Source of the DNA: an uncultured Bacteroidales bacterium
GTDB taxonomy: Bacteria > Bacteroidota > Bacteroidia > Bacteroidales > Muribaculaceae
Assembly: GCA_902800715.1 (NCBI GenBank)
Contig: CADCFN010000004.1
Coordinates: 1 to 64,000, forward strand
Length of the DNA stretch: 64,000 nt
Direction of reading: 5' to 3'
In this document: positions 1 to 64,000 of the stretch, piece after piece
Layout of the letters: the number at the start of each line of letters is the position of its first letter
Position numbering within the stretch: the stretch's first letter is position 1
Translations under genes and position numbers: made by a program
The notes under the pieces: generated by a model
Database searches by the model: none
What the model was told of the DNA's origin: nothing
What the model saw: only the letters and a program-made list of their open reading frames with translations

Positions 1-1028
1 CGTTCAATCTCTCGGTCAAGTTCCTCCTTTTTGGGCAGATAAGTAAGATATTTGCTTGCAAACAGTTGTTTACTGTCATGAAGAACAGAATATTGCGCAA
101 TATCTTTACTGGTTTCAGAACAAAGTAACAGACCGATTGTTGGATTATCACCGTCGGTACGTTTCAAGTCGTCAAACATACGCACATACATGTCCATCTG
201 CCCGACATCCTGGTGTGTGACTTTCTTGGTTTTCAAGTCAATGAGGACATAGCATTTCAACACTACATTATAGAACACCAGGTCAACAAAGAAGTCGCCT
301 GCGTCGGTGCTGATATGATATTGCTCTGCCATGAAAGCGAAGCCACGCCCCATTTCAAGCAAGAACGCTTTTAAATGTTTGATAATGGCTTGTTCAAGAT
401 CAGATTCAGTAAATGCCGCATTAGACGGTAACTGTAAAAACTCCGCAACAACCGGGTCTTTAAGGAAACTTTGCGGTTCGTCTTTGAGAGGTTCTGTCAA
501 TTGCAACATTTCTGCTACAACTTCCTCTTTCTTTGGAGATTGCAAGAGGCGATAGTAGTATTGTGACCCCACATTGCGAGCCAGTGTACGGACACTCCAC
601 GATTGTTGTGATGCTTCTTGGATATACCAGTATCTTGCATCATCGCTGGTCACTGAAAGCAGGGTGCGGTAGTGGGTCCACGTTAGATTTGGCACTCGCG
701 AGTGCCAAATCTCTAAATCTCTGAAACTCAGATAAAAAAGACGATAATCGCGCAAGTTTCTTGGGGAATAACCCTTAGGATAGATCAATGACAGTTCATG
801 TGATAGCAAATCTATCAGGTGTATACCATACTCGGCACGTTCCTTTCCACACTGTTCTTCTTCAACAATGCGTTTACCCACGTTCCAGTAAGTTTTTACT
901 AGAATGGAATTAGCACCGTCGTACGCTTCGCGCAGACCGTGCTCCACAATCTGCTTGATATCGTCAACGAACTGAACAGGCAATAATTGACGATTTTGTG
1001 GTCCAGTGATGCTCTTGTTATCTTCCAT
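1..1028 (-). CDS. DUF1016 / YhcG-type PD-(D/E)XK nuclease family protein (C-terminus cut by window edge)
   Basis: I translated this frame by hand and it is open for 342 codons from ATG at 1028 to the window edge. The N-terminal half has the DUF1016 pattern (YWNVGKRIVEEEQ, YSPRNLRDYRLFY, NLTWTHYRTLL). The C-terminal half has the nuclease-like core: FFVDLVFYNVVLKCYVLIDLK, in which VDLVFYN and the D-x-K of IDLK would be the metal-site residues. Proteins of this family are about 350 residues, so little is missing. The family is accessory, often beside restriction-modification or other defence genes, and its substrate is not firmly known. A TAnnTTTG box (1033-1040) ends 4 bases before the ATG. The gene looks AT-richer than its neighbours, which suggests acquisition. 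It contains a 28-base perfect palindrome. Confidence 0.85.
   Translation of the reverse strand, partial: MEDNKSITGPQNRQLLPVQFVDDIKQIVEHGLREAYDGANSILVKTYWNVGKRIVEEEQCGKERAEYGIHLIDLLSHELSLIYPKGYSPRNLRDYRLFYLSFRDLEIWHSRVPNLTWTHYRTLLSVTSDDARYWYIQEASQQSWSVRTLARNVGSQYYYRLLQSPKKEEVVAEMLQLTEPLKDEPQSFLKDPVVAEFLQLPSNAAFTESDLEQAIIKHLKAFLLEMGRGFAFMAEQYHISTDAGDFFVDLVFYNVVLKCYVLIDLKTKKVTHQDVGQMDMYVRMFDDLKRTDGDNPTIGLLLCSETSKDIAQYSVLHDSKQLFASKYLTYLPKKEELDREIE
685..712. repeat. 28-base perfect palindrome inside the nuclease gene
   Basis: The two 14-base halves meet at 698/699 (core GGCACTCGCGAGTGCC) and are exact reverse complements. It falls in codons for the conserved stretch just before LTWTHYR. Confidence 0.95.
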
Positions 1029-1032
1029 ATCG

Positions 1033-1040
1033 CAAAGATA
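1033..1040 (-). promoter_or_regulatory. -7 box of the DUF1016 gene
   Basis: TATCTTTG on the minus strand fits the Bacteroidetes TAnnTTTG element. Only 4 bases separate it from the ATG, so the transcript may be nearly leaderless. No clear -33 TTTG at 19-21 bases was found. Confidence 0.5.
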
Positions 1041-1147
1041 AATCTTTTTGTTCAATAAAAGTTTCATTTGAAATAGAAATCACATGGTTAATATAGCTGC
1101 TTTGGGCGAGAGTCTTGGTATGTTGATGTGGTTTATTGGTCAAAACG

Positions 1148-1194
1148 GCGGTTATAGTCGCGTGAAGCAGGTAAAATGCTGCGACTATAACCGC
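1148..1194 (-). terminator. stem-loop downstream of the outer-membrane receptor operon
   Basis: Arms of 14 bases (GCGGTTATAGTCGC at 1148-1161 and its complement at 1181-1194) around a 19-base loop, 54 bases past the stop at 1248. There is no strong T-run, so it may be a 3'-end stabilising hairpin rather than a classic terminator. Confidence 0.5.
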
Positions 1195-1247
1195 AAGAAA
1201 AGATTATAGTTTACTGTCGTGAAGAGAAGATGGCTATGTCAGTCTTG

Positions 1248-3932
1248 TCATTCTTTCTTCTTGACGTCGAGGTGGTAGGTGAACGAGATGCCGATGTAAT
1301 GGTGCAGTGTGTCTTGCCACTCGTTGGTCTGTTGATAGGCGGTCTGACTGCTCCAGCGCCAGTCATCCTGGTTGAGGATGTCATCGGCAAAGAGCCTGAT
1401 TTTGCCTTTGTTCTTCAGGATCTTCCAAGTGATGGAAGCGTCCCAAAGCAGGCGGTTGCGGTTCATGCCACTGGAGGCATAGCCCCGCCGCATGGCCTCG
1501 GTGAGTGATGTCTCAAACACAAAGTTGCGGTAGTTAGCCTCAAACTCCATGCCATAGTTGTTGTTCCATAGAGTGGTGTTCTGGATTGGCGACTGCGAGA
1601 ACCGCAATTGCTCAGCGTTGAGTTCGGCAAAGACCGAGGCCTTAATCCAGTTATGGTCGAACGACACGGTCAGTTTATCCTTGGGGTGGACGCTTGTCTG
1701 ACGATTAAGGATACGCTCCTCGTGAGTGGGCAGCATGGTCAAGTAACCGTAGTACCGCCCGCCCATGACTTTCAGGTCGTTCTGCAGGCGGAAGTAGTTG
1801 CCCAGACCGTGGTCGTAGTTGAGGTTCACTTCCCATGTGCGGCTACCGGGCACCGTCTCGGGGCGACTGGTATAGACGTTGGTCATGGGGTCATAACTGA
1901 GCGCCGTGATGTTGCTGTGGTCTGATGTGCTGTACTTGGCGTTGAAGCCGATGGACAGTTGCCTGCTGGGTACCACGGCCTTGTAGGCCACCTGAAATTC
2001 GTTGGTGTGGCTGTCCTTCAGATAAGGATTACCCTCGGTAATAAACAGCGGGTCGCTCAAGTCACGGTAGCCGATAGTCTGGAGCAGTTCGGGACGCATG
2101 GCTTTGTAACTGTAATTCAACTCCAGGTTCATGCCGCTGTTCATTTTCCATGAGAATTTGAACGAGGGCTCAACCTTGAAACTGTTCCTGACGGCTGTCG
2201 TGTCAAGCAAGGCACGGGTGTAGTCCTGGTGCTCGCGGTTCCAACTCAAAGCCGCACTGGGCAGCAGCTGTACCTGGCCGATGTTGAATGTCGAGCCGGC
2301 AGTGATGGTGTGGCCTGTATTGTGGTAGCGGTTGTTGAACGAGTTGGCGGCATCGGCCATGCCGTTGGTCGTGAATTCACGGTCTATCCGATTATTGTTA
2401 TAGTCCAATCGGTAGTCCATAGTGAGCATCCATTGCTTGGTGAGCCAGTGTTGGTAGGTCATGCTGCCGTTCAACCCGAACTTGGATGAAGGCTCGATGG
2501 TATACTGGTTGAGCACCGATGAAAAGTCACTCTGATAATCAGTGATGGCGCGGTCGGTCCACTGCTTGCTCTTGCTGTCACTATAGTTCAGCCTTCCGGC
2601 AACTTTGAGAGAGCCGTTTTTGAAAAAATGCGTCCAGTCTCCAGTAGCGATAAGTTTGGTTTCGTGTCCGCGGCTCAGTGTATTCACATGTTGATTGATG
2701 GTAGGAACGTAGCCGTTGCCCGAATCGACCGACTGCTCTGTCTCGCGTCGGTTGATGGAACGGTTATTGTTGTATTCGACCTGCGCCCACAGGAAAAACG
2801 TGTTGGTCGAGTCGGGTCGCCATCTCATCATGCCCAGGATCGTCGGCATCAACTCATGGCTGCGGTCAAAGCCCGTCGTCTTGTTATAACTTTGCGCTTC
2901 ACCAGGGAAATAGTTCTCGGTCTCGATGCCCGAATTTCTCCATCGGTCGTCATGCGCCAGTCCGCCACTGATGCTGTAGTAACTTTTCAGCGTCTTATTA
3001 CCCTGCTCACAGCTCCAGTTGTGCTGATATCCGCCCGAGATGCCTTGCTCTTGGCCATAGCCGTAACCCGAACTTAATATAGATTGGTTTTGGTAGCGTC
3101 TATGCCGTTTGGCCACATTATTGGCGTCACCAAACACCATGACCGGGTCATTCTTGGAGAGACGGTTCATCTGGACCTCGGCCTCATAGTGGTCACTGGT
3201 CCTGTAGCCTGCAGTGGCATCGCCATACCAGCGGTCTAGAAATCCAGGCTTGATGGTCAAGTCCAACACCATGTCCTCGCTGCCGTCATCATTGCCGGTG
3301 TGCTCCTTGAGTTCCGACGCTTTGTTGTAGGCCTTGATGTTTTGCACCGCCTCGGCGGGCAGTTGGCTCACCAGGTCATTGCCGCCAAAGAGGCTCTCGC
3401 CGCCCATTGTCAGGCGTATGGGCTTGCCGTTCCACCACAGTTTGCCATTGGCATCCGTTTCCACTCCAGGTAGTTGCTTGATGAGTTCATCAAGACGGGC
3501 ACCTTCTTGCAGCCTAAAGGCCGACGGGTTGAACACGATGGTGTCGCCGTGCATGGTGAATCGTTTTGCATGCCCCGTGACCTCGACCATCTGCAGCATC
3601 TGTGAGGACATCTTCAACTCGATGGCGCCGATGTTGAGCGTATCCTTGCGGCTGTCGGATAGCGCCATGACGTTTTTCTTCTTGTTGTAATAGCCCAGCA
3701 TGGACACCGTCAACTCTACACGACCGTCGGTATAGAACGAGAATCGGCCAAGCGAGTCGGCAATCACGGTGCTGCCCGAATAGCTGGTTTCATTGATTTG
3801 CTTCATGTACTGAACCGTTGCGCCAGGCAAGGTCTCCCGTGTGTCGGTGTCGATGACGCGTCCGCTGATGATATCTGCTTGAGCGAATAAAGTACTGAAA
3901 ATCAGTAAAATAATTACAATAAAGTGTTTCAT
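1248..3932 (-). CDS. TonB-receptor-like outer-membrane beta-barrel protein (carboxypeptidase-like domain plus barrel)
   Basis: Predicted 894 residues from ATG at 3932, chosen because MKHFIVIILLIFSTLFAQA is a good signal peptide; the frame is also open to an ATG at 3980. Residues about 21-105 form a carboxypeptidase-regulatory-like repeat (ISGRVIDTDTRETLPGATV). A plug-like region follows (LDELIKQLPGVE, then QLPAEAVQNIKAYNKASE), then a long barrel rich in aromatic strands, ending in YIGISFTYHLD. It belongs to the outer-membrane barrel family that resembles TonB receptors; no SusD partner is nearby. It is the last gene of a four-gene unit headed by an ECF sigma factor, so its expression is probably controlled by that sigma/anti-sigma pair. 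The ligand cannot be told from the sequence. Confidence 0.85.
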   Translation of the reverse strand: MKHFIVIILLIFSTLFAQADIISGRVIDTDTRETLPGATVQYMKQINETSYSGSTVIADSLGRFSFYTDGRVELTVSMLGYYNKKKNVMALSDSRKDTLNIGAIELKMSSQMLQMVEVTGHAKRFTMHGDTIVFNPSAFRLQEGARLDELIKQLPGVETDANGKLWWNGKPIRLTMGGESLFGGNDLVSQLPAEAVQNIKAYNKASELKEHTGNDDGSEDMVLDLTIKPGFLDRWYGDATAGYRTSDHYEAEVQMNRLSKNDPVMVFGDANNVAKRHRRYQNQSILSSGYGYGQEQGISGGYQHNWSCEQGNKTLKSYYSISGGLAHDDRWRNSGIETENYFPGEAQSYNKTTGFDRSHELMPTILGMMRWRPDSTNTFFLWAQVEYNNNRSINRRETEQSVDSGNGYVPTINQHVNTLSRGHETKLIATGDWTHFFKNGSLKVAGRLNYSDSKSKQWTDRAITDYQSDFSSVLNQYTIEPSSKFGLNGSMTYQHWLTKQWMLTMDYRLDYNNNRIDREFTTNGMADAANSFNNRYHNTGHTITAGSTFNIGQVQLLPSAALSWNREHQDYTRALLDTTAVRNSFKVEPSFKFSWKMNSGMNLELNYSYKAMRPELLQTIGYRDLSDPLFITEGNPYLKDSHTNEFQVAYKAVVPSRQLSIGFNAKYSTSDHSNITALSYDPMTNVYTSRPETVPGSRTWEVNLNYDHGLGNYFRLQNDLKVMGGRYYGYLTMLPTHEERILNRQTSVHPKDKLTVSFDHNWIKASVFAELNAEQLRFSQSPIQNTTLWNNNYGMEFEANYRNFVFETSLTEAMRRGYASSGMNRNRLLWDASITWKILKNKGKIRLFADDILNQDDWRWSSQTAYQQTNEWQDTLHHYIGISFTYHLDVKKKE

Positions 3933-4008
3933 AATAGGATGTAGTGGTGGCTGTTTCATGTCATTTTTCACATGAAACAATGGGTTATGTTGATATGATT
4001 AATGGCGG

Positions 4009-5004
4009 TTAGTTTTTGACTTTGTTCTCGAGCAGATCGACCATGCTCTCGAGGAAGAGGAGTTCGTTTTCCTTGAGTTTTTTCTTTTCCTTGAGTTGAC
4101 GATAAACCGATTCAAGCTGTTTTGCCGCGATTTTCAGGTCCATCTGGTCAAGACCCTCGGTGTCCTTGCACAATTCATAGAGTTTGGACAGGTAGAGGTA
4201 GCGGTCACCGTTTTCTTGAACCTTGTTGATGTAGAAGAGCAGTTTCTTCATCCAGTCCTTCGCATTGTCATGACTTGAGGAGGATGAAAAAGAAAAGGAA
4301 TGACTTTGACCATCTGATAAGTCAGAAAGCGCTCCTTGGGCTTTTTCCATTGCGGATTTATATTTCTCCATGCCTTGCTGGTACTTTTCCATGCCGGCTT
4401 GGAATTGTTCCATGTACTTGTCGTAATCGTCAGAGCTAATCACCACAGAGCTGATCCTATGACCTTGGGTTGCTTTGGCTTTGATGGGGGCATAGGTAGT
4501 GATGAGGCGGCCCGTGATGCTATCGCAGCCTTCGAGATTGCTCCACTCCAGGGTGTAGGTCGTGCGGTGCTGCTTGTCATCAGGAGCGACAAAGCCCACG
4601 GTGTAGCAGTGGTCACAGGCCAGACCCACAACGATGGTCTCGTCGGGGTTGTAATAGATACGGTAGCCCCGGGTGTTCCAGTCGCCGTTATCGTTAATCC
4701 ACAGGGTGTAAACATCCGCATTGTCATTGCCATTGACTTGCTCATAGACACGTTTGGCATTGTTGATCAGTTCCATGCCATTGTGGTCAATGGTGAACTT
4801 GTACACATCAAGCTGACCATCTTTGGTTCCTGTCTCGGGGTCAGAATAGATGGTGAGCAAATGCTCTCGTGAAGATAAGGAAACGGCGCTGATAATGTCG
4901 TCGAAAGCTTCTTTCAGGCGGTCCTCATAGACGTTGGCGCTGGCTCTAGTTGGCACAAGCAGGGCGATAAGCGTCGCGATGATGATATAGTTGGTTGTTT
5001 TCAT
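4009..5004 (-). CDS. secreted protein of unknown function with seven-residue repeats
   Basis: 331 residues with a signal peptide (MKTTNYIIIATLIALLVPTRASA). The N-terminal half looks globular and mixed alpha/beta. Around residues 200-230 there are four consecutive seven-residue units beginning with Met-Glu (MEQFQAG, MEKYQQG, MEKYKSA, MEKAQGA), then a Ser-rich patch (SFSFSSSSS) and a charged helical C-terminus. I do not recognise a named family. Its start overlaps the stop of the preceding anti-sigma-like gene by 4 bases (ATGA), so the two are translationally coupled. Being exported and sitting between the anti-sigma protein and the barrel, it may be a periplasmic sensor or partner of either; that is inference. 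Confidence 0.8.
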   Translation of the reverse strand: MKTTNYIIIATLIALLVPTRASANVYEDRLKEAFDDIISAVSLSSREHLLTIYSDPETGTKDGQLDVYKFTIDHNGMELINNAKRVYEQVNGNDNADVYTLWINDNGDWNTRGYRIYYNPDETIVVGLACDHCYTVGFVAPDDKQHRTTYTLEWSNLEGCDSITGRLITTYAPIKAKATQGHRISSVVISSDDYDKYMEQFQAGMEKYQQGMEKYKSAMEKAQGALSDLSDGQSHSFSFSSSSSHDNAKDWMKKLLFYINKVQENGDRYLYLSKLYELCKDTEGLDQMDLKIAAKQLESVYRQLKEKKKLKENELLFLESMVDLLENKVKN

Positions 5005-5678
5005 AATGCGGGAATATTGGTTGTCGGTTGATTGTTCAATTCGTTTTCTAACTCTTGCTCAATGTCGATGAGCACGATGCTGCCGTCCTCGTCCTGGATA
5101 GCCCTGAATCCATTGGCTTCCAGGTCGATGATGAAGGCGCGGCGCTTGAGGTCGGCCAGTTCGCGTTGCAGGCGTGCGTTCTCCTGGGCCAAGCGCTCGT
5201 TGCGCGTCTGCAGGCGGCGGATTTTGCGGGAAACTGGATTAACTGGATTGTTTGGACGGACTGGATTAGCTGATGCCAGTTGCTGAGGCTGTTGCTCTGT
5301 TTCCACTGCCACTGGTGTTGCGATGGAGTCCGCTTTTTGGGCAATGATTGGTGGCGTCTCGGGCTCGGTCGTGGTTGCGGGGTGGTGCAGCATGACGGTT
5401 GCTACGATAGCGGCCGTGATGCAGGCTGCAGCTGCGATACCCCACCAGCGGCGGCCCATGAGCCGTATCAATGACGGGCGAGGTTGCTCCACGGGCACGA
5501 GGTCGCCTTCCATGTCACGGTCAAAATAGTCGAACATGAGGCGGTAATCCTCCCACTCGGCGGGCACGTCGCCGCTGCGGAAGAATTCGGCCAGCATGGC
5601 CTCTTCCTCTACGGTGGTCTGCCCGTCCATGAATTTGTCGAGCAGTGCCTTGATTTGATGTTGTGAATACCGTTTCAT
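5001..5678 (-). CDS. anti-sigma-factor-like membrane protein
   Basis: 225 residues. The N-terminus (about 1-80) is a soluble helical segment with the acidic DGQTTVEEEAMLAEFF pattern seen in sigma-binding N-termini of Bacteroidetes anti-sigma proteins. One membrane segment lies at about 77-97 (WWGIAAAACITAAIVATVML). It is followed by a Pro/Thr/Gln linker and a coiled coil (about 150-185, RRLQTRNERLAQENARLQRE). It lacks the FecR domain of iron-type systems. It overlaps the sigma gene upstream and the secreted protein gene downstream by 4 bases each. Role as anti-sigma factor is inferred from position and topology. Confidence 0.7.
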   Translation of the reverse strand: MKRYSQHQIKALLDKFMDGQTTVEEEAMLAEFFRSGDVPAEWEDYRLMFDYFDRDMEGDLVPVEQPRPSLIRLMGRRWWGIAAAACITAAIVATVMLHHPATTTEPETPPIIAQKADSIATPVAVETEQQPQQLASANPVRPNNPVNPVSRKIRRLQTRNERLAQENARLQRELADLKRRAFIIDLEANGFRAIQDEDGSIVLIDIEQELENELNNQPTTNIPAL

Positions 5679-6184
5679 TGTCCTTGATTTCTATATTGAC
5701 GTATTTCTTCTAACAGTTGCCGTCGTGCCCTTGCCAGCAGCGTGTTTACGCTTGTTTCCTTGATGCCCAATATTTTGGCAATCTGGATACTGGTGCGGTG
5801 TTCCACTTGTCGCATGTGCAGCACCGCGTGTTGGGTGGGCGGCAGGTTGCGGATGCGCTCTTGCAGCCATTGCTCGTCCTCGCGTTGCACGATAATTTCG
5901 AGCGGTGAGGGGCTGGTCTGGGTGGAGAGCGGCGTGACCTGCCGCTCGTCGAGCGGGAGCGGCGGCTTGTGGCGTTGCTGGTTCAGCGCCAGGTGGCGTG
6001 CAATCACCGTGGCATAGCCCTCGGGATTGTAGAGGCGGGGATCGTCGCGCATTTGCCATAGGCGCACCATCGTCTCTTGGGCGATGTCTTGGGCTGTGTC
6101 GGCGTCGGCGCCCGCTGCAGCGGCCGCCTGCAGCGCCAATTGCCTAAGTCGTGTTCCCTGTTGTTCAAATGCGTCTATCGTCAT
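5675..6184 (-). CDS. RNA polymerase ECF-type sigma factor
   Basis: 169 residues. Region 2 is recognisable (DTAQDIAQETMVRLWQMR, then NPEGYATVIARHLALNQ), and region 4 is a helix-turn-helix (RTSIQIAKILGIKETSVNTLLARARRQLLEEI). The spacer between them is short and there is no region 3, as expected for extracytoplasmic-function factors. It heads the operon 6184-1248 and overlaps the next gene by 4 bases. A TACTTTTG box on the minus strand at 6247-6254 may be its housekeeping promoter; an autoregulated promoter could not be picked out. Confidence 0.92.
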   Translation of the reverse strand: MTIDAFEQQGTRLRQLALQAAAAAGADADTAQDIAQETMVRLWQMRDDPRLYNPEGYATVIARHLALNQQRHKPPLPLDERQVTPLSTQTSPSPLEIIVQREDEQWLQERIRNLPPTQHAVLHMRQVEHRTSIQIAKILGIKETSVNTLLARARRQLLEEIRQYRNQGQ

Positions 6185-6246
6185 CAGATTCTTGTTGTCT
6201 GTTCTGGTGTTACATCATAATAACACACAAGGGCTCCATTTTTAAA

Positions 6247-6254
6247 CAAAAGTA
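6247..6254 (-). promoter_or_regulatory. possible -7 box for the ECF sigma operon
   Basis: TACTTTTG on the minus strand matches TAnnTTTG and would give a leader of about 55-60 bases to the ATG at 6184. The -33 element is not clear. Confidence 0.4.
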
Positions 6255-6332
6255 AAGTTTTTTTTCAAAAATCATCAAGATAACTTTTGGCATCACGAAA
6301 AAAACACAAAAAGATTAAGTTGTGTGAAACAT

Positions 6333-6396
6333 GAAACCGAAAATTTTTGCTAAATTTAGCGGTTGAAACCGAAAAATTTAGTTGAATTTGGCGGTT
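6333..6396. repeat. two tandem 32-base units with internal dyad symmetry
   Basis: Units at 6333-6364 and 6365-6396 each run from GAAACCGAAAA to CGGTT, so AAACCG and CGGTTT words face each other within each unit. They lie between the stop of the CPBP protease gene and the ECF sigma operon. They could serve as an operator or as a 3'-end hairpin. Confidence 0.7.
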
Positions 6397-6436
6397 TGAA
6401 GGGCAAGAAGGCTGATTTGCGTCAATTGCATTAGTG

Positions 6437-7261
6437 CTATGGGGTGGTGCGGCGGTAGCAGTTAGCGAGGAAAACAATGGTAAAGAAAGTGCCCAGGATG
6501 ACCGAGATAATGGAAGCCTCGGGACCGAATGCCCCGCCAGTGATGATGTCGGGACCGTTCACGATGGTAGTGAGCATGTTTTCACCAGCTTCGCTGCCCG
6601 AGACGGCAAGGCCGAAGATGTTGCCCTGGGTATAGTTCCATGCCCAATGGATGCCGATGGGAACCCACAGCGAGCCTGACCACTTATAGGCGGCACCGAG
6701 CAGCAGGCCTGCCTCGACGGCAATAGCAAGCGACGACCACCAAGTGGCGTTATCATTGGAGATGTGCATCCATCCGAACAAAATTGCCGATATCAGCAGT
6801 GCCACCCAAGTGTTCCACCGCTCGTCAATCCAACGGAAAATGACACCACGAAAAATCATCTCCTCGCCCACGGCGACAGCAAGGAACATCATGAACACGC
6901 TGAACTGCTTCTCAACAGAAAAACCTCTCCACGTCACAGTGGCATAGCCCATTGCAACGATTGTGCTCACCACCAGCACCATGAAAATGAAGCCCACAAG
7001 TATTCCCAACAGGGTGTGGGGCACTAGCCTGCCCAAAGATAAATCGGCGGGCCAATGCCGTTCCATCCATCTCACAAACAGGGCATACAGGCCGAGAATG
7101 ATGGTTGCTGCGACAACGGTCAAACCGGGGTACGCATAATAGTCCGCACCTTGATATCCTGAAATCAACAGTCCGTAGCCGATGATAGACAGAAAAACAG
7201 CTACGATAAACAGGAGAATCCATATCCACAAAGGTCGTTTTTTTGAGCGTGCGGTTGCCAT
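6437..7261 (-). CDS. CPBP family intramembrane metalloprotease (CAAX/Abi type)
   Basis: 274 residues from ATG at 7261, chosen because the -7 box at 7298-7305 lies only 37 bases upstream and because MATARSKKRPLWIWILLF makes a normal positive-inside start; the frame itself is open further. About six to eight membrane segments. The family motifs are present in order: GEEMIFRGVIFRWI (EExxxR), FGWMHISN (conserved His), and GIHWAWNYTQG (HxxxN). The family includes CAAX-like proteases and bacteriocin self-immunity proteins; nothing here shows which substrate it has. It is transcribed divergently from the esterase gene. Confidence 0.88.
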   Translation of the reverse strand: MATARSKKRPLWIWILLFIVAVFLSIIGYGLLISGYQGADYYAYPGLTVVAATIILGLYALFVRWMERHWPADLSLGRLVPHTLLGILVGFIFMVLVVSTIVAMGYATVTWRGFSVEKQFSVFMMFLAVAVGEEMIFRGVIFRWIDERWNTWVALLISAILFGWMHISNDNATWWSSLAIAVEAGLLLGAAYKWSGSLWVPIGIHWAWNYTQGNIFGLAVSGSEAGENMLTTIVNGPDIITGGAFGPEASIISVILGTFFTIVFLANCYRRTTP

Positions 7262-7297
7262 AATTGTCAAACAACAAATAATGATTGATAACTGACG

Positions 7298-7325
7298 CAA
7301 AGATAGTGAATTATTCGTAATTTTG
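7298..7325. promoter_or_regulatory. divergent promoter pair: CPBP protease (-) and esterase (+)
   Basis: On the minus strand TATCTTTG (7298-7305) would give the CPBP gene a leader of about 30 bases. On the plus strand TAATTTTG (7318-7325) ends 4 bases before the esterase ATG at 7330. The two -7 boxes are 12 bases apart, so polymerases would compete for the site. Confidence 0.6.
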
Positions 7326-7329
7326 CCGT

Positions 7330-8013
7330 ATGGAAATACAGGAGTTGCAATTCGGGCATCGGTTGGTGCGTCTTTACAAGTTGGTGCAGGGCAATGCACC
7401 GCTGGTCTATTCGATTGATTATCATGAGAATGGAGAGTTGCTGCTGGAGGCTTGCAAGCAGGTGGACTGCAGTGGTTTTAACTTGGTGACCATCAGTGGC
7501 CTGCATTGGAATCAGGAATTATCGCCATGGCCCATCGAGACGGTAGTTTCCAAGAATGACAACTTTGCGGGCATGGCCGACCAATGGTTGCCACTGCTCA
7601 CTGGCGAAGTGTTGCCCCAGGTCGAGCAATTGCTTGATGCGCCGCCCGCATGGCGCTGCCTGGCAGGCTATTCACTGGCGGGCCTGTTCGCCGTGTGGAC
7701 AGCATATCAGTGCGACCTGTTTACCCGCATCCTGTCGGCATCGGGGTCGATGTGGTACCCGGGTTGGCTGGAGTATGCCACCGTGCATGAACCCGCAGTG
7801 GCGTTGCAGGGCGTCTATCTCTCGGTGGGCGACAAGGAAAGCACCTCGCGCAACGCTGTGCTGCAGACCGTTGGAGAACGCACCCAAGCACTAGCTGCAC
7901 TGATGGCAGAACGTGGCATCCCATCGAAGTTTGAACTCAACCCCGGCAACCACTTCAAGAATCCTCCCCTGCGCGTTGTCAAGGGCATCAAGTGGCTGCT
8001 CGACAATCATTGA
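7330..8013 (+). CDS. alpha/beta-hydrolase, putative esterase (esterase-D / BesA-like)
   Basis: 227 residues, no signal peptide, so cytoplasmic. The nucleophile elbow is GYSLAG (Ser about residue 117), followed by the typical ASGSMWYPGW stretch. The catalytic His is probably in NPGNHFKNPP near the C-terminus. This family cleaves small esters, including siderophore esters in some members; no siderophore genes are nearby, so the substrate is open. The ATG at 7330 lies just 4 bases after the -7 box and no later Met is well placed. Confidence 0.8.
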   Translation: MEIQELQFGHRLVRLYKLVQGNAPLVYSIDYHENGELLLEACKQVDCSGFNLVTISGLHWNQELSPWPIETVVSKNDNFAGMADQWLPLLTGEVLPQVEQLLDAPPAWRCLAGYSLAGLFAVWTAYQCDLFTRILSASGSMWYPGWLEYATVHEPAVALQGVYLSVGDKESTSRNAVLQTVGERTQALAALMAERGIPSKFELNPGNHFKNPPLRVVKGIKWLLDNH

Positions 8014-8151
8014 TAACCTCGTCTAAAACGCGACAAAGGCAAAATACAGTCATTTTATTATCGTTTAACTGCTCATCCCTCAGGACAATAAAAATGATGC
8101 GGTTGAACTAAAAACTGAGGACTATGTCCTAAAGTCTAAAGACTTTTTTGT

Positions 8152-8159
8152 ACCTTTGC
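8152..8159 (+). promoter_or_regulatory. -7 box of metG
   Basis: TACCTTTG ends 39 bases before the metG ATG. A long AT-rich leader with ACGATAAA repeats follows. Confidence 0.55.
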
Positions 8160-8198
8160 ACCCCAAATAGAAAACAAACGATAAAATAACGATAAATC

Positions 8199-10265
8199 AT
8201 GGAGAAAGAGAAGAAATTTGCACGCACGCTGGTGACAACGGCGCTGCCCTATGCTAACGGACCCGTCCACATTGGCCATCTGGCTGGCGTGTATGTCCCT
8301 GCCGACATCTATGTGCGCTACCTGCGTCTGCAGGGCGAGAACGTGCTGTTCGTCGGTGGCAGTGATGAGCATGGTGTTCCCGTTACCCAACGCGCCCGCA
8401 AGGAAGGCATCACCCCGCAGCAGGTTGTTGACCGCTATCACAGTTTGATTAGGGACTCGTTCGATGAATTCGGCATTTCCTATGACATCTACAGCCGCAC
8501 GACCAGCAAGACACATCACCAGTTTGCCGCTGAGTTCTTCCGCAAACTCTACGACGACGGTAAACTCATCGAGAAGACCACCAAGCAGTTCTACGACGAG
8601 CAGGACGGCAAATTCCTCACCGATCGCGATGTAGAGGGCGAGTGCCCCTACTGCCACCATCCTGCCGCCAAGGGCAACCAGTGCGAGGACGGCTGCGGCC
8701 GCGACCTGGACCCCACCGAACTGATTAATCCGCACGCCAAAGACAGCGACCATCCCCTCGTCCTCAAGGACACCACCAACTGGTTCCTGCCCCTCAACGA
8801 GTATGAGGACTGGCTCAAGGAGTGGATTCTCGAAGGTCATCAGGAGTGGCGCAGCAACGTGTATGGCCAGTGCAAGTCTTGGCTCGACAACGGACTGCAG
8901 CCCCGTGCCATGACACGCGACCTGGACTGGGGTATTCCTGTTCCCGTCGAGGGTGCCGAGGGCAAGGTGCTGTATGTGTGGTTTGACGCGCCCATCGGCT
9001 ACATCAGCAACACCAAGGAACTGTGTGATGCCCAGCCCGAGCGCTGGGGCACATGGCAGCAGTGGTGGCAGAATGACGAGACCCGCATGATTCACTTCAT
9101 CGGCAAGGACAACATCGTGTTCCACTGCATCATCTTCCCCACCATGATGAAAGCCCACGGTGACTACATCATGCCCGACAATGTGCCTGCCAACGAGTTC
9201 CTCAACCTCGAGGGTGACAAGATTTCGACCAGCCGCAACTGGGCTGTTTGGCTGCATGAGTACCTCCAGGAGTTCCCTGGCAAGCAGGATGTGCTGCGCT
9301 ATGTACTCACCGCCAATGCCCCCGAGACCAAGGACAACGACTTCACTTGGAAGGACTTCCAAGCCCGCAACAACAACGAGCTGGTGGCCATCCTGGGTAA
9401 CTTCGTGAACCGCGCCCTGGTGCTGACTCACAAGTTCTGTGAAGGCATCGTGCCCGAAGCCGGCGAACTCACCGACGTGGACCGTGCTACCATCGAGGAA
9501 TTCAAGAACGTGAAGGTTGTCTTGAGCGACCACATCGAGCATTTCCACTTCCGTGAGGCCCTGAAGGACGCTATGGACCTGGCCCGCATCGGCAACAAAT
9601 ACCTCGCCGACACCGAGCCCTGGAAACTCGCCAAGACCGACATGGCGCGTGTGCAGACCATCATGAACCTGGCCCTGCAGATTACCGCCAACCTCTCAAT
9701 CGCCTTCGAGCCGTTCCTGCCCTTCAGTTCATCGAAACTGCGTAGCATGATTGGTATGGACAAAGCCGACTGGAGCCGTCTGGGCGACATCGACATCCTG
9801 CCCGCAGGACGCCAGCTGGAGCAGCCCGTGCTGCTGTTCGAGAAAATCGAGGACAGCGTCATCGATGCACAAATCCAGCGTTTGGAGCGCATCAAGCAGG
9901 AGAACATCATCAACAACTTCAAGCCCAAGCCCGTTACCACATCGTGCACCATCGACGACTTTGCCAAGCTCGACATCCGCGTGGGTACCGTCTTGGAGTG
10001 CGAAAAGGTGAAAAAGGCTGACAAACTGCTGAAGTTCACTATCGACGACGGCATGGCGGGACGCACCATCATCAGCGGCATCGCCAAGTGGTATGAACCC
10101 GAGGATCTGGTGGGCAAGCAGGTGTGCTTCATCGCCAACTTCCCGCCCCGCAAACTCAAGGGCATCGAGAGCCAGGGCATGATTCTGAGTGCCGAGGATG
10201 CCGGCGGACGCCTCGTGGTCATCGGCCCGACGGGTCCCGTCAAACCCGGCTGCCAAGTGGGGTAA
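8199..10265 (+). CDS. metG: methionyl-tRNA synthetase
   Basis: 688 residues, the length of the long MetG form. It charges tRNA-Met with methionine in the cytoplasm. The class I HIGH motif is in [16 protein letters not shown] near residue 20. The zinc-knuckle cysteines are in CPYCHHPA and CEDGCGRD (about 145-165), the KMSKS-equivalent is KISTSRNW (about 338), and [14 protein letters not shown] is typical. The last 110 residues (from [12 protein letters not shown]) form the Trbp111-like tRNA-binding domain that allows dimerisation. It stands alone and ends against convergent genes. Confidence 0.98.
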
Positions 10266-10306
10266 AATCATGCGGTAAGACCGCTTTCATGATTAGAAAT
10301 TAAAAA

Positions 10307-10338
10307 ATTAGTGGCTGGAGCTCGCTCTAGCCACTAAT
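10307..10338. terminator. bidirectional terminator between metG and the cupin gene
   Basis: Stem of 15 bases (ATTAGTGGCTGGAGC at 10307-10321 and its near complement at 10324-10338) flanked by an A-run upstream and a T-rich stretch downstream, so it can end transcripts from both sides. A smaller nested hairpin (10266-10294) lies just after the metG stop. Confidence 0.75.
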
Positions 10339-10390
10339 CACATTTTCACATCATAACTAATGTGAATCTATTGACAGTAGTTGTTGATGA

Positions 10391-11482
10391 TTATTTAAGC
10401 TTGTTGTAGATATCATCGGTAACGGGTTCCAGCCATTCGTTGCTGGCGCCCTCTTCGACACTGGTGTGATAGGTCAGATGCTGGAACCACGAGTCGCGGG
10501 CAGCGCCGTGCCAGTGCTTTGCCTCGGCTGGGATGGCAATGACGGTACCGGGAGTCATCTCGACCGCCTCTTTGCCCCATTCCTGATACCATCCACGCCC
10601 GGCGACGCAGATGAGCACCTGCACCTGACGGTGATGGACATGCCAGTTGTTGCGGCAACCGGGCTCAAAGGTCACGTTGAACAAGCCACCTCCCATATCA
10701 GCAAGATAGCTGTTGCCTGTGAAGAATTGTCCGTAGGGGTTGGGCTCACCTTGGGGCCACACATTGAAATCGACAGTGTTGACTGCCTGTGACGGCTCAT
10801 TGAACACCTCAGCGACAGCACGCTCACAACGCACTGCCTCGGCCTCACCGACCTTTTCGCGCAGCACAGCAGGAATTTCGTGCAGCTGCCCGTCACTCAC
10901 GCCCATATTCCTGGCACCGCTGACGTGAGCCTTCAACTGCGGCTCACAACCCTGCAGAGCAGAGATGGCAGACACGGTGACAATCTCGCGGTCAGCAAAG
11001 GAGAGGTTATTACGGGCGAAGATGTCTCCAAAGAGATGCGCTTTAAGATAATAGTCGGTCTGGGGGGCAAAAGTGTAGTTGAAAGGCTGTCCCGAGAGTC
11101 GCGTCTGCACCGCCGTTCCCTGCTTGAGGGCATCATAATCCTTGGGGAGCGGGTCGGCTTCACGGCCGGGCTCAGTCTTTTTGCCCTCGGCTTCACGCTC
11201 CTTGATAACCTGCTGCAATACGCCAAGCGCATTCAGTGAGCGGGGAAAACCCGTGTAGGCGTAAAGTTGCGACAGGGCCTCCTTGGCCTCGCTGACGGTC
11301 AGCCCATTGTCAAAGCCATTGTTCAAGGCTTGTCTCAGCCCTTCCATATTACCTCTTGCCTCGTTGGCAGCGATAGCCACGAGCGCTTGTTGTCTGTTGG
11401 TCAGTTCCATTTTCTGTGCGTTGGTTGAAACGGATGCCGCCAGCAATATGACAGTCAGCATCCAGTGTTTCAAGATGTTCAT
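10391..11482 (-). CDS. exported carboxymuconolactone-decarboxylase-like / cupin fusion protein
   Basis: 363 residues with a signal peptide (MNILKHWMLTVILLAASVSTNAQ). Two carboxymuconolactone-decarboxylase-like helical segments occupy about 30-110 and 140-225. The second has ISALQGCEPQLKAHVSGA with a single Cys, so the CxxC of AhpD-type peroxidase partners is absent. A cupin domain follows (about 260-345) with metal-ligand-like NNWHVHHRQVQ and AKHWHGA. The same fused layout is common in gut Bacteroidales, but no substrate is established. Its ATG overlaps the stop of the upstream hydrolase gene by 4 bases, so the two are co-translated and probably act on one pathway in the periplasm. Confidence 0.85.
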   Translation of the reverse strand: MNILKHWMLTVILLAASVSTNAQKMELTNRQQALVAIAANEARGNMEGLRQALNNGFDNGLTVSEAKEALSQLYAYTGFPRSLNALGVLQQVIKEREAEGKKTEPGREADPLPKDYDALKQGTAVQTRLSGQPFNYTFAPQTDYYLKAHLFGDIFARNNLSFADREIVTVSAISALQGCEPQLKAHVSGARNMGVSDGQLHEIPAVLREKVGEAEAVRCERAVAEVFNEPSQAVNTVDFNVWPQGEPNPYGQFFTGNSYLADMGGGLFNVTFEPGCRNNWHVHHRQVQVLICVAGRGWYQEWGKEAVEMTPGTVIAIPAEAKHWHGAARDSWFQHLTYHTSVEEGASNEWLEPVTDDIYNKLK

Positions 11483-12597
11483 TTCAGATTCTCTTTAAAG
11501 AAGGTTTCAATTTTGTCGTAGGGGATGACTCCTGCCTTGTCGTCATAAAGGTCCACATGCGAAGCTCCGGGGATAATCATCAGTTCCTTATTACCCTCCT
11601 TGGCACTCACGCCTTCCACATGCTTGCCTGTCATCTTCTCGAAGGCATACTCCGAGAAATAGCGCGAGTGAGCCTTCTCGCCGTGGATGAGCAGTACGGG
11701 ATTCTCAATCTCATGGGCCCAAGCGAGCAACGGTTGGTTCATAAACGACTGGCATCCGATGACGTTCCATCCATCGTTGGAGTTGCCGCTGCGCTCATGG
11801 TAGCCGCGTTTGGTCTTATAATAATCATAATAGTCCTTGACGAACCAGGGAGCATCTTCGGGCAACGGGTCTACTACGCCACCAGCACGTTTGTAGGTAC
11901 CAGCCTTGTAGTCCGCAGTGCGTTGGGCAGCCATGGCACGACGTTTTTCCATGCGCTGTTCCTTGGTATCCTCACTGGCAAAGTAACCCTCTACATTTAC
12001 CTTGCTCATGTCGTACATCGTCGAGGCGACAGTGGCCTTGATACGCGGGTCGATGGCTGCAGCGTTGACTGCCATGCCGCCAAAACCGCAAATGCCGATG
12101 ATACCGATGCGCTCTGGATCTACATTGTCCTGCACCGAGAGGAAATCGACTGCAGCAAGGAAGTCCTCGGTATTGATGTCGGGCGAAGCCATGCGTCGGG
12201 GCTCGCCACCGCTCTCACCAGTGAACGACGGGTCAAAAGCAATGGCCAGGAAGCCACGCTCTGCCATGTGCTGGGCATACAGTCCACTCGACTGCTCCTT
12301 CACGGCACCAAACGGTCCAGTTACCGCAATCGCCGCCAGTTTGCCCTGGGCATTCTTCGGTGTGTACATGTCGGCAGCAAGTTCGATGCCGTAACGGTTG
12401 GTGAAGGTCACCTTCTTGTGCTCAACTTTGTCGCTCAACGGGAACGTCTTGTCCCACTCTTTAGTCAGATTCAATGTCGTTTTCATATTCTCGTCATTTT
12501 GGTTGTTTTCATTCGCTCCTGTACATGCCAGCATCAAGCCACCCAGCAACACTGTGGTCAGCAGCAGGATGTTTCGTGAAATCTTTTTCATACTCAT
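11479..12597 (-). CDS. alpha/beta-hydrolase lipoprotein (dienelactone-hydrolase-like)
   Basis: 372 residues with a lipoprotein signal (GGLMLACTGANEN, Cys about 25). An ATG at 12591 is an equally good start. The hydrolase fold shows IAVTGPFGAVKEQ, then a nucleophile region IGIIGICGFGGMAVNAAA in which the nucleophile would be Cys rather than Ser. The acid and His are probably in PVLLIHGEKAHSR and PGASHVDLYDD. It is the first gene of a two-gene operon with the decarboxylase/cupin protein. A divergent AraC regulator lies on the other side of a 144-base gap and probably controls it. Confidence 0.85.
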   Translation of the reverse strand: MSMKKISRNILLLTTVLLGGLMLACTGANENNQNDENMKTTLNLTKEWDKTFPLSDKVEHKKVTFTNRYGIELAADMYTPKNAQGKLAAIAVTGPFGAVKEQSSGLYAQHMAERGFLAIAFDPSFTGESGGEPRRMASPDINTEDFLAAVDFLSVQDNVDPERIGIIGICGFGGMAVNAAAIDPRIKATVASTMYDMSKVNVEGYFASEDTKEQRMEKRRAMAAQRTADYKAGTYKRAGGVVDPLPEDAPWFVKDYYDYYKTKRGYHERSGNSNDGWNVIGCQSFMNQPLLAWAHEIENPVLLIHGEKAHSRYFSEYAFEKMTGKHVEGVSAKEGNKELMIIPGASHVDLYDDKAGVIPYDKIETFFKENLK

Positions 12598-12726
12598 AAC
12601 TATTGTAATTAACTTAACGATGCAAAATTACTATCTTCCTGGTGGCCATCAGTTATCCAAAATACTTGAAAAACTACCAGTTTTGCCATTTTTCATCATT
12701 CGTTTCGAGTTTTGGATAAAAAATAC

Positions 12727-12734
12727 TACCTTTG
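12727..12734 (+). promoter_or_regulatory. -7 box of the AraC-family gene
   Basis: TACCTTTG ends 7 bases before ATG 12742. The opposite-facing hydrolase operon has a TAATTTTG on the minus strand near 12620, so both genes share this AT-rich control region. Confidence 0.55.
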
Positions 12735-12741
12735 TACACCA

Positions 12742-13647
12742 ATGAAAGAACTTGTACATATCAATAACGCCAATGACTTTGCCAGGGAGTTCGGTGCACC
12801 GGTCTTGCACCCGATGGTGTGTGTCGTCCACTTTGACGAACTGGGCAAGATACATCACATGCTCACCAAGATGGGAGTGTACGCCATCTTTGTGCAAGAC
12901 AATTTCCCGACTGGGGCGACCTATGGCATGGGAGGCTATGACACATCCAAGGGCACGTTGACAGCGGCGTCGCCTGGTCAGATTATCGGCAAGGTCGACG
13001 ATGGCCACCGTGAGTTGTATCACGGCTGGGTGCTGCTGTTCGATGCCGAATTCATGCGCGGCACGGTGTTTGAAGAACGGCTCACCGACTATCATTTCTT
13101 CTCCTATAACGTGAACGAAGCGCTGCAAACGACCGAAGGCGAGAAGCAGCTGATGTGGCAACTGATGGAACTAATCCGCAGGTTCATCAAGCATCGTGAC
13201 CAAACGGCACTCACCGACCGGATTGTACAGGACTATATCGTGCTGGTGTGCGACTACTGCCTGCTGTTCTATCAACGCCAGTTTGAATCAGTAGCGTGGA
13301 AAAAAAGCGACCTGCTGACGCGTTTCCAGCATGTGCTGACAAACTACTACGAGCGGCAGTTGCAATTCAAGTACGGTCTGCCCAACGTCAAGTATTGCGC
13401 CTCGGAGCTGTGCCTCTCATCCAGCTACTTCGGTGACGTGGTGCGCAGCGCCACGGGCGACAGCCCCACGCGCATCATCCAGCGTTTCCTCATCGACCGC
13501 GCCAAGAGTCTGCTGGTCGGTGGGCAGTCGGTGACGCAGACAGCCGAGGACCTGGGCTTCGAGTACCCGCAGCATTTCACCCGTTTCTTCAAGAAACATG
13601 CGGGCATGACACCCTCAAAATATGTCACCTCGCGACAAAAAAAGTAA
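12742..13647 (+). CDS. AraC-family transcriptional regulator
   Basis: 301 residues from ATG 12742, which follows a TAnnTTTG box directly; the frame is open to 12712 but that start would precede the promoter. The N-terminal 190 residues are a ligand-sensing part typical of this class (HPMVCVVHFDEL). The C-terminal 100 residues hold the double helix-turn-helix (YCASELCLSSSYFGDVVRSATG and SVTQTAEDLGFEYPQHFTRF, ending MTPSKY). Divergent from the hydrolase/cupin operon, which is its likely target. Confidence 0.9.
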   Translation: MKELVHINNANDFAREFGAPVLHPMVCVVHFDELGKIHHMLTKMGVYAIFVQDNFPTGATYGMGGYDTSKGTLTAASPGQIIGKVDDGHRELYHGWVLLFDAEFMRGTVFEERLTDYHFFSYNVNEALQTTEGEKQLMWQLMELIRRFIKHRDQTALTDRIVQDYIVLVCDYCLLFYQRQFESVAWKKSDLLTRFQHVLTNYYERQLQFKYGLPNVKYCASELCLSSSYFGDVVRSATGDSPTRIIQRFLIDRAKSLLVGGQSVTQTAEDLGFEYPQHFTRFFKKHAGMTPSKYVTSRQKK

Positions 13648-13750
13648 TTCAGGTATGTTTCCAAGTGTTTCAGATATCCGCTGTTAAGTCCTTTCTGCGC
13701 ACCTTTGCAGCCACAATCGACAGCATACAACAACCAGTCAATTTTTCCCA

Positions 13751-14317
13751 ATGACAATCCAGGAATATAAAGAATACATCGCATCGGGACAGCCCGTGGA
13801 GGCTGGCTCTGAAGCCCACCTGCTCATGCACTGGGCAAGCCGCGAGGCACAGAAGGTTACCGCCAGACTGAACAACGCGTACCATGAGCCGGAGGAAATC
13901 CGCCTTCTGCTCTCCGAACTGTGGGGCTTTGACGTGCCCGAGAGTGTCGGCATGTTCCCGCCTTTCTATACCGACTTCGGGAAAAACACGGTAGTGGGCG
14001 AGCGCACGTTTCTCAATGCCGGATGCAAGTTCCAGGACCAGGGAGGCATCCGCATCGGCAACGACTGCCTCATCGGCCACAACGCCACGCTATGCACCAT
14101 CAACCACGCTCAAGACCCTGACCGTCGCGGCGACATGGAATTCCGCAGCATCATCATCGAGGATAAAGTGTGGCTGGGCGCCAATGTCACCATCCTGCCA
14201 GGTGTGACCATCGGCGAGGGTGCCATTGTAGCCGCCGGAGCAGTGGTGACCAAGGATGTGCCGCCCAGAACGATTGTGGGCGGCGTTCCAGCCAAAATCA
14301 TCAAGAAAATCATGTAA
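13751..14317 (+). CDS. sugar O-acetyltransferase, maltose/galactoside acetyltransferase type
   Basis: 188 residues. The N-terminal helical cap ([17 protein letters not shown]) and the left-handed beta-helix with hexapeptide repeats ([23 protein letters not shown], then [27 protein letters not shown]) identify it. The catalytic His is in TLCTINHAQ. The family transfers acetyl from acetyl-CoA to a sugar hydroxyl in the cytoplasm; the natural substrate is often unknown. It follows the AraC gene by about 100 bases on the same strand and may be co-transcribed with it. Confidence 0.9.
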
Positions 14318-14349
14318 ATGCCGCTGTAACGGCAGATGGCATACACACA

Positions 14350-15717
14350 TCAACCGATGACAACGGGCTTGGCGTCGGGCAGATGGGTGCTAAGAATGCG
14401 CAGGGGTTTGGGATAGAGGTTGTTGGCACGGTTACCCAGATTGTTGGCAAAACCGAGGACAGCGCCCTCATGGGCAACGAAGACGTAACCACGGGGACCG
14501 TCGAGGATAACGCTCTCGCCACGCAGGTAGCGCAATGCCGCCTGATAATCCACCTCACACACAGGGAAAGCGCCAGCCACCCTTGCCGTTGACATCGCCA
14601 GGGCATGGTGGGGCACTGTCTTGCGACCCATCACGGTCGCCAGTTCCACACCGGCGTGAAGGACGTTCAACGAGGCTCGCAGCGCCGCCACCTCGCGACG
14701 GATGTCCTGAGGCACGGCAATAAAGAGGTCACCCTGCTGGTCAATGACAAATTCATCGGGCGACGCGAGCCAGTTCTTGCCGACTTCATCGGCTTTTTTT
14801 GCTGTTTTCTCCTTGACACGAAGGTCCTGTCGCGGGGCATCACCCTCCTTGCGGAACACCGCCATAAACAGGCCCTCGCCATCCACACGGTGCGGCATGA
14901 AACGATAGCAATGGTAATCGCTGCCGATGGCGGGATGGATGTTCCAATCGGGTTCAACGGGCACCTCAAGCGAAGTGGCACCCAACTCCTCCACAATGAA
15001 ACGGGCCATTTCCTCATTTTCCTGCCGATTATAGGTGCAGGTGCTGTAGATGAACAGGCCACCGGGACGCAATGCCTGCCAGACGTCTGAAAGAATCTCG
15101 CGCTGGCGCTGGGCGCACTGCTCGACCAGGGCGGGCGACCATTGCGCCACCGCCTCGTCATCCTTGCGCATCATGCCCTCACCGCTGCACGGCACATCGG
15201 CGGCAATAACGTCAAAGAAATGTGTCATTTTTCCCAAGTTGGCGGGGGCATTGCTTGTCACCACACACCGGGGACAGCCCCAGCGGACGACATTGTCGGC
15301 TAGCACACGGGCACGCGGTGGCACAATCTCGTTGGCGACCGTCAGCGAGCGCGGCGGCAGTGCCTGGACAGCAGCGGTGGTCTTGCCGCCAGGGGCGGCA
15401 CACAGGTCCAGATAACGCACCGGTTCATGGATGAACTGCCTGATGACATGGGCGATGAACATCGACGAGGCATCCTGCACATAGTAGCGCCCCGCATGCC
15501 AGTCGGGGTCAAAGGTGAACGTCGGGCGGTCTTGAAGATAGAAACCCTCCGGGCACCACCGCACACGGCGGGCACCATCGGGCACCCCCACCCCACGCGC
15601 CGAGTTGACGCGCACTGCGACACTGGGCTCGCTCGTCGTGATTGCATCGGCAAGCGCCTCCCACTCGTCAGGCAACAGCCCATGTAATTGCTCTATAAAC
15701 TCTTCAGGTAATTTCAT
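14350..15717 (-). CDS. rsmF: RsmF-like rRNA (cytosine-C5)-methyltransferase (NOL1/NOP2/Sun family)
   Basis: 455 residues from ATG 15717, chosen because the -7 box lies 5 bases upstream and MKLPEEFIEQLHGLLP is the usual family N-terminus. The SAM-binding motif is DLCAAPGGKTTAAVQAL. The catalytic motif IV is DVPCSGEGMMRKD and motif VI is STCTYNRQENE. The C-terminal part (from about 370) is a PUA-like RNA-binding domain. It methylates a cytosine of 16S rRNA; the exact position is not deducible, so the symbol is by similarity only. Confidence 0.88.
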   Translation of the reverse strand: MKLPEEFIEQLHGLLPDEWEALADAITTSEPSVAVRVNSARGVGVPDGARRVRWCPEGFYLQDRPTFTFDPDWHAGRYYVQDASSMFIAHVIRQFIHEPVRYLDLCAAPGGKTTAAVQALPPRSLTVANEIVPPRARVLADNVVRWGCPRCVVTSNAPANLGKMTHFFDVIAADVPCSGEGMMRKDDEAVAQWSPALVEQCAQRQREILSDVWQALRPGGLFIYSTCTYNRQENEEMARFIVEELGATSLEVPVEPDWNIHPAIGSDYHCYRFMPHRVDGEGLFMAVFRKEGDAPRQDLRVKEKTAKKADEVGKNWLASPDEFVIDQQGDLFIAVPQDIRREVAALRASLNVLHAGVELATVMGRKTVPHHALAMSTARVAGAFPVCEVDYQAALRYLRGESVILDGPRGYVFVAHEGAVLGFANNLGNRANNLYPKPLRILSTHLPDAKPVVIG

Positions 15718-15722
15718 CGCTG

Positions 15723-15730
15723 CAAAGTTA
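15723..15730 (-). promoter_or_regulatory. -7 box of the rRNA methyltransferase gene
   Basis: TAACTTTG on the minus strand, 5 bases before the ATG; another near-leaderless layout. Confidence 0.5.
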
Positions 15731-15779
15731 GTAAAAATCACGCAATCTCCATGACGACTACAATATGGGACGAGAAACC

Positions 15780-15879
15780 GATTTTTGTCCAAATCTATGG
15801 TTTTTGACCCACATTTGGACAAAAATCGCATTATTTTCGTCCAAATCTATACTTTTTACCCCACATTTGGACAAAAATC
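15780..15879. repeat. two tandem 52-base units, each a long stem-loop
   Basis: Unit 1 has perfect 15-base arms (GATTTTTGTCCAAAT at 15780-15794, complement at 15813-15827) and an 18-base loop. Unit 2 is shifted by 52 bases with 14-base arms (15833-15846 and 15865-15878, one mismatch) and a nearly identical loop (CTATACTTTTTACCCCAC). They lie between the divergent rsmF-like gene and gyrB, upstream of the gyrB promoter. Confidence 0.9.
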
Positions 15880-15973
15880 CTTGTTCTAGGCAATTTAAAA
15901 CAACGACATAATTCCAGACTGGTTTTCATGGGAAAAAGCGGGTTGGAATTAGCGTTTTTTAAGGATTTAAAAC

Positions 15974-18042
<2,069 letters not shown>

Positions 18043-18043
18043 T

Positions 18044-18076
18044 TCTAAAATTGCCAGCATTTCTGGCAATTTTAGA
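18044..18076 (+). terminator. gyrB terminator
   Basis: Perfect 14-base arms (TCTAAAATTGCCAG at 18044-18057, complement at 18063-18076) with a 5-base loop, starting right after the stop codon. Confidence 0.8.
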
Positions 18077-18179
18077 AGTTTAGAGTTTAGTGGTTAGAGT
18101 TTAGAGATTCGCTTGATTCTAATCTTGCCGAGAAAGGCAATTAATTGAAGTTTAGAGTTTAGTGGTTAGAGTTTAGAGA
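18075..18179. repeat. 33-base direct repeat, two copies (TTTAGAG-rich)
   Basis: Identical 33-base copies at 18075-18107 and 18147-18179, built from the words TTTAGAGTTTAG and GGTTAGAG. Related text lies at about 31416-31440 and 58820-58851 on the other strand. All copies are intergenic. The remaining part of this gap (18180-18240) shows nothing else recognisable. Confidence 0.9.
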
Positions 18180-18239
18180 GATTTAAACGAGCCTTTGGCT
18201 CCGTGGGGCGTAATCCCCGCGACGATATATATGTTATAA

Positions 18240-18272
18240 AACCCTCAGTGTTGTAATGGCACCGAGGGTTTT
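18240..18272 (+). terminator. second stem-loop after gyrB
   Basis: AACCCTC and GAGGGTT arms around a loop, followed by TTTTT. Confidence 0.6.
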
Positions 18273-18301
18273 TATGTATTCGTCCCGCTTGGATGCAGGC
18301 C

Positions 18302-18338
18302 CAAAAAACGAGCACCGGGGCGTTGAGCCTCGGTGCTG
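18302..18338 (-). terminator. terminator of the BlaI/M56 operon
   Basis: On the minus strand a GC-rich hairpin (AGCACCGAGG pairing with CCGGTGCT) is followed by TTTTTT, a textbook intrinsic terminator just past the stop at 18361. Confidence 0.8.
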
Positions 18339-18360
18339 TATCTTTTCAGATTTTAATCAC

Positions 18361-19692
18361 TTAAGGATTTTGCTGGGGCACATCGGCACTGCTGCGGATG
18401 TTGAAGCTGACAGGCAGGGTGTACCACACGGCTACGGGTTGGCCGTCCTGGCGACCAGGTTCAAACTTGGGTAAGGTTTTGACCACACGAACAGCCTCGG
18501 CATCAAGTTCCTCACTTACCGACCTGACAACCTTGACTTCTCCCACCTGGCCGGTCTTGTCAACAACAAACTGAAGAATCACACGGCCTTGAACATTATT
18601 CTTTGCGGCTTCGGGCGGATATTGGATGTTTTGGGACAGGTATTTAATCAGTTCGATTTCACCACCAGGAAACATGGGCATCTGCTCAACAGATTTATAG
18701 ATTGTTTCGGACTGGGGATTAGATTCATTGGTAACCTGTGCCTCGGCATTCCGCTCGACAGCCACGGGCGACTGCATTGTTGACTGGACAGCGCGGTCCT
18801 GCTGACCATTAGCCGTCACTACTGCTGCTACACTCTTGGTGTTGGCAAAGGCCAACAGCGCCAATGCTATCACGGGCACCACAGCCAGCGCTCGCAATCG
18901 ATTCCATCGGCTGCTTTTGTTCATCGTCATCATACGGATTCGTTTTTTTAGAGATTGATAATTGAAGTTATTTGCCATCGAGAACAACTGGTTCCCCACG
19001 GACTTTCGTATGAGCAGTAACTGGTACTGCTTCACGTCTACGCCTTGATTAAGGACAGCCTCATCAGCCTCATACTCATGCACTTGTCGCAACTCTCGGC
19101 TCAATAGCCAGGCTGCAGGATTCCACCACTGGAACAGCGTCACTAGCCCCAGAAACAGCACATCCCAGGAGTGCCGCAGGTCGATGTGCGCCTGCTCGTG
19201 GGTGAGAATCTCACGCGGGTTGTCGCGGTAATCCTGCTCGTTGATTACGATGTGCTTGAAGTAACTGAACGGAGTCTGGTCACCAGGGATAATATGCAGC
19301 GTGGCACCGCTAGGCAGCGACTCGCGCTGGCCCTGTTTCAAAAGGCGGTGCAGGCTCCATTGGCCATGCAGGAACCACACCACCGCCAGCACCATCCCGA
19401 TAAGATATAATACGGTGGCGATGCCCGTCACACTCCATGACGGCTCTACCTGCTGGGTAACGGCACCATTGGGCGAGACAAGCAATTCCTCGAGTATGAC
19501 CATCTGCTGGGTAACAGGAGCTGCCGTCTCCAATGAGAGCTTTACCCACGGCAATACCAGTGCCAGCGCCATGACCACGAGCAGCGCCACGCGGTTGAAC
19601 CGGTGAAACGTCTCGCGGCTGAGCAGCAATTTCCACAGCAGGTAAAATGCTATCAGACAGAGGCCCACTTTGATTTGATAGATGATTAACAT
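18361..19692 (-). CDS. BlaR1-type M56 membrane peptidase with C-terminal TonB domain
   Basis: 443 residues. Four membrane segments; the zinc-protease motif THEQAHIDLRH (HExxH, about residue 166) is followed by the third-ligand region HEYEADEAVL. After a fourth membrane segment (about 270-290) and a Gln/Glu-rich periplasmic linker comes a TonB C-terminal domain (about 355-440: GRVILQFVVDKTGQV, AVRVVKTLPKFEPGRQ). M56 proteins sense a signal and release a BlaI-type repressor by proteolysis; here the sensor domain is replaced by a TonB fold. It lies 18 bases downstream of the BlaI-like gene in one operon. Whether the TonB part energises a receptor or acts as a sensor is unknown. Confidence 0.9.
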   Translation of the reverse strand: MLIIYQIKVGLCLIAFYLLWKLLLSRETFHRFNRVALLVVMALALVLPWVKLSLETAAPVTQQMVILEELLVSPNGAVTQQVEPSWSVTGIATVLYLIGMVLAVVWFLHGQWSLHRLLKQGQRESLPSGATLHIIPGDQTPFSYFKHIVINEQDYRDNPREILTHEQAHIDLRHSWDVLFLGLVTLFQWWNPAAWLLSRELRQVHEYEADEAVLNQGVDVKQYQLLLIRKSVGNQLFSMANNFNYQSLKKRIRMMTMNKSSRWNRLRALAVVPVIALALLAFANTKSVAAVVTANGQQDRAVQSTMQSPVAVERNAEAQVTNESNPQSETIYKSVEQMPMFPGGEIELIKYLSQNIQYPPEAAKNNVQGRVILQFVVDKTGQVGEVKVVRSVSEELDAEAVRVVKTLPKFEPGRQDGQPVAVWYTLPVSFNIRSSADVPQQNP

Positions 19693-19710
19693 GGCGATAG
19701 AGGGGTTTTA

Positions 19711-20076
19711 CTATTGGTTGTTATCTTCCACTTCACGAATGAGTTCTTTCAGGTCCTCAACGCTGACCTTTTCACTCTTGACAAGCGCCGAAACGGCACT
19801 CAAGTAGGATTTGCCGAAGAACTTGTTGACCACGTTGGCCAACGTACCGCCGCGGTACTCCTCGCGGCTGATGCGGGCAAAATACTGGAAGCAGCGGGCG
19901 GTAATGGCCTTATGGCCCAGAAAACCCTTCTCCTCCAATATCTTCATCAATGTTGCCAAGGTATTCACATGGGGGCGGGGCTCGTCATAACAGGCCTGCA
20001 ACTCGCGCACAAGCATGGGGCCATGGTCCCACATCCGCTCCATGATTTCCTCTTCTTTCTGTGTTAACTGTTTCAT
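19711..20076 (-). CDS. BlaI/MecI/CopY-family transcriptional repressor
   Basis: 121 residues from ATG 20076 (MKQLTQKEEEIMERMWDHGPM); an earlier in-frame Met at 20118 lacks the family N-terminus. The winged helix-turn-helix is seen in TLATLMKILEEKGFLGHKAI, and the C-terminal dimerisation region carries LVKSEKVSVEDLKELIREVE. The downstream M56 peptidase is its expected inactivator. Palindromes lie in the promoter region (20263-20330). Confidence 0.92.
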   Translation of the reverse strand: MKQLTQKEEEIMERMWDHGPMLVRELQACYDEPRPHVNTLATLMKILEEKGFLGHKAITARCFQYFARISREEYRGGTLANVVNKFFGKSYLSAVSALVKSEKVSVEDLKELIREVEDNNQ

Positions 20077-20119
20077 AATTAGCGCCTGTTTTTGGAAATA
20101 ATATAGCACACGTCCCACA

Positions 20120-20215
20120 CCCTGCGGGGCTAATGCTAATTATACGAATTAAACATTATTTCGCTAAATATTAGAGAATTAATTGGCTAAATTAGCGTAA
20201 TTCGCATTAAAAACA
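20120..20215. repeat. AT-rich imperfect inverted repeat in the blaI-like leader
   Basis: Starts CCTGCGGGGCTAATGC and contains TTATACGAATT and GCGTAATTCGCATTAA; its two ends are roughly complementary. A related copy begins CCTGCGGAGCTAATGC near 31247. Intergenic repeat family, function unknown. Confidence 0.7.
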
Positions 20216-20262
20216 CAATGGGCCAATATCTATAATTATTGTCCTTTTAAAGATTCACGATG

Positions 20263-20330
20263 CAAATTAACTAAATGATTTAGTTATGTACCAAATTTAT
20301 TTAGTTAATAAAACTAAAAATATTAGTTTT
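20263..20330 (-). promoter_or_regulatory. promoter and palindromic operators of the BlaI/M56 operon
   Basis: On the minus strand there is a -33 TTTG (20292-20295), 21 bases, and a near -7 box TTAATTTG (20263-20270). A perfect 19-base palindrome, TAACTAAATGATTTAGTTA, occupies 20268-20286 between them. Two more dyads built on the same half-site follow upstream: TTTAGTT/AACTAAA (20300-20318) and AAAACTAA/TTAGTTTT (20310-20330). This is the layout expected for BlaI-type autorepression, though the half-site differs from the TACAnnTGTA core of known members. The predicted leader is about 180 bases. The rest of the gap, 20331-20640, shows nothing firm. Confidence 0.6.
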
Positions 20331-20654
20331 CTTCACTTTTTACCATAATATCCCTTTTCCAGACAACACATACAACGACAAAACAACCTGAACAGCACTC
20401 CATCAAACTCACGCTAATAGACTGTTATTCAGCGTTTTTGACCCCAAGGATCAGTTTTTATAGAAATCCTATAATAGAAATTCTATAAAAATTTTAGAAG
20501 CCCATATAAAATATTGATATTTTGTATGTTGTGAATGTCGGGATGAAAATCAACATCAAAGTCAATGCTACGTTACAAGTTGGCACGGGAATTGCAGATT
20601 GATGGGGGAATGAATTAAGGTTAATGAAGATTTTTAAAAGAAAGGAGTAGAACC

Positions 20655-20846
20655 ATGTCACTGTTTAGAGTTCTGTTATCAATCATCTTTCCCCCACTGG
20701 CTGTGGTGGACAAGGGCTGCGGCTCGTTCTTGATTGTGATGATCCTGACGTGCTGTGGATGGATTCCAGGAGTAATCGGTGCCCTGGTTATCCTGAACAA
20801 AGAGAGGCCGATTGTCAACTATCCGACTTACCCCTCGCAACGCTAA
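20655..20846 (+). CDS. YqaE/Pmp3-family small membrane protein
   Basis: 63 residues. Two hydrophobic helices (LLSIIFPPLAVVDKGCGSFL and IVMILTCCGWIPGVIGALVIL) match the UPF0057/Pmp3 pattern PPLAV...GWIPGVI.A. Members are stress-linked inner-membrane peptides; in yeast and plants they affect membrane potential. It has an unusually good ribosome binding site for this genome, AAAGGAG 8 bases before the ATG. A strong terminator follows, so it is a single-gene unit. Confidence 0.85.
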   Translation: MSLFRVLLSIIFPPLAVVDKGCGSFLIVMILTCCGWIPGVIGALVILNKERPIVNYPTYPSQR

Positions 20847-20891
20847 CAAGGTAGCCAAAAGCAAAATTTTCTCCATAAAAGCATAAAACAC

Positions 20892-20940
20892 CTTCAGGGA
20901 CACTATTGGCCTTCGGGCCATTAGGTCCCTGAAGCTTTTT
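20892..20940 (+). terminator. terminator of the YqaE-like gene
   Basis: Arms CTTCAGGGAC (20892-20901) and GTCCCTGAAG (20925-20934), with an inner GGCC-TTCG-GGCC hairpin, then CTTTTT. Confidence 0.85.
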
Positions 20941-20974
20941 ATGGCCATGAAGACTTGTAAACTACAAACAGGGT

Positions 20975-21322
20975 AACTATCACCGAAGATTTCCCCACGC
21001 TAAGGCGCAAAGCCGCTAAGATTTTTTTTAGAGCAAAAAACTACGAATTACGCAAATTGAACTAATTTAGCATCCGCGTTCAATGATTACGAATTCAACC
21101 AACTACTGAACGACGAGCCCCTCGCAAAGGCACAAAGACGCTAAGTTTTTTATAATCAATGTCATAAGTTTATCTATGGAAATCATCTCATGGCATTAAC
21201 ACATTGCATTGCTGATTGTCATACCCAGCGGAACAATACATTATAGTTTTTTTAATCAAATTTTAGCGCCTTTGCGACTTAGCGTGGGATTGGGCATCAC
21301 GGTGATTTGCTGAATAGTTACT
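20975..21322. mobile_element. candidate non-coding MITE-like element, about 348 bases
   Basis: The direct repeat AAACAGGGT occurs at 20966-20974 and 21323-21331. Inside it the two ends are inverted relatives: the left reads AACTATCACCG...CCACGCTAAGGCGCAAAGCC and the right, reverse-complemented, reads AACTATTCAG...CCACGCTAAGTCGCAAAGGC. A further partial copy of the GCAAAG-CGCTAAG word lies inside (21119-21150). There is no coding capacity. The exact boundary may be off by 1-2 bases because GTAACTAT itself is shared by the ends. Confidence 0.5.
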
Positions 21323-21365
21323 AAACAGGGTTGTTTGTTAAAAAATGTGAATGGTGCATAGAAAA

Positions 21366-21396
21366 TTTGCCAGTTCGGCAAGTTGCCGTAACTTTG
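21366..21396 (+). promoter_or_regulatory. tnaA promoter
   Basis: -33 TTTG (21366-21369), 19 bases, -7 TAACTTTG (21389-21396). The leader is about 85 bases. I looked for a TnaC-like Trp-containing leader peptide and found none. Confidence 0.75.
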
Positions 21397-21484
21397 CATA
21401 AAAATTGAATATAATTACCTTTTTAAGGGGTTCAATTTTGGTTGAAAACAGCAAAAAAAGTTTAATCTAAATAATTGAGAATCA

Positions 21485-22861
21485 ATGGAATTACCATTTG
21501 CAGAATCTTGGAAAATCAAGATGATTGAGCCGCTGCGCAAGAGCACTCGTGCTGAGCGCGAGCAGTGGCTGAAAGAGGCCCACAACAACGTGTTTATGCT
21601 CAAGGCTGAGCAGGTTTACATCGACTGCCTGACCGACTCCGGTACGGGTGCGATGAGCGACCGCCAGTGGGCAGAGATGATGCTGGGTGACGAGAGCTAC
21701 GCCGGCGCCACCTCGTTCTACAAGTTTGAGAGCGTTGTACAACGCATCTTCGGTTTCAAGTATGTCATCCCCACCCACCAGGGCCGTGCAGCCGAGAACG
21801 TGCTGTTCTCCTATCTGGTGAAGGAAGGCAATGTCATCCCCGGCAACGCCCACTTCGACACCACCAAGGGTCACATCGAGGCTCGTAAGGCCAAGGCCAT
21901 CGACGTCACCATCGACGAGGCTAAGGACACCCAGCTCGAAATTCCCTTCAAGGGCAACGTATCGCTCGAGAAGCTGGAGAAGGTGCTCACCGAGAACAAG
22001 GGCAACGTCCCCTTCATGGTACTGACCGTTACCAACAACACCGTTGGTGGCCAGCCCGTGTCGATGCAGAACATCAAGGACACCTGCGAACTGTGCCACA
22101 AGTATGGCGTGCCCGTCGTGATGGACAGCGCCCGCTTTGCCGAGAACTCCTATTTCATCAAGACCCGTGAGGAAGGCTACGCCGACAAGACCATCAAGGA
22201 GATTGCCCGCGAGATGTACTCCTATGTTGACGCCATGACGATGTCCGCCAAGAAGGACGGCGTTGTGAACATGGGCGGTTTCATCGCTACCAACAACCAG
22301 GATTGGTATGAGGGCGCCAAGCTGTTCTGCATCCCCTTCGAGGGCTTTATCACCTATGGTGGTATGAACGGCCGCGACCTGAACGCTCTGGCTGTAGGTC
22401 TTGACGAGAACACCGAGTTTGAGATGCTTGAGACCCGTATCCACCAGGTTCAGTACCTCGCCAGCAAGCTCGATGAGTACGGTATTCCTTATCAGCGCCC
22501 CGTGGGCGGTCATGCCCTGTTCATCGACGCCGACAAGGTGCTGTGCAACGTACCCAAGGAAGAGTTCCCCGCTCAGACCCTGACCTGCGAGCTCTATCTG
22601 GAGGCCGGCATCCGTGGTTGCGAGATTGGCTACATCCTGGCCGACCGTGACCCCGTGACCCGCGAGAACCGCTTCGGTGGTCTGGACCTGCTGCGTCTGT
22701 GCATCGCCCGTCGCGTTTACACCGACAACCACATGAACGTGATTGCCGCTGCTCTGAAGAACGTCTATGACCGTCGCAACGAAATCACGCGCGGTGTCGC
22801 CATCGAGTGGGAAGCTCCCCTGATGCGCCACTTCACCGTGAAGCTGAAACGACTGGGTTAA
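21485..22861 (+). CDS. tnaA: tryptophanase (tryptophan indole-lyase)
   Basis: 458 residues, normal length. A pyridoxal-phosphate enzyme that splits tryptophan to indole, pyruvate and ammonia. The PLP lysine is in MTMSAKKDGVVNMGG (about residue 258), the cofactor-phosphate region is IPTHQGRAAEN, and MDSARFAENSYFIK carries the PLP-ring Asp and Arg. Tyrosine phenol-lyase is the close alternative; TnaA is preferred by overall reading, but I cannot exclude TPL without alignment. No tryptophan permease is adjacent. Codon use is highly biased, suggesting strong expression. Confidence 0.9.
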   Translation: MELPFAESWKIKMIEPLRKSTRAEREQWLKEAHNNVFMLKAEQVYIDCLTDSGTGAMSDRQWAEMMLGDESYAGATSFYKFESVVQRIFGFKYVIPTHQGRAAENVLFSYLVKEGNVIPGNAHFDTTKGHIEARKAKAIDVTIDEAKDTQLEIPFKGNVSLEKLEKVLTENKGNVPFMVLTVTNNTVGGQPVSMQNIKDTCELCHKYGVPVVMDSARFAENSYFIKTREEGYADKTIKEIAREMYSYVDAMTMSAKKDGVVNMGGFIATNNQDWYEGAKLFCIPFEGFITYGGMNGRDLNALAVGLDENTEFEMLETRIHQVQYLASKLDEYGIPYQRPVGGHALFIDADKVLCNVPKEEFPAQTLTCELYLEAGIRGCEIGYILADRDPVTRENRFGGLDLLRLCIARRVYTDNHMNVIAAALKNVYDRRNEITRGVAIEWEAPLMRHFTVKLKRLG

Positions 22862-22912
22862 TCCACCTGACAACAAATCAGAACCAAATACCATTAACAG
22901 ACCTCATATTGG

Positions 22913-22945
22913 CAACGGCGGGCAATGCCCCGCCGTTGTTGTTTT
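22913..22945 (+). terminator. tnaA terminator
   Basis: CAACGGCGGG (22913-22922) and CCCGCCGTTG (22929-22938), then TTGTTTTG. Confidence 0.85.
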
Positions 22946-22965
22946 GTAACAGGTAGTTTTTATTT

Positions 22966-23301
22966 CATTAGGGTGTCCAGTAAAAGCTCCGTTAGGAGCG
23001 AGCAGAGTATAGGCAGGGTGTGTAACGAGGCGAAGCCGAGTGCAACCCCTGCAATAGTGAGCATTGAAGTCTTAGCCCCATCGGGGCGGCAGTAATCTAC
23101 ACATGTGTGAAGTGTCGCCCCTAATGGGGCTATTATTCGTGTTTAGCGGTCATTTACAGGAGTTCCGCTTCGCTACACTCCTGCCTATAACCTGACAGCC
23201 CTACGGGCTTCAAAGTAAGCACCTTATATATCTAATTGTCATTAAGATGGTGATATTCTGCTATTTATTGAGATTGGCTGATTATTTACCGGACACTAAT
23301 C
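22966..23301. mobile_element. candidate non-coding MITE-like element, 336 bases, with 10-base target duplication
   Basis: The 10-base direct repeat GTTTTTATTT stands at 22956-22965 and 23302-23311, immediately outside. The element begins CATTAGGGTGTCCAGTAAA and ends, reverse-complemented, GATTAGTGTCCGGTAAA, so the ends are inverted repeats with a 2-base indel. No frame codes for a transposase. Inside are several stem-loops: GCTCCGTTAGGAGC, a long pair built on AGCCCCATCGGGGC and GCCCCTAATGGGGCT, and CAGGAGT...ACTCCTG. A 9-12-base duplication would fit an IS4-type transposase acting in trans. Confidence 0.6.
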
Positions 23302-23360
23302 GTTTTTATTTGGAGAAAAGGAAAAAATGACTATTTTTGTGGGGTCAATCGAAACTACCG

Positions 23361-25061
23361 ATGTACAGAGTCCTTAACGTCATAGTATTGTTTCTTGTCC
23401 TGGCAACGGGCTTGCCGGGCCATGCCCTGCCCCCGTCACGGGAACGCAGCAAGTGGCTGGACCTGCCTGTTGAACAATTGTTGGAGATGGCCGACAAGGA
23501 CTTCACCAACGGCGGCAGCAAGGACACGGCACTGATGTGCTATACCATCGTCGCCAACCGCTACGAGTCCTCCATGTCCAAGAAGCAGAAGACGCAGTGC
23601 AAGGACGCCAACATGAGGCTGTGGAGTATCTACTTCTATGACTTCTATGACTATCCCAAGTGCTTTGACTGCCTGACAAGAGCCCTCGAAATCGCCTCCG
23701 AAGCCGATATCGAGGACGCCAACATCTACCTGGGCTTCGGGTGCATGTACCAGACCATCTCGGAGGAATGCGATAACTATGACCTGGGCACCACAGCCTT
23801 CAAGTACTACCAGCAGGCCCTCGCCACAGGTATGAAGACCCATGACGACAAGCACACCGACATGGCTTCGACCGATGTGCTGTCGATGGCCCATGTGCAA
23901 GGCGGTCTGCCGCAAATCGAGGACATATGGCAACAGTACCTGCAGCTGCCCGAACAAGGCGAGACGTGGATCCTGCGCCGCTACAACAAGATGCTCCATC
24001 AGGCATTCCAGCACATCGACCAGCATCGCCTGGACGATGCCATCAAGACCTATGACCAGCAGCTACAGCTGATTGACACCACCCAGTACTCCCGTCTCAT
24101 CTACTTCACCCTCGTCGAGAAAGCGAAGGTGCAAGCCCTAAAACACGATTACCGCAGTGCCATCTCGACACTGAAACAATCTGAGAAAATAGCCGTTGAC
24201 CTGGAAATGAAGGACTGCAAGCTGGAGGTGTACAGGATGCTGGCACAGTACTACCAGCAACTGGGTGACCACAGCGCGCGCGAACATTATTATAACCAAT
24301 ACACGCTGCTCAAGGACACCTTGACCAACTACCAGCAGCTCGCCAGTGTGAACGAGATGGAATTCCGCAACGAGCTCAAAGGCATGGAAAAAGAGATGGA
24401 CGAAATCAGGCAACACCGCGAGGTAATGAGCCTTGTCACCCTGGTTTCACTGGGGTTCCTGCTCGTGCTGCTGGTGCTGCTCTACCTCGTGTACCGCAAG
24501 AACGGCGAGCTGACACGTTCCAACCAGTCGCTGTATGAGAAAAACGTGGAGATGCTGCGTGCCGAGGAAGAGGAACGCCGCATGCGCCGCCAGTTGCAGG
24601 ACAAGGAAGCCCATGCCGCCGATACACTTCTCCACAGCGACGATAAAGAAGACGAGGACGGCAACGAGGATAACGTCAAGTACAAGAGCAGCCACCTGAG
24701 CGAGGACGACAAGCAACAGCTCCTGTCGCGCATCCTTGAGGTGATGGACAACAACGACGAAATCTACAGTCCCGACTTCTCACTCGAACGGCTGGCGATG
24801 CTCTCGGGGTCAAAATACAAATATGTGTCCCAGGTCATCAATGAATTTTACCAGCAGAATTTCAACAATTTCCTCAACTCCTACCGCATCAAGGAAGCGT
24901 GCAAACGCATGGGCGACATGGAACACTACGGCAACTACACCATCGAGGCCATCAGCGAGAGCGTGGGATTCAAGTCCCGCTCGACGTTTGTCACCTCGTT
25001 CAAGCGCATCACCGGCCTGACGCCGTCGCAATACCAGCGTATGGCACACAAGGGGTCATAA
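23361..25061 (+). CDS. membrane-bound AraC-type regulator with TPR-like sensor region
   Basis: 566 residues from ATG 23361 (MYRVLNVIVLFLVLATGLPGHA, a signal peptide). Residues about 30-330 are helical and TPR-like, placed in the periplasm. One membrane helix spans about 356-377 (LVTLVSLGFLLVLLVLLYLVY). Then comes a charged coiled stretch and an acidic linker (DDKEDEDGNEDN). The AraC helix-turn-helix domain is at about 470-562 (FSLERLAMLSGSKYKYVSQVINE; GLTPSQYQRM). The layout resembles hybrid two-component regulators without the kinase. It lies 220 bases before a huge secreted protein on the same strand, its probable target. A TATTTTTG box ends about 21 bases upstream of the ATG. Confidence 0.85.
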   Translation: MYRVLNVIVLFLVLATGLPGHALPPSRERSKWLDLPVEQLLEMADKDFTNGGSKDTALMCYTIVANRYESSMSKKQKTQCKDANMRLWSIYFYDFYDYPKCFDCLTRALEIASEADIEDANIYLGFGCMYQTISEECDNYDLGTTAFKYYQQALATGMKTHDDKHTDMASTDVLSMAHVQGGLPQIEDIWQQYLQLPEQGETWILRRYNKMLHQAFQHIDQHRLDDAIKTYDQQLQLIDTTQYSRLIYFTLVEKAKVQALKHDYRSAISTLKQSEKIAVDLEMKDCKLEVYRMLAQYYQQLGDHSAREHYYNQYTLLKDTLTNYQQLASVNEMEFRNELKGMEKEMDEIRQHREVMSLVTLVSLGFLLVLLVLLYLVYRKNGELTRSNQSLYEKNVEMLRAEEEERRMRRQLQDKEAHAADTLLHSDDKEDEDGNEDNVKYKSSHLSEDDKQQLLSRILEVMDNNDEIYSPDFSLERLAMLSGSKYKYVSQVINEFYQQNFNNFLNSYRIKEACKRMGDMEHYGNYTIEAISESVGFKSRSTFVTSFKRITGLTPSQYQRMAHKGS

Positions 25062-25191
25062 TTCACGAAAAGTGACATTTTTCTTTCAAAAAGCCCGAAA
25101 AAAGCGCAAAAAATGCGTTTTTTTTGTGTGAATTGCCGAAATCCGTACATTTCAAACCACCATTCCTGTTTCTTTCCTGCCGCAAAATGCG

Positions 25192-25199
25192 TATTTTTG
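25192..25199 (+). promoter_or_regulatory. -7 box of the large adhesin-like gene
   Basis: TATTTTTG; the leader to ATG 25282 is about 80 bases. Confidence 0.5.
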
Positions 25200-25281
25200 C
25201 GATGTGTAACTAACGATGTCGTGCTGGTACCTCCGGATTCACGTGCGGCAACAATTAATCACTTCTAAACTATTCGTATTC

Positions 25282-28200
25282 ATGAGAAGACTTAAGACCT
25301 TACTCACGCTGCTCGCGCTGGTGGCCCTGACGGCATCGGCAGGAGAGCAAACGCAGACCTACACGGCGACACCTAAGGCAGTCGCCAAGACGGTCATCGA
25401 AACCCCGTCGAGGGCCAAGATGCTCTCGTCCCGCGTTGGCACATCCCACAGGCTGGCACCCGATGCCTCCCAATTCCAGGGGATGACCATCTATGTCAAC
25501 CTGACCAACTCCGATACCTGGAGTGGCTACAGCATCGGTTCGGTGCCTTATGGTATCTATTCCTACACTATCGGCAGCGGTAATTACTTCAACGCCCTTG
25601 CCACCGACTTGAGGTATGACTTCATGGCCAGCGCCATGGGTCGCGACCAGCTGGTTGGAGCCAGGCCCATGCAGATGATGGGCGTGCTCAACGGTGTTGA
25701 GTACAATGGCTTGAGCCGTGCCGACCTGAGCGAACTGTGGTCCGTCAGGTATCTGGATGCCGACTACAGTTTCATTCCGTCGGTGATGGCCTATGACGTG
25801 ACTAGCGACATCTTCTACTCGGTTCAGTACAACAGCAACCTGACGGGTTTGAACATGGCGGTGTGGGACCCCGAGACCCGTCGCTTTGTGACCATCGCCC
25901 CCTGGCCCAACAACTTCCAGCCCCTGACGCTGGGCTTCACCCCCAACGGTGAGATGTATTGTGTGGGTGCCGACGGCGAATTCTATGAGATGGACAAGAC
26001 CACCGGTGATGCCCGTTCGGTAGGCACGCTCGAAACCTCCCCCACGATGTACGTGCAGGGTATGGGCTATGAGCCCGTGAGCGGCTGCTTCCTGTGGATG
26101 GCAGTCACCCAGGAAGGCTCTGGCATCTATGCCATCAACCCCGCCGATGCCGGTTTGACGCTCGTTGAGCCCCTCACCAATAACGAGCAGGCTCCCTCCT
26201 TGTTCTTCATGGACAACCAGGCACCTGCCATGGCACCTGCTGCCATCAGCGACCTGGCATTCACCTTCGACGGTTCCAGCACCACTGGCGTCATCAGCTT
26301 CACTGTTCCCACGACGACCTATAACGGCAGCGCCTTGAGCGGTGACGTGACGATGAGCGTGTGGCTCGACGGCGAGCCCATCGCCAACTACGTCAGCGTA
26401 GCTCCCGGCAGCAGCCAGAGCTTCACCCAGGAAGTGAGCAACGACAACCACTATGTGTATGTGCTGCTCGAGAACGAGGCCGGTTACTCGCCCGTCAACA
26501 ACCTCTATGTTTTTGCCGGTTATGACACCCCGCTGCCTGTCACCAACGTGACCTTTACCGTCGAGAACGGCGTGAGCCACGTCGTTTGGAACGCTCCCGC
26601 AGGCGGTGTGAATGGCGGTTACCTGGAGGATGTGACCTATAACGTCGTGCGCATGCCCGACAATGTCCTCGTTGCCGACCACCAGAGCGCTTGCGAGTTC
26701 AGCGAGACCTTGCCCACCAAGATGGAGCGCTACTACTACATCGTTACCCCGTTCAATGCCGATGGCAAGCAGGGTGAAGATGCCATCTCCAATGCAGTGC
26801 TCACCGGTTCTGCATTCCAGGCTCCCTACTTTGACGACTTCAGCGACGAATCCACCCTCGACCTGTGGACCGTTGTCAACGCCAACAACGACGGCACCCA
26901 GTGGGGCACCGAGTACACCTGGAGCTTCAACAGCTACAACAGCAACTGGGGCATCTATACCGGTCCCTACAACATGGGTGACGACCAAGTCAGCGCCGAT
27001 GACTACCTGATTTCTCCGGGTATCATGATTGAGAAGGGTATCTCCTATGCCCTGATTGTGAACATGCGCAATACCTTTGCCAACTACAAGGAGCGTGTTG
27101 CCCTGCTCGTGGGCACCGACCCGACTGACGTATCGACCTTCCAGGAACTGGCATCCAACGATGACTATGACGTCAATGGTACCCTCACCGATTGGGAGGT
27201 GGACTTCCAGATGGAAGAGACCGGCACCTACTACTTTGCAGTCTATGTCTATACCCTCAAGGAAGACAATGCTTCGGGTATCTTTGTGAACTCGATGGCA
27301 GTAAACAGGTTGGGCAAGAACGAGGCTCCCGCCGAGGTGACCGACCTGACCATCACGCCCGAGGAGAACGGCGAGATGATTGCCGACGTGACCTTCAACG
27401 CTCCCAGCACCACGCTCGACGGCAATGCACTGGCAGGCCCGCTGACAGCCAACGTATATCGTGACGGCAGCGAGGAAGCCGTTGCACAGTTCCCCGTTGA
27501 GGTGGGTGCCGCTGCCCAGTGGACCGACAACACCGTTGAGGGCGTGGGCGTACACACCTACACCGTGGGCATCAGCAACGAGGCTGGCGAGGGCAAGCGC
27601 GTGAGTGCCGAGGCCTTCATCGGCGTTTACACCGCCCCCTACAGCAACACGTTTGACACCGAAGACGATGCACGCTTCTTCGTGACCGTCAACGACTCGT
27701 CAATCTACAGCACCAACGAGTATCGCTGGCTGTGGTACAGCTACAACCAGAACCTGGCTCTGGGTGGCTTTGGCTACTTCGTTCAGCATCCCGTTGAGAA
27801 GATTTGGCTCTATATGCCCGCCATCAAGCTGGAGAAGGATATGGTTTACACCTACGCCTTCAACTGGAGCTACAGCAACTACAACCAGACCTGCCCGGGT
27901 TATGCCGGCATCGGTATGGCTCCCGACTCAACGGCACAGAGCATCTATCCCGACCAGCTGCCGTTTACCAACTACGGTGAGAAGCACCTGATTGAGAACG
28001 AGGTGATTGCAACCGAAACTGGCAAGTACTATCCCTCTATCCTGATTGTTGCCGACCAGGCCAGCAGCTACATCTCGCCCAGCATCGATGACATCTCCAT
28101 CACGCTCGTGGGTTCGGCATTTGCCCCCTACAGTGTTGAGAATCTCGTTGCCGAGCCCGACAAGAGCGGACTGCTGAAGGTGAACTTCGCCTTCAACGCG

Positions 28201-29475
28201 CCCACTGTTGACTATGCACAGCGCCCGCTGGAGAGCAACCTGACCGTTTACATCTACCGCAGCGGTTCGGCTATCCCCTTGATGACGTTTGAGAACGTAC
28301 AGCCCGGCGAAGCCCTGGAGTGGATTGACGAGCAGCCCCTGCACGGCAACAACTCCTACATTATCGTGGCCGAGAACGAGTATGGCCGCGGCAAGGCCAC
28401 CGAGGTCAACCTGTTTGCAGGTGTTGACGTTCCCCTGGCAGTGGAGAACTTCTGGATTCGCGGTAACGAGGACAACCAGAAGGCCATCCTCACTTGGGAC
28501 GCTCCCTCAGAGTATGGCGTGAACGGCGGTGTCATTGACGGTTCGCTCGAGTACACTGTAGTCGAGTACTTCCCCAACGGTACCATGCTCAACGATGACA
28601 TGACTGTTATCGGCACCACGACCGAGACCACCTACACCGTTGACCGTGAGCCCACCGATGAGATGGAAATCCACTACTATGCCGTAATTACCTCGACTTC
28701 TGCCGGCGTTGGCCAGGCAGTCCTCGACGATGTTGTCCTGGGTAAGTTGAAGGATGTTCCCTTCCACGAGTCCTTCAGCGACGCCATCATGTCCACCACC
28801 GGCTGGGTAGCCGATGCAGATGTTGCTAACTATGGCACCTACTGGAGCATTTACACCGACAATGACGAAATGGCCTCTCAGGACGGTGACAATGGCTTTG
28901 CCCTGTGCTACAACGGTAACTACTACAGCAGCTACCACTGGTCAGACATGGTTTCTCCCAAGGTGGTCATCGATCCCACCAAGGATTACGTCCTCTCGTT
29001 CTATGTTTACATGGGTTACAGCTCCAGTGCCGCTGTGATGCCCACCCTGGTGGTTTCACAGAGCATCAACGATGACCCGTACGAGGAACTGATGACGATT
29101 GACGTTACCGAGGGTAACGGCGAGTGGACCCTGTTTGAGGTTCCCTTGACCGGCACCGAACTGGCCAACCACGCCAAGGTTTGCTTCCGCGGCAACATGA
29201 GCATGATGAGCGAGCGCATCTGGCTCGACAACATCAGCATCATCAGCGAGGACAAGCCCAGCGGTGTCGACGAGTTGACAACCCAGCAGCAGGTTGCTGC
29301 CGTCAAGGACGGTATCAACATCGAGGGCTTTGAGGGCCAGCAAGTGCGCGTCTTCACCGTCGATGGTCGTCAGGTGAACGCCTTCGTTGCCGACGGCTTC
29401 CGCAGCCTGTCGATGTCACCCGGCATCTACATCGTGACTGTTGGCAAGCAGGCCTACAAGGTGTGCGTGAAGTAA
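25282..29475 (+). CDS. large secreted multi-domain protein with cleaved-adhesin-like modules and type IX sorting domain
   Basis: 1397 residues from ATG 25282 (MRRLKTLLTLLALVALTASAG, signal peptide). Residues about 60-310 look like a beta-propeller (NGEMYCVGADGEFYEMDKTTGDA). Then fibronectin-III-like modules alternate with three choice-of-anchor-J/cleaved-adhesin-like modules starting near 515 (PYFDDFSDESTLDLW), 785 (PYSNTFDTEDDARFF) and 1159 (PFHESFSDAIMSTTGW). The last 70 residues (VRVFTVDGRQV...GIYIVTVG...YKVCVK) form a type IX secretion sorting domain. It is probably surface-bound and may bind host or dietary glycoprotein. The upstream membrane regulator probably controls it. It is strongly codon-biased. 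Confidence 0.85.
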   Translation: MRRLKTLLTLLALVALTASAGEQTQTYTATPKAVAKTVIETPSRAKMLSSRVGTSHRLAPDASQFQGMTIYVNLTNSDTWSGYSIGSVPYGIYSYTIGSGNYFNALATDLRYDFMASAMGRDQLVGARPMQMMGVLNGVEYNGLSRADLSELWSVRYLDADYSFIPSVMAYDVTSDIFYSVQYNSNLTGLNMAVWDPETRRFVTIAPWPNNFQPLTLGFTPNGEMYCVGADGEFYEMDKTTGDARSVGTLETSPTMYVQGMGYEPVSGCFLWMAVTQEGSGIYAINPADAGLTLVEPLTNNEQAPSLFFMDNQAPAMAPAAISDLAFTFDGSSTTGVISFTVPTTTYNGSALSGDVTMSVWLDGEPIANYVSVAPGSSQSFTQEVSNDNHYVYVLLENEAGYSPVNNLYVFAGYDTPLPVTNVTFTVENGVSHVVWNAPAGGVNGGYLEDVTYNVVRMPDNVLVADHQSACEFSETLPTKMERYYYIVTPFNADGKQGEDAISNAVLTGSAFQAPYFDDFSDESTLDLWTVVNANNDGTQWGTEYTWSFNSYNSNWGIYTGPYNMGDDQVSADDYLISPGIMIEKGISYALIVNMRNTFANYKERVALLVGTDPTDVSTFQELASNDDYDVNGTLTDWEVDFQMEETGTYYFAVYVYTLKEDNASGIFVNSMAVNRLGKNEAPAEVTDLTITPEENGEMIADVTFNAPSTTLDGNALAGPLTANVYRDGSEEAVAQFPVEVGAAAQWTDNTVEGVGVHTYTVGISNEAGEGKRVSAEAFIGVYTAPYSNTFDTEDDARFFVTVNDSSIYSTNEYRWLWYSYNQNLALGGFGYFVQHPVEKIWLYMPAIKLEKDMVYTYAFNWSYSNYNQTCPGYAGIGMAPDSTAQSIYPDQLPFTNYGEKHLIENEVIATETGKYYPSILIVADQASSYISPSIDDISITLVGSAFAPYSVENLVAEPDKSGLLKVNFAFNAPTVDYAQRPLESNLTVYIYRSGSAIPLMTFENVQPGEALEWIDEQPLHGNNSYIIVAENEYGRGKATEVNLFAGVDVPLAVENFWIRGNEDNQKAILTWDAPSEYGVNGGVIDGSLEYTVVEYFPNGTMLNDDMTVIGTTTETTYTVDREPTDEMEIHYYAVITSTSAGVGQAVLDDVVLGKLKDVPFHESFSDAIMSTTGWVADADVANYGTYWSIYTDNDEMASQDGDNGFALCYNGNYYSSYHWSDMVSPKVVIDPTKDYVLSFYVYMGYSSSAAVMPTLVVSQSINDDPYEELMTIDVTEGNGEWTLFEVPLTGTELANHAKVCFRGNMSMMSERIWLDNISIISEDKPSGVDELTTQQQVAAVKDGINIEGFEGQQVRVFTVDGRQVNAFVADGFRSLSMSPGIYIVTVGKQAYKVCVK

Positions 29476-29514
29476 AGTCCCACTTCTCTCTCCACTCTCT
29501 CCATTGATGATAAT

Positions 29515-29544
29515 AGAGGCGGGCTCCAGTTGGAGCTCGCCTCT
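29515..29544. terminator. terminator between convergent genes
   Basis: AGAGGCGGGCTCC (29515-29527) pairs with GGAGCTCGCCTCT (29532-29544), followed by TTATTTTATT. It can serve both the adhesin gene and the DUF4294 gene. Confidence 0.8.
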
Positions 29545-29564
29545 TTATTTTATTGATAACCAGA

Positions 29565-30221
29565 TTACAATGTGCCTTGCTCGACTTGCACGCAGATGCG
29601 CTCAATCATGGCATCCTTCTTGTCCTTGTTGGGATGATAGCCAGCCTTGAGACTCGCGCCGAAAAATTTACTGAAGGTCTGCCAGAAACCAGCCCTGAAC
29701 GTCCCCAAGAAGGCCTTCAGGATGCTATAGCTGCTCTGGTTGGTCTCGCGGTTGATGAGTTTGATGAGCAGTTTGCCCTGGTTCTTGGTCATTTTATTCA
29801 TCTGCGGCTTGTACTGCTTGAAGAGTTCTTTCTCAAACCGCGTGAGGTAGGCCTGTTTCTGCTTCTGGGTCTGATAGGTATCAATGTACTCATAGGTCTC
29901 GAGCAACGTGCTGCTGATGAGTTTGGCGTAGGGCAACGTCTTCTTGACATCGCGCACCGTCTTCCAGTACTGTTTCTCCTCAGCCTTGTTGCGGAAACGC
30001 TCACGAGGATAGATAGTGATGGGATTGAAGACTATCATCGCCAGCGTGTCGCCCGTCGAGGGCTCAATGAAATGGTAGTAGCCGGCATAGGTCTTCTGCA
30101 ACACCGAGGGCAGACTGATGTTGTCGAGCGGATCGTTCACGGCAGGGGCTGCGTGCGCCTGAGCGCCCGTTAAAGCCGTCATGGTCACGGCAATAGCTAA
30201 TATGAGGATATTCCGTTTCAT
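29565..30221 (-). CDS. DUF4294-family exported protein
   Basis: 218 residues with a signal peptide (MKRNILILAIAVTMTALTGAQAHA). The core follows the pattern I associate with DUF4294: KTLPYAKLISSTLLETYEYI, then QAYLTRFEKELFKQYKPQM, QGKLLIKLINRETNQSSYSILKAFLG and FWQTFSKFFGASLKAGY. The invariant-looking Arg-Glu-Thr suggests an active or binding site, but no function is known. It is transcribed alone. The 174 bases between it and the next minus-strand gene show nothing but AT-rich sequence. Confidence 0.75.
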   Translation of the reverse strand: MKRNILILAIAVTMTALTGAQAHAAPAVNDPLDNISLPSVLQKTYAGYYHFIEPSTGDTLAMIVFNPITIYPRERFRNKAEEKQYWKTVRDVKKTLPYAKLISSTLLETYEYIDTYQTQKQKQAYLTRFEKELFKQYKPQMNKMTKNQGKLLIKLINRETNQSSYSILKAFLGTFRAGFWQTFSKFFGASLKAGYHPNKDKKDAMIERICVQVEQGTL

Positions 30222-30395
30222 CTATTCGCGGCAAAGATAGTGCAAGCTGAGAACAGAACAAAAGAATCCGCTCTTTTTTATGTCAAAGCGCAGCCTATCT
30301 TCGCTCAATGGGCAAAAGTAGAACAAAGAAATGAATTCTAGCAAAATTTCTTTGTTAAATAATCTTTAGAACCTAATTTCCTAGCCTTTTGCAAT

Positions 30396-31115
30396 TTACT
30401 TAAAGAAATGCAAGAAACCGGCGTAGGAGACGGTGGCTCCAATGCACACGCCCTTGACAGACGGTGTCATGTTGCCGTATTTGGCAGAGGTAACAAAGGG
30501 ACTGACACGAATCGATGACGTGTAGTGTGCCTGACCGTCGCCCGAAGGGCTGTCCACCAGTTTGCCATGCAGCTTGATGTCAAAGTCCACACTCGCCATC
30601 CATGAGAAATTGCTTTCACGGCTTTTTGCCACATGGTCGATTGCCGGGCGCTCCTCGCCCTCTTCGTCTTTTTCATACTTGAGGTAGTTCAGTTCCCACG
30701 ACAGGCGGCTCCAGCTCACACCCACATTGGGCGTGACCGAGAACTTGCCCTGGCGCCACACGGTATAACCCAACTGCAGGCCAACGCCCAGCAGCGTGGG
30801 GTTGACTGTGGCATTACGTTGCATGATGCGTCCCTGCTCGTCAAAGGCAGCATAAGGATTCTCGTTCTTGAACGAGGGCTGGCCATAGGCGACATCGGCT
30901 TTGAGCCTCAACCGGTTATATTCGGCATTGATGCCACCAGTGAACAGGACAAAGCCCTTGAAGTTATCACTCAACGAGCCCGTGGGCAGCATGCTGCCCA
31001 CACCCGCCTGGAAACCTATACCCCAGCCTTTATATAATGACTCACTCTCCTGGGCACGCAAGGCGGCAGGAGCCAAAGTCAATAACGCCAAAAGAATTAA
31101 AATCGTCCGTTTCAT
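30396..31115 (-). CDS. small outer-membrane beta-barrel protein
   Basis: 239 residues from ATG 31115 (MKRTILILLALLTLAPAALRAQ signal peptide). The mature part alternates hydrophobic and polar residues as a barrel of about eight to ten strands (GWGIGFQAGVGSMLPTGSL, LGVGLQLGYTVWRQGKFSVTPNVGVSW) and ends in ATVSYAGFLHFFK. It resembles porin-family or PorT-type barrels; the partner is unknown. Confidence 0.7.
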   Translation of the reverse strand: MKRTILILLALLTLAPAALRAQESESLYKGWGIGFQAGVGSMLPTGSLSDNFKGFVLFTGGINAEYNRLRLKADVAYGQPSFKNENPYAAFDEQGRIMQRNATVNPTLLGVGLQLGYTVWRQGKFSVTPNVGVSWSRLSWELNYLKYEKDEEGEERPAIDHVAKSRESNFSWMASVDFDIKLHGKLVDSPSGDGQAHYTSSIRVSPFVTSAKYGNMTPSVKGVCIGATVSYAGFLHFFK

Positions 31116-31244
31116 CGTCTTTTTCGCTTTTTTATTATAACGCACAGCACCCCAAAAAATTATACACCCTGCATGTAATGCTCGCTTTGCTCGCAGTTTA
31201 AAGGTAAAAGAAAGAAAACAATAATGACAATGCTATCCAGATTC

Positions 31245-31440
31245 ACATCCTGCGGAGCTAATGCGAATTGCGCTAATTATACGAATTGTCTACTATTACA
31301 ATTCGCGGAATTAGTCAGATTCGTAAAATTAGCATTAAAATAAAGAACAGCGGATGCCGAATGTAAATCTTCGCGGCTTTGCGCCTTGGCGTGAGGCAAA
31401 TCGGGTGCGGAGCCACTCTAAACTCTAAACCCTAAACTGC
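31245..31440. repeat. cluster of three intergenic repeat families
   Basis: In order: an AT-rich inverted repeat beginning CCTGCGGAGCTAATGC (about 31247-31340; compare 20120-20215), a GCGGCTTTGCGCCTTGGCGTG copy (31370-31397; compare 20995-21021), and a CTCTAAACTCTAAACC copy (about 31416-31440; compare 18075-18179). No gene is seen in this 415-base gap. Confidence 0.75.
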
Positions 31441-31530
31441 GAGCGCAGCGAGCATCACGCGTATGCTTGATTCGAATAATCCGTTTAATTTGCCGAAAGA
31501 AATCGTGTGTGGAAGCTGAAGAAAGAGGAT

Positions 31531-31902
31531 TTACCACCAGAGGCTACGGTAGTACTTGTGATAGAGTGAGAGACCCTCGCTGATGGGCTTGAGCGAAGCC
31601 TTGGCGGCACGCTTGAGGTCGGCGAGGTCTTCCTCGTTGTTCCAGATGGCCTTGATATAGGCCTTGTACTCAGGGGTATCTTCCTCGGTCTGGCAGGCGA
31701 TGCGCTCAAAGGCGTAAATCATCTTGTCCAGAATCTCGTTCCACTCTTCTTGGGGCATGTTCAGTCGTGGGGTGCGCTCACAGTGTTCCTTGAACAACAT
31801 GAGACGGGGCAGGATAAAGCGGGCAATCGTTACATCTAGGTCATAAAGTTCCTCAACAGGAATGGTCTTGGCAATAGCTTTGGGATTATATTTCCGATCC
31901 AT
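31531..31902 (-). CDS. small conserved hypothetical protein
   Basis: 123 residues from ATG 31902 (MDRKYNPKAIAKTIPVEELYD). Soluble, acidic and helical, with the phrase MPQEEWNEILDKMIYAFERIA, which reminds me of small proteins found in Bacteroidetes phages and islands, though I cannot confirm this. No signal peptide or known catalytic motif. It stands alone between repeat-rich sequence and the MazG-like gene. Confidence 0.65.
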   Translation of the reverse strand: MDRKYNPKAIAKTIPVEELYDLDVTIARFILPRLMLFKEHCERTPRLNMPQEEWNEILDKMIYAFERIACQTEEDTPEYKAYIKAIWNNEEDLADLKRAAKASLKPISEGLSLYHKYYRSLWW

Positions 31903-32088
31903 AATGATAATAAGTGAGAGATTAATTATTGATTCAGGTAGCAATATTAGTCATAATTTGTGATACAGCAAAGAAAAATTTAAAAAAAATGTGATTTTAT
32001 GCGGTTTCCTTGCTTCAAAACACCAAAAATTAATGCTATAAAGTAAAAACTATTCTCTTTAAACTATAAACTATTGACTAAAAAGCGC

Positions 32089-32096
32089 TATCTTTG
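32089..32096 (+). promoter_or_regulatory. -7 box of the MazG-like/deoC operon
   Basis: TATCTTTG, ending 8 bases before ATG 32105; a near-leaderless arrangement. Confidence 0.55.
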
Positions 32097-32104
32097 TAGG
32101 CACT

Positions 32105-32434
32105 ATGACAATACAAGAGGCTCAAGCGCGTGTTGACGCTTGGATAAAACAGTATGGCGTGCGCTACTTCAGCGAACTGACCAATATGGCGGTTCTCACC
32201 GAGGAAGTGGGCGAGGTGGCGCGTGTCATCGCGCGACGCTACGGCGACCAGTCGAGCAAGCCAGGCGATGACCTGGACCTGGCCGATGAGTTGGCCGACG
32301 TACTGTGGGTGGTCATGTGCCTCGCCAACCAGACGGGCATCGACCTGGATGAGGCACTGGAGCGCAACTTCGCCAAGAAGACCAGCCGTGACAAGACGCG
32401 GCACATCAACAACGAAAAACTTACTAACCAATAA
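32105..32434 (+). CDS. MazG-like nucleotide pyrophosphohydrolase
   Basis: 109 residues. The all-alpha NTP-pyrophosphatase motifs are present: EEVGEVARVIARR (EExxE) and DLADELADVLWVVMC (ExxD), the magnesium ligands. Family members hydrolyse NTP or dNTP to the monophosphate and pyrophosphate, cleaning the nucleotide pool. It precedes deoC by 13 bases, so the two form an operon concerned with nucleotide salvage or clean-up. Confidence 0.9.
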   Translation: MTIQEAQARVDAWIKQYGVRYFSELTNMAVLTEEVGEVARVIARRYGDQSSKPGDDLDLADELADVLWVVMCLANQTGIDLDEALERNFAKKTSRDKTRHINNEKLTNQ

Positions 32435-32447
32435 AATATTAACGATT

Positions 32448-33395
32448 ATGAGCAACCACGAACACGAACATTGCGGATGCGGCTGTGAGCATCACGACCA
32501 TGACCACAAGCCGATGGACAAGTACATGACCGCCATCAACCAGAGTAACGTCACTATCGACGATGCTGCGGTGACTGCCGCCGTGCAGGAAATCATCGAC
32601 AAGCATGCTGCCGAGAACAACACGCCCGAGGTGCAGCAGTTCCTGCTGAACTGCGTGGACCTGACTACCCTCGCCACCGAGGACAGCGAGAGCAGCGTCG
32701 CCAAGTTTGTACAGAAGGTCAACGACTTTGACAACAACTATCCCCAGTACAAGAACGTAGCCGCCATCTGCGTTTACAGCAACTTTGCTGCCGTGGTGCG
32801 TGGCACGCTCGAGGTGAGCGGTGTGGACGTTGCAGTGTGCAGCGCCTGCTTCCCCTCCAGTCAAGCCCATATCGAGACCAAGATTGCCGAGACCGCTCTG
32901 GCAATTGCCGACGGCGCCGACGAAGTGGACATCGTGCTCAACGTGGGTTACTTCAGGGATGAGGCCTATGAGGAACTGTGCGATGAAATCGCCGAAATCA
33001 AGCAAGTTGTTGGCGACCGTCCCTTGAAGGTCATCCTCGAGACAGGCTATTTGAAGACTGCCGAGGCTATCCGCCGCGCCAGCATCCTGTCGATGTACTC
33101 GGGCTGCGACTTCATCAAGACCTCGACAGGCAAGATTTATCCCGGTGCTTCGCTTGAGGCTGCCTATGTGATGTGCCAGTGCATCAAGGAATACTTCGTT
33201 CAGCACGGCCGCATGGTGGGCTTCAAGGCTTCAGGTGGTATCCGCTCGACCGAGGACGCCGTGAAGTACTACACCATCGTCAAGGAAGTCCTAGGCGAGA
33301 AGTGGCTGAACAACCAGTACTTCCGCATCGGCGCTTCGAGTCTTGCCAACTCGCTGTTCCAGTCCTTCACGGGTAGCGAAGAGAAACCCTTCTAA
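32448..33395 (+). CDS. deoC: deoxyribose-phosphate aldolase with a His/Cys-rich N-terminal extension
   Basis: 315 residues from ATG 32448; the frame is open much further upstream but overlaps the MazG-like gene. It cleaves 2-deoxyribose-5-phosphate to glyceraldehyde-3-phosphate and acetaldehyde. The Schiff-base Lys is in GCDFIKTSTGKIYPGA (about residue 227), and the second active-site Lys in VGFKASGGIRS. The first 20 residues (MSNHEHEHCGCGCEHHDHDH) contain seven His and three Cys, unusual for DeoC and likely to bind metal. Spacing of 13 bases to the upstream gene supports co-transcription. Confidence 0.95.
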   Translation: MSNHEHEHCGCGCEHHDHDHKPMDKYMTAINQSNVTIDDAAVTAAVQEIIDKHAAENNTPEVQQFLLNCVDLTTLATEDSESSVAKFVQKVNDFDNNYPQYKNVAAICVYSNFAAVVRGTLEVSGVDVAVCSACFPSSQAHIETKIAETALAIADGADEVDIVLNVGYFRDEAYEELCDEIAEIKQVVGDRPLKVILETGYLKTAEAIRRASILSMYSGCDFIKTSTGKIYPGASLEAAYVMCQCIKEYFVQHGRMVGFKASGGIRSTEDAVKYYTIVKEVLGEKWLNNQYFRIGASSLANSLFQSFTGSEEKPF

Positions 33396-33419
33396 AAACT
33401 ACGACAACAATCATTTCAT

Positions 33420-33492
33420 TAGGAAAACAATAAATACAATAAGTACAATATATTGAATTCCAATAAGTTGTATTTATTGTACTTATTGTTTT
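33420..33492 (+). terminator. long AT-rich stem-loop after deoC
   Basis: Arms of about 33 bases (GAAAACAATAAATACAATAA... and ...TTATTGTACTTATTGTTTTC) around GAATTCC form a hairpin, ending in TTTTCTTTTT. The arms are themselves made of repeated AATAAGTACAATAA words. Probably an operon terminator. Confidence 0.7.
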
Positions 33493-33508
33493 CTTTTTAT
33501 AAGAGGGC

Positions 33509-34810
33509 ATGAATCGGGAGATATTGAGGATTGCGTTGCCGGCGATTGTCGCTAACATCACGGTGCCGCTGCTGGGACTGGTGGATACCGCTATTGCGGG
33601 CCACCTGGGCGACAAGGTGTTTATCGGTGCCGTTGCAGTGGGTGCGATGATGTTCAACCTGGTGTACTGGAACTTCGGGTTCCTGCGCATGAGCACATCG
33701 GGCATGACGGCACAGACCTATGGCAGCGGCGACTTCAAGGAGAGTGCCAAGCTGCTGGGCGAGTCCACCGCGCTGGCTGCAGTCATCTCGGGCCTCATCA
33801 TCCTCTTGCAATGGCCTATCAGGCTGTTACTATTGTGGATTATCGGTCCCTCGCCCGAAGTGACCTCGCTTGCCATCACCTATTTCACCATCTGCATCTG
33901 GGGTGTGCCGCCCGTGCTGGTGATGATGGCGTTCAAGGGATGGCTGCTGGGCATGCAGGATTCCAAGAGCGCGATGTGGATTTCCATCATGACCAACATA
34001 TTCAACATCGTCGCTAGCCTAATCTGCGTCTATCTGTTCAAGATGGGTTTTGTAGGCATTGCCGTGGGTACCATGGCGGGCGAATGGCTGGGACTCTTGT
34101 ATGCCGCCTTGACCGTACAGCGCAAATTCCCGAAGCTCAACGGCATGCTGGACTGGCGCCATGTGTGGCGTTTCAAGGGTGCAGGACGCTATTTCAAGGT
34201 GAGCCGCGACATCTTTGTGCGCAGTTTTCTGCTGATGACCGTGAGCCTGGCATTCGTTTCCATCGGAGCCCGCAGCGGTGACCTTATCCTTGCCGTCAAC
34301 GCCCTGATACTTCAACTGTTTACGCTTTATTCTCACTTCATGGACGGCATTGCCTTTGCCGGCGAGGCCGTTGTGGGCAAATACTATGGAATGGGCGACA
34401 TGGCACGCATGAGACGCTGTGTGAGGCTCCTGTTCGGGTGGGGACTGGCGGTCGCTGCTGTGTTCACACTGATTTACTCATTCCCGCGCGTGGCCTTCTG
34501 GCTGCTGACCGACCAGCAGAGCGTCATCGAGGCCGCCATGGACTATCGCGTGTGGTGTGGGCTGATTCCTGCGGCAGGCATGGCCGCCTTTGTGTGGGAC
34601 GGCGTGTTCATCAGCCTGACACGTTCGATGGGTATGCTCATCAGTGCCGGCATCGCCTGGTCGCTGTTCTTTGTGATTTACTGGATTACGCCCGATGCGT
34701 GGGGCAACAACCGCCTGTGGATTGCCTATCTGAGTTTTCTCGCCCTGCGCGGCATCATCCAGACCATCCTCTACCGCGGTTATCTCGCCCATAAAGTACT
34801 GGAGCACTGA
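33509..34810 (+). CDS. MATE-family (DinF-like) efflux transporter
   Basis: 433 residues with about 12 membrane helices in two homologous halves. The N-terminus ILRIALPAIVANITVPLLGLVDTAIAGHLG is characteristic of the DinF branch of MATE exporters. Members export drugs or metabolites in exchange for Na+ or H+. It follows deoC on the same strand but after a terminator, so it may be a separate unit. Substrate unknown. Confidence 0.92.
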   Translation: MNREILRIALPAIVANITVPLLGLVDTAIAGHLGDKVFIGAVAVGAMMFNLVYWNFGFLRMSTSGMTAQTYGSGDFKESAKLLGESTALAAVISGLIILLQWPIRLLLLWIIGPSPEVTSLAITYFTICIWGVPPVLVMMAFKGWLLGMQDSKSAMWISIMTNIFNIVASLICVYLFKMGFVGIAVGTMAGEWLGLLYAALTVQRKFPKLNGMLDWRHVWRFKGAGRYFKVSRDIFVRSFLLMTVSLAFVSIGARSGDLILAVNALILQLFTLYSHFMDGIAFAGEAVVGKYYGMGDMARMRRCVRLLFGWGLAVAAVFTLIYSFPRVAFWLLTDQQSVIEAAMDYRVWCGLIPAAGMAAFVWDGVFISLTRSMGMLISAGIAWSLFFVIYWITPDAWGNNRLWIAYLSFLALRGIIQTILYRGYLAHKVLEH

Positions 34811-34856
34811 CATGAAATGCCAATGCCCCAGTTTTTATCAGTAAAAAGGATAATCT

Positions 34857-36644
34857 CTATTTGCCGCCTAAGAGTATATCGACGAGGACGGTCACATCAC
34901 CAATTCCAAGTTCCTTATTGCCGTCAACGTCGCTGCAGATGGGACAACAATTGGTAATATTATCCTGCAGCAGACAATCTATTAGCATCGTCACATCGCT
35001 GATGGAAAGCGCACCATCATGGTTCACATCACCCAACGGATAATTGTGCGTTTCCTTCATGAACCAGAAACTGGCCGTATTGTCACTATTGATGACCATA
35101 TCGGTCACTGGTTTGCCAAGTAGGCCCGCTTTGCCTGTTATTTCACCATAAGAGGTCATATAGAGTTCTGTTGCAGGACTACTCTTGTCGGTCAAATCCT
35201 TTTTGCCGCTTTGAGGCCACGTGTCGCCGCTCTCGCTGTACTTGGAGAGTTTGTTGTCGGCAGGCAGCAAGGTAAACAGCTGGATATCGTCATTGTTGGG
35301 CTTATTGTTTTTCCACTTGTCGGGACTATAGGTAACGTGAGTCACCAAAATGCCCTGGCCAGGCAGATAACGGTCCCACCCTACTCGTCTCCTGTTCTCA
35401 AAAATGAAATATTCATTCTTGTTCAGGTCGCTCACCACACACAATGCCTTGTCGGTATCCTTGTTTTTCTGGTTCCACACGGGCAGGGTATAATAAGTAT
35501 TGGGCACTGCCTTGAGATATTCCACCCATCCCATGAACACTTTTTCATAGGCTGAATAGCCGATTGGGGAGTAGCCATCATCGCAATAGCAGCCCAGGCA
35601 CATGATGTCCCAATTGCCCATGCCGTAATGGTCACCATTGCTCGTGTCATAAAGATCGGGCAGACCCAGACAGTGGCCGAACTCGTGGACAAAGGTGCCG
35701 ATGCCATCAACCTTCTTACCGGCGTCGTTGCTGCCATGCAGCTCGTTGAAAACGGCAAAGTGATTGACACGGGGGTCATTGGGACCTGGAGAGAAGGCAC
35801 CATTGCCACCCCTTGAATAATACTTGGCAGCATCCAGCGTCCAGTTGCAGGGCCAAATGGCTTCGGGATGATACATTGATGCTTGAGACTCACCCACACC
35901 AGCATAGATAACAATCACTACGTCACAGTAATAGTCATTGTTGGTGTCATAGGGTGTGAACGAGACACCGTCGGCTGCCGCCAACTGGCAAGCCTCGGTC
36001 ACCATCCAACCTATGCCCTTGTCCTTAGTGGCAGAGGTGCGGCCTCCATAATACTCGCGGTTCTCAGACAGACTGTAAATGCCATACACGTCAAACACGG
36101 GCTTATACATGCCGTTGGACTGGTCAAGGAAATATTGTTTCACACCATCACGACCCTCGATCATGGATTCGATGATTTTTTCCTTGGTGTTATTAAATGC
36201 CTTATCCTTGAATTCCACCAGGATGATGGGAATGCGGCGCTCGCCTATAGCGGGAACATCGGCAACCGAATTGCTGCTAACTGCATTCAACTTGCCGCGC
36301 AAACCAGGAATCCTGTAGTTCATGGTCTTCATGGTCATGCTGCCACGCTGGGCATTGACAAAGGCTTTCTCGGCTGCAGTGCGCTGTTTCGGTTCATGGG
36401 CACGGACGGCAGTGAGTCCCGTCAACGACGAAGTGTAATAGAAATCACCGTTGCTGCCGCGCTCCACCGTCAAGCCATCGGACGTCAGAATCGCATTGTT
36501 AAAAGCATTGCCTACAGTCTGAAGTCTCAGTGTTGTGCCATCGCTCTGGGTAACGGTATGCCATCCCGGCTTAGCAGGAACAGCAAGAGATACTAAGGCC
36601 TGACATAAAAAAAACGACAGGAAAAAAAGATTTTTTCTCATCAA
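34857..36644 (-). CDS. secreted M6-family metalloprotease with C-terminal dockerin-like repeats
   Basis: 595 residues (a second Met one codon later is equally possible), with a signal peptide (RKNLFFLSFFLCQALVSLAVP). The zinc-protease motif is FVHEFGHCLGLPDLYD (HExxHxxGxxD, about residue 318), as in immune-inhibitor-A-type M6 enzymes. A Met-turn-like region (NWDIMCLGCY) follows at about 350. The final 60 residues hold two dockerin/EF-hand-like units, GDVNHDGALSISDVTMLIDCLL and DVDGNKELGIGDVTVLVDILL, joined by a Cys-containing link. No cohesin is seen in the window. It is likely a surface or extracellular protease and is monocistronic. Confidence 0.92.
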   Translation of the reverse strand: MMRKNLFFLSFFLCQALVSLAVPAKPGWHTVTQSDGTTLRLQTVGNAFNNAILTSDGLTVERGSNGDFYYTSSLTGLTAVRAHEPKQRTAAEKAFVNAQRGSMTMKTMNYRIPGLRGKLNAVSSNSVADVPAIGERRIPIILVEFKDKAFNNTKEKIIESMIEGRDGVKQYFLDQSNGMYKPVFDVYGIYSLSENREYYGGRTSATKDKGIGWMVTEACQLAAADGVSFTPYDTNNDYYCDVVIVIYAGVGESQASMYHPEAIWPCNWTLDAAKYYSRGGNGAFSPGPNDPRVNHFAVFNELHGSNDAGKKVDGIGTFVHEFGHCLGLPDLYDTSNGDHYGMGNWDIMCLGCYCDDGYSPIGYSAYEKVFMGWVEYLKAVPNTYYTLPVWNQKNKDTDKALCVVSDLNKNEYFIFENRRRVGWDRYLPGQGILVTHVTYSPDKWKNNKPNNDDIQLFTLLPADNKLSKYSESGDTWPQSGKKDLTDKSSPATELYMTSYGEITGKAGLLGKPVTDMVINSDNTASFWFMKETHNYPLGDVNHDGALSISDVTMLIDCLLQDNITNCCPICSDVDGNKELGIGDVTVLVDILLGGK

Positions 36645-36730
36645 ATGATTGGTAGTTTAAGAAGGTTAATATCATGATTTCATAACCTATAATCCATAGT
36701 CACAGTACATTGGATTATATAAATCGGCTA

Positions 36731-36762
36731 CAAAACTAAGCATAAAAATTCAAGTAAGCAAA
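36731..36762 (-). promoter_or_regulatory. promoter of the M6 protease gene
   Basis: Minus strand: -33 TTTG (36759-36762), 20 bases, -7 TAGTTTTG (36731-36738), giving a leader of about 80 bases. The remainder of the AT-rich gap 36763-36980 shows only a weak GAAAATCC/GGATTTTC stem (36903-36942) that may end the rdgB transcript. Confidence 0.65.
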
Positions 36763-36982
36763 AATAAACCTCCCATCATTTCAATTTAACTAATTATGAT
36801 AGTGCTAAAAATAGAATTCAAAATTATAACAAGCGGATATGTAAGTAAATGATTATCAGGAGTTATACAAAAAAAATCGCGCAGGTGAGCGGAAAACCAC
36901 TAGAAAATCCAGCATTATCAGATTAAAATATACCGGATTTTCAAGTTTACCGTGCACCAGCACGATTGCAGCTTAAGATATC

Positions 36983-37564
36983 CTATTGATTGTTCAGGAA
37001 GGCCACTAATTGGGCGACAGCGCGTCCGCGGTGGCTAATGCGGTTCTTGTCCTCGGGCGACATCTGGGCAAAGGTGCTGCCATCACCCTCAACAGGCTGG
37101 AAAATGCTATCGTAGCCGAAGCCTCCAGTACCGTGACGTTCAGTGAGGATGATACCCTCGACCTGTCCCTCAAACATGTGCATCTGGTCACCTTGCAACA
37201 AGGCGATGGCAGTGCGGAATCGGGCAGTGCGATTGTCGATTCCATCGAGTTTTTTCAGCACTTTATCAATGTTTGCCTCGCTGTCATGACCTGGTCCGGC
37301 ATAGCGTGCCGAATAGACACCAGGCTCACCATTCAGGGCATCAATCTCCAGTCCCGTGTCGTCACTGAAGCAGTCATAGCCATAATGTTCCTTGACATAA
37401 CGGGCCTTCATACGGGCATTTTCTTCGATGAAATCGGCAGTTTCTGGGATATCCTCATGGCATCCGATGTCGGCAAGGCCCAATATTTCGTAACGGTCGC
37501 CCAGCATCTGCCGCAACTCCTGCAGCTTGTGGGCATTGTTGGTCGCAAAGACAATTTTCTTCAT
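36983..37564 (-). CDS. rdgB: XTP/dITP diphosphatase (RdgB/HAM1)
   Basis: 193 residues, the family length. It removes deaminated purine nucleotides (XTP, ITP, dITP) so they are not built into DNA or RNA. Motifs: FATNNAHKLQELRQML at the N-terminus (substrate loop), FSDDTGLEIDALNGEPGVYSARYAG (catalytic Asp), TGGFGYDSIFQP and MSPEDKNRISHRGRA at the C-terminus. It is the last gene of the nadA-leuS-rdgB run, 94 bases behind leuS, with an inverted repeat between. Confidence 0.96.
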   Translation of the reverse strand: MKKIVFATNNAHKLQELRQMLGDRYEILGLADIGCHEDIPETADFIEENARMKARYVKEHYGYDCFSDDTGLEIDALNGEPGVYSARYAGPGHDSEANIDKVLKKLDGIDNRTARFRTAIALLQGDQMHMFEGQVEGIILTERHGTGGFGYDSIFQPVEGDGSTFAQMSPEDKNRISHRGRAVAQLVAFLNNQ

Positions 37565-37580
37565 TTTCTTGGATATAAAA

Positions 37581-37651
37581 AACTACGAATTACGCGAATA
37601 TCACAAATAAATCATTCTGAAAAAATTGTTGAATTCGCGTAATTCGTAGTT
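37581..37651. repeat. inverted repeat between leuS and rdgB
   Basis: Perfect 19-base arms, AACTACGAATTACGCGAAT (37581-37599) and its complement (37633-37651), with a 33-base spacer. The same AACTACGAATTACGC word occurs at about 21040. It may end or stabilise the leuS message. Confidence 0.9.
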
Positions 37652-37657
37652 AATCAT

Positions 37658-40429
37658 TTACACGACAATATTGACGAGTTTACCTTTCACGAAGATAATC
37701 TTCTTAGGCTCCTTGCCAGCGAGCCAGCGCTCGGCACCGGCGTCGGCAAGAGCGAGACGCTTAATTTCTTCCTCGTCGGCATCAGCAGGTACCTCGATGG
37801 TATAACGAGACTTACCATTGAACGAAACGCCGTAGTTCACAACCGATTCCTTGAGATAATCCTCGTTCCAAGTGGGCCACTGCGCGTCACACACGGTAGT
37901 GTCATGACCCAGCACATGCCACAATTCCTCGGCAATGTGAGGTGCGAAGGGAGCCAATAAGATTACCAACGGCTCATAAATTTCACGTGAACGGCACTTC
38001 ATGCTCAACAATTCATTAACACAAATCATGAAGGCTGCCACCGACGTGTTGTAGCTGAAGGACTCGATATCGCCCGTCACCTTCTTGATGAGCTTGTGTA
38101 CCGACTTGAGAGCTTCAGCACTAGGTTTCTCGTCGGTGAGCTGCATGGTGTCATCCTTGAAGAAAAGTCCCCACAAGCGCTTGAGAAAACGGTTCACGCC
38201 GTCGATACCATTGGTATCCCAAGGCTTGCTGGCCTCAACGGGACCCAAGAACATCTCATACAAGCGCAAGGTGTCGGCACCATATCGGTCAACGATATCA
38301 TCAGGATTAACGACGTTAAACATCGACTTGGACATTTTCTCAATGGCCCAGCCGCAGATGTACTTGCCATTCTCAAGAATGAATTCGGCATTCTCGAAAT
38401 CAGGGCGCCAGTTACGGAATGCTTCAATATCAAGGGCATCCTTATCCACAATGTTGACATCCACATGGATGGGCGTTACATCATACTTGTCCTTGAGATT
38501 GAGCGAAACAAACGTGTTGGTGTCCTTAATGCGATAAACAAAATTGCTGCGGCCCTGAATCATGCCCTGATTGACCAATTTACGGAATGGTTCTAACTCA
38601 CAAATATAGCCGTAGTCATAGAGGAACTTGTTCCAGAAGCGGCTGTAAATCAAGTGTCCCGTGGCATGTTCGGTACCACCCACATAGAGGTCTACCTGGC
38701 GCCAATAATCGTTGGCCTCGTGCGAAACAAGTGCCTCATCGTTGTGTGGGTCCATGTAGCGCAGATAGTAGGCCGAAGAACCGGCAAAGCCAGGCATGGT
38801 ATTCAGTTCCAGCGGATGTCCGTCAGCGGTCACCCAATTTTTGGCGCGACCCAGAGGCGGTTCACCCGTTTCGGTGGGCAAAAACTTGTCAACCTCGGGC
38901 AAAACCAACGGCAACTCGTTCTCGTCGAGCGGCTGGGGCTGGTTGTTCTCATCATAATAGATGGGGAAAGGCTCGCCCCAATAGCGCTGGCGGCTGAAGA
39001 TAGCATCGCGCAAGCGATAATTCACTTTCACATGACCGATACCTGATTCCTCAATATACTGCTTGGTGCGGGCAATAGCCTCTTTTACATTCAATCCGTT
39101 GAGTTGCAAACGCTCATTGGAGGAATTAATCATGATACCTTCCTTGGCATCAAAGCTTTCCTCACTCACGTCGGCACCCTCAATCAACGGTATGATGGGC
39201 AGATTGAAATGCTTGGCAAAGGCATAGTCGCGACTGTCGTGGGCAGGCACTGCCATGATGGCGCCAGTGCCGTAACCAGCGAGCACATAGTCGCTGATAT
39301 AGATGGGAATGTTCTTGCCCGTGATGGGATTGACGGCATAGCTGCCGGTGAACACGCCACTCACCTTCTTCTCAATCATGCGTTCACGCTCGGTCTTGTG
39401 CTTCACCTCATCAAGATAGGCATCAACAGCAGCACGCTGTTCGGATGTCACTACCTCGTCAACATACATGCTCTCGGGCGCCAATACCATAAAGGTCACA
39501 CCGAAAATGGTGTCGGCACGCGTGGTGAAAATCAACAGACTCTTATCACTGTCGGCAATTGGGAAAGTCACCTCGGCACCCTCGCTGTAGCCTATCCAGT
39601 TGCGTTGCGTCTCCTTGATGGATTCGGTCCACTCAACATTTTCCAGGTCACGCAAGAGACGGCCAGCATAAGCCGACACGCGTATACACCACTGCCTCAT
39701 CATCTTCTGCTCCACAGGAAAACCTCCGCGCACCGATACACCCTCGCTTACCTCATCATTGGCAAGCACAGTACCCAATTTTGGACACCAGTTTACCATC
39801 GTATTGCCTAAATAGGCGATGCGGTAGTTCATGAGCACATCATTGCATTGCACCTGAGTCATATTGTTCCACTCGTCGGCAGTAAATTCGTCGCTACTTG
39901 TAGTATGGGCATTACAATCCTTGGTGCCATGCTTCTCGAAGTGAGCCACCAGTTCATCGATGGGACGTGCCTTGTCAAGCTTGGTGTTATAGTAGCTCTT
40001 GAACATCTGCAGAAAAGCCCACTGCGTCCACTTGTAATATTTAGGATCACAGGTGCGCACCTCGCGATTCCAGTCGTAGCAGAAACCGAGCTTATCCAAC
40101 TGATCACGATAGCGTGCTATGTTCTGATTGGTAGTGATTTCGGGATGCTGACCCGTCTGGATAGCATATTGCTCAGCAGGCAGACCATAAGCGTCATAGC
40201 CCATGGGATGCAACACATTGAAACCTTTCAGACGCTTGTAACGCGCAAAAATGTCACTGGCTATGTAGCCCAGGGGATGTCCCACATGCAGACCCGCTCC
40301 CGAAGGATAAGGGAACATGTCAAGAACATAAAACTTGGGACGATTTGCATCTACATCGCACTTATAGGTGTGATGTTCACGCCAATACTGTTGCCACTTT
40401 TTTTCTATATCTTTAAAGTTATAGTCCAT
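37658..40429 (-). CDS. leuS: leucyl-tRNA synthetase
   Basis: 923 residues. The class I HIGH motif is [16 protein letters not shown] (about 45) and the KMSKS motif is EKMSKSMFN (about 700). The editing (CP1) domain is present with [19 protein letters not shown] and the [19 protein letters not shown] Asp. It charges tRNA-Leu and removes mischarged products. It is 43 bases downstream of nadA on the same strand and probably co-transcribed. The gene is AT-richer than metG or gyrB. Confidence 0.98.
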
Positions 40430-40472
40430 TTTCTTTATTTAGTCCTTATTAATATATAAGATGTTAGTAACT

Positions 40473-41459
40473 TTATTTGATAATGCCTAATTCACGCGAA
40501 ATGTCAAGCATGCGCTGGATAGGTTTCACAGCACGCTCAGCAATGTCGGGAGCCACCTCGATTTCGGGTGCCATGAATTTGAGCGAATTATACAATTTCT
40601 CCAGCGTGATAAGCTTCATGTACTCACACTCGTTGCAGGCACAGGTGCCATCCTCAGGTGGAGCAGGAATGAATGTCTTGTCGGGACAACGGCGCTGCAT
40701 CTCGATGAGGATACCACTCTCGGTGCACACGATGAATTCCTTGCTGTCGCTATCCACGGCGTAGTTAAGTAATGCCTGAGTCGAACCCACCTTGTCGGCC
40801 ATGATGCGCACGGGCTTGGGACATTCGGGATGAACCAGCACCTTAGCCTCAGGATGCTCACGCTTGAGGTCAGCGACTGCAGCAACACTGAATTTCTCAT
40901 GCACATGGCAGGCACCGTCCCACAGCAGCATTTCGCGTCCCGTGATGCTGTTGATGTAGTTGCCCAGGTTGCGGTCTGGACCAAAGATGATTTTCTCGTC
41001 CTGAGGCAGACTGCCCACAATTTCCTTGGCATTGCCCGAAGTCACCACCACATCGGTCACTGCCTTGACGGCAGCGCTCGTGTTTACATAGCTGATGACA
41101 GTGTGATCGGGGTGCTCCTTGACAAACTCCTCAAACTTGTCGGCAGGGCAACTGTCAGCCAGCGAGCATCCAGCGCTCAAGTCGGGCACGATGACCGTCT
41201 TGTCAGGACACAAGATCTTGGCTGTCTCGCCCATGAAGTGAACACCACACAGCACAATCACCGGAGCATCGGTCTTGGCTGCCAGCTGTGCCAGTGCCAG
41301 ACTGTCACCGATGTAGTCGGCGAGCTGCTGGATTTCCTCACGCTGATAATAGTGCGCCATGATAACGGCATTGCGCTCCTTCTTCAGGCGCAGGATTTCT
41401 TCTCTCAAGTCGATTCCTTCCTCGATGGGCTCATCGACATAGCCTTTTTCAACATTCAT
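40473..41459 (-). CDS. nadA: quinolinate synthase A
   Basis: 328 residues. It condenses iminoaspartate with dihydroxyacetone phosphate to quinolinate in de novo NAD synthesis, using a [4Fe-4S] cluster. Cluster cysteines lie in VIVLCGVHFMGETAKIL (about 92), SAGCSLADSCPADKF and CACNECEYMKL (about 270). Other family phrases are MAHYYQREEIQQLADYIGDSL and CVHPECPK-like VHPECPKPV. nadB and nadC are not in the window. The upstream gap holds the candidate origin. Confidence 0.97.
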   Translation of the reverse strand: MNVEKGYVDEPIEEGIDLREEILRLKKERNAVIMAHYYQREEIQQLADYIGDSLALAQLAAKTDAPVIVLCGVHFMGETAKILCPDKTVIVPDLSAGCSLADSCPADKFEEFVKEHPDHTVISYVNTSAAVKAVTDVVVTSGNAKEIVGSLPQDEKIIFGPDRNLGNYINSITGREMLLWDGACHVHEKFSVAAVADLKREHPEAKVLVHPECPKPVRIMADKVGSTQALLNYAVDSDSKEFIVCTESGILIEMQRRCPDKTFIPAPPEDGTCACNECEYMKLITLEKLYNSLKFMAPEIEVAPDIAERAVKPIQRMLDISRELGIIK

Positions 41460-41520
41460 ATTATATATTATTTTGTTTTTAATTTTTTAAAAAATCAATT
41501 TTTAACTACAACAATAATGC

Positions 41521-41909
41521 CTGTTAATAGTGTTGAAAACTTTTTTGCCCTGTAGTACACCATTTGACTTATCAACGCTGTTTTTGACTTATTCATGACT
41601 TATTGACAAACCTAGTTGTTGTGTCTTAGCACTTTTGTGACTTTATTAACAGGGTGTAAACAACCTGCAAAGTTAATAAAATCCTCTCTACTTTTGTTAT
41701 AAAACATGATGAAAACCGTGTTTAAAGAAGAATAAAATTTTGGTGCTAACATTTTTGGCAGCATAGAAAAGATTATTAAGCCGCATTGATTTGAATTTGT
41801 CAAGTCTTTTTTATTGTTTTTTTTCAAATAGTTTTCAACAACAATTTACAGGGTTGTTGACAGGCGTTGAAAATTAGTTGTCAAAACAGAATAATTGTGT
41901 GGTATCTAT
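41521..41909. other. candidate chromosomal replication origin (oriC)
   Basis: AT-rich non-coding gap with four copies of TTWTCAACR, a DnaA-box-like word: TTTTCAACA (minus, 41531-41539), TTATCAACG (41569-41577), TTTTCAACA (41832-41840) and TTTTCAACG (minus, 41865-41873). Further 7-of-9 matches to TTATCCACA are TTATTGACA (41600-41608) and TTATTAACA (41643-41651). TTTGACTTAT is directly repeated at 41563 and 41583, with a shorter GACTTAT at 41597. Genes on the left run leftwards and on the right rightwards, and strand composition appears to shift here. dnaA itself is not nearby, which is common in this phylum. Confidence 0.45.
41668..41675 (-). promoter_or_regulatory. possible -7 box for nadA
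   Basis: TAACTTTG on the minus strand. If used, the nadA message would have a leader of about 200 bases running through the DnaA-box-like cluster. Confidence 0.35.
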
Positions 41910-42440
41910 TTATTTTACAGATTGATAGACGTGCCACATCACGATGGCGGCGCAACATGAAATATTCAATGAGTGCTTGGTGCCGTGTTGCGGTATTTCG
42001 ACACACAGGTCACTGGCATCGACAACTTCCTGGGACACACCATTGACCTCGTTTCCCAGCACTATAGCCATCTTTTGTCCCTGATTGACAACAAATTGTT
42101 CCAAACTGATGCTGTCATGCACCTGCTCGATGGAGCAGATGGTGTAGCCTTGGTTCTTGAGTTGTTCAATGGCGGCAATGGTTGTGGGATAGTATTGCCA
42201 AGCGACCGAATCCTCGGCACCGAGTGCTGTCTTGTGAATTTCAGACTTGGGTGGCTGGGGAGTGATACCGCACAGGCAAATACGTTCGATAAGGAATGCG
42301 TCGGCGGTGCGGAATACCGATCCTACATTCATCTCGCTGCGCACATTATCAAGCACCACAGTAACAGGAAGTTTTGATGCTTTTTTATATTCCTCCACAC
42401 CCACGCGGTGAAGTTCAATCATTGATTTTTTTTTAGCCAT
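41910..42440 (-). CDS. TrmH/SpoU-family RNA 2'-O-methyltransferase
   Basis: 176 residues. SPOUT-fold motifs: VVLDNVRSEMNVGSVFRTADAF (motif 1, with the catalytic Arg), MAIVLGNEVNGVSQEVV (motif 2) and VEIPQHGTKHSLNISCCAAIVMWH (motif 3, SAM-binding knot). It lacks the N-terminal substrate-binding domain of 23S-specific members, so tRNA is the likelier target, unproven. A TACCTTTG box (minus, 42466-42473) lies 25 bases upstream. Confidence 0.92.
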   Translation of the reverse strand: MAKKKSMIELHRVGVEEYKKASKLPVTVVLDNVRSEMNVGSVFRTADAFLIERICLCGITPQPPKSEIHKTALGAEDSVAWQYYPTTIAAIEQLKNQGYTICSIEQVHDSISLEQFVVNQGQKMAIVLGNEVNGVSQEVVDASDLCVEIPQHGTKHSLNISCCAAIVMWHVYQSVK

Positions 42441-42465
42441 CTTTTCAATGCTTTATTACACTCAC

Positions 42466-42473
42466 AAAGGTAC
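42466..42473 (-). promoter_or_regulatory. -7 box of the TrmH-type gene
   Basis: TACCTTTG on the minus strand, leader about 20-25 bases. Confidence 0.6.
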
Positions 42474-42780
42474 AAAACATTTTATACCTGTTGGCCATTA
42501 TTTCATAGCAAATGATTAACAGGTCGGAATAATTTTTTAACACTTGTTTAGTTGTCATAAAACGGAAAAAAGGTCTTTTTTAGACTAGTAAGCGCGATAT
42601 CGTTGTTATAAATAACATAAAAAACCAGTATTATTTCACTATTTTTATCAGTTAATGATGTGATTGTCCTATAAATAATAAAGGTTGAAGTTTTATGTTC
42701 CTAAATCACCAAAAACTGTGTATTATACTAGTAAATAAAGGGCTTTATAAAGGTTTTTTAAGAAAAAAGTTGAAAAATTG

Positions 42781-42811
42781 TTTGTTGATTCAAAGATAAT
42801 ATATACTTTTG
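42781..42811 (+). promoter_or_regulatory. promoter of the first SusC/SusD operon
   Basis: -33 TTTG (42781-42784), 19 bases, -7 TACTTTTG (42804-42811). The leader to ATG 42958 is about 140 bases, long enough for post-transcriptional control. The gap 42474-42780 is AT-rich, with a TGTTATAAATAACA palindrome near 42613 and no gene. Confidence 0.75.
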
Positions 42812-42957
42812 CTAATTGAACATTAAAATTAATATCTTAACTATTGGTAATAAAATAATGTAATAATCTAATACACGCCGTTCATCTCTCCACAGAATGG
42901 TAAGAGTGTTTAAATAATTATTTATATAAAGTTTAATCATAAAATGTTTACTGTCGT

Positions 42958-45900
42958 ATGAAGAGACTATTATCAACTCTTTTGGCCGTGTGTGTCATTG
43001 GAATGACTGCATGGGCCAGCAAGACCGTTAGTGGTAAAGTCGTTAGTGCCAGCGACAATGAACCGTTGATAGGTGCCACCATTCAGGCTATCGGTTCGTC
43101 ACAAGGTACTTCCACCGACATTGACGGTCAATTTACAGTAACCGTTAACGACAACGTGACACAACTGCGTGTTAGTTGCGTGGGCTACAAGACCCAAGTT
43201 GTTGCGGTTGCCAGTTATGTAACAGTAGCCCTTGAGGATGCCAACACCACACTCGATGAGGTAGTTGTAACCGCTATGGGTATTAAACGTGAAGCCAAGG
43301 CGCTGGGTGTGTCGGCCACTCCTATCAAGGGTGACGTGATTGCTCAAGCCCGCACCAACGACATCATGTCGAGTCTTGCCGGTAAGGTGGCTGGTGTGCA
43401 GATTGGCGAAACATCTTCCGATCCTGGTACTTCCAAGTCGGTTATCATCCGTGGTGTCAGCTCGTTGTCTGGCAGCAACCAGCCGCTGTATGTAGTGGAT
43501 GGTGTGCCCCTGAACAACACTGCTACTTACAGTAGCGATGGTCTGAACTCGGGTTATGACTTCGGTAACGGTGCTAGTGCCGTTAACCCCAACGATGTGG
43601 AGAGCATGACCATTCTGAAGGGTGCTGCCGCAACCGCCCTGTACGGTAGCCGTGCCGGTGCCGGTGTTATCTTGATTACCACCAAGAAGGGTTCCAAGCA
43701 GAACCGTGGCGTGGGTATCGAGTATAACGGCGGTCTCCAGTGGGAGTCTGTAATGCGCCTGCCGCAGATGCAGAACAACTTCGGTATGGGTTGGTATGGT
43801 GACCACACCGAGATTGAGAACGGTTCTTGGGGTCCCGCGTTTGACGGTTCTCAGCAGCTCTACGGCTGGGTTTACAACCATAGCCAGAATATGAAGTCCT
43901 ACCTTCCCATCAAGAACAACATGAAGGACTTCTTCAGCACCGGTTTCCGTTACAACAACAGCATCTCTTTCAATGGTGCTACCGACAAGAGCACCTACTT
44001 CGTATCGCTGTCACAGATTAACGATAACGGTATTATCCCCTACGATGCCGATACTTACACCAAGTATACCGTATCGGCCCGCGGTAGCCACCGCGAGGGT
44101 AACTTCACCTTCAGCACCTCGTTGAACTATGCTTTCCAGCGCAACCACTTCGTGACCACTGGTCAGAAGACGGGCTCGATGTACAACAGTATCATGCAGA
44201 CTCCGCGTGACATTTCTATCGTCGAGATGAAGGATCTGGACAATCCGTTCAACACTCCGGGTTACTACTACACCCCCTACGGTGTTACCAACCCCTACTA
44301 CATTATCAAGAATTATCAGAACGAGTATGAGCAGGAGCGCTTCTACGGTAACCTGCAGCTCGATTATGCATTCCTGAAATATTTCACTGCCACTTACCGC
44401 TTCGGTCTGGATACCAACACGGGTCACCACAACTATGGTTCTCCCAACATGTCTGCTCTTTACAAAGACACGCCCAACTGGGATGATGCTTTGGGTACGC
44501 TGACTGGTGAAGTATCACAGAGCATTACCCGTCGCCGTGAGATTGACCAGAACTTCATGTTGACCTATGACCAGCAGATTCTGGATGATTGGCACGTGAA
44601 TGCACAGCTCGGTTTCAACGGCAATGAGCGCAGCTATAAGTATCTGGGTTCGTCGGTAACCAACCTGACCATCCCCATGTGGTACAACCTGGGCAACAGC
44701 GCCGAGATTCCCACAACCTCACAGTCTGAGTGGAAGCGCCGCTATCTGGCTGTATTCGGCAGCGCCGAGTTCGCATGGAAGAATATGGTTTACTTGACCC
44801 TCCAGGGCCGTAACGACTGGTCTTCGACTCTGCCCGTTAACAACCGTTCTTACTTCTATCCTGGTGTGAGCTTGTCGTTCCTGTTCAGCGAACTGCTGAA
44901 ACCTGAAATGCGCAATGCTATCACCTTCGGTAAATTCCGTGTCGCTTGGGGTCGCACCGGTAACGATGCCGGCGTTTACATGACCAATTCAGTATTTGCT
45001 CAGGCTGCAGCCGCTACCAGTGGTTTCGGTAACGGTAGCTCGTTCCCCTTCACCAAGGTGGGCGTGAATGCTTACTCACTGGGTAACACCCTGGGTAGCC
45101 AGGATCTGAGTCCTGAGATGACCACCGAGTTTGAGCTTGGTCTGAACATGGCCTTCCTGCAGAACCGCATCAGCTTCGATGCTGCTTACTATGATCGCAA
45201 CACCGACAAGCAGATCTTCTCACTGAATATGGATCCCGCCACCGGTTACACTGCTCAGAACATGAACCTGGGTAAGATTCGCAACCGTGGTGTCGAGTTG
45301 TTGGTTAGCTTGACTCCTGTCAAGGTGGGTGGTTTCCAGTGGGATATCAACTGGAACTATACCAAGAACTGGAGTAAGGTTATCAAGCTGCCCGATGAGT
45401 TGGGTGGTATCGCAACCATTTACGGTCTGAGCGGCGGCACGAGCCTCTACGCTATCGAGGGTGAGCCTCTTGGCGTATTCAAGGCTTATGTTCCTCAAAT
45501 GACTGAGGATGGCAAAATCATCTGCGACGGCAACGGTCAGCCGCTGGTTAATCCCGAGCAGCAGATTGTCGGCAGCATGAACTATAAGTATTTGATGGGC
45601 TTCGGTACTACGCTGAGTTACAAGGGCATTAGCCTGACCGCCAACCTCGACGTTCGTCACGGCGGTATGCTGTACTCGCGCACCAAGGACATCACCTTCT
45701 TCACTGGTAATGCTATCCAGACTGCATTCAACAACCGTAACCCGTTCATCGTTCCCAACTCTGTACAGCAAGTCCGTGACGATGATGATAACGTGATCGG
45801 CTATACCGAGAACACCACCCCGCTCGACGAGACGGGTATCTTCACCTACTGGGATGCCGGTGGTTCCGAGCTGGACCGCGCATTCCTCGTGGACAAGAGC

Positions 45901-46146
45901 TATGTGAAGCTGCGTAACGTGATCCTCAGCTGGCAGCTGCCCAACAAGTGGTTCTCCAAGTGCTTCATCACTGGTGTTAACCTGTCGTTCTTCGGCAACA
46001 ACTTGTTCCTGTGGACGCCTAAGAGCAACACCTTCATCGATCCCGAGACTTCTACTTTCGGTAACGACCTTGAGGGTAACTATGGTGAGTTCTCGGCTAA
46101 CCCGAGTTCACGCAAGTTTGGTTTCAATGTGCAGGTTAAATTCTAA
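42958..46146 (+). CDS. SusC/RagA-family TonB-linked outer-membrane transporter
   Basis: 1062 residues. Signal peptide (MKRLLSTLLAVCVIGMTAWA), carboxypeptidase-like repeat about 22-95 (VSGKVVSASDNEPLIGATI), TonB-box-like DEVVVTAMG near 100, and a plug about 115-230 with NQPLYVVDGVPLNN and MTILKGAAATALYGSRAGAGVILITTKKG. A 22-strand-type barrel follows, ending NPSSRKFGFNVQVKF, the normal terminal strand. It imports an oligomer bound by the SusD partner encoded 18 bases downstream. No glycosidase, sigma or hybrid regulator is adjacent, so the ligand could be glycan or peptide. Confidence 0.97.
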   Translation: MKRLLSTLLAVCVIGMTAWASKTVSGKVVSASDNEPLIGATIQAIGSSQGTSTDIDGQFTVTVNDNVTQLRVSCVGYKTQVVAVASYVTVALEDANTTLDEVVVTAMGIKREAKALGVSATPIKGDVIAQARTNDIMSSLAGKVAGVQIGETSSDPGTSKSVIIRGVSSLSGSNQPLYVVDGVPLNNTATYSSDGLNSGYDFGNGASAVNPNDVESMTILKGAAATALYGSRAGAGVILITTKKGSKQNRGVGIEYNGGLQWESVMRLPQMQNNFGMGWYGDHTEIENGSWGPAFDGSQQLYGWVYNHSQNMKSYLPIKNNMKDFFSTGFRYNNSISFNGATDKSTYFVSLSQINDNGIIPYDADTYTKYTVSARGSHREGNFTFSTSLNYAFQRNHFVTTGQKTGSMYNSIMQTPRDISIVEMKDLDNPFNTPGYYYTPYGVTNPYYIIKNYQNEYEQERFYGNLQLDYAFLKYFTATYRFGLDTNTGHHNYGSPNMSALYKDTPNWDDALGTLTGEVSQSITRRREIDQNFMLTYDQQILDDWHVNAQLGFNGNERSYKYLGSSVTNLTIPMWYNLGNSAEIPTTSQSEWKRRYLAVFGSAEFAWKNMVYLTLQGRNDWSSTLPVNNRSYFYPGVSLSFLFSELLKPEMRNAITFGKFRVAWGRTGNDAGVYMTNSVFAQAAAATSGFGNGSSFPFTKVGVNAYSLGNTLGSQDLSPEMTTEFELGLNMAFLQNRISFDAAYYDRNTDKQIFSLNMDPATGYTAQNMNLGKIRNRGVELLVSLTPVKVGGFQWDINWNYTKNWSKVIKLPDELGGIATIYGLSGGTSLYAIEGEPLGVFKAYVPQMTEDGKIICDGNGQPLVNPEQQIVGSMNYKYLMGFGTTLSYKGISLTANLDVRHGGMLYSRTKDITFFTGNAIQTAFNNRNPFIVPNSVQQVRDDDDNVIGYTENTTPLDETGIFTYWDAGGSELDRAFLVDKSYVKLRNVILSWQLPNKWFSKCFITGVNLSFFGNNLFLWTPKSNTFIDPETSTFGNDLEGNYGEFSANPSSRKFGFNVQVKF

Positions 46147-46164
46147 TCAAAAACTGAAACAGAC

Positions 46165-47646
46165 ATGAAAAAGATATATTTATTTCTGACTATTGCAGCA
46201 GTGTTGAGCCTGTCGTCTTGCAATCTTGACATCAACGACAACCCCAACTACCCGTCGAGCAGTGATGTAACGCCCGACCTGGTATTTCCTGCTGCCGAGA
46301 ATGCCGTTGCTGCTACTGTGGGCGATGCCATGTTCAACTATGGCGGTTTCTTTGCACAGTACTTTGAGCAGCGTCCTGAGGCCAACCAATATAATAATGA
46401 GGCCGAGTTGAATATCGACGAGTCGACCAACCTGTTTGACCGCTGCTACCGCACCATGTATGCCGGCGCCCTTGCCGACATCAAGAATGTGATGGACCGC
46501 ACCGCTAACAAGAGCGACTTGTTTGCCTGCACCGTTCTGCGTGCTTATGCTTTCCAAGTTCTCGTTGACAACCTGGATCAGGTGCCTTACAGCGAGGCTC
46601 TGCAGGGAAGTGAAAATTCCAATCCCGTTTGGGATAAGGGTGAGGATGTATATAAGGGTGTTCTTGCCGAGATGGATGCTGCCGAGGCTGCTCTCGAAGG
46701 CGAACTGATGTCCTTGACCGACCCGATGCTCGACAAGAGTGTCAACCAGTGGCGCGGCTTTGCCAACGCCCTGCGCCTGCGCATGTACCTGCGTCTGATT
46801 GACGGTGGTATCAACGCTGGTGAGTATCAGACTAAGGCTCTTGCTCTGGTCAATGCCGGTGACTTCTTTACCGGTGACGTGGCATGGGATGTTTACAGCA
46901 ACTCAGAGGGTCAGTACAACCCCTGGTATGATGTAGCTCGTGCCCTGGGTACCAAGAACCATGTTGCCTCCTATCCCATCGTTAGCTACTATCTGGATAC
47001 CAATGACCCCCGCATCGGCTATGCTATCATGAAGAATGACGATGGCAACTATGTGGGTCAGATTCCTGGTGCCAAGACCGTCTATAAGTCATGGGGTGTT
47101 GAATGGAAGAACAAGGACGTGAGTGCCATTGACTACACTCCCGCTGTGTTTGCTCCCATTTATCTGTTCACCCAGAGCGAACTCCAGTTCCTCATTGCTG
47201 AGACTCAGATGCGTTGGGGTAACAAGTCTGCTGCCAAGGCTGCCTATGAGGCTGGTGTACAGGCCGACTTTGCTTCTCGCGGCATTGCAATGGGTAACTT
47301 TTTGAATGGTGCCCGTGTGAATTGGGATGGCCAAGTCAGCGACGCTGCCCGTCTGAACCTGATTTATATGCAGAAGTGGGCCGCCCTGTTCTATCGTGAT
47401 CACATGGAGGCTTGGAGCGAGGTTCGTCGTACCGATGTACCGGCTACCAGCCCTGAGGATGGTGGTACGATTTTCAGTGATCCGAGTGTTTACACTCCTG
47501 GCCAGATGATTGTTCCGGCGCTGAACTATATTCAGGCTGGTGGCTTGTGCAAGCGTGTTCCTTATCCTAGCACTGCCCGTCAGCTGAACAAGAACACTCC
47601 CGAGGCCAAGTTGCTCAGCGACCGTGTTTTCTGGGATGCCAAGTAA
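46165..47646 (+). CDS. SusD/RagB-family nutrient-binding lipoprotein
   Basis: 493 residues with lipoprotein signal (AAVLSLSSCNLDIND, Cys 19). Length and the helical TPR-like core fit the SusD-like (SusD_2 type) family: CTVLRAYAFQVLVDNLDQVPYSEAL, QWRGFANALRLRMYLRLID, and C-terminal ALNYIQAGGLCKRVPYP. It forms the lid over the SusC transporter at the cell surface. An N-terminal acidic-rich segment follows the Cys (DINDNP), consistent with surface export. Confidence 0.95.
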   Translation: MKKIYLFLTIAAVLSLSSCNLDINDNPNYPSSSDVTPDLVFPAAENAVAATVGDAMFNYGGFFAQYFEQRPEANQYNNEAELNIDESTNLFDRCYRTMYAGALADIKNVMDRTANKSDLFACTVLRAYAFQVLVDNLDQVPYSEALQGSENSNPVWDKGEDVYKGVLAEMDAAEAALEGELMSLTDPMLDKSVNQWRGFANALRLRMYLRLIDGGINAGEYQTKALALVNAGDFFTGDVAWDVYSNSEGQYNPWYDVARALGTKNHVASYPIVSYYLDTNDPRIGYAIMKNDDGNYVGQIPGAKTVYKSWGVEWKNKDVSAIDYTPAVFAPIYLFTQSELQFLIAETQMRWGNKSAAKAAYEAGVQADFASRGIAMGNFLNGARVNWDGQVSDAARLNLIYMQKWAALFYRDHMEAWSEVRRTDVPATSPEDGGTIFSDPSVYTPGQMIVPALNYIQAGGLCKRVPYPSTARQLNKNTPEAKLLSDRVFWDAK

Positions 47647-47696
47647 TAGTGAACTACGCGAAAAAGTAGAAACAACTAAAATTTAATCGAAGAATT

Positions 47697-48491
47697 ATGA
47701 AGAAAATATATTTATTTGGTTTAGTGGTACTTGGGATGCTGGCGTTCTCATCTTGCAACGATGATAATGACGAGCTCACCGACTCACGCTTGACCTACTA
47801 TGCTGACCTCACCATGGAGGGCGACGAGTTCATGATAGTACCCGTGGGCACTGCCTATGTTGAACCTGGCTGTAAGGGTGTCCTCTATGACAAGGTAACT
47901 GGTGAATTCAAGGATATTTCTAGCCAGATTTCGATTGGTGGTGATAAAGTGGATCCCAACACGATGGGTTTCTATTATATTACCTATTCGGCAGCTGGAA
48001 GCGATGGTTTCATTTCAACTGTAACGCGCACAGTGTGTGTCTGCGACCCGACGGTTACCCTGGATATCTCGGGTTCGTATAACACCGATATGAACGCTTC
48101 CATGTATTATGGAAAGGTCAATGGTGTGGTTGATTGGTATCCGTTTGCTGTGTTTGCCGCCAACTATGGCTACACCACGCAGTGTACAGGCATCACCTTT
48201 AAGAAGTTGGCTCCTGGTTTCTTCCAGGTGAGTGACCTCTTGGGTGGCTGGTATGATCAGATTCGTGGATTTGGAGTGCAGTACACCGGCGGAATCGGCA
48301 TGATGACTGGATATGTAAGCGCCGACAACGAGGGCAACATTGACCTGATTAGCAGTTACATTGGAGCCTGGGGAGATGCTTTGGACTATATTGAAGACGG
48401 TAAGTATGATGCTGAGACCGGTACAATTAGCTACTTCGCTTCCTATGCCGAAGGTGCCGTTGTCATGAGTATTGTCCTTCACAAGCAATAA
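47697..48491 (+). CDS. accessory surface lipoprotein of the SusC/SusD locus (Ig-like, DUF5011/DUF5012 type)
   Basis: 264 residues, lipobox GMLAFSSCNDDND (Cys about 19). The first part has YADLTMEGDEFMIVPVGTAYVEPGCKGVLYDKVTG...NTMGFYYITYSAAGSDG, an Ig-like fold with the VEPG phrase of DUF5011-like modules. The second part (YNTDMNASMYYGKVNGVVDWYPFAVFAANYG...) looks like a beta-rich ligand-binding domain. It occupies the SusE/SusF-like position after SusD and may help bind or present the substrate. The family assignment is from memory and moderate. Confidence 0.7.
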   Translation: MKKIYLFGLVVLGMLAFSSCNDDNDELTDSRLTYYADLTMEGDEFMIVPVGTAYVEPGCKGVLYDKVTGEFKDISSQISIGGDKVDPNTMGFYYITYSAAGSDGFISTVTRTVCVCDPTVTLDISGSYNTDMNASMYYGKVNGVVDWYPFAVFAANYGYTTQCTGITFKKLAPGFFQVSDLLGGWYDQIRGFGVQYTGGIGMMTGYVSADNEGNIDLISSYIGAWGDALDYIEDGKYDAETGTISYFASYAEGAVVMSIVLHKQ

Positions 48492-48520
48492 CAAATAACC
48501 TATTTAAATTGAATAAAATT

Positions 48521-49087
48521 ATGAAGAAATATATTTCAATTTTTGCTTTGGCACTCGTGTTGGGACTTGGTTTGGCATCTTGCAATACCGAGACCAATGA
48601 GCCCGCTGGCGGCACAGCTGTTGAGAAGATGGCCGGCCACTGGATGGTTGACATTGATGCCGTCGATGATAACGGGGTTCCCATTGATGGGGGCGAACAT
48701 TACTTTGGATATGACGAGGCAAGAATCCCCTTGTTTACCTACAACACCGCCGCCGATGAGGACAACAAGATGTGGATTGATGACAATGGCTGGTTTGACC
48801 TGTCGTGGTATTATGGAAATAAAGCATATCCCAACTATTCCTTCAAGTGTGTGGTGAACGTTGACCAAAACAACCTCACCTTCACTTCAAACGATGCCGA
48901 AAACTTCTCTGGCGATTTCGGCATCACCATCGAGGACGGAAAGATTCTCAAGGGCGCGGGAAGACAGAGTAATGGTTCGCCTGCCGACTCCATCGTTTTC
49001 TACGTGAAGTACACCGAGGATCCCTGGTATCCTGATGATGGTTATGCTAAATACAAGATTAGTGGTGTCCGCTATGCCGGATTCTAA
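48521..49087 (+). CDS. small surface lipoprotein, lipid-binding/calycin-like
   Basis: 188 residues from ATG 48521 (MKKYISIFALALVLGLGLASC); an ATG at 48509 is in frame. The mature part is beta-rich (EKMAGHWMVDIDAVDD, NYSFKCVVNVDQNNLTFTSNDAENF, YAKYKISGVRYAGF), resembling the putative lipid-binding lipoproteins (Lipid_bd type) that follow SusC/SusD pairs in Bacteroides. It is the last gene of the four-gene operon, followed by a strong terminator. Confidence 0.7.
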   Translation: MKKYISIFALALVLGLGLASCNTETNEPAGGTAVEKMAGHWMVDIDAVDDNGVPIDGGEHYFGYDEARIPLFTYNTAADEDNKMWIDDNGWFDLSWYYGNKAYPNYSFKCVVNVDQNNLTFTSNDAENFSGDFGITIEDGKILKGAGRQSNGSPADSIVFYVKYTEDPWYPDDGYAKYKISGVRYAGF

Positions 49088-49117
49088 TCCGAGTCTAGCA
49101 TAACATACTGACTGATT

Positions 49118-49149
49118 GAGGGGGATGTGCCAAGCAGCACATCCCCCTC
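49118..49149 (+). terminator. terminator of the first SusC/SusD operon
   Basis: Perfect 13-base arms, GAGGGGGATGTGC (49118-49130) and GCACATCCCCCTC (49137-49149), with a 6-base loop. Confidence 0.85.
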
Positions 49150-49252
49150 GTTGATTAGTGGTAAAAGGAAATTATGAGCGTTGTACAGGCGGTCTTTCGA
49201 ACTGCATGGTGGTGCTGGAAAATGCGGTGATTTGGGGGATTTGGTGGAAAGT

Positions 49253-49260
49253 GTTATCTT
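49253..49260 (+). promoter_or_regulatory. -7 box of the MscS gene
   Basis: TATCTTTG about 30 bases before the start-codon cluster at 49284-49295. Confidence 0.55.
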
Positions 49261-49292
49261 TGTAGCCACATTTTTTAAAAAAGATGATGACA

Positions 49293-51749
49293 ATGAAGAA
49301 GATATTGGTTGCCCTGTTGGTTTTGGTGACGGTACTGCCAGCAAGCGCTGTGCTCAAGGAGAGCAATATGGAGCAGACGCTGAGTGTGCTGTGTGAGGAA
49401 CTGAGCGAGACCCACAAGGAGCAAAGAGAGCGTGCAGCCCGTTTTGAGCAACTTAACAAGCAATTTCAGCGCAGCATTGGGCGTGACCTGGAGTTGTGCA
49501 ACAATATCGAGTTGATGCTCTATAGCCAGAAGGAGCAGAATGTCTTTGACTTGGCCTATGCTTGCGGCCAGGCGACTGAACTCTATAACCGCGTTTCACG
49601 CACGCGCTCGTTCAAGCAGTTTGAGCAACAGCAGGACGAGCAGATTGCTCAATATGAGCATCTGGTTCAGGCGCTCAATAATATCTCGGACTATCAGTTC
49701 AAGACGCCCGAGATGCGAGCCACACGCGACAGTTGCATCTATTTGGCCCGTGTCATCGAGAACGATATCCGCATGGCTCGTGAAACAATGAATGACAATC
49801 ACGAGAAACGCAAGTGGGTGGCCCAGAAGGCCAAGAAACTTAATGATTATGCGCTCTCGATGTATGAGCGCATTCGTCAGAGTGTGTTTGTCAATGGTGG
49901 TCAGAGCTATTTCCAGATTTTGAAGCGCTTCAACTACAACTGGAAGATGAGTATGAAAGATGTCGCCGAGAAATATTCCAGTTCTCGCAAGGTCCGCAGC
50001 GAGTGGAGCGGTAAACTCGTCGGTTTCCTCTTTCTCTTCATGGCCGTATATATCCTTGGCGCTTTGGGACTGAGCTGGCTGATTATCAAGTTAATACCTC
50101 GCAGTTTCCTGTCAAGCGGCACCTACAGGAAATTCTTGCCCAAGCGCTCATGCATCATTATCTGTGGGGCGGCAGTGGTGTTTGGCATCGCCACGGTCAT
50201 TGTCTCTAATTTCACCGACAACAACTTCATGATTATGGCCACGCGGCTGTTGAGTGAGTACGCCTGGCTGATTGCTGTCATCACGTTGTCCATTATCATC
50301 CGTGTGGGCGGTAATATGGTCAAAGACGGTGTCAAACTCTATGTGCCCGTGCTGCTGTTGGGTTTTGTGGTGTTCTTCTTCCGCATCGTGTTCCTGCCCA
50401 GTACCGTGGTCAATCTGATATTCCCTGTACTGCTGCTGGTGTTCGCCATCTGGCAACTCGTCCTCAACCGCAGGCACAATGCCGACGTGTCGCGCAGCGA
50501 CGTGACCTACTCTTGGGTCTCATTCATTGTGATGGCGGTGTCGTGTGTGATGGCTTGGATGGGCTACACGTTAATGAGCGTGCAGGTGCTCATCTGGTGG
50601 ATTATGCAGTTGACCCTCATCCAGACTATCACCGTCATCTATGACCTGCTGCACAGCTATGAGCGCAAGCATATCCCCGATGATGCCGATGTGAGAACGA
50701 CTTGGTTCTATGATGCGGTCTATAAGATGATTGTCCCCATTGCAGCGACCATTAGCGTGGGATTGTCCATCTATTGGGCTGCCAAGGTGTTTGACTTGAC
50801 GCAGTGGTGCGAGCACATCTTCCACTACAAGTTTGTCAACCAGCCGGGACTCATCGTGTTGTCACTGGATAGGATTCTGGTGTGTGTGGCATTTGGCTTT
50901 GTGTTCAATTACATTATCTACCTGTTTATCCAGGGCTACCAATTGTGGAAACAGAACCGTGCTGAGGCCAATGCCATCTCCCTCTATGAGCGCGAGAATG
51001 ACGTGGATGCCAATGAACAAATTGATATCCAGACGGTTATTCAAGACGACCCAAATGCCAAGGCCAAAGTCAAGGCCGCTTCTAAAGCTGTCACCCTGTC
51101 GATGAACATCATCAAGTACATCGGCTGGGGCATCTACATCTATCTTGTGCTGGTTACCCTGCAAGTCAGCCGCACGGGCATCACTTTTATCCTCACCGGC
51201 CTCTCGACAGGTATCGGTTTTGCCATGAAAGATACCCTCGAGAACCTCTTCTACGGCCTCTCGCTGATGAATGGTAGAGTCAAGATTGGTGACGTCATCG
51301 AGTGTGACGGCGTGCGCGGCAAGGTGAGCAACATCAACTACCAGAGCACCCTGGTCGAGACCATCGACGGCTCGGTTATCGCCTTCCTCAACAGCCAGCT
51401 GTTTACCAAGAACTTCAAGAACATGACACGCAACCACGGCTACGAGATGGCCAAAATCACCGTCGGGGTGGCTTATGGCAGCAAGATTGACACCGTGCGT
51501 GAAAAGATTATCGACCGCATCAAGCAGCTGGATTGCTATGACCCCAGCAAGGGCGTGCAGGTTCTGTTCCAGAATTTTGGTGAGAGCAGTGTTGACCTGT
51601 TGGTTGTCGTGTGGGTGCGTGTCGCCTCCCAGGTTGCCGACATCGCCCTCATCAAGGAGAATATCTATGATGTCTTGAACGAGAATGGCATCGAGATTCC
51701 TTTCCCGCAGACCGACCTGCACATCCGCACTGTCCCTGCAACCACCTAA
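49293..51749 (+). CDS. large MscS-family mechanosensitive ion channel
   Basis: 818 residues from ATG 49293, giving the signal peptide MKKILVALLVLVTVLPASA; ATGs at 49284 and 49287 are in frame. A periplasmic coiled-coil-rich region (about 20-230) precedes about ten membrane helices. The MscS core is near 630-740: GLSTGIGFAMKDTLENLFYG (pore helix), then the beta-domain GRVKIGDVIECDGVRGKVSNINYQSTLVETIDGSVIAFLNSQLF. The C-terminal cytoplasmic cage follows (FPQTDLHIRTVP). The layout resembles MscK/YbdG-like large channels that release solutes on osmotic downshock. Confidence 0.92.
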   Translation: MKKILVALLVLVTVLPASAVLKESNMEQTLSVLCEELSETHKEQRERAARFEQLNKQFQRSIGRDLELCNNIELMLYSQKEQNVFDLAYACGQATELYNRVSRTRSFKQFEQQQDEQIAQYEHLVQALNNISDYQFKTPEMRATRDSCIYLARVIENDIRMARETMNDNHEKRKWVAQKAKKLNDYALSMYERIRQSVFVNGGQSYFQILKRFNYNWKMSMKDVAEKYSSSRKVRSEWSGKLVGFLFLFMAVYILGALGLSWLIIKLIPRSFLSSGTYRKFLPKRSCIIICGAAVVFGIATVIVSNFTDNNFMIMATRLLSEYAWLIAVITLSIIIRVGGNMVKDGVKLYVPVLLLGFVVFFFRIVFLPSTVVNLIFPVLLLVFAIWQLVLNRRHNADVSRSDVTYSWVSFIVMAVSCVMAWMGYTLMSVQVLIWWIMQLTLIQTITVIYDLLHSYERKHIPDDADVRTTWFYDAVYKMIVPIAATISVGLSIYWAAKVFDLTQWCEHIFHYKFVNQPGLIVLSLDRILVCVAFGFVFNYIIYLFIQGYQLWKQNRAEANAISLYERENDVDANEQIDIQTVIQDDPNAKAKVKAASKAVTLSMNIIKYIGWGIYIYLVLVTLQVSRTGITFILTGLSTGIGFAMKDTLENLFYGLSLMNGRVKIGDVIECDGVRGKVSNINYQSTLVETIDGSVIAFLNSQLFTKNFKNMTRNHGYEMAKITVGVAYGSKIDTVREKIIDRIKQLDCYDPSKGVQVLFQNFGESSVDLLVVVWVRVASQVADIALIKENIYDVLNENGIEIPFPQTDLHIRTVPATT

Positions 51750-51765
51750 GGCTATCCATACAAAG

Positions 51766-51817
51766 GAAGACAAGCCCTATGTTTGACTATGACGGTACAA
51801 ACATAGGGCTTGTCTTC
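51766..51817. terminator. terminator between mscS and the lipoprotein gene
   Basis: Perfect 20-base arms (51766-51785 and 51798-51817; GAAGACAAGCCCTATG...) around a 12-base loop, between convergent genes, so probably bidirectional. Confidence 0.85.
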
Positions 51818-51839
51818 ATCCTATTCTTAGTTGTCGTTT

Positions 51840-52592
51840 TTACTTGTAGAAGGTAATCCAGTTGGTGCAGTAGCGGGACTTGTCGGCGATTGGGTGAATC
51901 TCGTGGACTTTGCCTTTGCTGTCACGCCACCAGGAGTGGTTCCAACCCGCGCCCATGTCCATGTAGAGGGCATAGCGAGGAGCAAAATCCTCGAGCATCT
52001 TCACAAATTGCTCATATTCCACCTTATTGCGGCTATCGACGATGCACAGCTGACCGTCTTTCTCACACAAGGCGCGGTACTGGTTCACGCCATCGCGCCA
52101 CAACGGGCGGATGCTCTCACCGTCGTAGATGATGATGGCTTGGCCGAATCCCATGCCTCCCGCCGCGGCAACGCTGTCGAGCAATTCGCTATACTCGCCG
52201 TGGACAAATTCCCATGTCGTATCGCTAAACCAGGCAAAAGCACCGCTGTTGTCGTGGCACTTGGCGCCCTGGTAGCGCTTGCCGCCACTGACGTGGTCGC
52301 CGTCGATGTTGCTGTGGGCAAACTCGTCGAGCAGTTCGTGGGTAAAGGCTGCCTCGGCACAGAAGACGACGTTGGTATCCTGCTTGGAGGGCATGGTCTC
52401 GCACACGAGGTCGATGCGGCTGAATTGCGGGTAATATACCCTGAGCCCCTTGACGGTTGTGTCGTCAATCATGACGGGACTGCCTGGGGCTGTTATCGAT
52501 TTCTTATCCATGGCTCTTTTATCGGCATTGCGGGTGCAGCAGCACAACAGCAGCACAGCCAGCACAAGCAATATAAAATGAAGGTATTTCAT
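51840..52592 (-). CDS. lipoprotein of uncertain function, possibly phosphodiester-glycosidase-like
   Basis: 250 residues with a lipobox (LAVLLLCCCTRNADK). Features include NVVFCAEAAFTH, CHDNSGAFAWF, MGFGQAIIIYDGESIRPL and YALYMDMGAGWNHSWWRDSKG. The sequence order (an early 'DNSGAF', a late 'YMDMGAGWN') recalls the NAGPA-like phosphodiester glycosidases (NGGFF...LDGGGS), but the match is loose. It lies upstream of nothing obvious; lgt, which lipidates such proteins, is 44 bases before it on the same strand and may share the transcript. Confidence 0.6.
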   Translation of the reverse strand: MKYLHFILLVLAVLLLCCCTRNADKRAMDKKSITAPGSPVMIDDTTVKGLRVYYPQFSRIDLVCETMPSKQDTNVVFCAEAAFTHELLDEFAHSNIDGDHVSGGKRYQGAKCHDNSGAFAWFSDTTWEFVHGEYSELLDSVAAAGGMGFGQAIIIYDGESIRPLWRDGVNQYRALCEKDGQLCIVDSRNKVEYEQFVKMLEDFAPRYALYMDMGAGWNHSWWRDSKGKVHEIHPIADKSRYCTNWITFYK

Positions 52593-52636
52593 AGAAAAAT
52601 ACTATTAAAAATCATTAAGCCTTAGCGGCATTCGAT

Positions 52637-53512
52637 TTATTTCTTCTCGTCGGCAAAACGGTCGGGATACTCCAGTGGTACGCGCGGACGGCGCATTGCC
52701 CTGATAATGAGCCAAATGCCGAGTACAATAAACGGAATGCTCAAGAGCTGACCCTGGTCAAGCCCGATGCTGGCGCGCATGGCGATTTCCCAGGGCTCCT
52801 GCACGTTCTTGATGAACTCGATGAAGAAGCGGGGAACGAAGATGCCCAGCATGAAGACGCCGAAGATGAGTCCTTCTCTCTCCTGGGCGCGATAACGCCA
52901 GTACATGACCATGCACACAACAAAAATCAACAGATAGAAGGCGGCTTCATAAATCTGCGTCGGATGGCTCGGTGCCGAGAAAACAGGCTCAGCGCCTTGC
53001 ATCCACTGCCCCATGTTGGTCACGAAGCGGAAACCCCACGGCAAAGTGGTCTCGCTGCCGTAAATCTCGTGGTTCATCAGGTTGCCGATGCGAATGAGCG
53101 CTGCCACCAGTCCCACGGGTACCACCAGGCGGTCTAAGGTCCACAACATGGGTTTGCGGGTTACCCAGCGGCTGTAGAGCCACACGGCAATGATGATGCC
53201 CAGTGTGCCGCCGTGGCTGGCCAGTCCACCTTCCCAAATCTTAGGGATTTCGCTCAGATTGTGGCTATAATATTCCCAGTCATAGAAAAATACGTGTCCC
53301 AATCGTGCACCAATGATGGTAGCCAGCACCACATAGATGAACAGGCTGCCCACCCAGCTCTCCTTCGCTCCCTCGTGACGGAAGATGCGGTTGACGATAT
53401 CATAGCCCACCAGGAAGCCGATGGCGAACATCAGGCCGTACCAGCGGACATTGATAGACCCGGCGCTAAACAGCTCGGGACTCGCGGTCCAAGTGATAGA
53501 ATCTAGTATCAT
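52637..53512 (-). CDS. lgt: prolipoprotein diacylglyceryl transferase
   Basis: 291 residues with seven membrane helices. It transfers diacylglycerol from phosphatidylglycerol to the lipobox Cys of prolipoproteins in the inner membrane. The signature is ALIRIGNLMNHEIYG, with GLASHGGTLG (catalytic His-Gly) before it and HPTQIYEAAFYLL after it. The window itself encodes at least seven likely clients. A TACCTTTG box (minus, 53545-53552) lies 32 bases upstream. Confidence 0.96.
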   Translation of the reverse strand: MILDSITWTASPELFSAGSINVRWYGLMFAIGFLVGYDIVNRIFRHEGAKESWVGSLFIYVVLATIIGARLGHVFFYDWEYYSHNLSEIPKIWEGGLASHGGTLGIIIAVWLYSRWVTRKPMLWTLDRLVVPVGLVAALIRIGNLMNHEIYGSETTLPWGFRFVTNMGQWMQGAEPVFSAPSHPTQIYEAAFYLLIFVVCMVMYWRYRAQEREGLIFGVFMLGIFVPRFFIEFIKNVQEPWEIAMRASIGLDQGQLLSIPFIVLGIWLIIRAMRRPRVPLEYPDRFADEKK

Positions 53513-53544
53513 AGTATTGTTGTCGTTATCTTGTTAGTGGTGGC

Positions 53545-53552
53545 AAAGGTAC
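53545..53552 (-). promoter_or_regulatory. -7 box of lgt
   Basis: TACCTTTG on the minus strand; leader about 30 bases. Confidence 0.6.
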
Positions 53553-53558
53553 GAAGAA

Positions 53559-53596
53559 GTTTTCAGTTTTTAGTAGTCAGTTTTCAGTTTTTCCGA
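53559..53596. repeat. AGTTTTCAGTTTTTAG-type low-complexity repeat
   Basis: Three tandem-like CAGTTTTCAG/AGTTTTTAG words between lgt and obgE. A related stretch with TTTTTAGTTTTCAGTTTTCAG lies at about 60637-60660 and runs into GACAACTGACAACTGGCAACT. Both are intergenic. Confidence 0.75.
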
Positions 53597-53669
53597 GCTA
53601 GAGGCTCGTAGTGCATTGTCAATGTCCTGTTTGGTGGATAATGAGAGTAGGATATTGAAAAAAATGCAC

Positions 53670-53677
53670 TATCTTTG
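53670..53677 (+). promoter_or_regulatory. -7 box of obgE
   Basis: TATCTTTG, ending 19 bases before ATG 53697. Confidence 0.55.
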
Positions 53678-53696
53678 CGTCAAAATACTGAAAATT

Positions 53697-54920
53697 ATGG
53701 CAGAGAGCAATTTTATTGACTATGTGAAGATATTGTGCCGCAGTGGTAAGGGCGGCGCCGGCTCGGCGCATCTGCACCGTGCCAAGTATGTCCCCAAGGG
53801 CGGTCCTGACGGTGGTGACGGCGGCCGTGGCGGTCACATCTACCTGAAGGGAAACCGCAACCTGTGGACGCTTATCCACTTGAAATACCAGCGCCATGTG
53901 TTCGCTACCGACGGTCAGTCGGGCGGCGAGAACCAGATGACGGGCAAAGACGGCGAGGACCGCACCATCGAGGTGCCTTGCGGCACGGCGGTATATGATG
54001 CCGAGACGGGTAAGTTCCTGTGTGATGTGACCGAAGACGGTCAGGTCGTGCGTCTGCTGCGCGGCGGCAGGGGCGGCTTGGGTAACCAACATTTCAAGAC
54101 GGCGACACGCCAGACACCTCGTTTTGCCCAGCCTGGCGAGAAAGGCGTTGAAAAGGCTGTCATCCTGGAGCTGAAACTGTTGGCCGACGTCGGTTTGGTG
54201 GGCTTTCCCAATGCGGGTAAATCCACCCTGTTGAGTGTCATCAGCGCTGCCAAGCCCAAAATTGCCAACTATCCCTTCACGACGCTTGAGCCCAACCTGG
54301 GTATCGTGTCCTATCGTGGACAGCAGTCTTTTGTCATGGCCGATATTCCCGGCATCATCGAGGGTGCCAGCGAGGGCCGTGGCTTGGGACTGCGTTTCCT
54401 GCGCCACATCGAGCGCAATGCCGTGCTGCTGTTCATGGTGCCTGCCGATAGCGACGACATCCGCAAGGAATATGGCATCCTGTGCCGTGAGTTGGAGACC
54501 TTTAACCCCGACCTGGTCGAGAAACCCCGCGTGCTCGCCATCACCAAGTGTGATATGCTCGACGAGGAACTTATCGAGCAGATGCGCCCCGAAATCCCCG
54601 AAGATATTCCCAGTGTGTTTATCTCGAGTGTGGCTCAAATGGGCTTAACTGAGCTGAAGGACCTGCTGTGGCGCACCATCAATGACGAGCGCAACCGCAT
54701 CCCCGAAACCCCAACCCATCACGACCTTGACGAGCGTCACCGCGAACAAGCCGAGGATGACTTCATCTTCGGTGCTGAGGACTTGGAGGATGAAGCCCCC
54801 GATGCCGGTGGCAAGATGGTGGACTCGGGCGGCAAGCAATGGAGCGAAGAGTACTGGGAAAGCGACTACGAGGACGAGAACAAGGATTTCCAAGTCGTCA
54901 GCGACCCGGATGAAGAATAA
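53697..54920 (+). CDS. obgE: GTPase Obg (CgtA)
   Basis: 407 residues from ATG 53697 ([20 protein letters not shown]), which starts the Obg fold exactly; the frame is open to 53616. The Gly-rich Obg domain covers about 1-158, and the G domain has [12 protein letters not shown] (G1), TTLEPNLG (G2), DIPGIIEGA (G3) and ITKCD (G4). An acidic C-terminal tail ([14 protein letters not shown]) replaces the OCT domain. It is an essential ribosome-assembly and stress GTPase. Confidence 0.96.
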
Positions 54921-54945
54921 AAAAAGCGGCATTTGCCGCTTTTTT
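54921..54945 (+). terminator. obgE terminator
   Basis: AAAAAGCGGCA/TGCCGCTTTTT hairpin directly after the stop codon. Confidence 0.9.
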
Positions 54946-54954
54946 AGTCTCTTG

Positions 54955-54996
54955 GCTAGACCATCTAGTCGTTCTAGATTATCTAGATATTCTAGA
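54955..54996. repeat. TCTAGA-rich repeat
   Basis: Five CTAGA/TCTAG words in about 40 bases (GTTCTAGATTATCTAGATAT). A sister patch lies at 58712-58736 (AATCTAGAGATTCCAGATAA). Intergenic, downstream of obgE and of the MBL-fold gene respectively. Confidence 0.75.
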
Positions 54997-55003
54997 TGGC
55001 AGG

Positions 55004-56050
55004 CTATTTTCCCTCGTTGCTGAGGAGGAACTTGCGTTTGGGGGCAATGGCGACAAAGTCCTCGTGGGTGAGCGGCTCGATGCGGTCGAGGACGGCGCTC
55101 AGGCGTTTTGCAATGCGGAATTCTTCGGGTTCGCTCTCGGGCACCTCATGCAGCAACTGTGACACGCGGGGTTTGATGGCCGAGAACTCAAATACCATCG
55201 ACGTGTTGAACCAGGCATCGGCATGGCTGGCAAACGGCAGAATCCACATGTGCTCGCCGTGCAGCACACCAGGCCACCACTGCAGCGTCTGCAAGGCACT
55301 GGCGCCACGACTGTTGAAGTCGCGGTAGATGCGCCTGAGCAGACGATTGTCGTGTTCTCCCAGTCCCATTTTCTCGCCATAATAAATGGTTGCCTGGGCA
55401 GTGACGAAGAGCCTGAACTTGAGGTCATCGTCGATATTGGGAACCAGCTGGGGATTGAGGGCATGCAGACCCTCGAGGAACAGCAGACTGTTGTTCTCGA
55501 GTTTGAGGGTATTGCCGCGATAGGTGCGCTCGCCCTTGACGTAGTCATAGGTGGGCATCGACACCTGGTCACCTGCCAGCAGGCTAGAAACGTCGCGACC
55601 TAACTGTTTCAGGTCCAAGCCATAGAAAGACTCATAATCGATGTTACCGTTGGCGTCAAGCGGGCGCTGATCCAGATTGAGGAAGTAGTTGTCGAGCGAA
55701 ACGACGCAAGGCTGAATGCCGTTGTCGCGCAACATGTGGTTGAGAAAGCGCGATGTGGTTGTCTTGCCAGAGCACGATGGACCCGCCACAAGCACAATGC
55801 GTAATCCTTCCTGACGGAATCGGCGTGTGATTTCTGAGGTGATGCGTTCGAGCCGTCGGCTGTGCTGGAACTCGTCCTCTGCAATCAAGTCAGGAGCATA
55901 GCCACGGGTCACGACATCGTTGAAGAGCGAGATGCCGTCCTGCCCTTGGGATTCCATGCGCCTGATGTTTCCACAGAATTCCTCTAGGGTCATGTGTGGA
56001 TACTTGTTCTGTTGCAGGTTGTTGTCTGCACTTGATGTGGTATCACTCAT
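55004..56050 (-). CDS. uridine-kinase-like P-loop nucleoside kinase, short paralogue
   Basis: 348 residues. Walker A is VAGPSCSGKTTTSRFL (about 90), and the phosphoribulokinase/uridine-kinase features are VVSLDNYFLN and LDANGNIDYESFYGLDL. The core closely parallels the next gene: MPTYDYVKGERTYRGNTLKLENNSLLFLEGLHALNP against MPTYNFKKGEREYLGNTLKLAQGDILLMEGIHGLNP. It lacks the TGS/ThrRS-like N-terminus of that neighbour and keeps only about 70 residues before the P-loop. A role in nucleoside salvage is inferred. Confidence 0.88.
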   Translation of the reverse strand: MSDTTSSADNNLQQNKYPHMTLEEFCGNIRRMESQGQDGISLFNDVVTRGYAPDLIAEDEFQHSRRLERITSEITRRFRQEGLRIVLVAGPSCSGKTTTSRFLNHMLRDNGIQPCVVSLDNYFLNLDQRPLDANGNIDYESFYGLDLKQLGRDVSSLLAGDQVSMPTYDYVKGERTYRGNTLKLENNSLLFLEGLHALNPQLVPNIDDDLKFRLFVTAQATIYYGEKMGLGEHDNRLLRRIYRDFNSRGASALQTLQWWPGVLHGEHMWILPFASHADAWFNTSMVFEFSAIKPRVSQLLHEVPESEPEEFRIAKRLSAVLDRIEPLTHEDFVAIAPKRKFLLSNEGK

Positions 56051-56128
56051 TGGTATAATCGTTTATGCGTTAATTTCTCTATAAAGCACTGGGCTCTATC
56101 GCAGTCGCAATAGAGCCCAGTTGTTTCG

Positions 56129-57814
56129 CTAGTAGTGGAAGCTGCTGCCGCCCAGGAATTCACGCAGCAAGCTCGTGCTGGGAATATCTTTCTCGTCTAG
56201 CGGCTCAAAGTAGCTCAAGAATTTTATCAAACGTGAAGCCTCGGCATACTCTGGCGTGTTGCTGGGTACCTGTTGCAGGATGGGCAGCGCGTAGTTTTTT
56301 ATCACTGACAGCTCAAACAGCAACGACGAGTTGAACATGGCGTCGGCATTCTCGTGGAATGGCATAATCCATTTTTCCTCACCACGGCGCACGCTCGCCC
56401 ATCGCTTGATGGTGTCCAGGGCGCTGGCTCCGCGATACTGGTGGTCGCGGATGATGCGGCGCAGCATGCGGTTATCGTAGGTGCCTATCCAGTTGTGGTC
56501 ATCGATGTTCAGCGTGGTGAGCGCCGATACAAAGAGTCGGAACTTCTGGTCCTCGGGGATGAGGCGCGTGAGTTCGGGGTTCAGTCCATGTATGCCCTCC
56601 ATGAGCAGGATGTCGCCTTGCGCGAGCTTGAGCGTGTTGCCCAGGTATTCACGTTCACCTTTCTTGAAGTTATAGGTGGGCATCGCCACCTCTTTGCCTG
56701 CCAGCAGGTCGGTAACGTCCTTGTTGAACTGTTCCAAGTCGAGGGCGTAGAGCGACTCGTAATCATAGTCACCGTCCTTGTCGCGGGGCGTGTGTTCACG
56801 ATTCACGAAGTAGTTGTCGAGCTCTATCACCTTGGGCACTATGCAGTTGGTAAGCAGCTGGATAGCCAGTCGCTTGGACGATGTGGTCTTGCCGCTCGAC
56901 GACGGTCCAGCTATCAGCACAACTCGTGCCCCACCTTCCTTGTAGCGGCGGGTAATTTCATCGGCAATCTGGATGAAGTGCTTGTTGTGGAGCGCCTCCA
57001 CGACATTGATGAGCAGCGGTGCATAACCGGCTTTGATGGCGTGGTTGAGCTCGCCCACATCGCCCAGATGGATAATTTCGTTAAAGTTGATGTAGTCGGT
57101 AAAGGCTTGGAACAACTTGGGTTGAGGCTCCCATTTGGCCACTTGGCTGATGTCCTTGCGGTCAGGCCCCAATAGCAGCATGCCCTGCTCGTAGGGTATC
57201 AGGTCAAACACCTTCAGCATTCCAGTCGAGGGTACCAGCGGTCCAAAGAAGCTGTCGATGATGTCATCCAGCTTGTAATAAATGGTATAGAGCTGATTGA
57301 TGCCTTCGAGCAGACGCACTTTATCCTTCAGACCTTGTTTGCGGAACATCTCTACAACATCGGTCGTCAGGCGCTCACGGCGCACGAATTTGATATCGGC
57401 GTCAATAATCTCGGTCATGCGCTGCTTGAGCTGCGCGATGACTTCTGGCGTGAGGATATCTTCCTCATGCTTGATTTGACAATAATGGCCGTTGCTGATG
57501 CTGTGCTGGATGCACAGGCGCTTGCCGGGGAACAGGTCGTTGACCGCCTTGTAGAGCACCATGCACAGCGAGCGGGTCATGGCACGGTAACCCGAATTGT
57601 TGGTGATGTCGATAAACTCAACATGTTTGGGCGCAAAGACAGGATAATGCAGGTCTTCGACCTTGTTGTTGACCAGCACACACACAGCCTCGCCCTTGAG
57701 CCCGATACGTCCCTTAATGGTGTCATACAGGTCGATGAGCGCTTCGCCTCCGTCAATACTGATATACTCGTTAGTATTCTTGCAGAACACCTTGAGGTCA
57801 TCATATTTTTTCAT
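56129..57814 (-). CDS. nucleoside (uridine) kinase with TGS/ThrRS-like N-terminal domains
   Basis: 561 residues. The N-terminus (about 1-60, LKVFCKNTNEYISIDGGEALIDL...) resembles a TGS domain, and about 60-200 resembles the second additional domain of threonyl-tRNA synthetase (YRAMTRSLCMVLYKAVNDLFPGKRLCIQHSISNGHYCQI). The kinase domain starts at about 285 with VVLIAGPSSSGKTTSSKRL and VIELDNYFVNREHTPRD. It likely phosphorylates a nucleoside in salvage. It lies 78 bases before its shorter paralogue, on the same strand. A TACCTTTG box (minus, 57846-57853) lies 31 bases upstream. Confidence 0.9.
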   Translation of the reverse strand: MKKYDDLKVFCKNTNEYISIDGGEALIDLYDTIKGRIGLKGEAVCVLVNNKVEDLHYPVFAPKHVEFIDITNNSGYRAMTRSLCMVLYKAVNDLFPGKRLCIQHSISNGHYCQIKHEEDILTPEVIAQLKQRMTEIIDADIKFVRRERLTTDVVEMFRKQGLKDKVRLLEGINQLYTIYYKLDDIIDSFFGPLVPSTGMLKVFDLIPYEQGMLLLGPDRKDISQVAKWEPQPKLFQAFTDYINFNEIIHLGDVGELNHAIKAGYAPLLINVVEALHNKHFIQIADEITRRYKEGGARVVLIAGPSSSGKTTSSKRLAIQLLTNCIVPKVIELDNYFVNREHTPRDKDGDYDYESLYALDLEQFNKDVTDLLAGKEVAMPTYNFKKGEREYLGNTLKLAQGDILLMEGIHGLNPELTRLIPEDQKFRLFVSALTTLNIDDHNWIGTYDNRMLRRIIRDHQYRGASALDTIKRWASVRRGEEKWIMPFHENADAMFNSSLLFELSVIKNYALPILQQVPSNTPEYAEASRLIKFLSYFEPLDEKDIPSTSLLREFLGGSSFHY

Positions 57815-57845
57815 GATTACCCAGTACTTTTGAGTTTATAGGGCG

Positions 57846-57853
57846 CAAAGGTA
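57846..57853 (-). promoter_or_regulatory. -7 box of the nucleoside kinase pair
   Basis: TACCTTTG on the minus strand; leader about 30 bases. Confidence 0.6.
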
Positions 57854-57943
57854 CAAAAAAATCCCGAAAAAATGACTAAAATGATGCGGATTTTAGACAA
57901 AATGAGTATCTTTAGCGCTGTAAATGTTAATAATCTAACGATT

Positions 57944-58705
57944 ATGAAAGTAAATTTTTTAGTTATGGCAATGATGATTGTTGGCGCCATGTGCGGTTGC
58001 ACAGCGCATGAAAGTGACAAAAATGTGGAGCCTGGTTGTGACGTGTTCAAGACCATGAACGGCACAACAGTTAAAATGTATTGCATCAAGCATGGCAGCA
58101 TCAGGATGCAGGTGGGTGACAAGTGGATTTATGTGGACCCGGTGACGACCGCCGTGAAGCCCGAAACCGACTACTCTACCCTACCCAAGGCTGATTACAT
58201 CCTGGTGACGCATGAGCATTTTGACCACTTGGATTCGGTAGCTATCAACCAGTTGAGCAAGGAGGATACCGAACTGATTACCAATGCCCGCTGCCATGAG
58301 ATATTGGGTGGCAAGGGAAAAGTAATGGCCAATGGCGACTTCCTGGAGTTGCCCAATGGCTGGACCGTTGACGCTGTTCCTGCCTACAACAACTCGCCCG
58401 AGAAACTGCAGTTCCATCCCAAGGGACGTGACAACGGCTTCGTGCTCACCATCGAGAGTATGCGCATCTACATCGCCGGCGACACCGAGGATATCCCCGA
58501 GATGGCCGACATCAAGGACATCGATGTGGCATTCCTGCCCTGTAACCTGCCCTACACGATGACACCCGAGCAGTGCTCACATGCCGCTCAGATGATTAAG
58601 CCCGCAGTGCTTTTCCCCTACCACTACGGTCAGACCGACATCCAGCAGGTAGTGAAACTACTTGAAGGCAGCGGTATTGACGTGAGAATCAGGGATTATC
58701 AGTAA
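57944..58705 (+). CDS. MBL-fold metallo-hydrolase lipoprotein (UlaG/RomA-like)
   Basis: 253 residues from ATG 57944 (MKVNFLVMAMMIVGAMCGCTAHES), which gives a lipobox; the frame is open to 57872. The metallo-beta-lactamase fold is shown by ILVTHEHFDHLDSVAI (HxHxDH), IYIAGDTEDIPEMADI (metal Asp) and LFPYHYG (last His). The substrate-free, RomA-like form usually acts on phosphodiesters or lactones. Lipidation at this site would put it at the cell envelope. A near -7 box (TATCTTTA, 57907-57914) precedes it. Confidence 0.88.
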   Translation: MKVNFLVMAMMIVGAMCGCTAHESDKNVEPGCDVFKTMNGTTVKMYCIKHGSIRMQVGDKWIYVDPVTTAVKPETDYSTLPKADYILVTHEHFDHLDSVAINQLSKEDTELITNARCHEILGGKGKVMANGDFLELPNGWTVDAVPAYNNSPEKLQFHPKGRDNGFVLTIESMRIYIAGDTEDIPEMADIKDIDVAFLPCNLPYTMTPEQCSHAAQMIKPAVLFPYHYGQTDIQQVVKLLEGSGIDVRIRDYQ

Positions 58706-58745
58706 TTAATCTAGAGATTCCAGATAATCTAGAAGACGAAGAAAA

Positions 58746-58792
58746 GCTGCCACCGTGTCGAGGTGAATCGACGCGGCGGCAGCCGTTTTTTG
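58746..58792 (+). terminator. terminator of the MBL-fold gene
   Basis: GCTGCCACCGTGTCG (58746-58760) pairs, with small mismatches, with CGACGCGGCGGCAGC (58769-58783), followed by CGTTTTTT. Confidence 0.8.
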
Positions 58793-58819
58793 TGATTATC
58801 TTGAGGCGCGTATCAGGAT

Positions 58820-58888
58820 TCTCTAAACCCTAAACTCTAACCTCTAAACTTCAAGTGTATCAAGCAGCAGAGCGCTTGATACACTTGA
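58820..58888. repeat. TTTAGAG-family repeat and stem-loop at the 3' end of the second SusD gene
   Basis: CTCTAAACCCTAAACTCTAA (about 58820-58851) is, on the other strand, a relative of 18075-18179. It is followed by perfect 15-base arms TCAAGTGTATCAAGC (58851-58865) and GCTTGATACACTTGA (58874-58888) right beside the SusD stop at 58897, likely the operon terminator on the minus strand. Confidence 0.75.
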
Positions 58889-58896
58889 ATAAAGCC

Positions 58897-60612
58897 TTAC
58901 CAACCGGGGTTCTGGCCAATCTGCGGGTTCAGGTTGCGCTGATCGTCAGGAATGGGGAACAGGTTGTACTTGGGATCCCACTTGCGGGGAGCACCGTTGT
59001 TCGAGCAGTTGATGTAACCATCGTTGTCAACATTAATCTCATCAAGGCTGATGGGACTGTATCCGAGAACGTATGCACCACGGCACAGGTTGGGATTTTT
59101 GTCGGTATCGAGCAGCGAGAGCTGGTTCCAACGCAGCAGCGAGTAGTAACGGTCGTTCATGCAGTACATCATCTCGACGCGGCGCTCACGGCGAACCTCC
59201 CAAATGAGGGGGCTCACACCCATGTTGTTGGCGGGATCTGCCTCAACAGTGGTGAAGAGGTGGGGCATGCTCACGCGGTCACGCAGCAGGTTGATGGACC
59301 TGTCAAGGTCAGTCTGAGTGATGTTACCCAGCTCGGCGCAAGCCTCGGCATAGTTCAACAGAATCTCGGCATACCAGAAGATGGGAGCATCGGTCCAGTT
59401 ACCATAGGTGCTCTGACGGTTGGTGTTGTCGATCAGGTTGGTATCGAACAGGAATACACCATAACCCGTCGAAGCGGTGGACTGAGCACCGCCAAAGCGG
59501 GCGTAACCACAACCGGGGAATTGGAGAATCTTGTCAACTTGAGCGCTCAAGCGCGGGTCGCGGTTAGCCAGCACGTTGCTGATGTCGATGTGGGGAGCCT
59601 CGCCCAGACCAGAGTTGTCATCGAGAGTGACAACGGTGCCATGGTCGGTCTTGTTCAGAGCGGTGGTAGCCAGGGGCTTACCATCCTTGAACAGGTAGCT
59701 GTCGAAGGCATCCTTGGTCATACCGTTCACCTGGGTAGAACCGCAGGTGTAGTCGATAGTACCATGAGCAAAGGTGCTCTGGATGTACTTCTTGTACATG
59801 ATCATCTCATTGTTACCGGCCAGGTCAAGCGAGTTGAAGTTAGCCTGGTAGTTGCTGTTCAGGCTGAACTTGCCCGAGTTCATGATTTGCTCACAAGCGT
59901 TCTTGGCCTCGGTGAGGAACTTGTTGGCGCGCTCATTGTTCTTGGTCACATACTTGCTGTAGTCACCCTCATAGAGACAAACCTCGGCCTTCATGGCCAG
60001 AGCAACCCACTTGTTGAAAGCGGTGCGCGAGTTGTCATTGTCGGTGATGTTGGTGCAAGCGAAGTTCAGGTCCTCAAGCACCTTGTCCATCACGTTGTTG
60101 CGGGGCTGACGGGGACCATACAGGATATCCTCATCACTGGGATCCAGCACCTTGTCCACCCAATAGCAGTCACCATAGGCGCGCACGAGCTTGTAGTGCT
60201 GCCATGCACGGTACAGGCGACCGATACCCAGCCAGTTGGCCTTCTTGGCATCGTTCATCGAAGCTACGGTAGGCACAGCGGCGATAAGGGTGTTGGCACG
60301 ACGGATTTCCACATAGGGAGTGTTCCATGCAGCAGCGCTACCGGGAACATTCATAAAGGTCCACTTGGTGATACCGGTAGAAGCCTGGTCGTCGTTCAGT
60401 GTGTTGAAGTAGTAGTCACCACTGCCGCTACCATAACCCGTGAAGGTGTTGTAGAAGTAGTTGGCGAACAACTGGACGTTGGTCTCACTGGTAAAGTAGT
60501 TGTCCTTGGTAAACTGATCGTAGGGTTCAGTGTCGAGAACATCATCGCACGAAGCCAACGAGAGCATGAAAACACCCAGGCCAACCAGTATAATTGATTT
60601 GAAAAGTTTCAT
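58897..60612 (-). CDS. SusD/RagB-family nutrient-binding lipoprotein (second locus)
   Basis: 571 residues with lipobox MLSLASCDDVLDTEP (Cys about 22); the DVLDTEPYDQF opening is classic for SusD. TPR-like helices and typical phrases follow (RLYRAWQHYKLVRAYGDCYWVDKVL, APIFWYAEILLNYAEACAELGNITQTDLDRSINLLRDR, WEVRRERRVEMMYCMNDRYYSLLRWNQL) and a C-terminus DDQRNLNPQIGQNPGW. It is 88 bases downstream of the SusC gene on the same strand. It forms the lid for that unusual transporter. Confidence 0.96.
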   Translation of the reverse strand: MKLFKSIILVGLGVFMLSLASCDDVLDTEPYDQFTKDNYFTSETNVQLFANYFYNTFTGYGSGSGDYYFNTLNDDQASTGITKWTFMNVPGSAAAWNTPYVEIRRANTLIAAVPTVASMNDAKKANWLGIGRLYRAWQHYKLVRAYGDCYWVDKVLDPSDEDILYGPRQPRNNVMDKVLEDLNFACTNITDNDNSRTAFNKWVALAMKAEVCLYEGDYSKYVTKNNERANKFLTEAKNACEQIMNSGKFSLNSNYQANFNSLDLAGNNEMIMYKKYIQSTFAHGTIDYTCGSTQVNGMTKDAFDSYLFKDGKPLATTALNKTDHGTVVTLDDNSGLGEAPHIDISNVLANRDPRLSAQVDKILQFPGCGYARFGGAQSTASTGYGVFLFDTNLIDNTNRQSTYGNWTDAPIFWYAEILLNYAEACAELGNITQTDLDRSINLLRDRVSMPHLFTTVEADPANNMGVSPLIWEVRRERRVEMMYCMNDRYYSLLRWNQLSLLDTDKNPNLCRGAYVLGYSPISLDEINVDNDGYINCSNNGAPRKWDPKYNLFPIPDDQRNLNPQIGQNPGW

Positions 60613-60700
60613 AATTATATTATTTTTTATTTTTTAGTTTTCAGTTTTCAGTTGAGTGCGGATGCCGCTGACAACTGACAACTGGCAACTTAATTAACTT

Positions 60701-63700
60701 TTACTTCACGATGATCTCGCAGATGGATACACGGTTCCAGCTCAGTTCATCAAACATTTCGCTGATGCCCTGGCCCTGAGCATTGATGCGCTTGGCATCG
60801 ATACCATACTTCTTCACGAGCATATCCTTCACGCTGGCGGCACGGCCCTCAGCGAGCTTGATGTTGTGGTCGGCAGGACCGTCCTTAGAAGCATAGCCGT
60901 TGATGGTGCAGTTAGCCTCGGGATGGCTCTTCATGTAAGCAGCAATGCGCTCTACGTTGGGCTGCTGGTCGGTGCTGATGGCAGTCTTGTTCACGGGGAA
61001 GTGAACCAGGATGGTCATGTACTGCAGCGACTTGTCGATCATGCCGCTCTTGCTCTTCAGGCAATCGTTCAGGTCCTTCTGGAGCTGAGCGTTGCGGTTG
61101 TTGGCAGCGTTGAGCTGGTTCTGCAGGTCGTTGATGCGTGCGTTGGCTGCGCTCTGGGCATCGGCGAGCTGAGCGCGCAGGTCATTGATCTGAGCGTTCA
61201 GTGCGCTGTTGTCAGCGGGAGCGGCAGCGCTACGGCTGTTGCTGCCGAAGGTCAGTTGCAGACCTACACTGTAGGTACGCATGATAGGATCGGTACGACC
61301 CCAAACGGCGTTACCATAGCTACCCACACCAGTGTTGATCTCGGGATCGAGACCGGTATGGTTGCTGTGGTTGATGATGTCGAACAGGTTGTCGGTCGAA
61401 GCATAGATGCGCAGCTTCTCGATCAACGCCTTGCGGGTGATGTGCTGCGGCAGGGTGTAACCCAGGGTGATGTTCTTCATGCGCAGGTAGCTCATGTTCA
61501 CGAGATACTTGGTCTGAGGATAGAAGTTGAACTTACCCAGATCGAGGATGTCGCTCGAAGCGGTACCACGGCCAGCGCCACCAGCCCACATGCGGGGGAA
61601 TGCAGCGTTCTGGTCAATCCTTTGGGCGGCATAGTCAGCCTCGGTCACATAGCTGGTCTGGTTGGTGTAGATAGCGTCAGCACCACGCATGAACGGCATC
61701 ACGAATGCAGACTGGGTCCACATGTCGCGCTTGCCCACGCCCTGCAGGTAGAAGTCAACGTCGAAGCCCTTCCAGGCAGCGCCCAGACGCAATGAGTACT
61801 GATAGCGCGGGGTGAAGTTACCGATGCGCTTCAGGTCACCGTGATCCTCGGGAGTACCCTTACCCCAGTCAATCACGCCGTCACCGTTCAGGTCCTTGAA
61901 CTTGATGTCACCAGGGCCGTAAACAAAGCCATTGGACTGCAACTTGGTCTGGTCGGCAACACCCTGCTTGTAGGTGCCGTCGGCGTTGAAGTCGTTGAAA
62001 TCGAAGTAACGGTCGGTCTCAAAGCCCCAGATTTCGCCATACTGCTTACCAGAGTAGTTGGTGTTGATCATGTTATTGCTGTCCCACTTAGTGATCTTGG
62101 TCTTGTAGTCACTCACGATAGCGGTAGCATAGAAATCAACATTGCCGATGCGGTTGCGGTAGTCAACACTAACTTCCCAACCACGGGTGCGCATATTACC
62201 AGCGTTCTCCCATGCAGCGCTTGAACCGATGACTGAAGGCAGAGCCTTACCGGGAGCGAGCATGTCCTTATTCTCACGCTGGAACCAGTCGGCGGTCACA
62301 TTCAGGTGGCCATTAAAGAAGGCCAGGTCAAGACCCACATTGAGGGTATGGATTTTCTCCCAGGTCAGCGATTCCGAAACCATCTTGGGAGCTGAGAAGT
62401 AGTCATACTTGGAGTTACCGGTACCAATCCAGTTCACGTCGTTGGTCTGCTTGGCCATGGTCTCGAGGAACATGTACTGGCCAACCTCCTGGTTACCAAT
62501 CATACCATAAGAAGCGCGAATCTTGGCATTGCTGATGGTGTTCTTGATAGGAGCCCAGAAAGCCTCCTCACTGATGCGATAACCGATAGAACCTGAGGGG
62601 AAGAATGCCCACTGGTCCTTCTTGGGGAACTTGCTCGAACCGTCATAGCGACCGTTCAACTCAATCAGGTAGATACCCTTGTAGTCATAGTTGATGCGGC
62701 CGAAGAAGCCTGCCGAGCCCCAGTGGTCATGCCTGTGACTATAGCTGTAGTCCTCGTTAGTGAGAGCAAGCTCAGGCATGTTAAGATCCTGAAGACCGTG
62801 ACGCTCATAGTACAGGTACTCATAGTCGGTCTTATCCACGTTGGCGCCCACCTTCAGGTTGAAGTTGTGAGCATCCTTGATGGAGCGGCGCCAGTCGAAG
62901 TAGCCGTTAGCTACATGGTTCTCGGTGAAGGCGCGAGAGGTCTCGATGAAGGTTGAACCCGTGATGTCCACAGGACCTTGAGGATTCAGACCCCAAGTGT
63001 TATAGACAATCGAGGGAAGACCGATGCCTTTATACCTGTTGGTCCTCTTGATGAAGGTGTAGTCGGCATTGAAGCTCAAACCGTAACCGAAGTCGATTTT
63101 GCCAAATACGCCCAGACTCATGTTGTTCATCTTGTAGTAGCAGTCACCACCAGTGTTGCGACCGCCGATCATCGTGCGGGCGTCATACTGCTTGCCGTCG
63201 TTAGGATCCTCGAAGTAGCCGTAAGGGCCGAAGAACGAACCCCAGCGCCACAGGTACTGATAGGTACCGGCACCGCGCTTGTAGGGAGTGTTATAGGTCC
63301 TGTCAACATAGCTGACACGGGTACCCAGTTCCAACCAATCGGTAGCACGCACCGATACATTGGCCGTAGCGTTGTACTTGCGGAACTTGTCGGGGTTGAA
63401 GTTCATCAATGACTGCTTCTGGTTGTAGCCAACCGAGGTGTAGAAATTGATGCGGCCCGAGTTGCCAGTTACGCTCAGGTTGTGGCTCTGTGAGGGAGCA
63501 TGGTTGTTGAAGATGATGCCGGGCACATCCCAGTTGGCATAGTAACCGTTCTCATCATAGTCGTCACCATAGACCATCTTGCGATACTTTTCCTTGATGT
63601 CGCCATGCTTCTTGATCCAGTTGTTGATACCGTTCTGGAAAGCCTCGCTGTCCATGTACATACCGAAGAGCTCCGATGCAACGCCCATGCGGTGGTTCAC

Positions 63701-64000
63701 GTCGTTAAGGGCGCTAACTTGGGTGGGAACGTTGGGGTAGTCGGGCAAGGTGGTAGCCTGGCTCCAAGCGAAGTTGTTGTTGTAGCTCACCCTGACGTTG
63801 TCCTTCACGTGGGCGGTTCTGGTGGTAATCAATACAACACCGAAGGCTGCACGCGTACCGTAGATTGAGGTCGAAGCAGCATCCTTCAGGACACTGATGT
63901 TCTCAATATCGGCGGGGTTCAGGTCACCCAGAGATTCAACGGGTACACCGTCAACGATATACAACGGGTTGGAAACACCATTGTTGGACAGCGTACCGAT
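60701..64000 (-). CDS. SusC/RagA-family transporter fused to a coiled coil and OmpA-like domain (N-terminus beyond window)
   Basis: 1099 residues visible; the frame runs off the edge at 64000 inside the plug (NPLYIVDGVPVESLGDLNPADIENISVLKDAASTSIYGTRAAFGVVLITT). A full SusC barrel follows and ends in the normal terminal strand, TYSVGLQLTF, near 61250. Instead of stopping, about 184 residues follow: an Ala-rich coiled coil (LNAQINDLRAQLADAQSAAN, NARINDLQNQLNAANNRN) and an OmpA_C-like domain (MTILVHFPVNKTAISTDQQ, NCTINGYASKDGPADHN, LAEGRAASVKDMLVKKYGI, INAQGQGI). The peptidoglycan-site Arg is kept in EGRAASV; the Asp of GYTD is Ser here, as in many Bacteroidetes GYAS variants. The gene is one unbroken frame. 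Confidence 0.95.
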   Translation of the reverse strand: MGTLSNNGVSNPLYIVDGVPVESLGDLNPADIENISVLKDAASTSIYGTRAAFGVVLITTRTAHVKDNVRVSYNNNFAWSQATTLPDYPNVPTQVSALNDVNHRMGVASELFGMYMDSEAFQNGINNWIKKHGDIKEKYRKMVYGDDYDENGYYANWDVPGIIFNNHAPSQSHNLSVTGNSGRINFYTSVGYNQKQSLMNFNPDKFRKYNATANVSVRATDWLELGTRVSYVDRTYNTPYKRGAGTYQYLWRWGSFFGPYGYFEDPNDGKQYDARTMIGGRNTGGDCYYKMNNMSLGVFGKIDFGYGLSFNADYTFIKRTNRYKGIGLPSIVYNTWGLNPQGPVDITGSTFIETSRAFTENHVANGYFDWRRSIKDAHNFNLKVGANVDKTDYEYLYYERHGLQDLNMPELALTNEDYSYSHRHDHWGSAGFFGRINYDYKGIYLIELNGRYDGSSKFPKKDQWAFFPSGSIGYRISEEAFWAPIKNTISNAKIRASYGMIGNQEVGQYMFLETMAKQTNDVNWIGTGNSKYDYFSAPKMVSESLTWEKIHTLNVGLDLAFFNGHLNVTADWFQRENKDMLAPGKALPSVIGSSAAWENAGNMRTRGWEVSVDYRNRIGNVDFYATAIVSDYKTKITKWDSNNMINTNYSGKQYGEIWGFETDRYFDFNDFNADGTYKQGVADQTKLQSNGFVYGPGDIKFKDLNGDGVIDWGKGTPEDHGDLKRIGNFTPRYQYSLRLGAAWKGFDVDFYLQGVGKRDMWTQSAFVMPFMRGADAIYTNQTSYVTEADYAAQRIDQNAAFPRMWAGGAGRGTASSDILDLGKFNFYPQTKYLVNMSYLRMKNITLGYTLPQHITRKALIEKLRIYASTDNLFDIINHSNHTGLDPEINTGVGSYGNAVWGRTDPIMRTYSVGLQLTFGSNSRSAAAPADNSALNAQINDLRAQLADAQSAANARINDLQNQLNAANNRNAQLQKDLNDCLKSKSGMIDKSLQYMTILVHFPVNKTAISTDQQPNVERIAAYMKSHPEANCTINGYASKDGPADHNIKLAEGRAASVKDMLVKKYGIDAKRINAQGQGISEMFDELSWNRVSICEIIVK

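Follow-up and report, generated by a model that had tools for sequence, protein, structure and literature searches.

A SusC transporter with an OmpA tail gives a known transporter family a new architecture, made from a known domain. In the analysed window, that is, the whole stretch of 64,000 nucleotides, one susC gene continues in frame past its last barrel strand into a coiled coil and an OmpA_C domain, and within the genus, whose members live in digestive tracts, tails of this kind sit on barrels of five lineages, most of them distant from each other. This evolutionary pattern, one tail on several barrels, should surprise specialists. A literature search covering titles and the beginnings of abstracts, with most subscription papers beyond reach, returned no description of a SusC-OmpA fusion. 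On balance, we favour the reading that the tail is the periplasmic half of an OmpA porin that was captured and spread among SusC transporters, and that it would serve as a covalent wall tether for SusCD near TonB.

Architecture of the fused gene

The reading frame has no stop between the window edge and the stop codon at 60701-60703. The 5' end lies beyond the window, and the whole frame encodes 1279 amino acids from a GTG start or 1277 from an ATG. The SusC/RagA profile TIGR04056 scored 610 bits on the window part of the protein (cut-off 368.25) and 818 bits on the whole of it, and its match ended at residue 918, the F of GLQLTF. It was followed by a match to the OmpA profile PF00691 at residues 1001-1081 (50.9 bits, cut-off 27.2). 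Beyond F918 the tail comprises 181 residues, and the protein thus does not end at the terminal barrel strand as a SusC is expected to. Coordinates of these features are given in Table 1.

Table 1. Features of the fused susC gene and of the genes compared with it (window positions unless a contig is named).
Feature	Position	Strand	Basis
susC-OmpA fusion, 3' part of the gene, window part of 1099 residues	60701..64000	(-)	Frame open up to the window edge
Last beta strand of the fused barrel, residues 906-918, ending GLQLTF	61247..61285	(-)	Model and end of the TIGR04056 match
Linker behind the barrel, low model confidence	61208..61246	(-)	Models
Long heptad-patterned helix, 55 residues in the tail model	61043..61207	(-)	Models and sequence pattern
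OmpA_C fold, with the PF00691 match at 60758-61000 inside	60704..61018	(-)	Profile, model, Foldseek
SusD partner lipoprotein, PF07980 and PF14322, following the fused susC after 88 bases	58897..60612	(-)	Profile search
Second susC-ompA fusion, divergent neighbour, 700 bases past the window edge	Contig C4:64700-68506 (L009 6701-10507)	Divergent from the first	Frame and tail match
Comparison SusC without tail, standard end ..NVQVKF	42958..46146	(+)	Frame end read

The sequence-only reading had proposed most of this architecture. The barrel end followed by an in-frame continuation, the repeated INDLxxQL in the coil (two units are present), the OmpA_C-like fold and the standard end of the other SusC in the window were all recovered, and the combination of a SusC barrel with an OmpA domain is supported by both profiles above their curated cut-offs and by the models. 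The tail had been put at about 184 residues, so coordinates and length were correct to within a few residues. The further claim that the tail is specific to this locus held only partly: several susC genes of the genus carry it, the divergent neighbour among them. The tail of this neighbour is 61% identical to that of the window gene, and the gene is followed by a SusD-like_2 partner of 628 amino acids. A tail unique to the window gene is ruled out by this neighbour and by the other fusions of the genus.

The draft assembly of the source genome (27 contigs) contains 17 SusC frames above the TIGR04056 cut-off, two of which are fused. Since the remaining 15 are untailed, transport in general does not need the tail. 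At a distance of ~4.5 kb from the two fused genes, at C4:73039-76119, lies an unfused SusC with a SusD; proximity to the pair is therefore not enough to bring a tail.

Structure and topology of the tail

The model of the whole window part was weak (1099 residues, 49 alignment rows, pLDDT 58.5). It placed the last strand at residues 906-918, a helix at 932-982 and an OmpA-like fold at 995-1098, and its best PDB matches were SusC-family structures. Its alignment took in 48 of 74 public loci and left out L158, which has stops in frame. The tail modelled by itself (73 rows, L131 and L161 left out) reached pLDDT 82.3 and consisted of a single helix at positions 20-74 followed by the strands and helices of OmpA_C; its best Foldseek matches were the C-terminal domains of OprF and Acinetobacter baumannii OmpA (5u1h, 3td3; E ~5e-11). 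Among solved sequences, the window gene was nearest to the dextran SusC 8aa4, and the neighbour to BT_2264 (5fq6).

The final strand of a SusC-type barrel finishes at the periplasmic face, and the tail is therefore taken to be periplasmic. The placement given in the earlier reading follows from this topology.

The helix is related to the coil of the genus OmpA porin, and most of the porins measured have a shorter one. When all seven heptad phases were tried, large hydrophobic residues in the best phase occupied 50% of a/d positions versus 6% elsewhere in both tails tested; in the coil of the porin from the same genome the values were 62% and 0%. The distance from the start of the coil to the first OmpA strand was 61-66 residues in fused tails (62 of 64 matched by the search pattern), whereas in porins (14 of 16 matched) it was 40-57 residues in 13 and 66 in one. 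This heptad pattern and the greater distance would also fit a coil that is itself the working part, zipping together the two SusC chains of the SusCD dimer, or a tailed SusC and OmpA porins, with the OmpA domain secondary; OmpA-like proteins of Porphyromonas gingivalis do form trimers (excerpt of PMC6112661). However, constraint on the coil is weaker than on the OmpA part, as its median dN/dS is higher in all five barrel kinds, and we regard a zipper as quite improbable.

Occurrence in the genus and beyond

SusC frames with an OmpA tail were found in 26 of 61 genus genomes (the source genome and 60 others), among the matches listed. In 31 of the remaining 35, the listed match fell only in a frame of 389-449 residues, an OmpA porin, and four had only a weak match below the list limit of E ~7e-11. 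The 26 genomes yielded the 64 fused frames that were read; at least a dozen further listed places, at contig ends, in partial frames and in some whole ones, were left out.

A scan of contigs from named genomes gave 74 distinct tail loci, all uncultured or metagenome-assembled and labelled Muribaculaceae, Prevotellaceae, Porphyromonadaceae or Bacteroidales. Where a host was given, it was goat, sheep, roe deer or water buffalo. The 912 codons upstream of the tail were open in 49 of the 49 named public loci checked, many of which seem to be the same records as the genus genomes; in L158 this frame was not open. A false join of susC and ompA, either by misassembly, which the earlier reading had named as a possible refutation, or by annotation, is left with practically no room by the same junction in 26 of 61 separate assemblies (among the matches listed) and by the open frames of these public loci. 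In genome G032 the fused copy that lies beside the A1 copy has a broken frame, of which 822 amino acids are left in L067 8499-10964, with stops in L158.

Outside the genus, every listed match to the OmpA part lay in a frame shorter than 900 residues. This was the case in the family (297 genomes, 30 genera, E <= 1e-40, at most 11 candidates scored per genome), in the order (393 genomes, 207 genera, a query of 357 amino acids, at most 5 candidates per genome) and in the phylum (395 genomes, 171 genera, E <= 1e-10, at most 8 candidates per genome), samples that could miss independent fusions with a different OmpA.

Origin of the tail

Among the matches listed, the closest relative of the tail outside the fusions was the C-terminal half of the genus OmpA porin (~415 residues), coil included. 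The source genome encodes its own such porin on contig C15 (414 amino acids, L004 559-1800), whose coil and OmpA_C domain are 61% identical to the tail. In a tree of the coil and OmpA domain, the 64 fused tails were split from 16 porin tails by one branch with support of 98/99; the bootstrap of this tree was unsettled, four porin rows were long, and the porins came from the genus or an outgroup. Judged from these sequences, the tail seems to be a copy of part of the OmpA that the bacterium itself encodes.

Barrel lineages

According to sequence marks, the 64 fused barrels comprise 12 of kind A1, nine of A3, 12 of B1, 17 of B2, 13 of C and one fragment. The window gene has a barrel of the A1 kind and its divergent neighbour one of the B1 kind. 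A1 and A3 barrels are ~50-54% identical and B1 and B2 barrels 34-36%, while A1 and B1 share 33% over 298 N-terminal columns and 22% over the 495 columns of the rest.

Orthologues of these barrels were looked for in sister genomes, namely 22 of the 35 in the genus for which no fused frame was listed. Orthologues of the A1 barrel, 69-72% identical, were present in six of the 22, and those of the B1 barrel, 67-71% identical, in five; in both cases the printed ends stop at the barrel. A divergent pair of an A kind and a B kind, as in the window, was seen in five of six sister loci (L235, L236, L237, L240 and L241). The exact A1/B1 divergent pair occurred only in L235 of the six printed, and L238 had B2 and B1 in tandem. 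Homologues stopping at LTF with a separate ompA-like gene next door had been named as evidence against a fusion: the sister orthologues do end at the barrel, but the OmpA porin of the source genome lies elsewhere, on C15. Such orthologues point to the fusion being the derived state and not to its being false, and by parsimony we infer that the unfused state is the older one.

In a FastTree phylogeny of 117 barrels (62 fused, 55 unfused), where the program warned about some deep joins, the fused label required seven changes, all of them forced by the starred branches. Quick maximum-likelihood trees of subsets forced two changes in the A group (39 rows) and four in the B group (45 rows). These counts give no direction of change. 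The 117-row tree omits the fused fragment L067 8499-10964 and L088, barrels shorter than 700 residues, repeats and another five frames that were unfused, four of them truncated and the fifth interrupted at the end of its locus.

With one tail clade on several barrel lineages, either the tail moved or an unsampled OmpA paralogue was its source more than once. It seems that a single captured module came to be shared by several transporters. Homogenisation of tails within genomes was not found overall, as 1008 of 2000 shuffles reached the observed value; the largest within-over-between difference was that of B1-B2 (0.843 vs 0.818). Two single tails disagree with their barrels: in L085 6427-10212 a B2 barrel carries an A-like tail, and in L087 3009-6869 an A1 barrel carries one that groups with B/C tails.

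Selection on the tail

Median pairwise dN/dS across the five barrel kinds was 0.12-0.16 for the OmpA part, 0.17-0.28 for the coil and 0.06-0.20 for the last 400 barrel residues, the pairs not being independent. In kinds A3 and B1 the barrel was more constrained than the tail. Such low values indicate purifying selection on the tail, about as strong as on the barrel, and a further argument for the tail being selected is that several distant barrels carry one module.

A useless tail, produced as a by-product when recombination copies the 3' end of ompA onto susC genes, would be in line with the conflict between tail and barrel trees and with the tails of L085 6427-10212 and L087 3009-6869, which look swapped. 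It is nevertheless very hard to reconcile with the dN/dS of the OmpA part, with intact frames in 26 genomes against one broken copy met (L067 8499-10964 / L158) and with the lack of overall within-genome homogenisation in the shuffles, and we consider it very improbable.

The diaminopimelate pocket

In PorE, the side chains of Asp576, Asn584 and Arg591 hold the diaminopimelate of the stem peptide (excerpt of PMC7192894). The pocket of TagL consists of Asp486, Asn494, Leu497 and Arg501; wall binding is lost on mutation of Asn494, Leu497 and Arg501, and also depends on Ser498 and Ala502 (excerpt of PMC8253398). At the same spacing, in alignment with Omp38, the tail has Ser126, Asn134, Leu137, Ala138, Arg141 and Ala142, and Asn134, Leu137, Arg141 and Ala142 were invariant in 73 of 73 aligned tails.

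The pocket Asp is replaced by Ser in all 64 fused tails and all 16 porins (residue 126 of P0002, window 60887-60889). The motif reads GYAS instead of GHTD, in porins as well as in tails. An acidic residue stands two positions past this Ser in 80 of 80 tails and porins; a role for it in the pocket is a guess. Ala138, at the position of TagL Ser498, is invariant in the 64 fused motifs (LA.GRA). The OmpA_C motif is given as LSxxRAxxVxxxL in PMC5053529; LxxxRAxxVxxxL is present in 80 of 80 tails and porins, with Ala for the motif Ser in the fused tails.

With Ser for the pocket Asp and Ala for TagL Ser498, the classical binding network cannot be assumed. Since Ser for Asp is common to tails and porins, the pocket of the fusion is of the porin kind. 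The tail is a putative peptidoglycan-binding module, and given the invariant remainder of the pocket we hold this function to be fairly probable.

Gene neighbourhood

A Pfam scan of 18 neighbouring frames, looked at for the substrate, gave matches for 17 and none for one. These were four SusD-type proteins, a metallo-beta-lactamase fold, Lipid_bd, BT_2262-like, MscS, phosphoribulokinase/uridine kinase, Obg GTPase, glycosyltransferase, Band 7, NfeD, YbeY, GidA, phosphoribosyltransferase and UvrC; no glycoside hydrolase was found among the 18. The region 42958-49087 of the window contains in a row the unfused susC, a SusD-like_2 gene, a BT_2262-like surface protein with an Ig-like domain and a Lipid_bd protein, and resembles a BT2262-type set.

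Proposed role of the tail

In the mechanism we propose, the part attached in frame after the last SusC strand is an OmpA porin half, a coiled coil with OmpA_C like those of the genus's own porin. Its capture would have been a single event, or would go back to a single paralogue since lost, and recombination would later have carried the module from one susC gene to another. As the C-terminus of the barrel would face the periplasm, the helix of ~55 residues (~8 nm at 0.15 nm per residue) could bring the OmpA domain to the peptidoglycan layer, and there this domain may bind the diaminopimelate of the stem peptide. A tailed SusCD would in this way stay close to the wall, where TonB can reach it. 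A tether is likely. That the same tail was gained by several import pores suggests that these importers are tied to the cell wall.

It is less clear that selection has favoured the tail for the sake of transport and not of the envelope; a benefit to transport is a possibility to which we give somewhat short of even weight. The tail may also tether the wall with a purely mechanical gain, abundant SusC proteins acting as extra outer-membrane anchors and import being unaffected. This would agree with the tail being the same module as in the OmpA porin, with OmpA-like trimers of P. gingivalis that are thought to stabilise the outer membrane (excerpt of PMC6112661), and with tails on several distant barrels, as if the cargo were irrelevant. 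A general anchor need not, however, prefer two of the 17 SusC proteins and leave 15 untailed, unless those two are the most abundant, and we consider a solely mechanical role unlikely.

Taken further, our wall-tether reading describes a transplantable anchor: an OmpA half taken once and grafted on five mostly distant SusC lineages might yield a wall-tethered SusCD with a built-in distance between peptidoglycan and TonB, whose Ser-for-Asp pocket would bind in an undescribed way. We put this forward tentatively. Orthologous transporters with and without the putative wall-binding tail occur within a single genus, and their gene settings are similar; such natural pairs offer a way to address what tethering does.

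Comparison with known systems

Compared with standard SusC/RagA proteins, the window gene has the same plug and barrel profile above the cut-off and a SusD partner downstream; standard members finish at the last barrel strand, whereas here 181 more residues follow. The tail shares with the genus OmpA porin the coil, the OmpA_C domain and the Ser replacing the pocket Asp, while the N-terminal part of the porin is different and smaller and its coil is shorter. In P. gingivalis PorE and the type VI secretion protein TagL, an OmpA_C domain likewise fixes an envelope machine to the wall, but those are secretion machines that keep the classical Asp, and the machine here is a nutrient importer. A parallel in function is Neisseria RmpM, a peptidoglycan-binding OmpA-family protein that is reported to complex the TonB-dependent transporters LbpA, TbpA and FrpB and to affect growth on lactoferrin (excerpt of PMC8497027). 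RmpM is a separate protein, whereas in the fusions described here the domain lies within the transporter chain, and the two are analogues only.
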